DNA of 64,000 nt from Williamsia serinedens (GTDB lineage: Bacteria; Actinomycetota; Actinomycetes; Mycobacteriales; Mycobacteriaceae), in NCBI RefSeq assembly GCF_024171725.1, contig NZ_JAMTCG010000001.1, positions 186,001 through 250,000 of the forward strand, in the 5' to 3' direction. A program made the position numbers and the translations under genes. The notes under the pieces were generated by a model. The model was not told the origin of the DNA and did no database searches. It worked only from the letters and a program-made list of their open reading frames with translations. Positions 1 through 64,000 of this stretch are shown in pieces (position 1 is the first letter of the stretch; every line of letters starts with the position of its first letter).

Positions 1-782
1 CACTGGGCACCCCGAGCCGCGGGTCGCACCCCGCCGGGGTCGCCCTCGTCGGCGGCGGACCCGGCGACCCGGATCTCATCACCGTCCGCGGACGACGCCT
101 GCTGGCCGCGGCCGACGTCGTCGTCGCCGACCGTCTCGCGCCGCCGGCCCTGCTCGCCGAACTCGCCCCGTGGGTGCAGGTCATCGACGCGGCCAAGGTG
201 CCCTACGGCCGGGCGATGAAGCAGGAGGCCATCAACGCCGCGCTGGTCGAGCACGCGTCGGCGGGCAAGTTCGTCGTGCGACTCAAGGGCGGCGACCCGT
301 ACGTCTACGGCCGCGGGTACGAGGAGGTCGTCGCCTGCGTCGAGGCGGGGGTGCCGGTCACCGTCGTGCCGGGCATCTCGAGCCCCATCGCCGCACCCGC
401 GGCCGCGGGCATCCCTGTCACGCACCGCGGTGTCGCGCACGAGATCGTCATCGTCTCCGGACACATCCCGCCCGACCACCCCGACTCCCTCGTCGACTGG
501 GACGCCCTCGGTCGGCTGCGCGGGACCGTCGTGCTGATGATGGCGGTCGAGCGACTCGACGTCTTCGCCGACGCGCTGATGGCCGGCGGCCGGGACGCGT
601 CCACCCCGGTCTCGGTGATCGAGAACGGCTCGATGCCCGGGCAGCGGCGCCTCACCAGCGACCTCGCCTCGGTCGGGGCCGACGCCCGCGCCGCGGGGGT
701 GCGACCCCCGGCGATCGTGGTCGTCGGCGAGGTCGCGGCGTTCGACGCGCTGACCGGTTCGCTGGGCCGCGTCTCGTCGTGA
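1..782 (+). CDS. cobA: Uroporphyrinogen-III C-methyltransferase (5' end outside window)
   Basis: SAM-dependent methylase that converts uroporphyrinogen III to precorrin-2, the branch point to sirohaem and cobalamin. The frame is open from base 3, so the true start lies upstream. SUMT signatures are clear: the N-terminal glycine-rich loop VGGGPGDPDL, the DRL segment, RLKGGDPYVYGRG in the middle, and VPGISS. An extra stretch before the methylase domain leaves room for a CysG-like N-terminal oxidase/chelatase domain, as in mycobacterial CysG, but that part cannot be seen. efpA follows, as in mycobacteria. Confidence 0.93.
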   Translation, partial: LGTPSRGSHPAGVALVGGGPGDPDLITVRGRRLLAAADVVVADRLAPPALLAELAPWVQVIDAAKVPYGRAMKQEAINAALVEHASAGKFVVRLKGGDPYVYGRGYEEVVACVEAGVPVTVVPGISSPIAAPAAAGIPVTHRGVAHEIVIVSGHIPPDHPDSLVDWDALGRLRGTVVLMMAVERLDVFADALMAGGRDASTPVSVIENGSMPGQRRLTSDLASVGADARAAGVRPPAIVVVGEVAAFDALTGSLGRVSS

Positions 783-854
783 CCCGTGAGACCGCCCACG
801 TGGGCTCGTCGGCGATTACGCCCCGGCGTGCGGCGTTCGGTAGCGTCGGGAACC

Positions 855-2366
855 GTGTCCACCCTCTCCCCGACGTCAGCGGCCGACGGCGGCGCGACAC
901 GCGTCTTCGGGTGGCCCATCGTGGTCCTCGGCGGGATGCAGCTGCTCGTCGTGCTCGACGGCACGGTCGCCGCGCTCGCGCTGCCCCGCATCCGTGACGC
1001 CCTGGACCTCACCGAGTCGGGCGCGAATTGGATCATCACGGCCTATGTGATCGCCTTCGGCGGGCTCATGCTCCTCGGTGGTCGGCTCGGGGACACCTTC
1101 GGTCGCAAACGCATGTTCATCGGGGGTGTCGCCGCCTTCACGCTGACGTCCCTGCTCTGCGGACTGGCGTGGGACGAGCCGAGCCTGGTGATCGGCCGTG
1201 CGCTGCAGGGTGCCGCCGCCGCTGTCGCCGCGCCGACGGCCATGGCCCTGGTGACCACCACCTACGCGCCCGGTCAGCCACGCAGTCGCGCCTTCGCGGT
1301 GTGGGCCGCGATGAGCGCGGTGGGGTCGGTCGCCGGACTCATCGCCGGCGGTGCGCTCACCGAGATCTCCTGGCGTCTGGTCTTCCTCATCAACGTCCCG
1401 ATCGGCGTGCTCATCGTGCTCGGCGCCGTCGCGGTGCTCGGGGAGTCCCAGGGCGAGCGCCTGCCGCTCGACGTGCCCGGTGCCGTCTCGGCCACGCTCG
1501 GCGCCTCGCTGCTCGTGTTCGCCGTCAACGAGGGTCCCGGCGGGTGGGGTCGGCCCGTCGTGTGGATCCCGGGGCTGCTCGCGGTGATCGCCTGGATCAC
1601 CTTCGTCGTCGTCGAGCGTCGTGCCCGGCACCCGATCATCCCGTTCAGCCTCTTCCGCAGCGTCAGCCGCGTGGCCGCGCTCGCGTCGATCCTGCTCGCG
1701 GGCGCCATCCTCATGTGCATGGCGGTGTACATCGCGCTGTTCCTGCAGGGGATCATCGAGTACTCGCCGCTGCAGAGCGGACTGGCCGTGGTGCCGTTCG
1801 CGTTCGGGCTGGGGTTCGCCGCCCTCGTCGCGTCGAAGGCCGCGCTGTGGATCCAGTGTCGCTGGCTGGTCATGGTGGGCGGCGTCTGCATCATCGCCGG
1901 CTGCCTCTGGGCGGCACACATCGCGACGGCGTCACCGTCCTACTTCCCGGCCATCTTCATCCCGGTGATCGTCATCGGGTTCGGCGTGGGCGCCGCGTCG
2001 GTCCCGCTCACCCTGGGTGCGGTCGCGGGGGTCGGCGCGAACGAGGTCGGACCCATCACCGCGATGGTGCAGGTCGCCCAGAACCTCGGCGGCGGCATCG
2101 GACTGGTCATCGTCGGGGCGTTCGTCACCTCGCGCACGCTGTCGCTCGGGGGTGTGACCGGGCCCGTCGAGGACATGACCCCGCCCCAGCTCGACGCCCT
2201 CGCCAGCGGCTACGGCCTGGCGTTCCTCTGCGCCGCCGGGATCGCCGTCGTCACCGGCGTCGTCGTGTTCTTCATGCGCTTCACCCCGCAGGAGGTCGCC
2301 GAGGGTCAGCTCGCGACCAAGGCCGCCAACGAGGGCGACGCGGCCGAGCAGCCCGTCAGCTCGTGA
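855..2366 (+). CDS. efpA: EfpA-type MFS drug efflux transporter (DHA2 family)
   Basis: Inner-membrane proton-driven exporter of 503 residues, the right size for a 14-helix DHA2 transporter. It has motif A (GGRLGDTFGRKR near residue 75), the motif C region of the drug:H+ antiporters, and the EfpA-like C-terminal block TSRTLSLGGVTGPVE. The GTG at 855 was chosen because homology begins soon after it; the open frame reaches upstream to 786. Its position between cobA and proS matches mycobacterial efpA. The last 11 bases overlap the convergent yaaA, and both stop codons lie in a small hairpin. Substrate unknown. Confidence 0.9.
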   Translation: MSTLSPTSAADGGATRVFGWPIVVLGGMQLLVVLDGTVAALALPRIRDALDLTESGANWIITAYVIAFGGLMLLGGRLGDTFGRKRMFIGGVAAFTLTSLLCGLAWDEPSLVIGRALQGAAAAVAAPTAMALVTTTYAPGQPRSRAFAVWAAMSAVGSVAGLIAGGALTEISWRLVFLINVPIGVLIVLGAVAVLGESQGERLPLDVPGAVSATLGASLLVFAVNEGPGGWGRPVVWIPGLLAVIAWITFVVVERRARHPIIPFSLFRSVSRVAALASILLAGAILMCMAVYIALFLQGIIEYSPLQSGLAVVPFAFGLGFAALVASKAALWIQCRWLVMVGGVCIIAGCLWAAHIATASPSYFPAIFIPVIVIGFGVGAASVPLTLGAVAGVGANEVGPITAMVQVAQNLGGGIGLVIVGAFVTSRTLSLGGVTGPVEDMTPPQLDALASGYGLAFLCAAGIAVVTGVVVFFMRFTPQEVAEGQLATKAANEGDAAEQPVSS

Positions 2367-2368
2367 CG
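2354..2368. terminator. Small hairpin carrying both stop codons of efpA and yaaA
   Basis: Arms CGTCA (2354-2358) and TGACG (2364-2368) around a 5-base loop. The efpA TGA and the reverse-strand yaaA stop both sit in the arms. There is no T run. A 5-bp stem is weak, so termination is only suggested. Confidence 0.35.
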
Positions 2369-3099
2369 ACCGTCAGCGCCGTGGGGGAGTCGACCTCCAC
2401 ACGCTGACCACCGTCGGCGATCACCGCCGCGAGACCCTCGACGTCGCGCACCGTACGTCGGGTCGTCACCAGGCTCCGCGCGACGAGCCCCTTGTGATGC
2501 TTGTTGAAGTGGCTCACCACCGACCGCGACCCGTCGGGGGCCTCGTGCACGACGTCGACGCGGACCGCGTCGCGGATCGGGCCCAGCGCGCGGTAGCCGC
2601 CGGAACGGAGATCCACGACCACCTCGTCGTCGAGGGCCGCGAGTGTCGGTGTCAGGACCGGCTTCCACCGCGACGCCAACGTCCCCATCCCCGCCAGCTT
2701 CGACCCCGCCGACAGGCGGTACGCCGGGATCGGGTCGTCGGCGCGCACCACCCCGAACAGGGCCGAGCCGACGGCCAACCGCTCGGACGCCTTGCGCCTG
2801 CCCGCCCGGGTCAACCCGCGGTGGTCCAGCGCGTCGTAGAGGACACCGGTGTAGCGCTCGATCGCCGGACGGGTCGGGGAGGCGAACAGCGCGGCGTTGC
2901 GCTCGATCTCGTCGAGCTGCGACCGCCCGATCCCCAACGCGGCGACGCTCGCCTCGACGTCGCCGGCCAGCGCGACGAGCGCGTCGGCGATCTCCCGACG
3001 GACCTCGGTCAGCTCCGGGAACGACAGCGCGTCGAGGTCGAGGGGCGCCCCGGAACCGCCGTCGGACTTGGTCTCGGAGGGCGGCAACACGATGAGCAC
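2356..3099 (-). CDS. yaaA: YaaA family peroxide stress protein
   Basis: Cytoplasmic DUF328/YaaA protein of 247 residues. In E. coli YaaA lowers free iron and protects DNA during peroxide stress. The N terminus carries the family hallmark LPPSETK, and the C-terminal part has the basic SHFNKHHKG segment. The GTG at 3099, giving [11 protein letters not shown], was chosen because the family begins at this motif; the open frame extends upstream to 3261 without homology. It is convergent with efpA and divergent from proS. Confidence 0.85.
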
Positions 3100-3184
3100 G
3101 AGGGCACACGCTAACAACCCGGCCGCCCGGCGCCGTCGGCTGCGGTGTCGGGCGGACCCCGTCGTCGCACTAGGCTGGCCGATC

Positions 3185-4918
<1,734 letters not shown>

Positions 4919-4924
4919 CCGCGG

Positions 4925-5359
4925 TCAGGACGCGGTGCCCGGGAGCGCCACCGTCGACGGTGACACCTGCAGCACCAGACGCCAGCGCGCGGCGCGCACC
5001 GCCGCGGCCGACAGCGCGTCCACCCCGACCCGCCGGACGGCGTCGGAATCGGCCTTCTCGAGCAGCACCCGGTAGGCGCGGGTGCAGTCCTCCTCCGCGG
5101 CGAGCATCGCACGGACGGCGGAGACGGGATCGCTGACGGCGACGGGCAGCACGTACCCGACGGCGGCCTCGGGCGGTGTCGCTCCGGCGGAGGTCATGAG
5201 CCGGGCGAGCTCGTCGCGGCGTGCACGGTGATCGGCGGTGTACTCGTCGACGGTGTCGCGCCGGGTCGTCGCCGCGTAGGCCACCGCGATGCCGTAGGCG
5301 AAGATCGCGGCGTTCTCCGTGTCGACGGCGGTGCCCAGGGCGTCGGTGGAGGAACTCAT
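4925..5359 (-). CDS. Ferritin-like DUF4439 protein
   Basis: A 144-residue, mostly helical protein rich in Glu, Asp and His (TENAAIFAYG, AEEDCTRAYR), the pattern of a four-helix ferritin-like bundle. Function is unknown; a metal or oxidative-stress role is only suggested by the fold. The start ATG overlaps the stop of the upstream lipoprotein gene (ATGA, 5356-5359), so the two are translated together. The pair is conserved at this place next to rimP in mycobacteria (Rv2844/Rv2843 region). Confidence 0.75.
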   Translation of the reverse strand: MSSSTDALGTAVDTENAAIFAYGIAVAYAATTRRDTVDEYTADHRARRDELARLMTSAGATPPEAAVGYVLPVAVSDPVSAVRAMLAAEEDCTRAYRVLLEKADSDAVRRVGVDALSAAAVRAARWRLVLQVSPSTVALPGTAS

Positions 5360-5904
5360 CCGAGCTGCACCTCCACCAGCGTCGTCAACGACGCCGCGAT
5401 CGACCCCAGCAGACCCGCGCGGTACCCGTCGGAGGTCACCGCGAGATCCGCCGACGCCGTGCGGGCACCGGAGAGTCGGCCCCGCAGTGCGTCGACGGTC
5501 GCCACCACCGGGGCCGCCGGGCCGGACGGGGTGACCGAGGAGGGCGGAGACGCGCTCGGCACGAGGTCGGCGGACAGCCGGCTGACCTCGTCGGTCAGCG
5601 ACCGGGCGTGGACGTCGCGCTCGTCGGCGATCACCCGGAGGGCGGCGGCGCGGTCCGGGGTCTGCACGGCCAGCGCGCGGGCGGCGACCGCGTCCTCGCC
5701 GGCGGCGCGGGCGAGCGGCGCCAGCTGCTGCGCGGTCCGGGTCGCCGCGTCGGGGCCGGAGGACGTCGAGCATCCGGCGAACACCGCGCCGGTCCCGACC
5801 ACCCCGAGGACCGCGGCGCCGCGGACGAGCGCCTGGCGTCGGGTCAACGCCGACGACACGGGCGGGGAGAGGGAGGTCACGTCGGACGTCGTGCGCGGGG
5901 CCAC
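5356..5904 (-). CDS. Tat-exported lipoprotein, helical, partner of the DUF4439 protein
   Basis: A 182-residue protein. The N terminus shows a twin-arginine signal (TRRQALVRG), a hydrophobic stretch and the lipobox VFAGC, so it should be a lipid-anchored protein on the outer face of the membrane. The mature part is helical and Ala-rich. GTG 5904 is the likely start; a GTG about 25 bases downstream is possible. It forms a two-gene operon with the ferritin-like gene and is divergent from rimP. Function unknown. Confidence 0.75.
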   Translation of the reverse strand: MAPRTTSDVTSLSPPVSSALTRRQALVRGAAVLGVVGTGAVFAGCSTSSGPDAATRTAQQLAPLARAAGEDAVAARALAVQTPDRAAALRVIADERDVHARSLTDEVSRLSADLVPSASPPSSVTPSGPAAPVVATVDALRGRLSGARTASADLAVTSDGYRAGLLGSIAASLTTLVEVQLG

Positions 5905-6016
5905 GGTCGACCATCGTGCCAGGTGCCCGGGCGGAGTCGCGCACAGCCGCGGCCGTGTCCCGTCGTCCTGCGGCCGGCGGCGATCGCGGGCGGTCAAAGG
6001 CGGCCCTCGGAGCGGG

Positions 6017-6022
6017 TAAACT
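6017..6022 (+). promoter_or_regulatory. Candidate -10 element of the rimP-nusA operon
   Basis: TAAACT preceded by a G-rich stretch, in the 211-base gap between divergent genes. Transcription from about 6029 would give a leader of roughly 87 bases before rimP. No good -35 is visible. Confidence 0.4.
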
Positions 6023-6115
6023 CCGTCGGGCGCATCACCTCCCGGTGCTCGGGTGACCGGGCCGCGAGGGGTGCACCACGGCGAGGCGACAACTGCAGAC
6101 GAGGAGGTACCGGTC

Positions 6116-6736
6116 ATGGCGGGCGACGGTCGGACCGAGCGCGACGCGCGGTCCTCATCGACGGCACGGGATCCCCGGACGCAGGGTGTCGGCGACGCGA
6201 TCGCCACGGTCGTCGGGCCCCTCGTCGAGGCACATGGTCTGGACCTCGAACGTGTCGAGGAGTCCGGGTCGGGGGACTCCACCGTCGTCCGCGTCGTCGT
6301 CGACGCCGACGCCGGCACCGATCTCGACGACCTCGCCGAGCTGAGCCGGGAACTGTCGACAGCGCTCGACGGCGCCGACCCCGACCCGCTGGGCGATCGC
6401 CGGTACACCCTTGAGGTGACGTCCCCCGGCGTCGACCGTCCACTCACCGCGCCGCGGCACTGGCGACGCGCGCAGGGCCGCAAGGTGACCGCGACCCTGC
6501 GCACCGCGAGCGGTCCCGACGAGCGCGTCGCCGGGCGCGTGGGACGCCTCGACGAGGCCGCGGGCACCGTCGACGTCGTCGTCCCCGGCAGACGCGGGAC
6601 GTGGGACGTCCGCTCGCTCCCGCTGGCCGACATCACCGCGGCCGTCGTCGGCGTCGACTTCTCGTCACCCGGCCCGGCCGAACTCGAACTCTGTGGCATC
6701 GACGGCGCGGATGCGCGCCGGGAAGGCAACCGATGA
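6116..6736 (+). CDS. rimP: Ribosome maturation factor RimP
   Basis: Assists late assembly of the 30S subunit. It has 206 residues: an extra acidic/serine-rich N terminus of about 25 residues, then the RimP N domain and the C-terminal SH3-like domain. The diagnostic stretch [12 protein letters not shown] is present. A strong ribosome-binding site, GAGGAGG, lies just upstream of ATG 6116. The stop overlaps the nusA start (ATGA 6733-6736). Confidence 0.95.
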
Positions 6737-7767
6737 ACATCGACATCGGCGCTCTGCGCATGATCGAGGCCGACAAGGGCATCCCGATCGACACCGTCAT
6801 CACCGCGATCGAGACCGCCCTGATCACGGCGTACCGCCACACCGACGGCTTCGCGCCGCACGCCCGCATCGACGTCAACCGCAAGACCGGCGAGGTCCGG
6901 GTCATGGCGCAGACGCTCGACGAGGACGGCACCGTCATCAGCGAGTGGGACGACACCCCCGAGGGGTTCGGTCGCATCGCCGCGACGACCGCCCGCCAGG
7001 TGATCCTGCAGCGTCTGCGGGACGCCGAGAACGAGAAGAGCTTCGGCGAGTACGTCACCCACGAGGGTGAGATCGTCGGCGGTGTCGTGCAGCAGGACTC
7101 CCGCGCGAATGCCCGCGGTCTGGTCGTCGTCCGCATCGGCAGCGAGGCGACGGGCGCCGAGGGGATCCTCCCGCCCGCCGAGCAGGTCCCCGGCGAGAGC
7201 TACCGCCACGGTGACCGCATCAAGTGCTACGTCGTCGGGGTCACCCGCGGCACCCGCGGCCCGCAGATCACCCTGAGCCGCACCCATCCCAACCTCGTGC
7301 GCAAGCTGTTCTCCCTCGAGGTCCCCGAGATCGGCGACGGGTCCGTCGAGATCGTCGCGGTGGCGCGTGAGGCCGGCCACCGGTCGAAGATCGCCGTGCA
7401 CACCGGTGTCGCGGGTCTCAACGCCAAGGGCGCGTGCATCGGCCCGATGGGCCAGCGCGTCCGCAACGTCATGAGCGAGCTGGCGGGGGAGAAGATCGAC
7501 ATCATCGACTACTCCACCGACCCGGCGGTGTTCGTCGGCAACGCGTTGTCCCCGTCGAAGGTGGTGTCGGTGACAGTCGTGGACCAGGCGGCCAAGGCCG
7601 CGCGCGTCGTCGTCCCCGACTACCAGCTGTCGCTCGCGATCGGCAAGGAGGGCCAGAACGCGCGCCTGGCCGCCCGCCTCACCGGGTGGCGCATCGACAT
7701 CCGCTCGGACGCCGAGGCGCGTCCGGCCGACGGTGCCGACGCGACCGCCCCGTCGGCAGGGGCGTGA
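6733..7767 (+). CDS. nusA: Transcription termination/antitermination factor NusA
   Basis: RNA-polymerase-associated factor controlling pausing and termination. At 344 residues it is the short actinobacterial form: N-terminal polymerase-binding domain, S1 domain, then two KH domains ([27 protein letters not shown]). It lacks the C-terminal acidic repeats of E. coli NusA. Translationally coupled to rimP by a 4-base overlap. Confidence 0.97.
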
Positions 7768-7830
7768 CGACACGCGGGGAGCTCGGGTCGGTCGGACACA
7801 TCGGATTTGCGACGGGCGGTAGACTGCTCG

Positions 7831-8214
7831 ATGGTTGACAGAGCGCTGACGACCTCCGGCCCCGTGCGAACGTGTGTCGGGTGCCGACAGCGCGCCGCGG
7901 TCACCGAACTCATTCGGTTCGCTGCGGTGGTGTCCGCTGATCCGACCACCGAGTCCGTCCCCGCGACGGTCACCCTCGATCGTGCGTCGGGTCTCGCAGG
8001 GCGAGGTGCCTGGCTCCATCCCGACCGCGGTTGTCTGCGGTCGGCGGTGCGGCGCCGGGTCTTCGCCCACGCGTTGCGGACACCCGACGTGCGGGTGGAC
8101 GAGTCGGCTCTCGGAGACGAGATCGACGCGCTGCTCGCAGACCGCGAGGGACGACCGACCACCGACGGTGGTCGGAGAGGGTCGAGGGCAACCCGCCCAC
8201 GACAGGACAGGTAG
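7831..8214 (+). CDS. ylxR: YlxR family RNA-binding protein (DUF448)
   Basis: Small basic protein of 127 residues encoded between nusA and infB, as in most Gram-positive genomes. The family signature RTCVGCRQ with two cysteines is at the start, followed by GRGAWLHPDRGCL. Members bind RNA; work in other phyla links them to RNase P regulation. The start is ATG 7831; a TAGACT box at 7820-7825 lies 5 bases before it, hinting at an internal leaderless promoter after the 63-base gap from nusA. The usual YlxQ gene is absent here. Confidence 0.88.
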   Translation: MVDRALTTSGPVRTCVGCRQRAAVTELIRFAAVVSADPTTESVPATVTLDRASGLAGRGAWLHPDRGCLRSAVRRRVFAHALRTPDVRVDESALGDEIDALLADREGRPTTDGGRRGSRATRPRQDR

Positions 8215-8271
8215 CAGAAGACATGAGCACACCGTGAAGTTCCCACGATGAGCACGTTTCGGACGTAATCC

Positions 8272-8301
8272 GAGGCCGTAGCGGGCAGCCCGCTCGGCCT
8301 C
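8272..8301 (+). promoter_or_regulatory. Strong stem-loop in front of infB
   Basis: Outer arms GAGGCCG (8272-8278) and CGGCCTC (8295-8301), inner arms AGCGGG (8280-8285) and CCCGCT (8289-8294), one bulged T and a 3-base loop. It ends 16 bases before the infB GTG, next to the GAGGAG ribosome site. There is no T run, so a role in infB translation, processing or attenuation is as likely as termination. Confidence 0.55.
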
Positions 8302-8317
8302 ACCAGTGAGGAGAGCA

Positions 8318-11134
8318 GTGGCAGGCAAGGCCCGCGTGCACGAGTTGGCCAAAGAACTCGGTGTCACCAGCAAGGAAGTCCTGGCTCGTCTGAGCGAGCA
8401 GGGCGAGTTCGTCAAATCGGCGTCGTCGACGGTGGAGGCCCCCGTCGCGCGCCGTCTGCGGGAGTCGTTCCCGTCAGCAGGTTCGAAGTCCGACGGCGCC
8501 GCGAAGAACGGTGGCGGCGCCCCGGCGCGCACGCCGTCCTCGGCCGCGCCGAAGCCCGGCGCGACCCCCGGCCCGAAGCCGGGCGCGCCGAAGCCGGCCG
8601 CCCCGACCCCGGCGGCCCCGGCCGCGCCCGCGGCCCCCACCCCGGCCGCCGCGTCCACACCGCCGGCGGCCCCCGCCGCGCCGGCAGCCCCTGCCGCGCC
8701 GAAGAACGACGGCCCGACCCCGGGTCCGCAGACCCCCGCGGCCCCGGCGGCCGCCGCGACACCGGCCCCGCCGCAGGCTCCCGGTCCGCGTCCGGCCCGT
8801 CCCGGTCCGAAGCCCGGCCCGCGCACCCCGCGTGTCGGCAACAACCCGTTCTCGTCGACGCCCGCACCGCGTCCCGCGCCCCGTCCGGCGCCGGGGCAGC
8901 AGGGCGGCGGCACGGCCCGTCCCGGTGCCCGGCCCGCGGCCGGCCCCGGCGGACCGCGTCCGGCGCCCGGCAAGGGCGGTCCCCGTCCCAGTCCCGGCAG
9001 CATGCCCCCGCGCCCGAACCCGGGTGCCATGCCGGCACGCGCAGCCCGTCCGGGTCCCGGCGGTGCCGCAGGTCGCGGCCGTCCCGGTGGTCCCGGTGGC
9101 CGTCCCGGCGGCGGCGGTGGTGGGTACCGCGGTGGCGGCGCCCCGACGGCCTCGCCCGGGGGTCCTCCCGGCGGTTTCCGCGGTCGTGGTGGCGGCGGCG
9201 GTCGTGGTCGCGGCGGTGCCGCGGGTGCGTTCGGTCGTCCCGGTGGCGCACCGCGTCGTGGTCGCAAGTCGAAGCGGGCGAAGCGCGCCGAATACGAGTC
9301 GATGCAGGCGCCCGCCGTCGGCGGCGTCCGTCTGCCCCGCGGCAACGGTGAGACCATCCGTCTCGCCCGTGGTGCCTCGCTGTCGGACTTCGCCGACAAG
9401 ATCGACGCCAACCCGGCAGCCCTGGTCCAGGCGTTGTTCAACCTCGGCGAGATGGTCACGGCGACCGAGTCGGTCAACGACGAGACGCTGGAGCTGCTCG
9501 GCGGCGAGATGAACTACGTCGTCCAGGTCGTCAGCCCGGAGGACGAGGACCGCGAGCTGCTCGACAGCTTCGACCTGACCTACGGCGAGGACGAGGGCGG
9601 CGAGGAGGACCTCGAGCAGCGTCCGCCGGTGGTCACCGTCATGGGTCACGTCGACCACGGCAAGACCCGACTGCTGGACACGATCCGCAAGGCCAACGTC
9701 CGCGAGGGCGAGGCCGGCGGCATCACCCAGCACATCGGTGCCTACCAGGTCGACACCGACCTCAATGGCGAGCACCGTCTCATCACCTTCATCGACACCC
9801 CGGGTCACGAGGCGTTCACCGCCATGCGTGCCCGTGGTGCGAAGGCGACGGACATCGCGATCCTCGTGGTCGCCGCCGACGACGGCGTCATGCCGCAGAC
9901 GGTGGAGGCGCTCAACCACGCGCAGGCGGCCGACGTGCCGATCGTGGTGGCGGTCAACAAGATCGACAAGGAGGGCGCCGACCCGGCGAAGATCCGCGGT
10001 CAGCTCACCGAGTACGGGCTCGTCCCCGAGGAGTACGGCGGCGACAGCATGTTCGTCGACATCTCGGCACGCGAGGGCACGAACATCGACGCCCTGCTCG
10101 AGGCCGTGCTGCTCACCGCGGACGCCTCGCTCGACCTGCGCGCCAACCCGGACATGGACGCCCAGGGTGTCGCCATCGAGGCACACCTCGACCGCGGTCG
10201 CGGTCCGGTGGCGACCGTGCTGGTCCAGCGCGGCACGCTCAAGGTGGGCGACTCGATCGTCGCCGGCGACGCCTACGGTCGTGTCCGACGCATGGTCGAC
10301 GAGCACGGCGACGACGTCGCCGAGGCCACCCCGTCGCGTCCGGTGCAGGTCGTCGGTTTCACCTCGGTGCCCGGCGCCGGCGACAACCTGCTCGTCGTCG
10401 ACGAGGACCGCATCGCCCGGCAGATCGCCGACCGCCGCAACGCGCGCAAGCGCAACGCGATGGCCGCCCGCAGCCGTAAGCGCATCAGCCTCGACGACCT
10501 CGACGCCGCGCTGAAGGAGACGTCGCAGCTCAACCTCATCCTCAAGGGCGACAACTCCGGAACGGTGGAGGCCCTCGAGGAGGCGCTGCTCAACATCGAT
10601 ATCGGCGACGAGGTGCAGCTGCGCGTCATCGACCGCGGTGTCGGTGGCGTCACCGAGACCAACGTCAACCTGGCGACGGCCTCCGACGCGATCATCGTCG
10701 GGTTCAACGTCCGCGCGGAGGGCAAGGCCACCGAGCTGGCCAACCGCGAGGGTGTCGACATCCGGTACTACACGGTGATCTACCAGGCGATCGAGGAGAT
10801 CGAGAACGCCCTCAAGGGCATGCTCAAGCCGATCTACGAGGAGGTCGAGCTCGGGCGTGCGGAGATCCGCGCGATCTTCCGGTCGTCGAAGGTCGGCAAC
10901 ATCGCCGGTTGCCTCGTGCAGTCGGGGATCATGCGCCGCAACGCCAAGGCCCGGCTCCTGCGCGACAACGTGGTGGTGGCGGACAACCTCACCATCTCGT
11001 CGCTCAAGCGGGAGAAGGACGACGCGACCGAGGTCCGCGAGGGCTACGAATGCGGTCTCACCCTGACGTACAGCGACATCAAGGTCGACGACGTCATCGA
11101 GACCTACGAGCTGCAGGAGAAGGCCCGCACGTAG
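8318..11134 (+). CDS. infB: Translation initiation factor IF-2
   Basis: GTPase that places fMet-tRNA on the ribosome. It has 938 residues: an IF2_N domain at about 1-50 ([19 protein letters not shown]), a Pro/Ala/Gly-rich linker to about 320, a second IF2_N-like segment, the G domain with P-loop GHVDHGKT at 443-450, DTPGHE and NKID, then domains II-IV. The GTG at 8318 gives [10 protein letters not shown], the family start, and has a GAGGAG ribosome site. The repetitive linker is extremely GC-rich and is normal for actinobacterial IF2. Confidence 0.97.
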
Positions 11135-11251
11135 GCCGCATGGGGCCGCGCCCCACTGCAGACAGGTTCACGCACCCGGCGCCCGGGCACCCGAGAGATC
11201 AGGTGTCCGGGCGTCGGGCTCCCCGGGCAGGGGTGAGGAAGGAGATCCACC

Positions 11252-11758
11252 ATGGCCGATCCGGCCCGCGCGCAGCGTCTCGCCAAGCGCATCTCGTCCA
11301 TCGTCGCCTCGGCGATCGGCGGGGAGATCAAGGACCCGCGGCTCGCGCACGTGACCGTCACCGACACGACCGTCACCGCGGATCTGCACGACGCGACGAT
11401 CTACTACACGGTGATGGGCGCGTCGATCGACGACGACCCGGACTACGAGGCCGCCGCGGCGGGACTCGCGCGTGCCACCGGTGTCCTGCGGTCCAAGGTC
11501 GGCGCCGGGACCGGGGTGCGCTTCACCCCGACCCTGCGGTTCGTCCTCGACACCGTCCCCGACGCGGCGCGGGAGATGGAGGAACTCGTCGCCCGGGCCC
11601 GGGCCCAGGACGAGCTGGTCGCGCGGAGGGCCGCGGAGGCCGTGCCCGCCGGCGACGCGGACCCGTACAAGACCGACGATCGATCCGATCACGACGACGA
11701 TGACGCCGATCGGGACGAGCCCCGGGGCTACGATGGGCACCGTTCCTCGGCGCCCTGA
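11252..11758 (+). CDS. rbfA: Ribosome-binding factor A
   Basis: Cold-shock 30S maturation factor of 168 residues. The KH-like core covers about residues 1-120 ([19 protein letters not shown]), followed by an acidic tail rich in Asp. A ribosome site GAAGGAG precedes ATG 11252. It follows infB after 117 bases that hold no recognisable element and is followed by nrnA. Confidence 0.95.
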
Positions 11759-11765
11759 GCGCCGC

Positions 11766-11792
11766 GACGCCGGTGTCGGACATCCCGGCGTC
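11766..11792 (+). repeat. Inverted repeat between rbfA and nrnA
   Basis: Arms GACGCCGG (11766-11773) and CCGGCGTC (11785-11792) with an 11-base loop. No T run follows. It may be an intra-operon processing hairpin or a weak terminator. Confidence 0.35.
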
Positions 11793-11822
11793 GGGACGGA
11801 CACGACGCGAGGGGAGGTGGCG

Positions 11823-12782
11823 GTGACCGACGGCTCCGACGACCGCAGGCGCATCGTCGACGTCCTGCGCGACGCCTCCGCCGTCACACTGTTCACCCAC
11901 GTCCGGCCCGACGCCGACACCATGGGGTCGGCGCTGGCACTCGCGGTCGCACTCGACCGCAACGGGGTCGACGTGGAGGTCGGCGTCCCCGGCGCGCTCC
12001 CTGTGCCCGATGCCCTCACACGGCTGCCCGGGGCGAAGATGGTCGTCCCCTCCGACCAGATCGCCGGCCACCGCGTCGCCGTCGCGCTCGACTGCGCGAG
12101 CGTGGGACGTCTCGAGGACCTACAGGACGTGTTCACCCGGGCGGAGACCCGCGTCGTGATCGACCACCACGCGTCGAACACCGGTTTCGGTGACCTCGAC
12201 CTCGTCGACGCCGAGGCCGACTGCACCGCCGAACTCGTCCTCGCGGTCCTCGACGACCTCGACGCGGAGATCGACGCGGACGTCGCCACCTGCCTCTACG
12301 CCGGCCTCGTCACCGACACCGGGTCGTTCCGGTGGGCCCGGCCGGGATCGCACGCGATCGCCGCCCGACTGCTCGCCGCCGGGGTCGACGGACCCGCGTG
12401 GACACGCACCCTCCTCGACACCCACCGGTTCGGCTGGCTCGCCATGGTCGCCGACGCCCTCCGGTCGGCCGTCCTGGTCCCCGAGGCGTTCGGCGGAAAC
12501 GGGCTGGTCTACGCCTGCGTCGACCACACCTGGCGCGACGCGATCGGCTGGGACGAGGCCGAGAGCGTGATCGACCTGGTCCGCACCATCGGCGACGCCG
12601 ACGTCGCGGTGGTGTTCAAGGAGTCCGACCCGGGCACGTGGACGGTGTCGATGCGCTCGCGCTCGGCGACCGACCTGGTCCCGATCGCCCGGGCACACGG
12701 CGGGGGCGGGCACCCGCACGCCGCCGGCTTCGGCTTCACCGGTGCCGTCGAGGACGTCGTCGCAGCGTTCTCCGCCGCGTGA
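11823..12782 (+). CDS. nrnA: DHH family oligoribonuclease / pAp phosphatase (NrnA)
   Basis: Degrades short RNA or linear dinucleotides and 3'-phosphoadenosine 5'-phosphate; the Rv2837c homologue also hydrolyses cyclic di-AMP. It has 319 residues: a DHH domain with HVRPDADTMGS and IDHHASN, and a DHHA1 domain ending in GGGGHPHAAGF. GTG 11823 has the ribosome site GAGGGGAGG; GTG 11817 is the alternative. The stop overlaps the next gene's GTG (12779-12782). Confidence 0.92.
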   Translation: MTDGSDDRRRIVDVLRDASAVTLFTHVRPDADTMGSALALAVALDRNGVDVEVGVPGALPVPDALTRLPGAKMVVPSDQIAGHRVAVALDCASVGRLEDLQDVFTRAETRVVIDHHASNTGFGDLDLVDAEADCTAELVLAVLDDLDAEIDADVATCLYAGLVTDTGSFRWARPGSHAIAARLLAAGVDGPAWTRTLLDTHRFGWLAMVADALRSAVLVPEAFGGNGLVYACVDHTWRDAIGWDEAESVIDLVRTIGDADVAVVFKESDPGTWTVSMRSRSATDLVPIARAHGGGGHPHAAGFGFTGAVEDVVAAFSAA

Positions 12783-14122
12783 GCGAGACTGACACCGCGT
12801 ACTCCTCGATCGGCCGACTCGCCCTCTCGGCGCTCGTCGTCCTCATCGCCGAGCCGCTGTACCTCATGGAGGACCTCGCCGTCGTCGGACGGCTCGGCAC
12901 CGAGCCGTTGGCGGCGCTCGGTGTGGGGACGGTCGTCCTCGGCGTGGTCAGCACCCAGCTGACGTTCCTCTCCTACGGCACGACGGCCCGGTCCGCCCGG
13001 TGGTTCGGTCGCGGCGACCGTGCCGCCGCCGTCGGTGAGGGCGTGTCCGCCTCGTGGCTCGCGGTCGGTGTCGGACTGGTGATCGTGGCGGTCGTCGCCA
13101 CCCTCGCCGGGCCGATCGTGCGACTCGTCGCGTCCGACGGCGCTGTCGCCGACGAGGCCGCGGGGTGGCTGCGGATCGCCGTCTGCGGGGTGCCGCTGAT
13201 CCTGCTGAGCATGGCCGGCAACGGGTGGATGCGCGGTGTCCGCGACACCCGTCGGCCCGTGGTCTACGTGGCGACCGGGTTGGGGCTCAGCGCGGTGCTG
13301 TGCCCGCTGCTCGTGCACGGGCTGCTCGGTGCACCGCACCTCGGGCTGCACGGCAGCGCGGTCGCCAACGTGATCGGGCAGTCCCTGGCCGGGCTGCTGT
13401 TCGCGTTGCGGCTCGCGCGGGAGACCCGGCAGTCGGGGTCGCCCGTCTCCCCGTGGCCGGTGGCGTCCGTCATCCGCGCACAGCTCACGCTCGCCCGTGA
13501 CCTCGTCGTCCGCAGCCTGTCGTTCCAGGTCTGCTTCCTGTCGGCGGCCGCGGTCGCCGCCCGGTTCGGGGTGGCCGCCCTGGCCGCGCACCAGGTCGTC
13601 CTCCAGCTCTGGAACTTCCTGTCGCTGCTGCTCGACGCCCTGGCGATCGCCGCGCAGGCGCTCGTCGGGGCCGCGCTCGGAGCCGGTACGGCGTCGTCCG
13701 CGCGGGTCGTCGCCCGGCGGGTCACCGTCGTCTCGGTGGCCGTCGCCGCGATTGCGCTGTCGGTGCTCGCGGTCGCCCGGACACCCATCGCCGGGATCTT
13801 CACCGACGACCCCGACGTGCTCGACGCCTCGGCGACGCCGTGGTGGTTCCTCGTCGGCATGCTGCCCGTCGCGGGCGTCGTCTTCGCCCTCGACGGCGTG
13901 CTCCTCGGATCGGGGGACGCCGCCTACCTGCGCACCACGACGGTCGGGAGCGCCCTCGTCGGGTTCCTGCCGATGATCTGGGCGTCGCTGGCCTTCGACT
14001 GGGGCCTCGCCGGCATCTGGACGGGGCTCGCCGCGTTCATGGTCCTGCGGCTCGTCGCGGTCACCGCGCGACTCGTGTCGGGGCGGTGGACGCGGATCGA
14101 GCTGTCCGGCGTCGGCCGATAG
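12779..14122 (+). CDS. dinF: MATE family efflux protein (DinF-like)
   Basis: Multidrug/toxin extrusion transporter of the inner membrane, 447 residues with about 12 hydrophobic helices in two MatE halves. The GTG start overlaps the nrnA stop by 4 bases. In mycobacteria a DinF homologue occupies the same place after nrnA. Substrate unknown. Confidence 0.87.
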   Translation: MSETDTAYSSIGRLALSALVVLIAEPLYLMEDLAVVGRLGTEPLAALGVGTVVLGVVSTQLTFLSYGTTARSARWFGRGDRAAAVGEGVSASWLAVGVGLVIVAVVATLAGPIVRLVASDGAVADEAAGWLRIAVCGVPLILLSMAGNGWMRGVRDTRRPVVYVATGLGLSAVLCPLLVHGLLGAPHLGLHGSAVANVIGQSLAGLLFALRLARETRQSGSPVSPWPVASVIRAQLTLARDLVVRSLSFQVCFLSAAAVAARFGVAALAAHQVVLQLWNFLSLLLDALAIAAQALVGAALGAGTASSARVVARRVTVVSVAVAAIALSVLAVARTPIAGIFTDDPDVLDASATPWWFLVGMLPVAGVVFALDGVLLGSGDAAYLRTTTVGSALVGFLPMIWASLAFDWGLAGIWTGLAAFMVLRLVAVTARLVSGRWTRIELSGVGR

Positions 14123-14132
14123 CATCGAGCGA

Positions 14133-15116
14133 ATGGCCACTCTCTGGGCGATCAGTGATCTGCACGTCAGCCACAAGGGCAACGACGAGATCCTCGACCG
14201 CATCGCGCCGGAGACGTCGGAGGACTGGCTCATCGTCGCCGGCGACGTCGCCGAACGCACCGACGACATCGCCGACACCCTGCGCCGACTGAAGATGCGC
14301 TTCTCCACGGTCGTCTGGGTGCCCGGCAACCACGAGCTGTACACGACGGCGAAGGACCCGCTGCAGATCCACGGCGTCGCCCGCTACGACTACCTCGTCC
14401 AGGTCTGCCGCGACATTGGGGTGGTGACGCCCGAGGACATCTACCCGCTGTTCGACCCCGGTGACGGGTCACCGCCCGTGCGTGTCGTGCCCATGTTCCT
14501 GCTGTACGACTACACCTTTCGACCGCCGGGGACGACCACGGCGCTCGCGGCCCTGGCCGTCGCGCGGGAGAACAACGTCGTGGCGACCGACGAGTTCCTG
14601 CTCTCGCCCGAGCCCTACGGCACCCGGGACGCGTGGGGGAGGGCGCGCATCGCCGCCACCCGCGAGCGCCTCGACGCACTCGACCCGAGTGAGAAGACGG
14701 TGTTGATCAACCACTGGCCGCTGCGGCGCGAGCCGACGGACGCGCTCATGTACCCGGAGTTCGCCCTGTGGTGCGGGAGCGAGCTGACCGACGACTGGCA
14801 CACGCGGTACAACGCGGCGTGCTGCGTGTACGGCCACCTGCACATCCCACGGACCACCTGGTACGACGACATCCGCTTCGAGGAGGTGTCGGTCGGATAC
14901 CCCCGCGAGTGGAAGCGGCGTGGTCTGCCCGAGCCGCTGCTGCGGCGGATCGCCCCCGACGACGGGACACGCCCCGAGGACCTGCCCGAGCACGGGGCGC
15001 GCTTCCACCTCCCGCCGGACTACCGGGAACGGGCGAAGGAGTTCACCGAGCGTGTCGCCCGGCAACGGGAACTGCGGGCGAGGGCCCGCGCGGAGCGTGG
15101 GGAGGGGAGTCGGTGA
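14133..15116 (+). CDS. Calcineurin-like metallophosphoesterase
   Basis: Cytoplasmic phosphoesterase of 327 residues with the full dinuclear-metal motif set: SDLHVSH near the start, GDVAE, GNHE, NHWPL and GHLH. Substrate unknown; it corresponds to mycobacterial Rv2795c, also next to pptT. A TAGCAT box (14120-14125) ends 7 bases before the ATG, suggesting a leaderless start of a metallophosphoesterase-pptT-truB operon; each junction is a 4-base GTGA overlap. Confidence 0.88.
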   Translation: MATLWAISDLHVSHKGNDEILDRIAPETSEDWLIVAGDVAERTDDIADTLRRLKMRFSTVVWVPGNHELYTTAKDPLQIHGVARYDYLVQVCRDIGVVTPEDIYPLFDPGDGSPPVRVVPMFLLYDYTFRPPGTTTALAALAVARENNVVATDEFLLSPEPYGTRDAWGRARIAATRERLDALDPSEKTVLINHWPLRREPTDALMYPEFALWCGSELTDDWHTRYNAACCVYGHLHIPRTTWYDDIRFEEVSVGYPREWKRRGLPEPLLRRIAPDDGTRPEDLPEHGARFHLPPDYRERAKEFTERVARQRELRARARAERGEGSR

Positions 15117-15766
15117 TCGAGGACGTGGTCGGACCCGGCGTCGTGGCCGCCGAGGCGTTCGGCGACCCGGCCGACGCCGCGCTGATGCCCGGTGAGGAGT
15201 CGATCGTCGCGCGGGCGGTCGACAAACGGCGGTCGGAGTTCACGACCGTGCGGACGCTGGCGCGTCGCGCTCTCACACACCTGGGGGAGGATCCCGTACC
15301 GATCCTGCGTGGTGAGAAGGGCGAACCGCTGTGGCCGCGGGGGATCGTCGGCAGCCTCACCCACTGCGACGGCTACCGGGCCGCGGTGGTCGCACACAAA
15401 CTGCGGGTCCGGTCGGTCGGCATCGACGCCGAGCCCCACGGCCCGCTGCCCGACGGGGTGCTCGACCACGTCAGCATCGCCGAGGAGCGCGCGGTCCTGG
15501 CCGACCGTGACGACACCCTGCACTGGGACCGGATCCTGTTCTGCGCCAAGGAGGCCACCTACAAGGCCTGGTTCCCGCTCACCGGGCGGTGGCTCGGGTT
15601 CGAGGACGCCCACATCACCGTGGACCGCACCGACGACACCTCCGGCACCTTCGCCTCCCGACTGCTCGTCGACGGGTCGACGACCGACGGCGGTCCGCCG
15701 CTGACGGGCTTCGAGGGCTCGTGGCGGGTCGCCGACGGCATCATCGTCACCTCGATCACGCTGTGA
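15113..15766 (+). CDS. pptT: 4'-phosphopantetheinyl transferase (PptT type)
   Basis: Transfers phosphopantetheine from CoA to carrier-protein serines. It has 217 residues of the Sfp/EntD class; motifs include GSLTHCDGY, SVGIDAEPH with the Mg-binding Asp, and FCAKEATYKAWFPLTGRWL. In mycobacteria PptT serves the large PKS/NRPS enzymes, so it is the natural activator of the carrier domain encoded at 22978-25599 (inference). The start GTG overlaps the previous stop. Confidence 0.93.
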   Translation: MIEDVVGPGVVAAEAFGDPADAALMPGEESIVARAVDKRRSEFTTVRTLARRALTHLGEDPVPILRGEKGEPLWPRGIVGSLTHCDGYRAAVVAHKLRVRSVGIDAEPHGPLPDGVLDHVSIAEERAVLADRDDTLHWDRILFCAKEATYKAWFPLTGRWLGFEDAHITVDRTDDTSGTFASRLLVDGSTTDGGPPLTGFEGSWRVADGIIVTSITL

Positions 15767-16683
15767 GCGGCCGGGACAGGCGCGCCGACGCCGGTGCGGT
15801 CATTGCGGCCGGACTCGTCCTGGTCGACAAGCCGGCGGGCATCACCAGCCACGACGTGGTGGCGCGGTGCCGGAAGGCGTTCTCCACCCGCAAGGTCGGG
15901 CACGCGGGCACCCTCGATCCGATGGCGACCGGCGTGCTGGTGATCGGCGTGGAACGCGCCACCAAACTCCTCGGGCTGCTGTCGCTGACCACGAAGTCCT
16001 ACACCGCCACCATCCGCCTCGGTGCCGGCAGCGACACCGACGACGCCGACGGCACGCTGGGCGACCGCGCCGACGTGACCCACCTCGACCGGGAGGCCGT
16101 CGTCTCGGCGACGCGCGCGTTCGTCGGCGACATCGATCAGGTGCCGGCGAGGGTCAGTGCGATCAAGGTCGACGGACGCCGCGCCCACGCTCTCATGCGC
16201 GAGGGCGTGGACGTCGAGCTGCCGTCGCGGCGGGTCACCGTGTCCCGGTTCGACGTCCTCGACACGCGCGCGACCGACGGCTGGTTCGACGTCGACGTCG
16301 AGGTCGACTGCTCGTCGGGGACCTACATCCGTTCGCTGGCACGGGATCTCGGGGCGGCGCTCGGCGTCGGCGGACATCTGACGGTGCTGCGACGCACCGC
16401 CGTCGGCCCGTTCACGATCGACCGTGCCGTCCCCCTCGACGCGCTCGAGGAGGACCCACGGATGTCGCTGGCCATCGACGACGCGATCGCTGTCGCGTTC
16501 GAGCACCGCACCATCGACGACGAGCAGGCGGAGTCCATCAGTCAGGGCCGCTGGCTCGAGCCGATCGGGATGTCCGGCGTCCACGCGGCGGTCACCGCCG
16601 ACGGACGGGTCATCGCCCTGCTGCAGGAGAAGGGCCGACGTGCGGCGTCGGTGATGGTGGTGCGCCCGGCGACGCTGCGCTGA
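15763..16683 (+). CDS. truB: tRNA pseudouridine(55) synthase
   Basis: Makes pseudouridine 55 in the T loop of tRNAs. It has 306 residues with the catalytic-Asp block GHAGTLDPMATGVL, KSYTA, and the C-terminal half ending in an actinobacterial TruB tail. GTG 15763 overlaps the pptT stop by 4 bases. It is convergent with the MntR-type gene. Confidence 0.96.
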   Translation: MSGRDRRADAGAVIAAGLVLVDKPAGITSHDVVARCRKAFSTRKVGHAGTLDPMATGVLVIGVERATKLLGLLSLTTKSYTATIRLGAGSDTDDADGTLGDRADVTHLDREAVVSATRAFVGDIDQVPARVSAIKVDGRRAHALMREGVDVELPSRRVTVSRFDVLDTRATDGWFDVDVEVDCSSGTYIRSLARDLGAALGVGGHLTVLRRTAVGPFTIDRAVPLDALEEDPRMSLAIDDAIAVAFEHRTIDDEQAESISQGRWLEPIGMSGVHAAVTADGRVIALLQEKGRRAASVMVVRPATLR

Positions 16684-16708
16684 GCGGTGTCGTCCGTGAC
16701 GGCGACCT

Positions 16709-17446
16709 TCAGGACCCCTCGGTCTCCACCCAGATCGCGCGCGTCGCGATGTCGCCGAGGTCGATGACGTCTCCCTCGTCGACCCGGACCGCGACCGTGC
16801 CGGCGAACGGTCGCTGCTCGACGACGGCGATGTGCCGGTCCAGCGAGATCCCCACCGAGTCGAAGTAGCGCAGCATGGCCGGGTCGGTGTCGGCGATGCG
16901 CGCGACCCGACCGCCGGACTCCGGCCCGAACTCCGCGAGCTGGCGGGCCGTGGTCCGGGGCACCTCGCCGTCGGGGGCGGGGATCGGGTCGCCGTGCGGA
17001 TCGCGCGTCGGGTGGCCGAGCTTGGCGTCGAGCCGGTCGATCATCCGGTCGGACATGGCGTGTTCGAGCACCTCGGCCTCGTCGTGGACCTCGTCCCACC
17101 CGTAGCCCAGCTCGCGCACCAGGAAGGTCTCGATCAACCGGTGTCGGCGCACCATCAGCACCGCGGCCGCGCGGCCCCTGTCGGTGAGGGTGACGGCGCC
17201 GTACCGGGCGTGCGACACCAGGTCCTGGTCGGCGAGCTTGCGCACCGCCTCCGACACCGTCGACGGCGAGACGGCGAGCTTCTCCGCGAGGAGCTTGGTG
17301 GTGACCTTCGCCTCCGACCACTCCTGCGCGGTCCAGATGATCTTGAGGTAGTCCTGCGCGACGGTGGACAGCTCCGTCACCGGCACGACGGTCGCCGGGC
17401 CTGCGAACACGCCGCCGGGGTCTGCGCGGCCATCGGTCGAGGACAC
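16709..17446 (-). CDS. mntR: DtxR/MntR family metal-dependent repressor (SirR-like)
   Basis: Winged-helix repressor of 245 residues: N-terminal HTH (VAQDYLKIIW, SPSTVSEAVRKL), a helical dimerisation domain with metal ligands (HRLIETFL, WDEVHDEAEVLEHAMSD) and a C-terminal FeoA/SH3-like domain. It matches mycobacterial Rv2788 (SirR/MntR), which senses manganese. The start is uncertain: GTG 17446, or GTG 17380 (VTELSTVAQ), which is closer to the family start. It is divergent from ribF. Confidence 0.87.
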   Translation of the reverse strand: MSSTDGRADPGGVFAGPATVVPVTELSTVAQDYLKIIWTAQEWSEAKVTTKLLAEKLAVSPSTVSEAVRKLADQDLVSHARYGAVTLTDRGRAAAVLMVRRHRLIETFLVRELGYGWDEVHDEAEVLEHAMSDRMIDRLDAKLGHPTRDPHGDPIPAPDGEVPRTTARQLAEFGPESGGRVARIADTDPAMLRYFDSVGISLDRHIAVVEQRPFAGTVAVRVDEGDVIDLGDIATRAIWVETEGS

Positions 17447-17538
17447 GTGTCCGAGCCTATTGCACGTCCTCGACACGCCCGACGGGCGACGAGCCGACGG
17501 GAGTTCCCCGCCCGATGGTCGGCCCGTAGGCTTGGGTC

Positions 17539-18516
17539 GTGCTGCGATGGCGAGGGCTGGAGGACATCCCTGCGGGCTGGGGTCGCTGCGTCGTCACGAT
17601 CGGTGTCTTCGACGGCGTGCACCGCGGGCACGCGCAACTCATCGCCACCGCCACCGCCGCGGCCCGCAAGCGCGGTGTCCCGGCGGTGCTCATGACCTTC
17701 GACCCGCACCCCGCGGAGGTGGTGCGCCCCGGCACGCACCCGCCGCAGCTGTCGACGTTGACCCGTCGGGCCGAGCTGGCGGAGGAACTCGGGATCGACG
17801 TCTTCTGCGTCATGCCGTTCACGCCGGTGCTCGCCTCGCAGTCGCCGAAGGACTTCGCCCACGAGGTCCTCGTCGAGGGGCTCCACGCCGCAGATGTGGT
17901 GGTCGGCGCCAATTTCACCTTCGGCAAGAAGGCCGCCGGCACCGTCGAGGTCCTCGCCGACCTCGGGCGCACGTTCGGGTTCGAGGTGCAGGCCGTGTCG
18001 CTGCTCGGTGACGGGACCGACGAGTCCCGACCGGCGGTCACCTTCTCCTCCACCTACATCCGGTCCTGCGTCGCCGCGGGTGACGTCGAGGCGGCTGCCG
18101 AGGCGCTGGGCCGACCGCACCGTGTCGAGGGCGTGGTCGTCCGCGGCGACGGGCGTGGTCGGGAGATGGGCTACCCCACGGCGAACGTGGCGCCACCGAT
18201 GTACTCCGCCATCCCCGCCGACGGCGTCTACGCCGCATGGTTCACCGTGCTCGGTGCCGGGCCGGTGGTCGGGCAGGTCGTGCCAGGGGAGAGCTATCAG
18301 GCCGCGGTGTCCGTCGGGTCGAACCCGACGTTCTCCGGCCGCACCCGCACGGTCGAGGCGTTCGTCCTCGACACCCACGCCGACCTGTACGGCCAGCACG
18401 TCGCCGTCGACTTCGTCCGTCGCATCCGCGGGATGGAGAAGTTCGACTCGATGGAGTCGCTCATCGAGCAGATGGACCGCGACGTCGAGGTCGCCCGCGA
18501 GGCCCTCGCACCCTGA
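17539..18516 (+). CDS. ribF: Bifunctional riboflavin kinase / FAD synthetase
   Basis: Makes FMN and then FAD. It has 325 residues: an N-terminal adenylyltransferase domain (TIGVFDGVHRGH near residue 20, FSSTYIRS) and a C-terminal flavokinase domain (GYPTANV, SVGSNPTF). GTG 17539 lies 6 bases after a TAGGCT box (17527-17532), so the transcript is probably leaderless. Five flavoenzymes of the choline locus and its reductase depend on this product. Confidence 0.96.
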   Translation: MLRWRGLEDIPAGWGRCVVTIGVFDGVHRGHAQLIATATAAARKRGVPAVLMTFDPHPAEVVRPGTHPPQLSTLTRRAELAEELGIDVFCVMPFTPVLASQSPKDFAHEVLVEGLHAADVVVGANFTFGKKAAGTVEVLADLGRTFGFEVQAVSLLGDGTDESRPAVTFSSTYIRSCVAAGDVEAAAEALGRPHRVEGVVVRGDGRGREMGYPTANVAPPMYSAIPADGVYAAWFTVLGAGPVVGQVVPGESYQAAVSVGSNPTFSGRTRTVEAFVLDTHADLYGQHVAVDFVRRIRGMEKFDSMESLIEQMDRDVEVAREALAP

Positions 18517-18552
18517 TCCGCGCGCGATTTGGGCGGCGGGTCCGGCCGCGGG

Positions 18553-18558
18553 TATCCT
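18553..18558 (+). promoter_or_regulatory. Candidate -10 of rpsO
   Basis: TATCCT in the gap after ribF. A start near 18565 would give a leader of about 98 bases containing the hairpin at 18596-18626. Confidence 0.45.
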
Positions 18559-18595
18559 GACCGGTCGGTGTTGCTGCGGTCCGCGGCGGCGCACC

Positions 18596-18626
18596 ACCTG
18601 TCCCCGCCCCGGTGGGCGCGACAGGT
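18596..18626 (+). promoter_or_regulatory. rpsO leader stem-loop, candidate S15 autoregulatory site
   Basis: Outer arms ACCTGTC (18596-18602) and GACAGGT (18620-18626), inner arms CGCCC (18605-18609) and GGGCG (18614-18618), a small internal loop and a 4-base apical loop. It lies 36 bases before the rpsO ATG. S15 represses its own mRNA through structured leaders in several bacteria. Whether this structure binds S15 is inference. Confidence 0.45.
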
Positions 18627-18662
18627 CTCCACCAGCGCGGTACCGAACAGAAGAGGTACACC

Positions 18663-18932
18663 ATGGCTCTGACCACGGAGCAGAAGAAGTCGATCCTGTC
18701 CGAGTACGGACTGCACGAGACTGACACCGGCTCGCCGGAGGCGCAGATCGCGCTGCTCACCAAGCGCATCAGCGACCTGACCGAGCACCTCAAGTTCCAC
18801 AAGCACGACCACCACAGCCGTCGCGGCCTGCTGCTGCTCGTCGGTCGTCGTCGTCGTCTGCTGAAGTACGTCGCCTCGGTCGACATCCAGCGCTACCGGT
18901 CGCTGATCGAGCGCCTCGGCCTGCGCCGCTGA
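18663..18932 (+). CDS. rpsO: 30S ribosomal protein S15
   Basis: Primary 16S rRNA binder, 89 residues, full length. Typical blocks are [25 protein letters not shown] and [10 protein letters not shown] ribosome site AGAAGAGG precedes the ATG. It sits upstream of pnp, as in many bacteria. Confidence 0.98.
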
Positions 18933-18941
18933 CCTCACACG

Positions 18942-18958
18942 CCCCGCACCTCGCGGGG
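18942..18958 (+). terminator. Candidate terminator after rpsO
   Basis: Arms CCCCGC (18942-18947) and GCGGGG (18953-18958) with loop ACCTC, 10 bases after the rpsO stop. There is no T run, as is usual for high-GC actinobacteria. Confidence 0.45.
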
Positions 18959-18976
18959 TGAGCATGCACGGATCCT

Positions 18977-19009
18977 CGGGTCCCCGGTGGTAGTCTCGCC
19001 GGGGACCCG
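18977..19009. repeat. 11-bp inverted repeat with a -10-like box in its loop
   Basis: Arms CGGGTCCCCGG (18977-18987) and CCGGGGACCCG (18999-19009), perfectly complementary. The 11-base loop contains TAGTCT (18991-18996), which fits the TANNNT -10 consensus for pnp. It could be a terminator, an operator over the pnp promoter, or both. Confidence 0.55.
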
Positions 19010-19311
19010 ATCTCGTGAGGGGTTCGTCCGCGCGGTACACGTTCGGGCGATCGGTCTTCGGTAGTGGCTGCCGGAACAACTCTGCTCCGGCTGCTTCGAT
19101 CGACGGCCGTCGCCACGTGACCGACCCGGCCGCCGTCCGGTGCGTGCGCGCACCGGGGCCACGGACATGTCGTCCGCAGTGTCGCCGGGCTCCGCACCGC
19201 CGTCTCCTCGCACCCATCGGACCCACGTCGTCCGCCGTCACGGCGACGACGTCACCGCTGCGCGCCGCGCATCGCCGCCGCGCACCTCGATCGAGAGGAT
19301 CTCCACCACCC

Positions 19312-21573
19312 ATGACCGACGTGACCAACGCCCCGGCCGACGATCTCGACTACGACGACGAGATCACCGAGGCGACCGCCGTCATCGACAACGGCGAGTT
19401 CGGCACCCGTTCCATCCGCTTCGAGACCGGGCGCCTCGCGCAGCAGGCCGCCGGCTCGGTCGTCGCCTACCTCGACGACGAGACGATGCTGCTGTCGGCG
19501 ACCACCGCCGGCAAGCACCCCAAGGACCAGTTCGACTTCTTCCCGCTCACCGTCGACGTCGAGGAGCGTATGTACGCCGCGGGCCGCATCCCGGGCTCGT
19601 TCTTCCGTCGTGAGGGCCGCCCGTCGACCGACGCGATCCTCACCTGCCGTCTCATCGACCGCCCGCTGCGCCCGTCGTTCGTCGACGGTCTCCGCAACGA
19701 GATCCAGGTCGTCGTGACCGTCCTCAGCCTCGACCCGAAGGACCTCTACGACGTCGTCGCGATCAACGCGGCCTCGGCGTCGACGCAGCTCGCCGGACTG
19801 CCCTTCTCGGGCCCGGTCGGTGGCGTGCGCGTCGCCCTGATCCCGACCGAGTCCAACCGGGCCGGCCAGTGGGTCGCGTTCCCGACCGTCGAGCAGCTCG
19901 AGGGCGCCGTCTTCGACATGGTCGTCGCCGGCCGCATCGTCGGTGACGACGTCGCGATCATGATGGTCGAGGCCGAGGCGACCGAGAACGTCATCGAGCT
20001 CGTCGCCGGTGGTGCGCAGGCGCCGACCGAGGCGATCGTCGCCGAGGGCCTCGAGGCCGCCAAGCCCTTCATCCGCTCGCTCTGCGTGGCGCAGCAGCAG
20101 CTCGCCGAGTCGGCCGCGAAGGAGACCGGTGAGTTCCCGCTCTTCCCGCCGTACCAGTCGGATGTCTACGACGCCGTCGAGTCGGGCGCGAAGGACCGCC
20201 TGTCGGAGATCCTGACGATCGCCGGCAAGGCCGAGCGTGACGACGCCACCGACGCTCTCAAGGCCGACGTCCTCGACTCCCTCGGTGGGCAGTTCGAGGG
20301 TCGCGAGAAGGAGATCGGTGCCGCCTACCGGTCGCTGACGAAGAAGCTGGTCCGCCAGCGCATCCTCACCGACCACTTCCGCATCGACGGTCGCGGCATC
20401 ACCGACATCCGGTCGCTGTCGGCCGAGGTCGCCGTCATCCCGCGCGCCCACGGCAGCTCGCTGTTCGAGCGCGGCGAGACCCAGATCATGGGTGTCACCA
20501 CGCTGGACATGGTGAAGATGGCGCAGCAGATCGACTCGCTCGGACCGGAGACGTCCAAGCGCTACATGCACCACTACAACTTCCCGCCGTACTCGACCGG
20601 TGAGACCGGTCGTGTGGGCTCGCCGAAGCGTCGCGAGATCGGCCACGGCGCACTGGCCGAGCGCGCCCTGATGCCGGTGCTGCCGAGCGTCGACGAGTTC
20701 CCCTACGCCATCCGTCAGGTGTCGGAGGCGTTGGGCTCCAACGGTTCCACGTCGATGGGCTCGGTCTGCGCATCGACCATGTCGCTGCTCAACGCCGGCG
20801 TCCCGCTGAAGGCGCCGGTCGCGGGCATCGCCATGGGCCTGGTCTCCGACGAGGTCGACGGCCAGACCCGCTACGTCGCGCTCACCGACATCCTCGGTGC
20901 CGAGGACGCGTTCGGCGACATGGACTTCAAGGTCGCCGGCACGAAGGACTTCGTGACCGCGCTGCAGCTCGACACCAAGCTCGACGGCATCCCGTCGCAG
21001 GTGCTCGCCGGTGCGCTGAGCCAGGCAAAGGACGCCCGGACCACCATCCTCGAGGTGATGGCCGAGGCGATCGACGAGCCCGACGAGATGAGCCCGTACG
21101 CCCCGCGCGTCACCACCGTGAAGGTGCCGGTCGACAAGATCGGCGAGCTGATCGGCCCGAAGGGCAAGAACATCAACGCCATCACCGAGGAGACCGGCGC
21201 CAACATCTCCATCGAGGACGACGGCACGGTGTTCGTCGGTGCCACCGACGGTGTCAGCGCGCAGGCCGCGATCGACCGCATCAACGCGATCGCGAACCCG
21301 CAGCTGCCCAAGGTCGGGGAGCGCTTCCTGGGCACGGTCGTCAAGACCACCGCCTTCGGCGCGTTCGTGTCGCTGCTCCCGGGTCGTGACGGCCTCGTGC
21401 ACATCTCGAAGCTGGGGCAGGGCAAGCGGATCAACAAGGTGGAGGACGTCGTCAACGTCGGCAGCAAGATCCGTGTCGAGATCGCCGACATCGACGACCG
21501 CGGCAAGATCAGCCTGGTCCCCGTCGCCGACGCCCCCGCCGAGGGTGCCGACGCGCCCGTGGCCGCCGGCTGA
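19312..21573 (+). CDS. pnp: Polyribonucleotide nucleotidyltransferase (PNPase)
   Basis: Phosphorolytic 3'-5' exoribonuclease, 753 residues (actinobacterial GpsI form with a short acidic N-terminal extension). Two RNase PH domains are separated by the helical domain ([44 protein letters not shown]). The KH domain begins near residue 604 ([11 protein letters not shown]) and the S1 domain near 670 ([13 protein letters not shown]). The next peptidase gene begins around its stop. Confidence 0.97.
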
Positions 21574-21575
21574 CA

Positions 21576-22892
21576 CTGACCGGAACACGTACCCCGCAGC
21601 CCACCGGCGGCGCTGTCTCACGCAGCGTCCTGCCCGGTGGGCTGCGGGTCGTCACGGAGCATGTCCCCGGCGTGCGATCGGTCTCGATCGGCGTCTGGGT
21701 CGGCGTCGGATCACGGGACGAGACACCGGGTCTCGCCGGTGCGGCGCACTTCCTGGAACACCTGCTGTTCAAGAAGACACCCACGCGGACCGCGGCGTCG
21801 ATCGCCCGCGAACTCGACGCGGTGGGAGGTGAGCTCAACGCGTTCACCAGCAAGGAACACACCTGCTTCTACGCGCACGTCCTCGACGACCACGCAGCCA
21901 TGGCCGTCGACGTCCTCGCCGATGTCGTGGTGCGCGGTGAGTGCGCGGCCGCCGACGTCGAGGTCGAGCGCGAGGTGGTCCTCGAGGAGATGGCCATGCG
22001 CGACGACGACCACGAGGACCTGCTCGCCGACGCGTTCATGACCGCCGTCTTCGGCGACGCCCCGATCGGTCGACCGGTGATCGGTACCCCCGAGGTCGTC
22101 GGATCGCTGTCGGCGCACCGCATCCGGGGCTTCCACACCCGTCGCTACACGCCGGACCGCATGGTGGTCGCGGTGGCCGGCAACATCACCCACCGCGAGG
22201 TGGTGTCGCTGGTGCGCCGCGCGTTCGGTCCCCATCTCGACCCGGACGCGACGACCGCCGCACCGCGTCGTCGCACGCGGCCCGCGCGCGCTGTCGGGGC
22301 CGCACAGATCGTCGACCGCGACAGCGAGCAGACCCACCTCATGATCGGCATGCCCACCGGCGGTGTCGACGACCCCGACCTCCCGGCGCTCTCCGTGCTG
22401 AACGCTGCGGTCGGTGGCGGGTTGAGTTCCCGGCTGTTCCAACAGATCCGGGAGGAACGCGGTCTCGCCTACTCGGTGTACTCGTCGCTCGACACGTTCA
22501 GCGACGTCGGCACGTTCTCGGTCTACGCGGGGTGCAACCCCGAGCGCGCGGGCGAGGTGACGAACGTGGTCACCCAGATCCTCGCCGACATCGCCGAGAA
22601 CGGCATCGACCGCGACGAGATCACCCGCGCCCGGGGCTCCCTGCGGGGGTCGATGCTGCTGGGACTCGAGGACACCGGATCTCGGATGCACCGGCTCGGT
22701 CTCGGCGAGATCGACCACGGCCGGTACCGCACGGTCGCCTCGTCGCTGCGTCGCATCGACGGTGTCCGGCCCGTGCACGTCTCGGCGGTCGCGCGGAAGG
22801 TTCTCACGCACCGTCCGTCCCTGGCGGTCGTCGGTCCCTACCGGCGAGAGAAGGACCTCCCCGCGGAGCTGCGCACCCTCGTCGATCACTGA
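21576..22892 (+). CDS. M16 family zinc peptidase (PepR-like)
   Basis: Processing-type metalloprotease of about 438 residues with the inverted zinc motif HFLEH (in GAAHFLEHLLFKK), the distal Glu block (GELNAFTSKEHT) and the second M16 domain (GGLSSRLFQQIREERGLAYSVYS). The conserved N-terminal block LPGGLRVVTE is encoded from 21630 in the same frame, yet there is no in-frame ATG, GTG or TTG before GTG 21672. CTG 21576 or CTG 21570, at the pnp stop, are candidate starts. The drawn start is therefore a judgement; a conservative model starts at 21672. Confidence 0.85.
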   Translation: MTGTRTPQPTGGAVSRSVLPGGLRVVTEHVPGVRSVSIGVWVGVGSRDETPGLAGAAHFLEHLLFKKTPTRTAASIARELDAVGGELNAFTSKEHTCFYAHVLDDHAAMAVDVLADVVVRGECAAADVEVEREVVLEEMAMRDDDHEDLLADAFMTAVFGDAPIGRPVIGTPEVVGSLSAHRIRGFHTRRYTPDRMVVAVAGNITHREVVSLVRRAFGPHLDPDATTAAPRRRTRPARAVGAAQIVDRDSEQTHLMIGMPTGGVDDPDLPALSVLNAAVGGGLSSRLFQQIREERGLAYSVYSSLDTFSDVGTFSVYAGCNPERAGEVTNVVTQILADIAENGIDRDEITRARGSLRGSMLLGLEDTGSRMHRLGLGEIDHGRYRTVASSLRRIDGVRPVHVSAVARKVLTHRPSLAVVGPYRREKDLPAELRTLVDH

Positions 22893-22977
22893 CCCGTAGC
22901 CGGTTCGTCCCGACCTGTACGCTGGACATCGGTCCGGGGGAGGACCACCGTGACGGGTCATCTCGTGGGGGGATAAT

Positions 22978-25599
22978 TTGTCTGAACGTACTGCTGTCCT
23001 GTCGACGTCGCGACATCGGGCCGGGCGTCGGTCAGCGAATCGCCGTGCCGCTCGGCGACCTGCATCGATTGCCGAGGCGGTGGCTCGGAATGCGGCCGTG
23101 CGGCCGGACCATGCCGTCGTCGTGACCGAATCGGCCTCCATCACGTCGGGCGAGCTGTTCGATCGTGCGATGTGGCTCCTTCCGGCGGTCGCCGACCGTG
23201 CCGGTCCGGCTCGGACGCCGATGGCGGTCGAGATGGACGGTTCGATCGAGTCGATTGTCGCGTGCGTGGCCGTGTTGATGTCCACGGCGCCGCTCGTCCC
23301 CGTGGACAGACACCAGCCCTTGGCACGCCGCTCGCTCATCCTCGAGTCGACCGGGGCCACAGTTCTCGATCACTTCGATCTGTCGGCGAGGTGCACAGCC
23401 GCCGACGATGAACGCTCGTCGTCTCCCGTGAATCTCTCACCGCCTGAGCCGAAACCCGACGATGTCGCGATGATCGTGATGACATCGGGTTCGTCGGGCA
23501 CCCCGAAGGGCGTGCTCCTCAGTCATCGGATGTGCCTGGAGAAGGCCACCGACGTCGTCGATTCCATGAATCTGATGTCGACCGACCGGCTCGGGGTCGC
23601 GCTTCCTCTGGGGTTCGGCGCCGGCATCAACTCGCTGCTCGCCGGTCTGGTGGCCGGCGCGCGAACCCTGTGCAGAGATCCGCGATCGAGCGGCCCCGTG
23701 TCCCTGCGCGCCTGGCTGCGCGATCAGCGGGCGACGACGCTGCACTGCTCGCCGACCCTCGGCAGGGCCATCGCTCATGCAGGCGTCGCCGACCCGGCGG
23801 CCGCCGACCTGGCTGACCTGCGGGTGGTCGTCTACTACGGCGAGCCTCTCGACAGCGAAGACCTTCGCGTCACGCGAACGCACCTCGCGCCTGGGGCGTC
23901 TGTCGTGAACTGGTACGCGTGTACCGAGTGCGGTGTGGTGGCCAATCGGTCGTTCCCGCCGGGTGAAGACGTGTCGGATGGGAGGCTCGCCACCGGACGT
24001 GCGCTGTCGCGACGTCGCGTGATGATCGTCGACGATGCCGGTGGGCAGATGACGGACGGCGAGGTCGGCGAGATCGTGGTCAGCGGTGGCGCCATGGCGC
24101 TCGGGTATCTCGGAGATCAGACACTGTCGACGCTTCGCACCGCCGACGGGACGGTGTGGTACCGCACCGGTGACCGCGGTCGCCTCGACGAGCAGAACGA
24201 GTTGCGCGTCGTCGGCCGAATCGGCTCGGCTGTGAAGATCCGTGGTTATCTCGTCGAACCGGGCGAGGTGTGCTCTGCACTCCGCAGGGTTCCCGGGGTG
24301 GCCGATGCCCATGTCGAGGGGACCACTCACCGTGGTCGGGCCGGACTGGTCGCGCATGTCGCACTGGATCGGGCCGCAGCGTCACCGGTCGATGCTCATG
24401 GAATTCGCATCGGTCTCCGTTCGCTCCTGCCGGACTGGATGGTTCCAGGTGGTGTGATCGTCTACGACTCGCTGCCGCGCACCGACCGCGGGAAGATCGA
24501 CCGTGGACGACTTCGTCAGCCTGACGAGGTCGTCCATCCCGCCCCTGCCCGTCCCGCTCGACCGCTCGACACCTCCGACCTCGCAGTGCTGGCCGTACAC
24601 GAGATGGTGCGATCGGTCATGGGCCGCGACGACATGCAGATCGACGACGATCTCATCGACATGGGTGCGGACTCGCTGGCCCTGAGCACGATCCTGGCGC
24701 AGGTCGATGCGCATTTCCATGTGCAGATCGACGTCGCGCGTGTCGCTGCGAATCCGTCGATCGCGGTCATCGCTGCCGTCGCCCGCGATGAGGTCTCAGC
24801 CGATGCGGGCAGGCGTCGGGGCATGTCGGTGCTCGTGCCTCTGCGCGCCGACGGCGCCGGTACCCCTCTGTTCATGGTCGCCGGGGCAGGTGCCCCGGCC
24901 GTGTCACTGATCCCGACCACTCGAGGCCTCGCGCCGGGCCGCCCCGTCTACGGACTGCAAGCCTGGGGGCTCGAGAACCGTGGCCGGCCGGACCGTTCGG
25001 TGCGAGCGATCGCGCGGCGGAACATCGCCGCGATACGCGCGGTCGCCCCCTCAGGACCGTACCTGCTCGCCGGTCACTCGATGGGTGCCCACATCGTGTG
25101 GGAGATGGCAGGACAGCTCCGCGAGGCAGGGGAGAGCGTCGAGGCGGTCGTGTTGATCGACCCGCGTCTGTCCGCCGAGATGGTCCGTCACCTCAGCGGC
25201 CGTCCGGAGCTCGGTCCGTCGACAGCTGACGATGTGATCACACCGGAGTTGCACACCGGGCCGCCTCTGGAGGCGAGTCTGTGGCGACTGGTCGCCATAC
25301 GACTGAAGATGGCGGTGGCCGGTCTGGTGCAGTTCGATCCACTGACCCAGTGGCTGCTGTTCTACAACCTCGGGATGGCAACTCTCGCACGTCACCGACC
25401 TCGGGCACTCGATGTGCCCACGGTGGTACTGCGAACGGCCGACAACCCACTCGGACGAGAGCATTGGTCGCTGATGGCTCGTGGCCCGCTGCACATCACC
25501 GAGGTTCCTGGCGGACACACCGATCTACTGCGCGAGCCGTACGTGTCCTCGGTCGCGCGAAGCATCGACGCAGGACTCGCCGCGGTCGGCGTCCAGTGA
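22978..25599 (+). CDS. Stand-alone NRPS-like synthetase, adenylation-carrier-thioesterase
   Basis: An 873-residue single-module enzyme. The adenylation domain covers about 30-510, with A3 MTSGSSGTPKG, A5 NWYACTECGVV, A7 YRTGDRGRL, A8 KIRGYLVEPGEV and A10 PRTDRGKIDR. The carrier domain (about 535-600) has Ser566 in DMGADSLAL. The type I thioesterase (about 620-873) has GHSMG Ser701, Asp728 and His847. There is no condensation domain. The usual Asp of the amino-acid pocket (FDxS) reads FGAG, so the substrate is probably not an ordinary alpha-amino acid (inference). The start is TTG 22978 after a GGGGGG stretch. Base composition is less GC-rich than in neighbours, suggesting transfer. Product unknown; fungal and Ralstonia A-T-TE enzymes condense aryl-pyruvates. 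Confidence 0.88.
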   Translation: MSERTAVLSTSRHRAGRRSANRRAARRPASIAEAVARNAAVRPDHAVVVTESASITSGELFDRAMWLLPAVADRAGPARTPMAVEMDGSIESIVACVAVLMSTAPLVPVDRHQPLARRSLILESTGATVLDHFDLSARCTAADDERSSSPVNLSPPEPKPDDVAMIVMTSGSSGTPKGVLLSHRMCLEKATDVVDSMNLMSTDRLGVALPLGFGAGINSLLAGLVAGARTLCRDPRSSGPVSLRAWLRDQRATTLHCSPTLGRAIAHAGVADPAAADLADLRVVVYYGEPLDSEDLRVTRTHLAPGASVVNWYACTECGVVANRSFPPGEDVSDGRLATGRALSRRRVMIVDDAGGQMTDGEVGEIVVSGGAMALGYLGDQTLSTLRTADGTVWYRTGDRGRLDEQNELRVVGRIGSAVKIRGYLVEPGEVCSALRRVPGVADAHVEGTTHRGRAGLVAHVALDRAAASPVDAHGIRIGLRSLLPDWMVPGGVIVYDSLPRTDRGKIDRGRLRQPDEVVHPAPARPARPLDTSDLAVLAVHEMVRSVMGRDDMQIDDDLIDMGADSLALSTILAQVDAHFHVQIDVARVAANPSIAVIAAVARDEVSADAGRRRGMSVLVPLRADGAGTPLFMVAGAGAPAVSLIPTTRGLAPGRPVYGLQAWGLENRGRPDRSVRAIARRNIAAIRAVAPSGPYLLAGHSMGAHIVWEMAGQLREAGESVEAVVLIDPRLSAEMVRHLSGRPELGPSTADDVITPELHTGPPLEASLWRLVAIRLKMAVAGLVQFDPLTQWLLFYNLGMATLARHRPRALDVPTVVLRTADNPLGREHWSLMARGPLHITEVPGGHTDLLREPYVSSVARSIDAGLAAVGVQ

Positions 25600-25606
25600 C
25601 GGAGAG

Positions 25607-25627
25607 CCGCGTCAGCCAGTGACGCGG
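25607..25627. terminator. Bidirectional hairpin between the synthetase and permease genes
   Basis: Arms CCGCGTCA (25607-25614) and TGACGCGG (25620-25627), a perfect 8-bp stem with a 5-base loop, in the convergent junction. The permease stop lies inside the left arm. Confidence 0.6.
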
Positions 25628-27117
25628 GCCCTGTGCTCGGCCTCGGCCTCGGCCCACGCCGACCGGATGCGGCCGCCGGTGTGCTCGACGACGTTGCCGC
25701 GGATGCAGTACCACCCGATGGTCAGCGCGGCCGCGATGACGGGGATGCCGACGACGACGACCCAGAAGTCGACCTGTCCGCCCTCGTGGTCGAGGTATCC
25801 CGAGATGGCGAGGCCGATGATCACCGCGGCCAGGAAGACCAGCCCGGCGATGCTCGCCCACGGATAGAGCGGTGCCTGGAACGAACTGCGGGGGATGATC
25901 CCCTTGTTCACCAGCGAGCGGAGTTTCAGCTGGCAGGCGAAGATCGTGCCCCACGTGAAGACGATGCCGATCGACGCCGCCTCCAGGGCGATGTCGAAGG
26001 CGCGGCCGGGAACCGTCGCGTTGAGGACGACGCCCAGCACGTAGACGACGCTGGTCATCGCGATGCCGGCCCACGGGACGCCACCACCGCTCATCTTCGT
26101 CGTGAAACCCGGTGCCTGCTTGCTCATCCCGAGGCTGCGCAGCACACGACCGGTCGAGTAGAGACCGGAGTTCAGGCTCGACATGGCGGCGACGATGAGG
26201 ACCACCTGGATGACGTCGCCCATCCACCCGAACCCGAGCGCCTGGAACACGGTGACGAACGGGCTGGTGCCCGACGTGTACGAGGTCGTCGGCAGCATCG
26301 CGCACAGCAGCAGGATCGACCCGATGTAGAACACCGCGATCCGGAAGATGACCGCGTTGACCGCCCGCGGGACCTCCTTCTCGGCGTCCTCCATCTCGCC
26401 GGCCGCAACACCGACCATCTCGATCGCGGCGTACGCGAAGACGACACCCGACATGACCAGGATCGGTCCGTACCAGTTGTAGGGGTCCATGGTGGGCCAG
26501 AACCCGCCCGGGTTGCTCCACAGGTTCGAAAAGCCGGCCTGGTGGTCGCCGACGTGGACCGCGCCGATCACCACGACGAGCCCCACGACGAGGAACAGCA
26601 CGATCGCGCCTACCTTCAGGATCGACGCCCAGAACTCGAACTCACCGAATGCCTTCGCGCTGAGCAGGTTCACCGCGAGCACCACCACGAGGGCGATGAG
26701 TGCCGACGCCCAGTTCGGCATCGACGGGAACTTGTCGCGGACGTAGACGCCGACGGCCGACAGCTCGGCGACGCCGGTGAGCGCCCAGTTGAGCCAGTAC
26801 ATCCAGCCGGTGACGTAGGCGGCCTTCTCGCCGAAGAACTCGCGCATGTAGGAGACGAACGCGCCGCTGGTGGAGCGGTGCAGCACGAGCTCGCCCAACG
26901 CCCGCATGAGGAAGTAGGCGACGACGCCGGCGACCGCGTAGCTCACCAGGAGTGCGGGGCCGTTGCTGTTCAGGCGCGACGCGGACCCGAGGAACAGGCC
27001 GGTGCCGATGGCCCCGCCGATCGCGATCATCTGCACCTGTCGGCGACCGAGTGACTGCTTGTACCCGACCGTCTCCGCGTCGAGATGCGCTGTTGCCGAG
27101 GAGGTGTCCGAACTCAT
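25612..27117 (-). CDS. Amino-acid permease (AAT/APC family)
   Basis: Inner-membrane symporter of 501 residues with 12 predicted helices. The family start block QMIAIGGAIGTGLFLGS is at about residue 30, with the conserved region MRALGELVLHRSTSGAFVSYMREFFG. It resembles asparagine (AnsP) and D-Ala/Gly (CycA) permeases; substrate cannot be read from sequence. Alanine dehydrogenase lies 2 kb away, so alanine or a related amino acid is plausible. ATG 27117 begins MSSDTSSATAHLDAE. Confidence 0.85.
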   Translation of the reverse strand: MSSDTSSATAHLDAETVGYKQSLGRRQVQMIAIGGAIGTGLFLGSASRLNSNGPALLVSYAVAGVVAYFLMRALGELVLHRSTSGAFVSYMREFFGEKAAYVTGWMYWLNWALTGVAELSAVGVYVRDKFPSMPNWASALIALVVVLAVNLLSAKAFGEFEFWASILKVGAIVLFLVVGLVVVIGAVHVGDHQAGFSNLWSNPGGFWPTMDPYNWYGPILVMSGVVFAYAAIEMVGVAAGEMEDAEKEVPRAVNAVIFRIAVFYIGSILLLCAMLPTTSYTSGTSPFVTVFQALGFGWMGDVIQVVLIVAAMSSLNSGLYSTGRVLRSLGMSKQAPGFTTKMSGGGVPWAGIAMTSVVYVLGVVLNATVPGRAFDIALEAASIGIVFTWGTIFACQLKLRSLVNKGIIPRSSFQAPLYPWASIAGLVFLAAVIIGLAISGYLDHEGGQVDFWVVVVGIPVIAAALTIGWYCIRGNVVEHTGGRIRSAWAEAEAEHRARVTG

Positions 27118-27254
27118 GAGGTGTGAGTATGCGCACACGGCGTTTCGTCGATGTTGCCGGGGCACGCCTGCGATGTTGCCCGACCGGACATCTCGTACAA
27201 GGCGGACAGGCGACCTGCGGCGCGTCGGCCCGGTCGGTGTGTCACGATCGGCCC

Positions 27255-29108
27255 ATGACCGACGTCGCGGAGTTCCTCGGGCGCCATCCGCCGTTCGACG
27301 CGGTCCCGGTCGACCAGCTCGAGCGGCTCGCCTCGACGGTGTCGCGGCGTCGGTTCGCCGCCGGTGAGGTGATCGTCGACGGCTTCGCCGAGCGCATCAC
27401 CGTGCTCACGGTCGTCGTGTCGGGCCAGGTCGGTCTCTGGAACCGTCGCGTCGACGCCCCGCACGGCCTGCCGGACGAGGATCCCGACGAGGTGCTCGGG
27501 GTGGGCGGGGTCTTCGGGTACCTGTCGTTGCTGACCCAGGAGCTCTCGGGCCCACGGGCCGTCGCGTTGAAGGACAGCACCGTCGCGACGCTGCCGAGTG
27601 ACTCGGTGCAGGCGGTGTTCTCGACGATGGCCGGCGCACGCTTCCTCGCCGGCAAGCTGCAGACGCCGCGCAAGGTGGTCAGCACGCCCGCGCGCGGCGG
27701 CACCGTGGACGAGTTGATCCGCACGACGCCGGTGGTCGGCACCCCCGACATGACCGTCGCCGAGGCGGCCCGCGTGATGACCGACCGGGGGCGCGACCAC
27801 ATCGTGGTGCCCGGCGGCGACGGGGCACTGGGCATCCTCACCGACGCCGACATCCGCTCGCGGCTGGTCGCCCACGGTCGGGACGCGACGACCCCGGTGC
27901 GCGAGGTGATGACGCCGCGGGCGCGCAGCGTGGTCACCGGGACCCCGGCGACCGAGGGGCTCCTGCAGATCCTCGAGCACGACCTGAGCTGCCTGCCGGT
28001 CGTCGACCCGGCAGGTCGACTGCTCGGCGTCGTCGGACCGGGCGACTTCGTCGCCGCGCCGGGCGGGGCGACGGTCGGGTTGCGCACCCAGATCTCGCGA
28101 TCCGGGTCGGTCACGGAGTTGGCCGAACAGGCGCAGCGGGCACCGTGGGTCCTCGCCGACCTGGTCCGTCGTGGTCAGCCGTCCCACGAGGTGACGGCGG
28201 TGCTCTCCCTCATCCACGACGCGACGGTCCGGCGGGCGCTGGAACTCGCTCTCGGCGAGGCGCCGACGATCGACGGCGATCGGTTGACCTGGTTGTCGCT
28301 GGGGTCGAACGCGCGTCGCGAGGCGGTCCTCAGCTCCGACGTCGACAGTGCGGTCGCCTTCGACGACGAACTCACCGATCCCGACGAGAACGCCGCGTAC
28401 CGGGCGGTGTTCGCGCGCGTCGACGACATCCTGCGTGACTGCGGGCTGGCGATCGACCCGAACGGCGCGATCGCGTCGTCGCCCTTGTTCGCCCGCACCC
28501 ACGCCCACTGGCGTGCAGCGGCGGGGGAGTGGCTCCGGGCCCCGCTGGAGAACAAGGGCATGATCATGACGTCGTTGATGCTGGACGGTCGTCCCATCTG
28601 GGGTGACCGGGGGCTGTCGGAGGTGACGCGGGTCTTCTCCGACCTGCGGTCGCATCCCTCGACGTTGCGTCTGCTCCTCGCGGAGTCGTTGTCGCACAAG
28701 GCCCGTATCCGCTCGACCCGGGACGTCCTGGCCCGCCGCGGCGGGACGTTCGACATCAAGACCCACGCGCTGACGCCGCTGGTCAACATCGCGCGGTGGG
28801 CTGCGCTGTCGGTGGAGTCGACCGAACTCGACACGCGGTCACGGTTGCAGGCGGCCGCCGGCAGCCTCATGCTCACCGACGACAACGCCCGCACGCTGAT
28901 CGAGGTGTTCGACGTCCTGCAGAAGGTGCGGATCTCCTACCAGGTGGCTCAACTCGACCGGGCCGAGCACGTGGGCGACGTGATCACGATGCGTCGCCTG
29001 TCACCGCTCGACCGCGGTCTCGTCGGCCAGGCGGTGCGGGAGATCGCGGGCATCCAGCGGCGCATGGCGAACATGGCGCACTATGCGCCGCTGGTGCCCG
29101 AGGACTGA
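27255..29108 (+). CDS. cNMP-binding/CBS/DUF294 nucleotidyltransferase-like signalling protein
   Basis: A 617-residue soluble multidomain protein: an N-terminal cyclic-nucleotide-binding-like beta barrel (about 10-140), two CBS domains (about 150-270; TPDMTVAEAARVMTDRGRDHIVV), then DUF294 with the nucleotidyltransferase motif GSNARREA and paired Asp residues (SSDVDSAVAF), and a helical DUF294_C domain. The architecture resembles the uridylyltransferase fold used for protein nucleotidylation, but target and ligand are unknown. It is convergent with ald and divergent from the permease gene. Confidence 0.85.
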   Translation: MTDVAEFLGRHPPFDAVPVDQLERLASTVSRRRFAAGEVIVDGFAERITVLTVVVSGQVGLWNRRVDAPHGLPDEDPDEVLGVGGVFGYLSLLTQELSGPRAVALKDSTVATLPSDSVQAVFSTMAGARFLAGKLQTPRKVVSTPARGGTVDELIRTTPVVGTPDMTVAEAARVMTDRGRDHIVVPGGDGALGILTDADIRSRLVAHGRDATTPVREVMTPRARSVVTGTPATEGLLQILEHDLSCLPVVDPAGRLLGVVGPGDFVAAPGGATVGLRTQISRSGSVTELAEQAQRAPWVLADLVRRGQPSHEVTAVLSLIHDATVRRALELALGEAPTIDGDRLTWLSLGSNARREAVLSSDVDSAVAFDDELTDPDENAAYRAVFARVDDILRDCGLAIDPNGAIASSPLFARTHAHWRAAAGEWLRAPLENKGMIMTSLMLDGRPIWGDRGLSEVTRVFSDLRSHPSTLRLLLAESLSHKARIRSTRDVLARRGGTFDIKTHALTPLVNIARWAALSVESTELDTRSRLQAAAGSLMLTDDNARTLIEVFDVLQKVRISYQVAQLDRAEHVGDVITMRRLSPLDRGLVGQAVREIAGIQRRMANMAHYAPLVPED

Positions 29109-29113
29109 CCGCC

Positions 29114-30214
29114 TCAGACCGCGGCGACCGGGAGGTCGAGCGCCTCGCCGACCGAGGCGGAGTACAGCTGCCCCTCGTGCGTCGAGAGCCCCGCCGCGAG
29201 ACCGGGGTCCGCGGCGCAGGCCGCCTCCCAGCCCTGGTCGGCGAGCGCGATCACGTGGGGCAGCGTCGCCCCGGTGAGTGCCCACGTCGACGTCCGCGCG
29301 ACCGAGCCGGGCATGTTCGCGACGCAGTAGAAGACGGAGTCGTGGACGGTGAAGACCGGGTCGTCGTGCGTGGTGGGACGCGAGTCCTCGAAGCAGCCGC
29401 CCTGGTCGATCGCGATGTCGACGAGCACCGAGCCCGGCTTCATCTGGGCCACCAGCGAGTTGGGCACGACGACAGGCGCTTTGGCCCCGGGGACGAGGAC
29501 GGCGCCGATGACGAGGTCGGCGCGGACGACGGCCTCCTGCAGTGCGAGCGCGGTGCTGTACCGGGTGTGGACGCGCCCGCCGAAGCGGGCGTCGATCGCC
29601 CGCAGCTTGGTGACGTCGAGATCGAAGACGGTGACCTGGGCGCCCATGCCCATGGCGATCGTCGCGGCGTGGACGCCGCTGACGCCACCGCCGATCACGA
29701 CGACCTCGGCGGGCTCGGTGCCGGGGACGCCGCCCATCAGCACACCGCGGCCACCTGCCGAGCGCATCAGGTGGTAGGCCCCGACCTGCGGTGCGAGACG
29801 ACCCGCGACCTCGCTCATCGGGGCCAGCAACGGCAGGCTGCCGTCCGGGGCGCTGACCGTCTCGTAGGCGATCGAGGTGATGCCCGACGACAGCAGGGCG
29901 TCGGTGCAGGGGCGGCTCGCGGCGAGGTGCAGGTAGGTGAACAGAGTCTGGCCGGCCCGCATGCGGCCGTACTCCTCGGCGATCGGCTCCTTCACCTTGA
30001 GCACGAGGTCCGACTGCTCCCAGACGGCGTCGGCGCCGGAGATGATCTGCGCACCGGCCTCCTTGAAGTCGGTGTCGTGGATGGACGAGCCCTCGCCCGC
30101 ACCCGCCTCGACGACGACCTCGTGGCCGCGGCGGGTCAACTCGGTGACGCCGGCCGGGGTGATCGCCACCCGGTACTCGTTGTTCTTGACCTCACGGGGC
30201 ACTCCCACGCGCAT
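29114..30214 (-). CDS. ald: Alanine dehydrogenase
   Basis: NAD-dependent enzyme that interconverts alanine with pyruvate and ammonia. It has 366 residues: N-terminal domain VGVPREVKNNEYRVAITPAGV, substrate-binding KVKEP and YLHLA, and the NAD fold GGGVSGVHAATIAMGMGAQV. It is divergently transcribed from the Lrp/AsnC regulator, the ald/aldR arrangement of mycobacteria. The intergenic region holds two palindromes. Confidence 0.97.
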   Translation of the reverse strand: MRVGVPREVKNNEYRVAITPAGVTELTRRGHEVVVEAGAGEGSSIHDTDFKEAGAQIISGADAVWEQSDLVLKVKEPIAEEYGRMRAGQTLFTYLHLAASRPCTDALLSSGITSIAYETVSAPDGSLPLLAPMSEVAGRLAPQVGAYHLMRSAGGRGVLMGGVPGTEPAEVVVIGGGVSGVHAATIAMGMGAQVTVFDLDVTKLRAIDARFGGRVHTRYSTALALQEAVVRADLVIGAVLVPGAKAPVVVPNSLVAQMKPGSVLVDIAIDQGGCFEDSRPTTHDDPVFTVHDSVFYCVANMPGSVARTSTWALTGATLPHVIALADQGWEAACAADPGLAAGLSTHEGQLYSASVGEALDLPVAAV

Positions 30215-30281
30215 CGTCCGCCTCCTCCAGCTGTGTCGTCGACGCCCGAGATCGGTGCGCCAGTGCGTTCAAGCGTGAAGG

Positions 30282-30294
30282 GTGTTCGGAACAC
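30282..30294. promoter_or_regulatory. Palindrome between ald and aldR (candidate operator)
   Basis: GTGTTC-G-GAACAC, a perfect 6-1-6 inverted repeat, about 70 bases upstream of the ald start. Its position suits AldR or another dimeric regulator controlling ald. Confidence 0.45.
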
Positions 30295-30303
30295 TGGCAA
30301 CAG

Positions 30304-30315
30304 TACTGAAGAGTA
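30304..30315. promoter_or_regulatory. Second palindrome between ald and aldR
   Basis: TACT-GAAG-AGTA, an AT-richer inverted repeat of the kind Lrp/AsnC proteins often bind. It lies 10 bases from the palindrome at 30282. Confidence 0.4.
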
Positions 30316-30365
30316 TTCTCCAACTAGCCGCTGAGCGATCTGATTCTTCGGTATCGTCGAACGTC

Positions 30366-30857
30366 ATGAGTACCCCACCGAACGATCTTCGGCCGTCGGG
30401 GCCGGTCGAGCTCGACGACGTCGACCGCGAGCTGGTCCGGTTGCTGCGGGGGGACGGGCGCATGGCCAATCGCGAGCTCGCCGAGCGCGTCGGGATCGCC
30501 CCGTCGACCTGTCACGGGCGGGTTCGGCGTCTGGTCGAGACGGGGGTGATCCGCGGGTTCTTCGCCGACATCGACCCCGCTGCGGTCGGGCGGACGCTGC
30601 GCGCGATGGTGGCGGTGAGCCTGCAGTCCGACGCGCGGGGGCAGATCCGTCACTTCGTCGGCCAGATCCGCGGACGCGACGAGATCATCGACGTCTTCTT
30701 CCTGGCCGGGACCGACGACTACCTGCTCCACGTCGCCGTGCCCGACACGCAGGCGCTGCGCGAGTTCGTCGAGACCCTGAACTCCCGGCCCGAGGTGGCG
30801 GGCACGACGACGTCGCTGGTGTTCGAGCACGTCCGCGCGGCCGCGCCGGTGTTCTGA
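30366..30857 (+). CDS. aldR: Lrp/AsnC family regulator of ald
   Basis: A 163-residue regulator: an N-terminal HTH (ANRELAERVGIAPSTCHGRVRRL) and a C-terminal RAM/ASNC ligand domain (FFLAGTDDYLLHVAV). Mycobacterial AldR controls ald in response to alanine and other amino acids. ATG 30366 follows a TATCGT box (30352-30357) by 8 bases, so it may be leaderless. It is convergent with the reductase gene; both stops lie in a 12-bp palindrome. Confidence 0.93.
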   Translation: MSTPPNDLRPSGPVELDDVDRELVRLLRGDGRMANRELAERVGIAPSTCHGRVRRLVETGVIRGFFADIDPAAVGRTLRAMVAVSLQSDARGQIRHFVGQIRGRDEIIDVFFLAGTDDYLLHVAVPDTQALREFVETLNSRPEVAGTTTSLVFEHVRAAAPVF

Positions 30858-30864
30858 CGTCAGA
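30853..30864. terminator. 12-bp palindrome holding both stop codons of aldR and the reductase gene
   Basis: TCTGAC/GTCAGA is perfectly self-complementary with no loop. The aldR stop (30855-30857) and the opposite stop (30860-30862) are mirror images. It is too short for a confident terminator. Confidence 0.3.
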
Positions 30865-32038
30865 CCCGCACGGCGCTCGACCGCCTGTCCATGGTCTTGC
30901 GCAGCCGTGTGAACGGGCGCGGCATGTCGACGGCGACCACGGCGTCGGGGCTGTCGGGATCCCCGACGACCGCCACGAACGCGTCATCGTCGATCGATCC
31001 CTCGACGACCGTCGGGTCGGCATCGCGGGGCATCGCCCCGCAGATCTGGATCCGACGACCGTGCTGCTCACTCCAGACATACGGCGTGCGCGGCGCCGGC
31101 ACCGGGTGGCCCGCGATGGCGTGGGCGACGGTGCGGGCGGACTCGATGGCCGCCGACCAGTGCTGGTGCGTGGCCGCGGTGCCGGTGACCGGATCGACGG
31201 TGCGCGCACAGTCGCCCGCCGCCCAGACCGCCGGCATCGAGGTCGCACCGGATGCGTCGGTGACGAACCCGCCGTCGACGTCGATCGGCGAGCCGTGGGC
31301 CCACGCGGTCTCGGCGGCCGCGCCGACCCCGACCACCACGACGTCGGCGGTTATCGCGCGACCGTCGGCGAGACGGACCGCTCGCACACGACCGTCGACG
31401 GAGTGGAACCCGTCGAGATCCACGTCGACCAGGACGTCGACGCCGGCGCGACGATGCAGGTCGAGCGCCCACGACGCCAGCCGCGACCCGAGCACCGCGG
31501 CACCGGGGTCGGGTGCGCGTTCCACGATGGTCACCCGCCGGCCCATCGCGGCCGCCGTCGACGCGATCTCCGCGCCGATGAACCCGGCACCGACGACGAC
31601 GACGTCCTGCGCGCCGCGCAGGTCCTGCGCGAGTCGGCGGGCGTCGTCGAGCGTGCGCAGCGAGTGGACACCGGACAGGTCGTCGCCGGGCAGCCGCCTC
31701 GCGCGGGCGCCGGTCGCGAGAACCACTGCGCGCGCGGCCAGATCACCGGTCTCGGTGTGGACCACCGGCCCCTGGGGAGTCGACGAGAGCCCGGTGGCGC
31801 AGACGCCGAGACGCCAGTCGAAGCCGTCGGCCTCACCGGGCGTGAGCAGGGTCGACCACCCGGGGTCGGGTGCGGGGGACGCGTCGGTACCGGTGAGCAT
31901 CTCCTTCGACAGCGGAGGCCTGTCGTAGGGGAGCCAGGGTTCCGCGCCGACCAGCGTGATCGGTTCGGTGACCCCGAGTGACCGCAGGGTGCGCGCGACG
32001 GTGAGACCGGCGAGGGACGCCCCGACGATCCCGATCAC
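30860..32038 (-). CDS. FAD-dependent ferredoxin reductase of a Rieske oxygenase system
   Basis: NAD(P)H:ferredoxin reductase of 392 residues, rubredoxin/ferredoxin-reductase family: FAD fold GIVGASLAGLTVARTL at the N terminus, PYDRPPLSKE, a second nucleotide fold VVVGAGFIGAEIASTAAAMGRRVT, FAD motif VWAAGDCA, and a C-terminal oxidoreductase domain. The GTG start overlaps the ferredoxin stop (32035-32038), so the two proteins are made together. It probably feeds electrons to the Rieske oxygenase encoded at 37086 (inference). Confidence 0.87.
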   Translation of the reverse strand: MIGIVGASLAGLTVARTLRSLGVTEPITLVGAEPWLPYDRPPLSKEMLTGTDASPAPDPGWSTLLTPGEADGFDWRLGVCATGLSSTPQGPVVHTETGDLAARAVVLATGARARRLPGDDLSGVHSLRTLDDARRLAQDLRGAQDVVVVGAGFIGAEIASTAAAMGRRVTIVERAPDPGAAVLGSRLASWALDLHRRAGVDVLVDVDLDGFHSVDGRVRAVRLADGRAITADVVVVGVGAAAETAWAHGSPIDVDGGFVTDASGATSMPAVWAAGDCARTVDPVTGTAATHQHWSAAIESARTVAHAIAGHPVPAPRTPYVWSEQHGRRIQICGAMPRDADPTVVEGSIDDDAFVAVVGDPDSPDAVVAVDMPRPFTRLRKTMDRRSSAVRV

Positions 32039-32424
32039 GCCGCGTCGGACGCGGCGTCGGCGCCGCCCGTCCAGACGCTCACGAGGCCGTCGACGACCTG
32101 GACGGCGTGGGTCGCGATCGGCTGCGTGGCCGGCGGTCCCATCGCGGCGCCGGTGCGCAGGTCGAAGCACGCCTCGTGCAGGGGGCACTCGACGGCGCAG
32201 TCCTCGACCCACCCCGCCGACAGCGAGGTGTCCTGGTGCGAGCAGGTGTCGTCGACGGCGAAGACACCGTCCTCGGTGAGGACGACCATGATCGGCGGGC
32301 GTCCGTCGAGCTCCACGCGTATCGGGGTGTCGACGACGAGGTCGTCGAGCGCGGCGACCGCCACGAACGCGCCGAAGTCGTCGGCGGATGTCTCGGGTCG
32401 GGTGGTGTACTCGCTCAGCGTCAT
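32035..32424 (-). CDS. Rieske [2Fe-2S] ferredoxin
   Basis: Small electron carrier of 129 residues. The Rieske ligands are CSHQDTSL and CPLHEACF, i.e. C-x-H and C-x2-H. It resembles the ferredoxin components of three-component ring-hydroxylating oxygenases. ATG 32424 gives MTLSEYTTRP. A GTTGC-N7-GCAAC palindrome lies 17-33 bases upstream, and the IclR gene is divergent. Confidence 0.88.
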   Translation of the reverse strand: MTLSEYTTRPETSADDFGAFVAVAALDDLVVDTPIRVELDGRPPIMVVLTEDGVFAVDDTCSHQDTSLSAGWVEDCAVECPLHEACFDLRTGAAMGPPATQPIATHAVQVVDGLVSVWTGGADAASDAA

Positions 32425-32440
32425 GACCGTCTCCCATCGT

Positions 32441-32457
32441 GTTGCGTTCCACGCAAC
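32441..32457. promoter_or_regulatory. GTTGC-N7-GCAAC palindrome 1 (candidate IclR operator)
   Basis: Arms GTTGC (32441-32445) and GCAAC (32453-32457), spacer 7. It lies between the ferredoxin gene and the divergent IclR gene. A degenerate neighbour ending in GCAAC is at 32472-32476. The same arms and spacing recur twice at 33363-33398. Confidence 0.65.
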
Positions 32458-32546
32458 GCTGCGCGTATTGCGCAACACTGTCGCAGCGGCGGCCGAGCGC
32501 GTCAAGTGACGGTCGGGCGAGTCGCGCGATCTACAGTGACGAGGAC

Positions 32547-33320
32547 ATGACGAAACGCGACGTACCGCCCGCATCGGTCCAGTCCGTGGACCGGGCCCTC
32601 GAGGTCCTCGAGATCCTCGGCCGCGACGGGGAGGGCGGCGTGTCCGACATCGCCGACGCCCTCGGCGTCCACAAGTCGACGGTGTCGCGGTTGGTCTCGG
32701 TCCTCGAGTCGCGGGGGTTCGTCGAGCAGATCAGCGATCGCGGGAAGTACCGACTGGGCTTCACGGTGGTCCGTCTCGCCGGCGCCACGATGTCGCGACG
32801 GGACCTGGGTCGGGAGAGTCGGGACATCTGCGAGCCGCTCGCCGACACGGTGGGTGAGACGGTGAACCTCGCCGTCCTCGACGCCGGTCGCGCCGTGAAC
32901 GTCACCGAGGCGAACGGTGGCGCCGGGATCGCGCTGCGCACGTTCGTCGGCCAGAGCTGCCCCGCGCACGCCACCTCCAGCGGGAAGGTGCTGCTCGCGG
33001 GACTTCCCGAGCATCGCCTGCACCCGTTCCTCGTCGTCGACCTGGAGCGCTTCACGCCCTCCACGATCGTCAGCGCGGACGTCCTGCGCGAAGAGCTCGA
33101 CGGCGTGCGTGAGCGCGGGTGGGCGGCGGCCCGCGACGAGCTCGAGGACGGGCTAACCGCCGTCGCAGCTCCCGTGCGCGACCACACCGGTGACGTCGTG
33201 GCGGCGTTGAGCATCTCCGGGCCGTCCTTCCGGATGAGCCCTGATCGTCTTCCGGATCTGTCGCATCAGGCCATCGCCGCAGCGCAGGCCGTGAGCGTCC
33301 GCCTCGGTCACACCGGCTGA
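32547..33320 (+). CDS. IclR family transcriptional regulator of the choline/betaine locus
   Basis: A 257-residue regulator: winged HTH at about 12-70 (SDIADALGVHKSTVSRLVSVLESRGF) and an IclR effector domain (GQSCPAHATSSGKVLLAGL; RERGWAAARDELEDGLTAVAAPV). It sits between the ferredoxin-reductase pair and the six-gene choline operon, the natural spot for their common regulator. A TACAGT box (32532-32537) lies 9 bases before the ATG. The effector is unknown; choline, betaine or dimethylglycine are candidates. Confidence 0.92.
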   Translation: MTKRDVPPASVQSVDRALEVLEILGRDGEGGVSDIADALGVHKSTVSRLVSVLESRGFVEQISDRGKYRLGFTVVRLAGATMSRRDLGRESRDICEPLADTVGETVNLAVLDAGRAVNVTEANGGAGIALRTFVGQSCPAHATSSGKVLLAGLPEHRLHPFLVVDLERFTPSTIVSADVLREELDGVRERGWAAARDELEDGLTAVAAPVRDHTGDVVAALSISGPSFRMSPDRLPDLSHQAIAAAQAVSVRLGHTG

Positions 33321-33333
33321 TCCGCGCGCCGGA

Positions 33334-33362
33334 TTGACGCGGTGGCCCACGGGCCCCATCCT
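33334..33362 (+). promoter_or_regulatory. Candidate promoter of the dimethylglycine/choline operon
   Basis: TTGACG (33334-33339) and CATCCT (33357-33362) with a 17-base spacer. The two palindromes begin right after the -10, so a bound protein would cover the transcription start, which suits repression. Confidence 0.5.
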
Positions 33363-33379
33363 GTTGCGTGTTGAGCAAC
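33363..33379. promoter_or_regulatory. GTTGC-N7-GCAAC palindrome 2 (candidate IclR operator)
   Basis: Arms 33363-33367 and 33375-33379, spacer 7. It directly follows the candidate -10 of the operon. Confidence 0.65.
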
Positions 33380-33381
33380 CC

Positions 33382-33398
33382 GTTGCGGTCTCAGCAAC
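33382..33398. promoter_or_regulatory. GTTGC-N7-GCAAC palindrome 3 (candidate IclR operator)
   Basis: Arms 33382-33386 and 33394-33398, spacer 7. Centres of palindromes 2 and 3 are 19 bases apart, nearly two helical turns, allowing side-by-side dimers. Confidence 0.65.
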
Positions 33399-33430
33399 AA
33401 TCCAGGACGACACGGGCAGGTGGGTGATCC

Positions 33431-35911
33431 ATGGGCGGCGAGCAGCACGGCCCTCGCGTGGTGGTGATCGGTGCGGGCATCGTGGGCACCTCCCTCGCCG
33501 ACGAACTCGTCGCGCGGGGCCTGGGCGACGTCACGGTGGTGGACCGGGGGCCGCTGCCCGCCGCGGGCGGGTCGAGCAGTCACGCGCCCGGCCTCGTCTT
33601 CGCGACGAACGCATCGCGGACGCTCTCGGACCTCGCCGCCGCGACGATCACCAAGTTCCGGGGTCTCTCGACGCCGGATGCGCTGTGCTTCAACGCCGTC
33701 GGCGGACTCGAGGTCGCCACCACACCCGAACGGCTGGCCGAACTGCACCGCAAGGCGGGATGGGCCGCGTCGTGGGGAAGGCGTGCGGAGGTCGTCGACA
33801 CCGCCGACTGTGTCCGACTGCACCCGTTGCTGGACCCCGCCACCGTCCTCGGCGGTCTCCACACGCCCGACGACGGTCTCGCCGACGCCCTGACCTGCAT
33901 CGCGGTGCAGCGCAGGCGCGCCGAGGCCGGCGGTGCGCGCTTCCTCGCCGACACACAGGTGCTCGACGTCCTCACCGTCGGTGACCGGGTGGTCGGTGTC
34001 CGGACCGACGCCGGTGTCCTCGACGCGGACGTGGTCGTCTCCTGTGGCGGGTTCTGGGGCGCGGAACTCGGCGAGCTGGTCGGGCTCACCGTCCCGCTCG
34101 TCGCGATGGGTCACGAATACGTCACCACGACAGCGGTTCCCGCTGCTGCACCCTTCGCCGATCCGAGGACCGGCCACGCCGCCGCGACGCTGCCGATCCT
34201 CCGCCACCAAAACGCGGACCTCTACTACCGCCAGCACGGCGACCGCATCGGCATCGGGTACTACGGCCACGATCCCGTCGTCGTCGACATGACCTCGCTG
34301 TACGACGACACCGCCGACCAACCCATGCCCTCGATGCTCCCGTTCTCGGCGAGCGGGTTCCGCGCCGCCTGGGACGAGTCGCAGCGCGTCCTGCCAGGGC
34401 TGCGCGACGCCGCGATCGCCGACGGGTTCACCGGCATCTTCTCCTTCACGCCGGACGGCGGGCCCATGCTCGGCCCGCACCCCGGCCTGGACGGGTTCTG
34501 GGTCGCCGAGGCGATCTGGGTGACCCAGTCCGCCGGCGCCGCCGCGGCCATCGCCGACTGGGTGGTCACCGGTGCACCCGGCATCGACGTCTCCGGCTGT
34601 GACGTGAACCGTTTCGCCCCGGCCGAACTCGATCGCGACGCCGTCGTGGCACGGTCGTCGCGTGCGTTCGTCGAGGTGTACGACATCATCCACCCGCGTG
34701 CAGTCCCCGCCGAGGCGCGGGATCTGCGGCTCTCGGCGCTGCACGACGACCACGTCGCGCGGGGTGCGTCGTTCGGTGTCTCCCACGGGTGCGAACGGCC
34801 GCTGTGGTTCGCGGCGAACCGGTCTCTCACGGAACGGTTCCCGATCGACGCCCCCGGCATGCCCGAGTGGTACACGCGCGGCTGGTCGCCGATCGCCCTC
34901 GCCGAGGCCGTCGCGACCCGCGAGGTCGGCGGACTCTTCGACATGAGTTCGCTGACGCGGGTGGAGATCTCGGGCCCGGACGCGGTCGCGACCCTCGCGC
35001 CGCTGATCACGCGCGACCCCGACCGCCCGGTCGGGTCGGTGGTGTACGCACTCATGCTCGACGAGACCGGCGGCGTCCTCAGCGACGTCACCGTCGCGCG
35101 GGTCGACCACGACCGACTCGTGGTGGGCGTCAACGGACCGCTCGACGTCGCACGTCTGTCCCACGCGGCCCGCCACGCGCGGGCCCGGGGCGCGACCGTC
35201 GACGTGCGCGAGATCACCGACGAGACATGCTGTGTCGCGGTGTGGGGTCCGCGTGCACTCGACATCGTCGCCCCACTCACCGACCTCGACGTCAGCCCGT
35301 CGGGTCTGCGGTACTACCGCTGCGCCGACGCGGTCGTCGCCGGGGTGCAGGCGTCGTTGACGCGGGTGTCCTACGTCGGTGAGTTCGGCTGGGAGATCAC
35401 GACCTCCGCGTCCGACGGATCGCGGTTGGCCGCCGCTCTCGGCGAGAACGCCGAACGCGTGGGCGCGGTGTGGGGTGGTCGCGCGGCGATGGACTGCCTG
35501 CGGATCGAGAAGGGGTACCGGTCGTGGGGGACCGACATGACCCGCACCGACTCCCCACACGAGGCGGGTGTGGCCTTCGCCGTGGCCAAGGACCACGAGT
35601 TCGTCGGACGCGCCGCCGTCGCGGAGCGACCCGTCGTTCGACAGCTGCACACACTGGTCGCCGACGACCGCGACACCGTCCTGCTCGAGTCGGAACCCCT
35701 GCGCCACAGAGGGTCCGACGTCGGCTACGTCACGTCGGCGGCCTGGTCTCCCGCGGTCGGCGCCACCGTCGCGTACGCGTGGGGGCCGGCCGACCTCCGA
35801 CCCGGTGACGCCGTCACCGCCGAGTGGTTCGGGCAGGAGCGATCACTCCGCGTCGCGCCGCCCGTCACCGTCGACCCCGAGAACCTCCGACTGAAGGGTG
35901 TGTATCGATGA
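33431..35911 (+). CDS. dmg: Dimethylglycine oxidase/dehydrogenase (FAD domain + GcvT folate domain)
   Basis: Converts N,N-dimethylglycine to sarcosine and passes the methyl carbon to tetrahydrofolate. It has 826 residues, close to Arthrobacter dimethylglycine oxidase (about 830). The N-terminal DAO domain has [17 protein letters not shown] and His51 in SSSHAPGL, the position of the covalent-FAD His in this family. A FAO_M linker follows, and then a GcvT-like folate domain from about residue 430 ([26 protein letters not shown]). It is first in the operon, and its stop overlaps soxA (35908-35911). Confidence 0.9.
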
Positions 35912-37089
35912 GCCGGGAACGTGTGATCGTCGTCGGACTCGGTGGCATGGGTTCGGCGGCGGCGTATCACCTCGCCACGCGTGGAGCCGACGTCGTCGGA
36001 CTCGAGCGGTTCCAGCCCGCCCATGCCCGCGGGTCCTCCCACGGCGGGTCCCGCATCATTCGTCAGGCCTACTTCGAGGACCCGGCCTACGTGCCGCTGC
36101 TGCTGCGCGCCTACGAGTTGTGGGAGCAGCTCGGCTCCGACAGCGCACGGGAGGTCCACCGCATCACCGGCGGCGTCTTCGCCGGACCCGAGTCGTCCAC
36201 CACGGTCGCCGGGTCGCTGCGCGCTGCGCGGGAGTACGGCCTCGCGCATGACGTGCTGTCCGCCGACGAGATCGCCGCCCATCTTCCCGGATTCGCGCCG
36301 GCCGCCGACCAGATCGGCGTGTACGAACACCGGGCCGGGTTCGCCCGCCCGGAGGAGACCGTCCGCGCACACATCGAGCTCGCCGAGCGGGCGGGTGCGG
36401 ATCTGCGCTTCGGCGTCGAGGTGCTCGACTGGGCCGACACGGGCGACGCCGTGCAGGTGACCACCGATCAGGGCGTCCTCCACGGTGACCGGCTCGTCGT
36501 CTGCCCGGGTGCCTGGGCGCCGGAGATGCTGGCGGACCTGCAGACCGGGATCCGGATCGAGCGCCAGGTCATGTACTGGTTCGACCTCGCCCCGGACGCG
36601 CCGTCGATGGACGACGCACCCGTCTACATCCACGAGACCGCCGCGGGCGAACAGATCTACGGGTTCCCGGCGATCGACGGCCCGGGTGGCGGCGTCAAGA
36701 CGGCGTTCTTCCGCAAGGGCGTCGACTGCTCACCGGACACCATCGACCGGACCGTCCACCCCGAGGAGGCGCAGGCGATGCTGGAGCGCGTCCGTGCGCT
36801 CCTCCCGGGTGTGGGGTCGAGCGACGACGCGTCGGCCTGCATGCTGCACGCCGCGACATGCATGTACTCGACGACACCCGACCACGATTTCGTCATCGCG
36901 GAGCACCCGCGGCATGCGCGGGTCGCCGTGGCGTGCGGATTCTCCGGCCACGGGTTCAAGTTCGTGCCGGTGGTGGGCGAGATCCTCGCCGACCTCGTGC
37001 TCGACGGCGCGACCCGGCACCCGATCGGCATCTTCGACCCGAGCCGGCCCGCGCTGGCCGCACAGACAGCAGGAGTGGGCATCGCATGA
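35908..37089 (+). CDS. soxA: Monomeric sarcosine oxidase (MSOX/MTOX family)
   Basis: Flavoenzyme that demethylates sarcosine to glycine with formaldehyde and H2O2. It has 393 residues, the usual MSOX length. The FAD fold [31 protein letters not shown] and Cys318 in TCMYSTTPD, the covalent flavin site of this family, are all present. N-methyl-tryptophan oxidase is the alternative name for close relatives, but the operon favours sarcosine. It has 4-base overlaps with both neighbours. Confidence 0.88.
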
Positions 37090-38225
37090 CCGCGGAGACG
37101 ACCGTCGCCCACGACGGGGCACAGACCGAGACACTCGTCCTCACGCTGCCGGGATCGACCTACACCGATCCGACCGTCTTCGCCCGGGAGACCGACCGGA
37201 TCTTCGGTCGGCGGTGGATGTGTGCGGTCCGTGTCGCCGACGTCGCCGCGACCGGCCGGTTCGCGACCGTCGAGATCGGCGGGGAGAGCATCCTCGTCGT
37301 CCGCGGTCGCGATCAGGTGCTGCGGGCGTTCCTCAACGCGTGCCGTCACCGCGGTGCCCTGGTGTGCACCGAGGAGTCCGGTGCCGTGCGTCGGAACCTG
37401 CAGTGCCCCTACCACGCTTGGACCTACGGACTCGACGGTGCGCTCGTCGCCGCCCCCAACCTGTCGAGCCTCGGCGACATCGACCGCACGCGGTACGGGC
37501 TCGTCCCCGTCGCGTCGCGGGAGTGGTTGGGCTATCTGTGGATCTGCCTCGCCGACGACCCACCGTCGTTCGAGGACAGCGTGATCGGCGCGGTGACCGA
37601 TCGTCTCGGCGATGCCGCGATGATCGACCGCTGGGACGTCGCGGGTCTCGCCCTGGCACACCGGGAGATCTACGAGGTGGCGGCGAACTGGAAGCTCATC
37701 GTCGAGAACTTCATGGAGTGCTACCACTGTGCGACGATCCACCCGGAGTTGACCGAGGTGCTGCCCGAGTTCGCCGACGGTCTCGCCGCGCAGTACTACG
37801 TCGGACACGGTGCCGAGTTCGCCTCGGACGTCGACGGGTTCACGGTCGACGGATCCGCCGGCGCCGCGGCGCTGCCGTCACTCGATCCCGAGCACGACCG
37901 TCGGTACTACGCGATCACGATCAACCCCACCGTGTTCGTCAACCTCGTGCCCGACCACGTGATCGTGCATCGGATGTTCCCGCGCGCAGCAGATCGCACG
38001 TCCGTGGTCTGCGACTGGCTCTACGCACCGGACGTGGTCGCCTCCGGTCACGACGTGTCGGCCGGCGTCGAGCTGTTCCACCGCGTCAATCAGCAGGATT
38101 TCGACGCCTGCGAGCGGACGCAGCCGGGGATGTCGTCCCGGGCCTACCGCGACGGCGGCGTCCTGGTCCCGGCCGAACACCACATCGCGCAATTTCACGA
38201 TTGGGTGAGCGAGATGACCGCCTAG
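37086..38225 (+). CDS. gbcA: Rieske non-haem iron oxygenase, probable glycine betaine demethylase
   Basis: Alpha subunit of 379 residues. The Rieske centre CRHRGA...CPYHAW is at about 83-106, and the mononuclear iron site lies in [16 protein letters not shown] with a downstream Asp. It resembles GbcA, which turns glycine betaine into dimethylglycine and formaldehyde. Lying between dimethylglycine/sarcosine oxidases and betaine-forming enzymes, this is the missing step of the pathway. No reductase is fused or adjacent; the ferredoxin and reductase at 30860-32424 are the likely partners. A carnitine or stachydrine oxygenase is the alternative. Confidence 0.85.
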
Positions 38226-38242
38226 GGGCAAAGATCGAGTTC

Positions 38243-39742
38243 GTGGACGATCTGTACATCGACGGGACGTGGCGCGCCGGCGCATCCGGGCGCACCCGGC
38301 CGGTTATCGACCCGGCCGACGGCAGCACCATCGTCGAGGTCGCCGAGGCCGACCCGTCCGACGTCCGCGACGCGATCGTCGCCGCGCGTCGCGCGTTCGA
38401 CGACTCGTCCTGGCCCGCGACGCCGGTCGCCGAACGATCGGCACTGCTGCGTCGCGTCGCCGATCTGCTGCAGCGGGACAAGGAGAGCCTCGCCGAGACC
38501 GAGACCCGCGACACCGGCAAGACCCTGGCGGAGAGCCGCATCGACATCGACGACGTCACCGCCGTCTTCCGCTACTACGCCGACCTCGTCACCACGGTCG
38601 GCGATCGTGTGGTCGACGTCGGCGACCCCGCTGTCGTCAGCAGGGTGGTCCGCGAACCCATCGGCGTGTGCGTCCTGATCGCACCGTGGAACTACCCGCT
38701 GCTGCAGATCTCCTGGAAGGTCGCGCCCGCCCTCGCGGCCGGCGCGACGATGGTGATGAAACCCAGCGAGGTCACCCCGCTGACGACCATTGCGTTCACC
38801 CGGCTGCTCGTCGAGGCCGGGGTGCCGCCCGGCGTGGTCAACCTCGTGCTCGGAGCAGGGCGGGATCTCTCCGACCCGCTCAACGACGACCCCGACGTCG
38901 ACCTCATCTCGTTCACCGGCGGCCTCGCGACCGGGCAGATCATCGCGGCCACGGCCGCGAAACACGTCACGCGGGTCCTGGTCGAGCTGGGCGGCAAGAA
39001 CCCGCATGTCGTCTTCGCCGACGCCTGCGAGACCGCCGACCAGTTCGAGGCCACCGTGGACCAGGTGGTGACCGGGGTCTTCCTGCACTCCGGCCAGGTC
39101 TGCTCGGCCGGAACACGTCTCATCGTCGAGGAGAGCGTCGCCGACCGACTCGTCGCCGCCGTCGCCGACCGCGCCGACCGCATCGTCGTCGGTCCCGGAT
39201 CCGACCCCGCCAGTCGCACAGGACCGTTGGTCTCACAGCAGCAGTTGGACAAGATCGTCGACCACGTCGCGTCGGGGCAGGCCGAGGGAGCACGGCTCGT
39301 GACCGGCGGACGTCGACTCGACGACCCCGACCGGGACGACCCGCGCCTGGCCCAGGGGTACTTCTACGCCCCGACGGTGTTCGACCACTGCGACCGTTCG
39401 ATGCGGATCGTCCAGGACGAGACGTTCGGCCCGATCCTCACCGTCGAACGGTTCACCACCGAGCAGCAGGCGCTCGAGCTCGCCAACGACACCCGCTACG
39501 GCCTGGCCGGCGGTGTCAGGACGGCCGATCCCGCGCGCGCGGAACGGTTCGCGCGCGGGATGCGCCACGGCACCGTGTGGATCAACGACTTCGGCTACTA
39601 CACCCCCGCCGCGGAGTGGGGTGGCTACGGGCGGTCCGGCAACGGGCGCGAACTCGGCCCGTCCGGGCTGGCCGAATACCAGGAGACCAAACACATCTGG
39701 AACAACACCGCGGCACCGACGGCAGGATGGTTCGAGCCATGA
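38243..39742 (+). CDS. betB: Betaine-aldehyde dehydrogenase
   Basis: NAD(P)-dependent aldehyde dehydrogenase of 499 residues. NAD-binding APWNYPLLQ and KPSEVTPLTT, the catalytic Glu in VELGGKNP and Cys287 in SGQVCSAG are in place. Choline context supports betaine aldehyde as substrate; formaldehyde released by the demethylases is less likely for this family. GTG 38243 (VDDLYIDGTW) follows an AGGGG ribosome site after an 17-base gap. The stop overlaps the permease ATG. Confidence 0.88.
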   Translation: MDDLYIDGTWRAGASGRTRPVIDPADGSTIVEVAEADPSDVRDAIVAARRAFDDSSWPATPVAERSALLRRVADLLQRDKESLAETETRDTGKTLAESRIDIDDVTAVFRYYADLVTTVGDRVVDVGDPAVVSRVVREPIGVCVLIAPWNYPLLQISWKVAPALAAGATMVMKPSEVTPLTTIAFTRLLVEAGVPPGVVNLVLGAGRDLSDPLNDDPDVDLISFTGGLATGQIIAATAAKHVTRVLVELGGKNPHVVFADACETADQFEATVDQVVTGVFLHSGQVCSAGTRLIVEESVADRLVAAVADRADRIVVGPGSDPASRTGPLVSQQQLDKIVDHVASGQAEGARLVTGGRRLDDPDRDDPRLAQGYFYAPTVFDHCDRSMRIVQDETFGPILTVERFTTEQQALELANDTRYGLAGGVRTADPARAERFARGMRHGTVWINDFGYYTPAAEWGGYGRSGNGRELGPSGLAEYQETKHIWNNTAAPTAGWFEP

Positions 39743-41289
39743 CACAGACCGCCCCCGACACCGGGATGGAGCATTTCGGCTACAAGGAGAGTCTCGACCG
39801 CAGCATCGGCAAGTTCGCCAGCTTCGCCGCCGGCGTCAGCTACATCTCGATCCTCACGGGCACCTTCCAGCTCTTCTACTTCGGGTTCGGCACCGCCGGG
39901 GCCGCGTACCTCTGGAGCTGGCCCATCGTCTTCGTCGGACAGCTGGCCGTCGCACTGTGCTTCATGGAGCTCGCCGCGAAGTACCCGATCGCCGGATCGG
40001 TCTACAACTGGGCGAAGATCCTCGGCAACAAGGTCGTCGGCTGGTTCTCGGGCTGGATGATGCTCACGGCGTCGATCGTGACGATGTCGGCGGTCGTGCT
40101 GGCCATCGACTCGACGTTGCCGAAGATCTGGGGTGGGTTCCGCCTGATCGGATCCGACGACCTGTCGGTGGTTTCCCCGTCGAACGCGGTCCTGCTCGGC
40201 TCGATCCTCGTGCTCGTCACCACGGCCATCAACGCCTTCGGTGTCCGGTTGATGGCCCTCATCAACAGTGCGGGTGTGTTCATCGAACTCATCGCGGCCG
40301 TGTTGATCGCGGTGATCCTGGCGTTCAACGTGCAGCGGACGCCGGCGGTGTTCTTCTCGACCAACGGTTACGGCGCGGGGGAGAGCGGCGGCTGGCTGGG
40401 CGCGTTCCTCATCGCCTCGTTGGCGTCGGGGTACGTGATGTACGGCTTCGACACCGCGTCCTCGCTCGGCGAGGAGACCGTCAACCCGCGCAAGACCGCA
40501 CCGTCGGCGATCCTGCGAGCGATCCTGGCGTCGTTCGTGATCGGGGGCGCGATCCTGGTGTTCGCGATCCTCGCCGCCCCCAACTTGTCCGATCCTGCGC
40601 TCGGCCAGCAGGGCGGGCTGCAGCAGATCGTGCTCGACGTCATGTACGGGCCGGTCGGGAAGATCTTCCTCATCTGCATCGTGGTCGCGGTCTTCGTCTG
40701 CACGCTCGCCGTGCACACGGCCGCCATCCGGCTCACGTTCGCCATGGCGCGCGACAACGCGCTGCCGTTCGGGGAGTCACTGGCGAGGGTCCACCCGAAG
40801 ACGCAGACCCCGGTCATCCCGTCGGTCCTCATCGGGGTCCTGTCGATCCTCATCCTGGTCATCAACATCAACCAGCCCACCATTTTCCTGCTGCTGACGT
40901 CGGTGGCCATCATCATGATCTACATCGCGTACCTCATGGTCACCGTGCCGTTGTTGCTCAAGCGTTTCCGCGGCCAGTGGCCGCCGGCGGACCTGAAGTC
41001 CGGCGGGTACTTCACGATGGGCCGCTGGGGCCTGCCGGTGAACATCCTCGCTGTGCTGTGGGGCGTCGGGATGGCGATCAACCTCGCCTGGCCGCGCACC
41101 GCCGTCTACGGTGCGCCCTGGTACAACACCTGGGCTGCGTTCATCTACATAGGCGTCATCGGTGGCGTCGGACTGATCTGGTACTTCGCGGTCGGCAGCC
41201 GCGGGATGGGGACGCTCCGATCCCACGCGTCGGAGACCAAGGCCGATGCCGTTGCCGCCGAACCGTTCCCCGGACCCGAGGGAGTCTGA
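39739..41289 (+). CDS. APC family amine/amino-acid permease of the choline operon
   Basis: Inner-membrane transporter of 516 residues with about 12 helices, of the amino-acid/choline transporter (ACT) branch of the APC superfamily: YKESLDRSIGKFASFAAGVSYIS at the N terminus, PIAGSVYNWAK, and SGYVMYGFDTASSLGEETVNPRK. Fungal choline and GABA carriers fall in this branch, so uptake of choline, betaine or a related amine is likely (inference). The ATG overlaps the betB stop by 4 bases; codA follows after 4 bases. Confidence 0.85.
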   Translation: MTQTAPDTGMEHFGYKESLDRSIGKFASFAAGVSYISILTGTFQLFYFGFGTAGAAYLWSWPIVFVGQLAVALCFMELAAKYPIAGSVYNWAKILGNKVVGWFSGWMMLTASIVTMSAVVLAIDSTLPKIWGGFRLIGSDDLSVVSPSNAVLLGSILVLVTTAINAFGVRLMALINSAGVFIELIAAVLIAVILAFNVQRTPAVFFSTNGYGAGESGGWLGAFLIASLASGYVMYGFDTASSLGEETVNPRKTAPSAILRAILASFVIGGAILVFAILAAPNLSDPALGQQGGLQQIVLDVMYGPVGKIFLICIVVAVFVCTLAVHTAAIRLTFAMARDNALPFGESLARVHPKTQTPVIPSVLIGVLSILILVININQPTIFLLLTSVAIIMIYIAYLMVTVPLLLKRFRGQWPPADLKSGGYFTMGRWGLPVNILAVLWGVGMAINLAWPRTAVYGAPWYNTWAAFIYIGVIGGVGLIWYFAVGSRGMGTLRSHASETKADAVAAEPFPGPEGV

Positions 41290-41293
41290 CCAC

Positions 41294-42871
41294 ATGGCTG
41301 ATCCGTTGACCGACACCACCGTCACCGCCGGGGAGTTCGACTACGTCATCCTCGGTGGGGGCACGGCCGGATGTGTTCTCGCGGCACGGCTCTCGGAGGA
41401 CCCGTCGGTGTCGGTCCTCCTCCTCGAGGCGGGCCCCAGCGACGTCGACGACCCTGCGGTGCTGATCCTCAGCGACTGGATGCACCTGCTCGACTCCGGA
41501 TACGACTGGGACTACCCGATCGAGCCGCAGGAGCGGGGCAACAGCTTCATGCGCCACGCCCGCGCCAAGGTGCTCGGTGGGTGTTCGTCGCACAACTCCT
41601 GCATCGCCTTCTGGCCGCCGACCGAGTATCTCGACGAGTGGGAGCAGATGGGACTCACCGGGTGGGGGTCCGCCGCGGTGCACCCGTTGACCCGTCGTCT
41701 GGAGAACAACGACGCCCCCGGTGACCACGGACACGACGGGCCCGTCCGGTTGCGCGACGTCCCGCCGCTGGACCCCTGCGGTGCTGCGCTTCTCGAGGCC
41801 GCCGCGGCGGTCGGCCTGCCCACCGTGGGGTTCAACCGCGGTGAGACGGTCCGCAACGGCGCCGGGTGGTTCCAGATCAACGCGGGTGAGGACGGCAAGC
41901 GCATGTCGACCTCACACGCCTACCTGCACCCCATCATGGGCCGGCGACCCAACCTCGAGATCCGCACGGGCTGCTGGGTCCAGGAGATCGTGTTCGACGG
42001 CACCACGGCGACCGGAGCCCGCTACCAGCGACCGGACCTGACCGGCTTCGACGTCGTCGGTGCGCGACGAGAGGTCATCGTGACCGCCGGTGCCATCGAC
42101 ACCCCGAAGCTGCTGATGCTGTCCGGCATCGGACCGGCGGAACAACTGCGGCAGTTCGGCATCGACGTCCGCGTCGACCTGCCGGGTGTCGGGGAGAACC
42201 TAGACGACCACGTCGAGGGCCTCGTGTTCTGGGAGGCGTCGCAGCCGATGGTCACCAGCTCGAGCCAGTGGTGGGAGATCGGGGTGTTCGCGACCACCGA
42301 GCCCGACCTGCCGCTGCCCGACGTGATGATGCACTACGGGAGCGTCCCGTTCGACATGAACACCCTGCGGTGGGGGTACCCGACCACCGACAACGGGTTC
42401 TGTCTCACCCCGAACGTCACGCAGGGCCGTTCACGCGGGACGGTGAAGTTGCGCAGTCGCGACTTCCGCGACCGCGCCCGCGTCGACCCGCGGTACTTCA
42501 CCGACCCCGACCACCACGACGAGCGGGTGATGACCGCGGGCATCCGCCTGGCGCGGGAGATCGCCGAGCAGGACGCGCTGAAGGGCTGGATCGCCCGCGA
42601 ACTCGCGCCCGGGCCCGACGCCGTCACCGACGACGATCTCGTCGACTACATGCACAAGACGCACAACACCGTCTATCACCCCGCGGCGACCGCTCGGATG
42701 GGCGTCGACGGCGACCCGATGGCTGTTCTCGACCCGCAGCTGCGGGTACGAGGGACGCAGCGTCTGCGTGTGGTCGACGCGTCGGCGATGCCCAAGCTGC
42801 CCACGGTCAACCCCAACATCACGGTCATGACCATGGCCGAGAAGTGCGCCGACCTCATCCGCGGCGCCTGA
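41294..42871 (+). CDS. codA: Choline oxidase (GMC oxidoreductase)
   Basis: Oxidises choline through betaine aldehyde to glycine betaine with O2. It has 525 residues and is very close to Arthrobacter choline oxidase in the parts I can compare: FAD fold VILGGGTAGCVLAARLSEDPS, YDWDYPIEPQERGNSFMRHA, covalent-FAD His100 in GGCSSHNS, and the active-site pair His462 (TVYHPAAT) and Asn508 (VNPNIT). It is last in the operon; a weak hairpin follows at 42885-42901. Confidence 0.93.
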   Translation: MADPLTDTTVTAGEFDYVILGGGTAGCVLAARLSEDPSVSVLLLEAGPSDVDDPAVLILSDWMHLLDSGYDWDYPIEPQERGNSFMRHARAKVLGGCSSHNSCIAFWPPTEYLDEWEQMGLTGWGSAAVHPLTRRLENNDAPGDHGHDGPVRLRDVPPLDPCGAALLEAAAAVGLPTVGFNRGETVRNGAGWFQINAGEDGKRMSTSHAYLHPIMGRRPNLEIRTGCWVQEIVFDGTTATGARYQRPDLTGFDVVGARREVIVTAGAIDTPKLLMLSGIGPAEQLRQFGIDVRVDLPGVGENLDDHVEGLVFWEASQPMVTSSSQWWEIGVFATTEPDLPLPDVMMHYGSVPFDMNTLRWGYPTTDNGFCLTPNVTQGRSRGTVKLRSRDFRDRARVDPRYFTDPDHHDERVMTAGIRLAREIAEQDALKGWIARELAPGPDAVTDDDLVDYMHKTHNTVYHPAATARMGVDGDPMAVLDPQLRVRGTQRLRVVDASAMPKLPTVNPNITVMTMAEKCADLIRGA

Positions 42872-43672
<801 letters not shown>

Positions 43673-43677
43673 TCGCC

Positions 43678-44169
43678 GTGGCCCGCAGGGACTTCTACAC
43701 CCGCGACGCGCGACCGATCGTCGTGACCATCGTCGTGATCCTCGTGTTGCTGGCGGTCTACATCGTGTTGCTGGGTGTCCGCGGGGTGCAGCTCATCCAG
43801 GACGGGGGAGTGGTCGGGACCGGACTCGGCATCGGCGTCCTGATCCTCCCGCTGCTCGGGATCTGGATGGCCGTCACGACCGTGCGGGCGGGCATCACCC
43901 ATCAGCGCCTCGCCCGGCGTGCCCGGGAGGAGGGCCGCGAACTCGACGTGGCCGACCTGCCCCGACGGCCGTCCGGACGGATCGAGCGCGACGCCGCCGA
44001 CGACCTCTTCGCGCAGGTGCGCACCGAGTGGGAAGCCGATCCCGAGAACTGGCGCAACACCTACCGCATCGCCCGCGCCTACGACTACGCCGGCGACCGG
44101 ACCCGCGCGCGCCAGATGATGAAACGCGCTGTGGAACAGGAGAAGACGGAGCGGCAGGGCTCGGCGTGA
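43678..44169 (+). CDS. Membrane protein with two TM helices and a TPR-like tail
   Basis: A 163-residue protein. Two hydrophobic segments lie at about residues 13-35 and 46-68; the soluble C-terminal part (WRNTYRIARAYDYAGDRTRARQMMKRA) looks like one TPR-type helix pair. Function unknown. The mycobacterial counterpart (Rv2772c) also follows dapB. The GTG start comes 5 bases after the dapB stop, and the stop overlaps the next GTG. Confidence 0.75.
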   Translation: MARRDFYTRDARPIVVTIVVILVLLAVYIVLLGVRGVQLIQDGGVVGTGLGIGVLILPLLGIWMAVTTVRAGITHQRLARRAREEGRELDVADLPRRPSGRIERDAADDLFAQVRTEWEADPENWRNTYRIARAYDYAGDRTRARQMMKRAVEQEKTERQGSA

Positions 44170-44618
44170 CCCGCCTCCTGATCGTCCACCACACGCCGTC
44201 GCCGCACTGTCAGGCCATGCTCGAAGCCGTGGTGTCCGGGGCGAGCGACCCCGAGATCGAGGGTGTCGAGGTGATTCGTCGCCCGGCGCTCACGGTGTCA
44301 CCGGTCGACATGCTGGAGGCCGACGGGTACCTGCTGGGTACGCCGGCGAACCTCGGCTACATCAGCGGCGCCCTGAAGCACGCATTCGATGTCTCCTACT
44401 ACCAACTGCTCGACGCCACCCGCGGGCGCCCGTTCGGTGTGTACCTCCACGGCAACGAGGGAACCGAAGGCGCCGAACGGGCCATCGAGTCCATCACGAC
44501 AGGCCTCGGGTGGTCGCGTGTCGGCCAGACGGTGGTGGTGTCCGGGGCGCCGTCGAAGACCGACACGGAGGCCTGCTGGGAACTCGGGGCGACCGTCGCG
44601 GCGCAGCTGATGGGCTGA
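44166..44618 (+). CDS. Flavodoxin-like FMN protein
   Basis: A 150-residue single-domain protein with the flavodoxin/NADPH-FMN-reductase fold: LLIVHHTPSPHCQAM phosphate loop and GYLLGTPANLGYISGALKHAFD. It probably binds FMN and acts in electron transfer; partner unknown. It corresponds to Rv2771c in the dapB neighbourhood of mycobacteria. GTGA overlap with the preceding gene. Confidence 0.8.
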   Translation: MTRLLIVHHTPSPHCQAMLEAVVSGASDPEIEGVEVIRRPALTVSPVDMLEADGYLLGTPANLGYISGALKHAFDVSYYQLLDATRGRPFGVYLHGNEGTEGAERAIESITTGLGWSRVGQTVVVSGAPSKTDTEACWELGATVAAQLMG

Positions 44619-44625
44619 GCGGGGC

Positions 44626-45054
44626 TCACGAGAGCATGTTCCCGCCGGCGCCGCCGAGTGCGCCGATCGCGATCTGGGACGCGGCCCCGCCGAGCACGGC
44701 CGCAACCTGACGAAAGCGGGTCCTCTCCGCCTCCGGATGTTTGTCGTCGTCCGCGGCAATGTCCAGCGCTGTGATGATTCGCCCCAACTGGGATTCCGGG
44801 GAGGGCCATTGCCCTGCAACCCTCAGCGCGTGACCCGTCGGAGGGCTGGCGATCGACACGCCTCCGCCGTAATCGGTCACCACATCGAAGTACGGTTCAC
44901 GACCGAGGGCGCGGACGGCGCGCACAACGGTGGTGAGATCGAACCCGCAGAAATCCGCGAGTTCGTGGGGCTGAGCCATGGAGCCGGTCTTGTCGAAGAT
45001 CTCGACAGCTGCGCGCAGGACAGGTAGGTCTCGGTCGTTCCACGTATCGGTCAT
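44626..45054 (-). CDS. Hypothetical small winged-helix-like protein
   Basis: A 142-residue protein. The first about 70 residues (RDLPVLRAAVEIFDK, LADFCGFDLTTVVRAVRAL) look like a winged helix; the C-terminal part ends in a glycine/alanine-rich tail (LGGAASQIAIGALGGAGG). ATG 45054 lies 7 bases after a CATAAT box, pointing to a leaderless start; ATG 45084 is the alternative. It is divergent from the DUF222-HNH gene. Function unknown. Confidence 0.6.
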   Translation of the reverse strand: MTDTWNDRDLPVLRAAVEIFDKTGSMAQPHELADFCGFDLTTVVRAVRALGREPYFDVVTDYGGGVSIASPPTGHALRVAGQWPSPESQLGRIITALDIAADDDKHPEAERTRFRQVAAVLGGAASQIAIGALGGAGGNMLS

Positions 45055-45207
45055 ATGCGCGATTATGCGGATCGACTCTGACATCCGGGAGTCTCGCGGT
45101 CGGCGATAGATCGTGCGATTTCCACAGATGGGCGCGGATCCACAGAAGCTGCGTCGAGCGTGGCTGACGCGCAAGGATTGTCGGTGCGCGCCGATAGCGT
45201 CGCACAC

Positions 45208-46497
45208 ATGTTCGAGAAGGTTGTCGAGGCGGCTGATCGTCTCGCCGATGCCGTCCGCGAGTGCGAACCGCCCGCGGACGATGACGCGCTGCTGGCAGGG
45301 CTATGGGCCGCGGTCGCTGCCCGGAACGCTGCGGACGGGTTGCTGGCCCGGGTGACCGGGGAGATCGAGTGCAATGGCTCTGCGAAGCGGTTGGGAATGT
45401 CGGTGCGGGAGCTGTTGCGCCGTAACGGCTGTGTGCCGGTGGTGGCATCCCGGGCGATCCGGCTCGGGCGTGCCATCGCGCACCTGCCGGTGCTGGCGCG
45501 GCATCTGCGGGATGGGTCGCTGTCGGGCGAGTACGCCGACGCCGTCGCCCGCGGAGTCCGCCACGTCTGCACGCGCACACGCTCACCGCTCGGATCGGAG
45601 CTCGCGATCGAGACCGAGGCGGTCCTGATCGGGCACGCCCTCGCCGGCCGGTCGCCGGTCGAGATCGGCGACCGAGCGCGGGCCATCGCCCTCGAGAACC
45701 AGCCTGACGTCGACGAGGTCGACGGTCCGGTGCCGCCGGTCGCGGAAGACACGACGTTGAACGAGGTGTCGTGGGCGCAGCGCGACGACGGTCGGTTGGC
45801 GGGGTCGTTCGACCTCGACGTGATCGCCGGCGAACGATTGATCTCCTGCGTCGACACCGCCTCGCGGCCGCGGCCGCTACCGGACGGCACGCCGGACCCG
45901 CGGTCGGCGAATCAGCGTCGGGCGGATGCGTTCGTGCAAGTTGTCGAGGCGGCGTCCCGGGCGCTCGGGGTCGATGGGCTCGTCGGGTCGGCGAAGACCG
46001 AGATCCTGCTGACCGTGCCCGCCACCCAGGACGAGTGCTGCGGGATCGCACCGGCGGGGCCGGCGCATCTGCAGTGGATGGGCAGCGTCTCCGACGAGGC
46101 GGTGTCGTTGCTGTCATGCGACGCCTCGGTCACCCGCATCGCCGTGGATGTCGACGCCGCGCCGATCGACATCTCACCCGCCGCCAGGTTGTTCACCGGC
46201 CGCACCCGCAAAGCGATCGTGGCGCGTGACCAGTCGTGCGTGATGTGCGGAAATCCCGCCTCGTGGACCGATGTCCACCACATCCTGCCGTTCTCGCAGG
46301 GCGGGGCGACGACGTGTGACAACGGGTGCCTGCTGTGCCGCACCTGCCACGTGGCGGTCCACCAGCACGGCTGGGAGATCGTCATGGGACCCGACCGCCA
46401 CCCCTGGATCCGGCCATCTGCCACCGTCGACCCACACCGCGAACTGCAGCCCGCCTACAACCGACGAGCACTGCGCCTCGACGCCCTCGCTGCCTGA
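45208..46497 (+). CDS. DUF222 / HNH endonuclease domain protein
   Basis: A 429-residue protein of the actinobacterial DUF222-HNH family (13E12-repeat-like). DUF222 covers about 1-300; the HNH nuclease lies near residues 345-395 with CVMCGNPAS, the HH of [12 protein letters not shown], Asn in [11 protein letters not shown] and a C-terminal His, so the site looks intact. Its role is unresolved; many copies are scattered as accessory genes. A TAGCGT box (45195-45200) is 7 bases before ATG 45208; GTG 45160 is an alternative start. Composition is a little less GC-rich than its surroundings. I see no flanking repeats. Confidence 0.82.
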
Positions 46498-46617
46498 CCA
46501 GGCAGAACACATACAGCACCTGGCCCCGGCCAGAACCGCATCCGACCTTCGACAACTCCACAGTGTGGGTCGCGGCGCGCAGCCCGGTGGCTGCCGCCGC
46601 GACCAGGGCCTCTCTCG

Positions 46618-46623
46618 TAGACT
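46618..46623 (+). promoter_or_regulatory. -10 element of the thyA-dfrA operon
   Basis: TAGACT ending 7 bases before the thyA ATG, predicting a leaderless mRNA. Confidence 0.5.
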
Positions 46624-46630
46624 GTCGCCG

Positions 46631-47428
46631 ATGATCGCGACCCCGTACGAGGACCTGCTGCGCGACGTGCTCGAGACCGGCACGCCCAAGTCCGACCGCA
46701 CCGGAACCGGGACCCGCAGTGTGTTCGGTCGCCAGCTCCGCTACGACCTGGCCGAGGGGTTCCCGCTGATCACCACCAAGCGCGTGCACCTGAAGTCGAT
46801 CGTCTACGAACTGTTGTGGTTCCTCCGCGGGGACTCGAACGTGCGGTGGCTGCAAGATCACGGCGTCACGATCTGGGACGAGTGGGCCGACGCGAACGGC
46901 GAACTGGGACCGGTCTACGGCGTGCAGTGGCGCAGCTGGCCGACCCCGTCGGGCGAGCACATCGACCAGATCTCCGCCGCGCTCGACCTGCTCCGCAGCA
47001 ATCCGGACTCGCGGCGGAACATCGTCTCGGCCTGGAACGTGGGGGAGATCCCGCAGATGGCACTCCCGCCGTGCCACGCGTTCTTCCAGTTCTACGTCGC
47101 GGACGGGAAGCTGTCGTGCCAGCTCTACCAGCGCTCGGCAGACCTCTTCCTCGGCGTCCCGTTCAACATCGCCTCCTACGCGCTGCTCACCCACATGATG
47201 GCGGCGCAGGCGGGCCTCGAGGTCGGCGACTTCGTGTGGACCGGCGGTGACTGCCACATCTACGACAACCACGTCGAGCAGGTCGCCGAACAGCTCACCC
47301 GCGATCCGTTCCCGTACCCGACGCTGCGTCTCGCGCCCCGAGAATCGTTGTTCGACTACACCTTCGACGACATCGAGGTCCTCGACTATCAGCACCACCC
47401 GGCCATCAAGGCACCCGTCGCGGTATGA
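46631..47428 (+). CDS. thyA: Thymidylate synthase ThyA
   Basis: Folate-dependent methylation of dUMP to dTMP. It has 265 residues: [13 protein letters not shown], the catalytic Cys148 in [30 protein letters not shown] and HIYDNHVEQ. Coupled to dfrA by a 4-base overlap, which regenerates the dihydrofolate it makes. A second, unrelated thymidylate synthase (thyX) lies 2.7 kb downstream. Confidence 0.98.
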
Positions 47429-47925
47429 CGGTCGCGCTCATCTGGGCTGCCGACCGCGCCGGCGCCATCGGCAGCGGCAACACGATCCCGTGGCGGGTGC
47501 CCGAGGATCAGCGCCGCTTCCGTGACCTGACATCCGGCCACCCCGTGATCATGGGACGACGCACCTGGGACTCGCTCCCACCGCGGTTCCGGCCGCTGCC
47601 GAACCGCCACAACATCGTCATCACCCGAGACGCTTCCTGGTCGGCCGAAGGTGCCACCGCCGTGACCGACGTCGACTCGGCTCTACACCTCGCCCAGCGC
47701 GAGGACGACACCGTCGTCATCTCCGGTGGAGAACAGATCTACGCGCTGGCGCTGCCACACGCCGACACCCTGTGGGTCACCGACATCGACCTCGAGATCG
47801 ACGCGCCGGACGCGTTCGCGCCCGCGGTCACGGAGGCGGACTGGGAGACCGTCGCCGATCACGGATGGCAGACCTCGTCGACGGGAATCCGCTACCGCTA
47901 CCGCGACCTCGCCCGTCGAGGATGA
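47425..47925 (+). CDS. dfrA: Dihydrofolate reductase
   Basis: Reduces dihydrofolate to tetrahydrofolate. It has 166 residues with [22 protein letters not shown], the NADPH site [12 protein letters not shown] and [13 protein letters not shown] overlaps on both sides (thyA and the YcaQ-like gene). The tetrahydrofolate pool also serves dimethylglycine oxidase. Confidence 0.97.
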
Positions 47926-49163
47926 CGACACCCCACGCGCCCCGTCGCGAGATCGGGTCGGCGGTGGCACGCCGGATCGCCCTGGGCGCACAGGGTTTCG
48001 CCGACCGACAGCCGACCGGGGACGTGACGCGGAGGCATCTGCGGCGGGTCGTCGACCGGCTCGGCGTCATCCAGATGGACTCGGTCAACGTCGCGGTCCG
48101 TGCGCACTACATGCCGCTGTTCAGCCGACTCGGGCCCTACACCACCTCGGTGCTCGACGACGCGGCGTGGAGATCGACCGCATGGCAACCTCGCCTGCTC
48201 ACCGAGTACTGGGCACACGAGGCCGCCCTGATCGACGTCGACGACTGGCCGCTGTTCGGGTGGCGCATGGCCGACTACCGCTTCGGGCGCTACTCCCGCG
48301 CGACGTCGGAGAGTCCGTCCCAGACCCGCTTGCGGGCCGAGATACTCGCCGCGGTCACCGACCTCGGTCCGTCGACCGGAGGCATGCTCGAGGACGCGCT
48401 CGGTCGCCGGCGTGAGGGCCCACGCCGCGGTACATGGTGGGACCGCAGCGAGGTGAAGCACACCTGTGAGGTGATGCTCGCCGCGGGCGAGCTGGCCGCC
48501 GTCCGCGACAGCACGTTCGCGCGTCACTACGACCTCGCCGAGCGCGTGGTGGGGGAGGAGCGCGTCGGCCGACAGATCCCCCGCGACGAGGCCGTGGATG
48601 CGCTGATGCGCCGCGCCGCTGGCGCGCTCGGCGTCGCCGCCGAACTCGATCTCCGCGACTACTACCGGCTCCCCGTGGTCGACGCCCGGGAGTCCCTCGC
48701 ACGGCTGGTCGAGGCGGGCGACCTCGTCCCGGTGACCGTGCGGGGGTGGGACGCGACGGCCTACCTCGACCCGACCGCCCGGGTGCCACGGCGGGTCACG
48801 GCGTCGGCCCTGCTCGCCCCGTTCGATCCCCTCGTCTTCTTCCGGCCGCGCCTGGCCCGCCTGTTCGGCATGGACTACCGCATCGAGATCTACGTCCCCG
48901 AGCCCAAGCGCGTGTACGGGTACTACGTGTTCCCGTATCTCTGGGACGAGACCGTCGGTGCCCGTGTCGATCTCAAGCACGACCGCGCCGAGGGGCTTCT
49001 CCGCGTGCAGTCAGCGCACGCCGAGGACGACGTCGACCGCGGCGCGCTCGCGGCGTCGCTCGCGGACGATCTCCAGACGATGGCCGGATGGCTCGGAGCC
49101 GAGGACGTCGTCGTCTCCGACCGCGGCGACCTCGCAGCCGAGCTCACGCACGCCCTGCGCTGA
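47922..49163 (+). CDS. YcaQ/AlkX-like winged-helix DNA glycosylase
   Basis: A 413-residue protein of the HTH_42 family, whose studied members (E. coli YcaQ, Streptomyces AlkZ) unhook DNA interstrand crosslinks. Typical features are RLGVIQMDSVNV near the N terminus, EYWAHEAALI, and the C-terminal LLAPFDPLVFFRPRLARLFG with YGYYVFPYLW. The QMD segment resembles the QxQ/QxD catalytic motif. It overlaps dfrA by 4 bases. Substrate inferred from family only. Confidence 0.85.
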   Translation: MTTPHAPRREIGSAVARRIALGAQGFADRQPTGDVTRRHLRRVVDRLGVIQMDSVNVAVRAHYMPLFSRLGPYTTSVLDDAAWRSTAWQPRLLTEYWAHEAALIDVDDWPLFGWRMADYRFGRYSRATSESPSQTRLRAEILAAVTDLGPSTGGMLEDALGRRREGPRRGTWWDRSEVKHTCEVMLAAGELAAVRDSTFARHYDLAERVVGEERVGRQIPRDEAVDALMRRAAGALGVAAELDLRDYYRLPVVDARESLARLVEAGDLVPVTVRGWDATAYLDPTARVPRRVTASALLAPFDPLVFFRPRLARLFGMDYRIEIYVPEPKRVYGYYVFPYLWDETVGARVDLKHDRAEGLLRVQSAHAEDDVDRGALAASLADDLQTMAGWLGAEDVVVSDRGDLAAELTHALR

Positions 49164-49176
49164 CGCGGGTCAGCGC
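49157..49176. terminator. Bidirectional hairpin with both stop codons
   Basis: Arms GCGCTGAC (49157-49164) and GTCAGCGC (49169-49176), a perfect 8-bp stem with a 4-base loop, at the convergent ends of the glycosylase and phosphatase genes. Both TGA stops lie in the arms. Confidence 0.6.
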
Positions 49177-49961
49177 GGGGACGCGAGCAGCGACGACCGG
49201 AGCTGCGCGATCACCCCCGCGCCGAGCCCGAGCCCGCGGCGCACGTAGCCGTCCATCCCGCCGAAGCGGGAGTCGACAAGACGCCACGACGTGTCGAGAA
49301 GCCCTCGATTCACGCCGTTCACCGGATCCGCGGCGGACGTGTGGCGGTAGGCGTTGCTGGCGAGATAGTCGGATCCGATGGTCTCGCTGTCCACGCCGAG
49401 GATGCTCAGCAGTACCGCCGACACCCACCCCGTCCGATCCTTCCCGGCGGTGCAGTGGATGAGCACGCGGTGTCCGGCGCCGGTCGTGGCCGCGATGTCC
49501 CGCAGTGTGGCGGCGATCTGCGCTCGCGCCGACGGGTCCGTCACGAACGCGCGGTACGCCGCCGGGAGGTCGACGACCGTCGTGATCGGCGCCCGCCCCA
49601 GCACGTCACGGACGCGGACGGTCGCACCCGGCACCGCCCGGTCCGGCTGCAACGCGCGCTCGAAGCTCGTCCGCAGGTCGACGATCAACCGCACGTCACG
49701 ACGCTGCAGCGCAGCGACGTCCGTCGCGGTCAGACGGGACAGGTTGTCGCTGCGGATCACCCGGTCGTCGACGACACGCCCGGCGACGCCGGTGTAGCCC
49801 TGGAACGTCCGGGCGTTCGGCGCCCCGGCGAGGTGCAGCGACCGGTCGACCGTCGGACTCGTCGGTGCGGCGTCGGCGGCGGCGGTCCCGAGGAGACCGA
49901 GCACCAGCGTGAGCGTCGCGACGACGGCGGTCGTCGCCGCGCGGACCGGACGAGCGGACAT
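49170..49961 (-). CDS. Secreted tyrosine/phosphoinositide phosphatase
   Basis: A 263-residue protein with a Sec signal peptide (about residues 1-32, cut near ADAAP). The phosphatase loop is [10 protein letters not shown] with nucleophile Cys170 and Arg176; conserved IVDLRTSFE and YRAF fit the PTP/lipid-phosphatase family with MptpB of mycobacteria. Substrate unknown. It is transcribed alone, divergent from thyX. Confidence 0.87.
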
Positions 49962-50105
49962 GGAGGCCTCCTGTCGTCGGGAATCCCTCGTCGAGTGTGC
50001 ACCGGAGGTGCGACCGGCGGCCGGCGGAGGGCGGATGGCGGGTCCGGCAGCGCATCAGGGGAGAATCGGCCCGTCGCGAGAGTCGCGGGGCGAGGAGTGT
50101 GTGCG

Positions 50106-50858
50106 GTGTCGGAGATGGTCGGGCTGCGAGTGCGACTGGTGGCCCACAGCGCGTTCCTCCCACCCGCCGACGTCGACTGGGAGACCGACGCCGCGGACGG
50201 CGAGGCGCTCGTCGAGTTCGCCGGCCGCGCCTGCTACCAGAGTTGGGACAAGCCGAACCCCCGCACCGCGACCAACGCGGGCTATCTGCGCCACATCCTC
50301 GAGGTCGGACACCTGTCGCTGCTCGAACACGCGACCGCGACGTTCTACATCACCGGCATCTCGCGGTCCTGCACGCACGAACTCATCCGGCACCGCCACT
50401 TCTCGTACTCGCAGCTGTCGCAGCGCTTCGTCCCCGAACACGACAGCAATGTGGTCTGCCCGCCGGCGGTGGAGGGTGACCCGGAACTCGAGGCGCTGTT
50501 CGCCGCGGCGACCGACGCGTCCCGGGCTGCGTACACCGAGTTGCTCGCCGCGCTGGAGGCGAAGTTCGCCGACGTCCCGAACGCGATCCTGCGACGCAAG
50601 CAGGCCCGTCAGGCGGCGCGGTCGGTGCTGCCGAACGCGACCGAGACGAAGATCGTCGTCACGGGCAACTACCGGGCCTGGCGGCACTTCGTCGGGATGC
50701 GCGCCACCGAGCACGCCGACGTCGAGATCCGCCACCTCGCGGTGGAGTGCCTCCGACACCTCACCGAGCTCGCGCCGACCGTCTTCGGTGACTTCGAGAT
50801 CGGGACCCTCGCCGACGGGACCGAGGTCGCGACCTCCCCCTACGTCGTCGACGCCTGA
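50106..50858 (+). CDS. thyX: Flavin-dependent thymidylate synthase ThyX
   Basis: FAD/NADPH-dependent synthesis of dTMP. It has 250 residues with the signature [14 protein letters not shown] (RHRxxSxxSxR type), [14 protein letters not shown] and [11 protein letters not shown] 50106 was chosen as nearest in-frame start to the family N terminus. It coexists with thyA, as in mycobacteria, and is followed by dapA. Confidence 0.96.
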
Positions 50859-50879
50859 CGGTCCCGGACGCGCGGCTGA

Positions 50880-53905
<3,026 letters not shown>

Positions 53906-53940
53906 CGTCCACCGCGCTCACCGGCCGATAGTCTCGGACC

Positions 53941-54561
53941 ATGAGCGCTGTCGCCGACGAACGAGCTGCCCTCGCCGCCACCTTCCGGGAGACGGCGCCC
54001 GACGCGCCCACCCTCTGCTCGGGGTGGGCCACCCGGGACCTCTTGGCGCATCTCGTCGTCCGGGAGAGCCGTCCCGACGCCGCCCCCGGGATCGTCGTGC
54101 CGTTCCTGTCCGGGTACACCGACCGTGTCCAGAACTCGTACGCGCGCGGCGACTACGCCGCGCTGGTCGACCGGTTCGCGGGCGGGCCGCCCTGGTGGTC
54201 GCCGTTCCGGCTGGTCGAGGGTCTGGCCAACACGGCCGAGTTCTTCGTCCACCACGAGGACGTGCGGCGTGCGATCGACGGCTGGGAGCCACGCACCCTG
54301 CCGCCTGCGCTCCGGGATGCGCTGCTGACCACCCTGAAGAGGGTCGCGAAGCCCACGTTGCGGTCCGTGCCGGCGCGGGTGACGCTCGTCGACCCGCAGG
54401 CAGGTGAGTTGGTCACCACCGGGGCCGGCCCGACGGTCACCGTCACCGGCGACGTCGGTGAGCTGGTCGTCTTCTGCTTTGGGCGGGATGCCGCCCGGCT
54501 CGACATCGACGGTGCCGCCGACGTCGTCGACGCGGTGCGGGGTGCGTCCCGCGGGATCTGA
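53941..54561 (+). CDS. TIGR03085 family (DinB-like, putative metal-binding) protein
   Basis: A 206-residue protein: N-terminal MDMPI/DinB-like four-helix part (CSGWATRDLLAHLVVRES; His ligands in EFFVHHEDVRR) and a small C-terminal SCP-like domain. Function unknown; a mycothiol-linked role is known for some relatives only. A TAGTCT box (53929-53934) lies 6 bases before the ATG. Confidence 0.78.
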   Translation: MSAVADERAALAATFRETAPDAPTLCSGWATRDLLAHLVVRESRPDAAPGIVVPFLSGYTDRVQNSYARGDYAALVDRFAGGPPWWSPFRLVEGLANTAEFFVHHEDVRRAIDGWEPRTLPPALRDALLTTLKRVAKPTLRSVPARVTLVDPQAGELVTTGAGPTVTVTGDVGELVVFCFGRDAARLDIDGAADVVDAVRGASRGI

Positions 54562-54671
54562 GGGTTCCCGGCGACGTCCGCCGCGTCGCACATCACGAAA
54601 CAGACACACCGCCCGTGTGACCGGTGAGGTGGACGGGGCTTCTGTGACGGATGCGGTTTATCCTGAGCGGC

Positions 54672-57515
<2,844 letters not shown>

Positions 57516-57576
57516 CCGACTCGTCCGAAAGCCCCGCCCTCTGACCTGCGACGATGCACGCGTGACAAACCAAAGG

Positions 57577-57582
57577 TAAAGT
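57577..57582 (+). promoter_or_regulatory. -10 element upstream of the terC riboswitch
   Basis: TAAAGT. Transcription from about 57589 would begin exactly at the riboswitch aptamer. The -35 is poor. Confidence 0.5.
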
Positions 57583-57589
57583 GGTCTTT

Positions 57590-57728
57590 GCTTTCGAGGG
57601 GAGTATCCCTGTCGCGGCAGTCTCGTCAATACGTTCAGCGGTCGCACCGGTGCGGATCATCGGTGTGTGCCCCTGTTCCGGGATGTCGGCCCGATCGCTG
57701 ATCGGGTGGGAGAGACCTCTGGCGCCCT
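57590..57728 (+). ncRNA. yybP-ykoY family (Mn2+) riboswitch
   Basis: The 5' part carries GAGGGGAGTA (57596-57605) and the 3' part GGGAGAGACCTC (near 57708-57719), with CGTCAATACG between, the conserved boxes of this class. P1 can form from GAGG (57596-57599) and CCTC (57716-57719). It sits in the 240-base leader of a TerC-family gene, the best-known target of this riboswitch. Known members bind Mn2+ and turn the downstream gene on. Confidence 0.85.
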
Positions 57729-57755
57729 TGCATGGAGAGCTGGAGGAATCCTGTC

Positions 57756-58787
57756 GTGAACGTGTCCCTGACCGTCTGGTTGGTCACCATCGTGGTGATC
57801 ATCGGACTGTTCGTCTTCGACTTCTTCGCCCACGTCCGTACGCCACACGCCCCCTCGTTGAAGGAGTCGGGGTCGTGGTCGGCGGTCTACATCGCCCTCG
57901 CCCTGGTGTTCGGCGGGTTCATCTGGTGGCAGTACGGCGGCACGTACGGCGGTGAGTACTACGCCGGCTTCGTCACCGAGAAGGCACTGTCGGTCGACAA
58001 CCTCTTCGTCTTCGTCATCATCATGGCGAAGTTCGCGGTGCCCCGGGAGTACCAGCAGAAGGTGCTGCTTCTCGGCATCGTGATGGCGCTGGTGATGCGC
58101 GGCGCGTTCATCGCGGTCGGCGCGGCGGCCATCAACGCCTACAGCTGGGTGTTCTACCTGTTCGGCGCGTTCCTCATCTACACGGCGGTCAAGCTCATCC
58201 GTGAGGCCACCTCCCACGAGGAGGAGGACGACGAGGCCGACAGCGCCATCATGAAGTTCGTCAAGAAGTACCTGCGCACCACCGACGAGTACAACCGCGA
58301 CAAGCTGTTCACCAAGATCAACGGCAAGCGTCTCGCGACCCCGATGCTCATGGTGCTCATCGTCATCGGCTTCACCGACGTGCTGTTCGCGCTCGACTCG
58401 ATCCCGGCCATCTACGGTCTGACGACCGAGCCCTACATCGTGTTCACCGCCAACGCGTTCGCGTTGATGGGTCTGCGTCAGCTGTTCTTCCTGCTCGACG
58501 GACTGCTCGACAAGCTGGTCTACCTCTCGTGGGGCCTGTCGATCATCCTCGGCTTCATCGGCGTCAAGCTGGTGCTGCACGCGCTGCACGAGAACACCCT
58601 GCCGTTCGTCAACGGTGGCGAGCACGTGACCGTCCCGGAGATCTCGACGGGTCTGTCGCTGAGCGTCATCCTCGGCGTCCTCGTGATCACCACCGTCGCC
58701 AGCCTGGTGAAGTCCAGGAAGGACTCGGGCGGCACCGGGGGGACCCCCGCGGTGGCCGAGTCGACCACGGCGACGTCGGACACGTAG
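57756..58787 (+). CDS. TerC family membrane protein (metal exporter)
   Basis: Inner-membrane protein of 343 residues with about 9 hydrophobic helices and the TerC acidic motifs (EKALSVDNLFVF; DVLFALDSIPA). Relatives such as Alx, MeeF/MeeY and TerC move Mn2+ out or load it on exported enzymes. GTG 57756 has GGAGG 9 bases upstream and is preferred over ATG 57732. The riboswitch in front makes manganese export the leading hypothesis. Confidence 0.9.
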   Translation: MNVSLTVWLVTIVVIIGLFVFDFFAHVRTPHAPSLKESGSWSAVYIALALVFGGFIWWQYGGTYGGEYYAGFVTEKALSVDNLFVFVIIMAKFAVPREYQQKVLLLGIVMALVMRGAFIAVGAAAINAYSWVFYLFGAFLIYTAVKLIREATSHEEEDDEADSAIMKFVKKYLRTTDEYNRDKLFTKINGKRLATPMLMVLIVIGFTDVLFALDSIPAIYGLTTEPYIVFTANAFALMGLRQLFFLLDGLLDKLVYLSWGLSIILGFIGVKLVLHALHENTLPFVNGGEHVTVPEISTGLSLSVILGVLVITTVASLVKSRKDSGGTGGTPAVAESTTATSDT

Positions 58788-58797
58788 TCACACCGGT

Positions 58798-58827
58798 GCT
58801 CGCGGCCCTCAGTCGAGGGTCGCGAGC
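58798..58827. terminator. Strong bidirectional terminator between terC and argA
   Basis: Outer arms GCTCGCG (58798-58804) and CGCGAGC (58821-58827), one G-T pair, inner arms CCCTC (58806-58810) and GAGGG (58815-58819), 4-base loop: 13 pairs in all. The argA stop is inside. Confidence 0.7.
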
Positions 58828-59345
58828 ATCCGCGTGTTCCCGAGGGTGTTCGGCTTGACGTAGCTCAGGTCGAGGAACTCCGCGACGCCCGCGTCGTAGG
58901 ACCGGCACATCTCCTCGTACACCTCGGCGGTGACGGGGGTCCCGTCGATCTCGGCGAACCCGTGCCGCCCGAAGAAGTCGGTCTCGAAGGTGAGCACGAA
59001 CACTCGGGTCAGCTGCAGGTCGCGCGCACACGCCATCAACTTCTCGACGATGCGGTGACCGATGCCGCGCCCGACGTAGGAGGTGTCGACGGCGACGGTG
59101 CGCACCTCACCGAGATCGGCCCACAGGACGTGCAGCGCACCGCATCCCACGACCACCCCGTCGATCTCGGCCACCCAGAACTCCTGGACCGCCTCGTAGA
59201 GGGTCACCAGGTTCTTCTCCAGCAGGATGCGACCGGCGTACATGTCGACGATCTGCTTGATCCGCGCGACATCCGAGGTGCGGGCGCGTCGGACGACGAC
59301 CTCACCGGCACCCGGCGCGCGCGGACGCGGCTCGTCGTCTGCCAT
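58809..59345 (-). CDS. argA: N-acetylglutamate synthase (GNAT type)
   Basis: Arginine pathway entry enzyme of the short mycobacterial kind (Rv2747-like), 178 residues, one GNAT domain: RRARTSDVARIKQIVD, acetyl-CoA loop VGRGIGHRIVEKLM, and FFGRHGFAEID. It lacks the kinase-like domain of E. coli ArgA. A TACTGT box lies 7 bases upstream of ATG 59345, so it is probably leaderless. It is divergent from the pgsA transcript. Confidence 0.88.
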   Translation of the reverse strand: MADDEPRPRAPGAGEVVVRRARTSDVARIKQIVDMYAGRILLEKNLVTLYEAVQEFWVAEIDGVVVGCGALHVLWADLGEVRTVAVDTSYVGRGIGHRIVEKLMACARDLQLTRVFVLTFETDFFGRHGFAEIDGTPVTAEVYEEMCRSYDAGVAEFLDLSYVKPNTLGNTRMLATLD

Positions 59346-59396
59346 GCGCGACACAGTAATCGGTGACCTGCACGGTGACCGTGCCCGACCGGCCGA

Positions 59397-59402
59397 TAGT
59401 GT
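59397..59402 (+). promoter_or_regulatory. -10 element of pgsA and its upstream short ORF
   Basis: TAGTGT ending 7 bases before GTG 59410, the spacing of leaderless starts in this window. Confidence 0.45.
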
Positions 59403-59409
59403 CGTCGCC

Positions 59410-59496
59410 GTGGGTGACGCGCGACACGGGACCGTCTCGCGGTGTCGCCGTGCCCGTGCGGCGACGCGCCCGGCGGCAGCAGGACCGCGGCGATGA
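59410..59496 (+). CDS. Putative leaderless 28-residue ORF coupled to pgsA
   Basis: GTG at 59410 lies at the predicted transcription start. The frame runs MGDARHGTVSRCRRARAATR and ends at TGA 59494-59496, which overlaps the pgsA ATG (59493) in an ATGA junction. The peptide is basic with one Cys. No homology can be claimed. It may be a translated leader that controls pgsA translation; chance is possible in such GC-rich DNA. Confidence 0.35.
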   Translation: MGDARHGTVSRCRRARAATRPAAAGPRR

Positions 59497-60158
59497 CCGA
59501 GCGCATGCGCGACTCGCTGCGCGCCAGGCACGACGACCCGATCACGGACCCGGTCAGCGACGTCCCCGTCGTCAACCTGGCCAACGCGCTGACGGTCTTC
59601 CGCATCGCCCTCGTGCCCGTCTTCCTGGTGACGCTGTTCTGGGACGGCGGCCACGACACGCTCTGGCGGGTGATCGCGTGGGCGGTGTTCGCCGTCGCCG
59701 CGGTGACCGATCAGGTGGACGGCCGCATCGCCCGCAGCCGCGGGCTGGTCACCGACTTCGGGAAGATGGCCGACCCGATCGCCGACAAGGCGCTGATCGG
59801 TGCGGCACTCGTCGGCCTGTCGGTCCTCCACGACCTGGCCTGGTGGGTCACCGTCGTGATCATCGTCCGCGAGCTCGGCGTCACCGGACTGCGGTTCTGG
59901 GTGCTGAGGCACGCGGTCATCCCCGCCAGCCGCGGCGGCAAGCTGAAGACCCTGCTGCAGGCGGTGGCGATCGGTCTCTACATCCTGCCTCTGCCGGGGC
60001 CCGTGCACTGGGCCGCGGTGGTCGTCATGGCCGCCGCGATCGTGATGACGATCGTGACCGGGCTCGACTACGTCTGGCAGGCGCTGCGCGTCCGGTCCGC
60101 CGGGCGCCGTCGCGCCGCCGCGGGCACGCGTCCGGCGCCGTCGCCCCGCCGGGACTAG
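59493..60158 (+). CDS. pgsA: CDP-alcohol phosphatidyltransferase (PgsA-type)
   Basis: Integral membrane enzyme of 221 residues, probably making phosphatidylglycerol phosphate from CDP-diacylglycerol. The CDP-OH-P motif is clear: [11 protein letters not shown]...[11 protein letters not shown]. There are about 5-6 helices and a basic C-terminal tail. It corresponds to PgsA3 (Rv2746c), next to clgR. The ATG overlaps the stop of the short upstream ORF. Confidence 0.92.
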
Positions 60159-60161
60159 AGT
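60156..60161 (+). promoter_or_regulatory. Candidate -10 of clgR
   Basis: TAGAGT overlapping the pgsA stop. Transcription from about 60168 would put the inverted repeat at 60175-60202 at the very 5' end of the mRNA. Confidence 0.4.
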
Positions 60162-60174
60162 CGGCCGGACCCGG

Positions 60175-60202
60175 GGAACGCATCGGGTCGCCCGCGCGTT
60201 CC
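60175..60202. repeat. Inverted repeat upstream of clgR
   Basis: GGAACGC (60175-60181) and GCGTTCC (60196-60202), 14-base spacer. It could be a leader hairpin or an operator. The clgR ATG is 30 bases downstream with a strong AGGAGGA ribosome site. Confidence 0.4.
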
Positions 60203-60231
60203 ACCCGGTGGAGGATCCAGGAGGACCGCAC

Positions 60232-60549
60232 ATGGCAGCGTTGTTACGCGAGGCACTCGGCGACAGTCTCCGTCGCGTGCGCATCGAGCAGGGTCGGACG
60301 CTGCGTCAGGTCTCCACCGACGCCCGCGTGAGTCTGGGGTACCTGTCGGAGATCGAACGTGGCCAGAAAGAGGCGTCCAGTGAGTTGCTGGCGTCGATCT
60401 GCGGCGCCCTGCGGGTGGACATCGGCGACGTCGTGAGCGACGCCGGTGCCGCGATGCGTCGGATCGTCCCCGTCGACGCCCGCATCGACCCCGACACCCG
60501 GGTCGTGATCCCGGCCCCGAGCGAGTCCGGGGCGCTCACCGCGGCCTGA
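60232..60549 (+). CDS. clgR: ClgR, Clp protease gene regulator (XRE/Cro HTH)
   Basis: A 105-residue DNA-binding activator: HTH at about 10-65 ([36 protein letters not shown]), then a short tail. In mycobacteria ClgR activates clp genes and pspA under envelope stress and is itself degraded by Clp. pspA follows 119 bases later with its own TAGATT box (60595-60600). Confidence 0.92.
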
Positions 60550-60668
60550 CCGCCGCGACCCGCCGGGGTCCGTGTGGGTCGTCATCACTCCCGCTAGATT
60601 GGTGACCACGATGCGGCGCGGGCCCGCGAGGGCCCGCCGACCGCGGCTCATCGAGGACAGGGGCATCC

Positions 60669-61475
60669 ATGCCGAACCCATTCGTCAAGGCCTGGCGCTA
60701 CATGATGGCCTACGGGAACGCCACCATCGACGAGAAGGCCGACCCGAAGATCCAGATCCAGCAGGCCATCGAGGACGCCCAGCGCCAGCACCAGGCGCTG
60801 TCGCAGCAGGCCGCGAACGTGATCGGCAACCAGCGCCAGCTCGAGATGAAGCTCAACCGGCAGCTCGAGGAGGTCGAGAAGCTCAACGCCAACACCCGTC
60901 AGGCGTTGACGCTGGCCGACCAGGCCGCAGGCGCCGGCGATCAGGCCAAGGCCGCCGAGTACACCAACGCCGCCGAGGCGTTCGCCGCCCAGCTGGTCAC
61001 CGCCGAGCAGAGCGTCGAGGACCTCAAGACCCTGCACGACCAGTCGCTGCAGGCCGCCGCCCAGGCGAAGCAGGCCGTCGAGCAGAACTCGATGATGCTG
61101 CAGCAGAAGCTCGCCGAACGGACCAAGCTGCTCTCGCAGCTGGAGCAGGCCAAGATGCAGGAACAGGTGTCGAGCTCGCTGCAGCAGATGAGTGAGCTGT
61201 CCGCGCCCGGCAACACGCCCAGCCTCGAGCAGGTGCGCGACAAGATCGAGCGGCGCTACGCCACGGCGCTGGGCTCGGCGGAGCTGTCCCGCAACACCGT
61301 CGGCGGACGCATGATGGAGGTCCAGCAGGCCTCGGTGCAGATGGCCGGCCACTCACGGCTCGAGCAGATCCGCGCGAACATGAAGGGCGAGTTGCCGTCC
61401 GGATCGGGTGGCACCGCCACACCCGGCATCGAGAGCGGTCGGCCGGACCTCCAGAAGGGCCCCGAGAACGCCTGA
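60669..61475 (+). CDS. pspA: Phage shock protein A homologue (PspA/IM30)
   Basis: Membrane-protecting coiled-coil protein, 268 residues. Helical throughout ([25 protein letters not shown] start, long Gln/Glu/Lys-rich coiled coil to about 220), then a Gly/Ser-rich tail. It is the mycobacterial 35-kDa antigen type. ClgR is the expected activator. The genes that follow pspA in M. tuberculosis (Rv2743c/Rv2742c) are not recognisable here. Confidence 0.93.
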
Positions 61476-61617
61476 CGTGGCCGGGGCGGTACCTCCGGGG
61501 AGTCCCTGATCTTCCCCCCGCTTTCGGCGCGCACCGGTGACAGGCGGGGTCGGCTCGGGTGACGCTGAGAGCACGGGTCGACGACCGACGTCGGCCGTGG
61601 ATCTCGGAGGACATGAC

Positions 61618-61797
61618 ATGTGGTGGAAGATCGCACTCGCCGTGGTGGCCGTCTGGCTTCTGTTCGGACTGGTCGTCGCGCTGGTGAAGGGCGTGGCGGC
61701 GCTCGCCGTCATCGCGCTCGTCGTGATCGGCGCGGTCAGCGTCTACCGCTGGGCGACCCGTCCCGCGCGGGACGAGGTGACGAAGACGCCGGTCTGA
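61618..61797 (+). CDS. Small two-helix membrane protein downstream of pspA
   Basis: A 59-residue protein: two adjoining hydrophobic segments (WWKIALAVVAVWLLFGLVVAL; AALAVIALVVIGAVSVY, about residues 2-22 and 27-43) and a short basic/polar tail. ATG 61618 has GGAGG at a good distance (61606-61610). It occupies the place of the Psp membrane partners of mycobacteria but is much smaller. Function unknown. Confidence 0.65.
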   Translation: MWWKIALAVVAVWLLFGLVVALVKGVAALAVIALVVIGAVSVYRWATRPARDEVTKTPV

Positions 61798-61826
61798 GCC
61801 GGCCACGAGCTCGGGAAGGGAGCGGT

Positions 61827-63011
61827 GTGCGGATCGCTCTCGTCGCGGGACCCGATGCCGGACATGCCATCCCAGCCATCGCTCTCGCCCGACGCCTCGC
61901 CGCGGCCGGGGACGACGCGATCGTGTTCACCGGGGAACCATGGCACCGACGCTGGCGTCCCCGGGAGGCGAGCGACGAGCGGGTGACGCTGCTGCCGTTG
62001 CCCGGGCTGGACCGCACCGGTGGCGACGACTCCGACGCGGGGGCGAGACTCTCCGTCCGCGCCGCGCAGATGACGACCGACCTCGTCGGCCCGCTGGGCG
62101 AGCAGGACGTGGACCTCGTCGTCGGCGACGTGATCACCGTGTGCGGGGGATGGGCCGCCGAGACACTCGGTCTGCCGTGGGTCGAGCTCTCGCCGCACCC
62201 TCTCTACGAACCCTCCCGTGGCCTGCCCCCGATCGGCAGCGGCCTGGCACCGGGACGGGGACCGCTCGGGCGCGTACGCGACACGATCATGCGGGCGCTC
62301 ACCGCGCGGTCGCGGGCGACGGGTGAACGACAGCGGGGCGCGGCGCGCGTGTCGATCGGGCTGCCCGCCGCCGCGCCCGGACCGGCGGCGCAGCTGATCG
62401 CGACCCTCCCGGTGCTCGAGCTGCCGCGCCCGGACTGGCCCTCCCGCGCGCACGTCGTCGGGCCGCTGCTGTGGGAGCCGACCGACGAGGAGTTCGCCCC
62501 GCCGGCCGGGGACGGGCCGCTCGTCGTGGTCGCGCCGTCGACCGCGGCCACCGGCGTCACGGACCTCGTGGAGACGGCTCTCGCCGCGCTGGACCCGGAG
62601 GTCACGGGGGTCGGTGTGCGGGTGGTGATCTCGGCCCTCGACGTCGCCGTCGGTGACCTCCCGCCCTGGGCCGTCGCCGGGACCGCACGGCAGGACCGGG
62701 TGCTCGCCGGGGCGTCGGCGGTGGTGTGCGGGGGCGGCCACGGGATGCTGGCGAAGAGTCTCGCCGCGGGCGTCCCCGTCGTCGCCGTGCCCGGGGGTGG
62801 CGACCAGTGGGAGCTCGCGAACCGGGTGCAGCGTGCCGGCGTCGGTGCCTGTGTCCGGCCGCCGGACGTCGCGGCCGTCCGCGCCGCCTGCCTCGCCGTC
62901 CTCGCCGACCCCGGCGTCGCCGCCGGCGCCCGCCGGGCCGCGCTCGGCGCCCGTGACGTCGCCGACCCGGTCGCCGTGTGCCACGCCGTGGTGGGGGAGC
63001 ACCGTTCGTGA
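61827..63011 (+). CDS. MGT-type glycosyltransferase (GT-B fold)
   Basis: A 394-residue enzyme like mycobacterial Rv2739c: N-terminal acceptor domain (VRIALVAGPDAGHAIPAIALARRLAAAGDD) and C-terminal nucleotide-sugar domain with CGGGHGMLAKSLAAGVPVVAVPGGGDQWELANRV, the UDP-glycosyltransferase block. Donor and acceptor unknown. GTG 61827 has the ribosome site GGGAAGGGA. Confidence 0.87.
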   Translation: MRIALVAGPDAGHAIPAIALARRLAAAGDDAIVFTGEPWHRRWRPREASDERVTLLPLPGLDRTGGDDSDAGARLSVRAAQMTTDLVGPLGEQDVDLVVGDVITVCGGWAAETLGLPWVELSPHPLYEPSRGLPPIGSGLAPGRGPLGRVRDTIMRALTARSRATGERQRGAARVSIGLPAAAPGPAAQLIATLPVLELPRPDWPSRAHVVGPLLWEPTDEEFAPPAGDGPLVVVAPSTAATGVTDLVETALAALDPEVTGVGVRVVISALDVAVGDLPPWAVAGTARQDRVLAGASAVVCGGGHGMLAKSLAAGVPVVAVPGGGDQWELANRVQRAGVGACVRPPDVAAVRAACLAVLADPGVAAGARRAALGARDVADPVAVCHAVVGEHRS

Positions 63012-63030
63012 TGGCTAGGCTCGGGAGTCG

Positions 63031-63225
63031 ATGCGCCTCACCGAGTTCACCGAGCTGATGTACACCGAGTTCGGATCCGTCGCCGCCGAGTCCATGCTCC
63101 GCGACCACGTCTTCGTCGAGTTCGACAACCGCACGGGTGCCCGCGCGCTCGACGACGGCGTCGACCCGAAGGCCGTCTGGCAGGCCTACTGCCGCGAGTT
63201 CGACGTCCCCCGCGACCGCTGGTGA
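63031..63225 (+). CDS. DUF3046 protein
   Basis: A 64-residue cytoplasmic protein, full length for the family, beginning MRLTEFTELMYTEFGS and with DPKAVWQAYCREFDVP. It is conserved just upstream of recA in actinobacteria; function unknown. A TAGGCT box (63016-63021) is 9 bases before the ATG. Confidence 0.85.
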   Translation: MRLTEFTELMYTEFGSVAAESMLRDHVFVEFDNRTGARALDDGVDPKAVWQAYCREFDVPRDRW

Positions 63226-63262
63226 CGCCCTGCCGACACGCCCGGCGTGTCGGTACGGGCGT

Positions 63263-63276
63263 CGAACACGTGTTCG
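63263..63276. promoter_or_regulatory. LexA (SOS) box of recA
   Basis: CGAACAC-GTGTTCG, a perfect palindrome matching the actinobacterial LexA consensus TCGAAC-N4-GTTCGA except the last base. A TAGTCT -10 follows at 63280-63285. Confidence 0.85.
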
Positions 63277-63366
63277 GGATAGTCTGACGTCGTTCGATCG
63301 CGCAGCGCCGGCGGGCATCCACAGATGTCCGCCGTCCACAGCCCCCGGCCCCGACGAGACCGTCGT

Positions 63367-63388
63367 TGTCGGAGGCAGGCCCTAGCGT
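63367..63388 (+). promoter_or_regulatory. PafBC-type (LexA-independent) promoter of recA
   Basis: TGTCGGAG (63367-63374), 8-base spacer, TAGCGT (63383-63388). It differs from the mycobacterial RecA-NDp/PafBC consensus TGTCRGTG-N8-TANNNT at one base. Confidence 0.75.
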
Positions 63389-63445
63389 GACGCGCATCGA
63401 GAAGCACCGGCTCGCCGACGGGCCGCACGAGACGCGAGGAGCATC

Positions 63446-64000
<555 letters not shown>

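Follow-up and report, generated by a model that had tools for sequence, protein, structure and literature searches.

Synthetases that fuse an adenylation (A) domain, a peptidyl carrier domain (PCP) and a thioesterase (TE) in one stand-alone protein are a known kind of enzyme. The fungal and bacterial quinone and furanone synthetases AtrA, HapA, RalA and EchA have this order, lack a condensation (C) domain and have a replacement at Asp235 (GrsA numbering), the residue that holds the α-amino group in ordinary A domains. The termination modules EntF, AB3403 and SrfA-C have the same A and TE folds and catalytic residues, and EntE and DhbE are separate A proteins, without fused PCP and TE, that carry Asn at position 235. 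A TE may also act as a transferase: that of Pks13 passes mycolate to trehalose.

Aryl acids can also be joined by a different kind of enzyme. In the closoxazole, bagremycin and ahbamycin pathways, ClxA, PfxC, FevW and AhbL2, for some of which the role is proposed, activate an aryl acid and couple it to a phenol or an aryl acid. These proteins are described as AMP or CoA ligases, and the word 'carrier' is absent from the main texts of PMC12118335, PMC6692506 and PMC10179220. As far as the available text of each source goes, an adenylating ligase couples 3-amino-4-hydroxybenzoate (3,4-AHBA) to itself in closoxazole biosynthesis (PMC12118335), and a ligase is proposed to couple 3,4-AHBA to p-vinylphenol in bagremycin biosynthesis (PMC6692506). 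Here we analyse an A-PCP-TE protein, which we call APT, from a soil actinobacterium of the genus Williamsia, starting from a 64-kb stretch of its DNA (the window).

A single-gene A-PCP-TE synthetase

APT is encoded by an open reading frame of 873 codons on the forward strand (22978-25599, +) that begins with TTG. Relatives of nearly full length, at 63% and 59% identity, occur in two named Williamsia records (the nearest named records being W. maris DSM 44693 and Williamsia sp. CHRR-6), so the frame is more than a chance occurrence. Pfam places the large part of the A domain at 23083..24111 (AMP-binding, residues 36-378, 1.9e-48), its C-terminal part at 24274..24495 (AMP-binding_C, residues 433-506, ending at Lys506, which is position 517), the carrier domain at 24595..24777 (PP-binding, residues 540-600, with Ser566 at 24673-24675) and a type I TE at 24943..25572 (Thioesterase, residues 656-865, 4.7e-16), all on the plus strand. 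The TE triad consists of Ser701 (25078-25080), Asp728 (25159-25161) and His847 (25516-25518). Ser566 and the triad are invariant in 16 of 16 aligned proteins and in all 53 members of the wider family. These four domains are all that Pfam lists for the protein, and no C domain is among them; a search of the 64-kb window with the C domain of an NRPS from this genome found no match, whereas that NRPS's A domain did match APT. The domain set, the active-site residues and the missing C domain thus agree with what an earlier, sequence-only reading of this DNA had described.

That reading had also placed the start at TTG, and comparison with an orthologue (L041) upholds it. The window reads GGGGGG-N5-TTG-TCT where the orthologue has GGGGGGG-N5-GTG-TCC at the same point, and the run of six G (22967..22972, +), 5 nt before the TTG, is a likely ribosome-binding site. 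The next in-frame start, at 23080, would trim the aligned N-terminal part. A sigma-70-like match ending at 22977 (one found, 0.2 expected) was taken as chance because the adjacent start has the support of the relative. About 7 kb from APT, an open reading frame at 14768..15766 (+) encodes a 4'-phosphopantetheinyl transferase (PF17837, 3.2e-27; PF01648, 1.2e-13), which could prime the carrier domain.

Predicted structures gave a standard A-domain fold for residues 25-516 (mean pLDDT 88.8) and an ordinary type I fold for the TE. Both models were confident, yet a structure search matched many folds about equally and therefore yields no reading of function; comparison of A-domain folds did not distinguish the aryl-acid type from the amino-acid type. 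Among the fold matches listed there were no keto-acid synthetases and no AtrA-type TEs, which excludes nothing.

APT belongs to a family within Mycobacteriales

To define the family, we searched 301 genomes of the host's GTDB family with a relative of APT (L028) as the query. At a cut-off of E <= 1e-110, there were 65 matches in 58 genomes, covering 8 of 31 genera. Within Williamsia, seven of eight genomes had matches at 1e-120; nine of the ten Williamsia matches scored above 1100 bits, and the tenth, at 430 bits, is a paralogue encoded elsewhere in the genome from which the window comes. For alignment, we combined 50 of the 65 matches with three further proteins (G054, G089 and G090), giving 53 proteins to which two outgroups were added; because hits were picked by similarity, this set contains too few of the more distant A-PCP-TE proteins in which Asp235 is retained, the paralogue being an example. 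The paralogue (L026; G000:C5:401827-404154) is an A-PCP-TE protein as well, alignable with APT over residues 73-870 at 33% identity. Unlike APT, it retains FDLS and NAYGPAE, which suggests that it probably takes an amino acid, and in the tree it joins the outgroup.

The binding pocket is altered but maintained

In GrsA numbering the code of the window APT reads GANHVYWVVK, with positions set solely by sequence motifs and alignment to LgrA; the pocket residues are Gly214, Ala215, Asn218, His256, Tyr287 and Trp312. The A4 motif is FGAG (23614..23625, +; residues 213-216; F213-G214-A-G) in place of FDxS, with G214 at the place of Asp235. A5 is NWYACTECG (23908..23934, +; residues 311-319; N311-W-Y-A-C-T-E-C-G), in which W312 is read as position 322. 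The sequence-only reading had singled out both motifs, and we read them in the same way. APT thus differs from EntF, AB3403 and SrfA-C in having no C domain, no Asp235 and an A5 motif of the form NWYAxTE rather than NxYGPTE, and from EntE and DhbE in being a fused protein with Gly235, which places it outside the stand-alone aryl-acid A domains.

Of the 53 family members, 45 have Gly at position 235, 6 have Ser and 2 have Ala; none has Asp or Val. Lys517 (Lys506 in the window), the PCP serine and the TE Ser, Asp and His are retained in all 53. With Asp235 replaced while these residues are kept, the active site is changed but maintained, not decayed, and the substrate of APT is probably not an α-amino acid. 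Of the features of an α-amino-acid NRPS A domain, APT has Lys517 and lacks Asp235, where it has Gly. As a control, we read position 235 in 30 other A-domain segments from this genome that cover it, a subset of all its A domains with L026 among the sources: Asp was found in 26 automatically and in 28 after correction of shifts by eye. The two exceptions were one NRPS domain and one fragment taken as acyl-CoA-ligase-like. Loss of the residue that binds the α-amino group, proposed earlier for this one protein, is therefore real, extends to 53 of 53 relatives and sets APT apart from most of the A-domain segments read in its own genome. Elsewhere in this genome, a minus-strand frame (L129, residues 422-895; G000:C2) contains an NRPS A domain with FIDGATE and the A5 motif NSYGSSEV and without the usual FDxS, whose substrate is perhaps another non-amino acid. 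Another region (G000:C4, about 386000-474000) holds very large NRPS frames of 12624 and 11379 aa.

The pockets of the 53 proteins form three groups: I with 37 members, including the window APT, II with 6 and III with 8; two divergent members fit none of them. Group I follows the pattern [G/S]A[N/T]HxYWxxK, and its pocket is kept across genera despite an overall identity of only about 40%: A236, N/T239, Y301 and W322 are each present in 37 of 37 members and H278 in 34 of 37. His278 is found in all 16 proteins outside group I and in 50 of 53 overall. In group II the code is GGDHTCLN[L/I]K, which includes D239; group III has D239, C301 and W322. H278 and the polar residues of group I would fit a substituted aromatic acid, although they are no proof of one. 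In a quick, midpoint-rooted tree, group I is not a clade, and groups II and III fall inside its range. The window APT has the features that define the family (A-PCP-TE order, Asp235 replaced by Gly, Ser or Ala, His278, and an intact PCP serine and TE triad). By its code and by the lack of a PF01959 match in its genome, it is not a member of group II.

Group II lies in operons for 3,4-AHBA synthesis

The most informative neighbourhoods are those of group II. Upstream of APT and on its strand, all six loci have genes for a PHBH-like monooxygenase and a DHQS-II/3,4-AHBA-synthase-type enzyme. A gene for an ADH-synthase-type aldolase is present in five of the six (none was called in G054), and one for a luciferase-like monooxygenase was called in four; identities were assigned from one representative per gene family with Pfam and NCBIfam. 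At the two loci where the luciferase-like gene was not called, APT is preceded by 1251 bp in which no gene was called (G137) or an opposite-strand ORF was called in its place (G298b). In G149, the five genes are consecutive, with called gaps of 119, 27, 6 and 19 bp. Of 20 genomes tested for PF01959, the family of the 3,4-AHBA synthase, exactly the six that carry group II had it; all eight Williamsia genomes, the window's included, lacked it. The score of the representative synthase was 489 bits for the general DHQS II family, where the cut-off is 375, and 426 bits for the exception model for the BagC/FevH 3,4-AHBA synthases, which is below the cut-off of 750. In the available text of PMC12118335, PMC6692506 and PMC10179220, the published 3,4-AHBA pathways share the two precursor enzymes of group II and add adenylating ligases.

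At six loci (L084, L087, L098, L100, L102 and L039), genes for 3,4-AHBA synthesis are arranged in an operon-like manner together with the A-PCP-TE gene and flavin monooxygenase genes, in surroundings that include glycosyltransferase and MFS genes; an arylamine N-acetyltransferase-like gene family (f96) is found at L084 and L087.

These operons are the sole direct hint at a substrate class, an aryl acid. Group II and the window APT differ at pocket positions 236, 239, 299, 301, 322, 330 and 331, so the group II substrate is not simply transferable to the window. For 3,4-AHBA as the substrate of the window APT itself we found no support: PF01959 has no match in its genome, a difference from the pathways of the 3,4-AHBA ligases. 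A supply of 4-hydroxybenzoate by an Rv2949c-type lyase was likewise unsupported, with PF01947 found in 0 of 20 genomes.

Neighbours in other subgroups

In nine genomes of a further subgroup (g6), APT follows an FtsX/MacB-type permease gene in 9 of 9; five of the nine maps of these loci also show a called ABC ATPase family gene, and six of the nine an α/β hydrolase downstream of APT. Close homologues that were always paired with C-domain proteins had been named beforehand as evidence that would count against an orphan synthetase. With a cut-off of 1e-5, 4 of 43 loci had C-domain matches; a cut-off of E <= 1e-3 and no filter raised this to 5 of 43 (the fifth, G282, is weak). All of them belong to subgroup III-1, so the pairing is not constant. 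We also rejected an 'arabinogalactan locus' assignment for all of subgroup III, which took families f51, f0 and f29 beside III-1 for wzm, wzt and glfT1: the ABC genes look DrrAB-like (a call from sequence, with family matches only to PF01061 and PF00005), and the C-domain matches lie near III-1. Genes resembling aftA and embC stand beside APT only in G158b, G333 and G241 within subgroup III. At L097, L101 and L108, the A-PCP-TE gene and a divergent nitroreductase-like gene lie between the aftA-like and embC-like genes.

The window APT occupies a variable slot

To the left of APT lies a gene for an M16 peptidase (pepR-like; 21672..22892, +) and to its right an amino-acid permease gene (25612..27165, -), which is present also in four Williamsia genomes that lack APT here. 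No biosynthetic partner was seen among the neighbours. The claim that APT has no partner enzymes holds for the window and fails for the family as a whole. APT is located between pepR and the permease gene in the window's genome (G000), G001 and G007, and beyond the far side of the permease gene in G002; it is at the same place as in the window in G023, which belongs to another genus, and downstream of pepR in G012, G117 and G132. In G005 and G006 the slot is filled by an Antibiotic_NAT-type, AAC(3)-like gene (PF02522, tested in G005), which lies between pepR and permease at L119:2518-3315 in G005 and at the matching spot of L120 in G006, where the stretch is 75% identical to the G005 gene. In G003 and G004 the slot between pepR and permease is empty. 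No remnant of APT was found in the gap of G005 and G006 (best E 0.006). The locus is thus a variable slot that may contain APT, may contain an AAC(3)-like gene or may be empty, and because of the last two states both gain and loss are possible. Comparison of loci confirmed that the surrounding gene order is otherwise conserved.

APT of the window is 64%, 64% and 60% identical to those of G007, G001 and G002, and the corresponding values for pepR are 69%, 68% and 66%; the pepR genes nearest to the window's are those of G005 (90%) and G006 (84%). The four Williamsia APTs form one group in the quick tree (SH-aLRT 100). Divergence from the three congeners resembles vertical descent, and we therefore rejected recent acquisition as the sole explanation. 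A plasmid search found no match at 1e-80. The gene stands out at third codon positions (GC3 0.764 versus 0.889-0.948 in five neighbours) but not in total G+C (0.677 versus 0.671 in the permease gene), so the lower G+C noted earlier holds only for the former. The suggestion that the gene was probably acquired is partly upheld: it gains from the variable slot and loses from the presence of APT in three congeners, where its identity is close to that of pepR.

Discussion

With a little better than even confidence, we propose that APT is a self-contained NRPS-like synthetase for an acid that is not an α-amino acid, most likely a polar-substituted aromatic acid, which the TE releases by transfer. 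The A domain would adenylate a carboxylic acid without an α-amino group, most likely aromatic with polar ring substituents; the activated acid would be loaded onto the PCP; and the type I TE would release it to a nucleophile, which may be a further molecule of the same acid, a different acceptor or water. By this thioester route, the PCP and TE could accomplish the kind of joining that ligases perform in the 3,4-AHBA pathways. For the window APT itself, we infer both the acid and the reaction of its TE, an aryl acid being the likely substrate. Counter-evidence is that no aryl-acid gene lies near the window APT; the absence of PF01959 and PF01947 matches, the pocket differences from group II and the placing of the code by motifs and LgrA also count against the proposal.

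The sequence-only reading had offered a keto acid or an aryl acid as the source of the product. An α-keto-acid synthetase of the RalA/EchA/AtrA type, whose TE would condense two aromatic keto acids to a furanone or quinone, would share with APT the domain order, the missing Asp235, the intact TE and the freedom from any partner. In the available text of PMC10316625, however, Val at the first code position marks α-keto-acid enzymes, and APT has Gly there (Gly, Ser or Ala in the family), which sets it apart from AtrA, HapA, RalA and EchA as these are described in publications. The polyporic acid synthetases have Val or Ile at position 299 (PMC10316625, same limit), and the window APT has Val; within group I, however, this position varies (V 20, T 10, A 4, I 3). 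Keto-acid A domains are also described, in the available part of PMC10949194, as combining an aliphatic residue at position 1 with the rest of the corresponding amino-acid code. Against the codes in PMC11355689, where the comparison covered Phe and Tyr codes only, GANHVYWVVK matches each of two Tyr codes at 4 of 10 positions, which favours a keto acid and counts against our proposal, but the Phe code at only 2 of 10. Moreover, where the operons of a subgroup are informative, which is the case for one subgroup, they encode an aryl-acid pathway, a link that distinguishes APT from the quinone and furanone synthetases. The absence of the published Val235 mark thus weakens the keto-acid half of the earlier reading, which we now regard as improbable, and the operons of one subgroup strengthen the aryl-acid half.

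Somewhat less improbable, if still unlikely, is that APT makes a building block: the acid held on the PCP would be modified by a separate, perhaps flavin-dependent enzyme and freed by TE hydrolysis, for example for an NRPS. Luciferase-like genes, which occur in subgroup II and also adjoin APT in G182, would suit this role, as would the nitroreductase-like family f48, which adjoins APT in G158b, G333 and G241 and is separated from it by two called genes in G006, and the C-domain matches of subgroup III-1, where large NRPS frames are present in all three of the five loci that were extended. No such partner lies beside the window APT or its three syntenic congeners. We consider it very doubtful that the TE hands the acid to a sugar or lipid of the envelope in the manner of Pks13: Pks13 stands among cyclases and other thioesterases in the list of fold matches, and the genes adjoining the window APT are not envelope genes.

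Our searches of the literature, made mostly without subscription papers, found no description of the APT family, its pocket groups or the link to 3,4-AHBA. Extending the aryl-acid proposal, we tentatively suggest, as a possibility that we rate below even, that APT represents a Mycobacteriales family of one-protein aryl-acid synthetases whose TE, in place of the free AMP ligases of closoxazole and bagremycin biosynthesis, couples carrier-bound acids with one another or with an acceptor, and that the window's group is autonomous, uses a general metabolite as its substrate and makes an undescribed product class. As single-gene synthetases, A-PCP-TE proteins lend themselves to expression and to a direct reading of their products. 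The APT family is a small natural test set for reading A-domain codes for substrates other than amino acids, because several genera share a few fixed codes, one of them with a known precursor pathway. Since the gene stands alone, the family may also lead to products that cluster-based mining may overlook.
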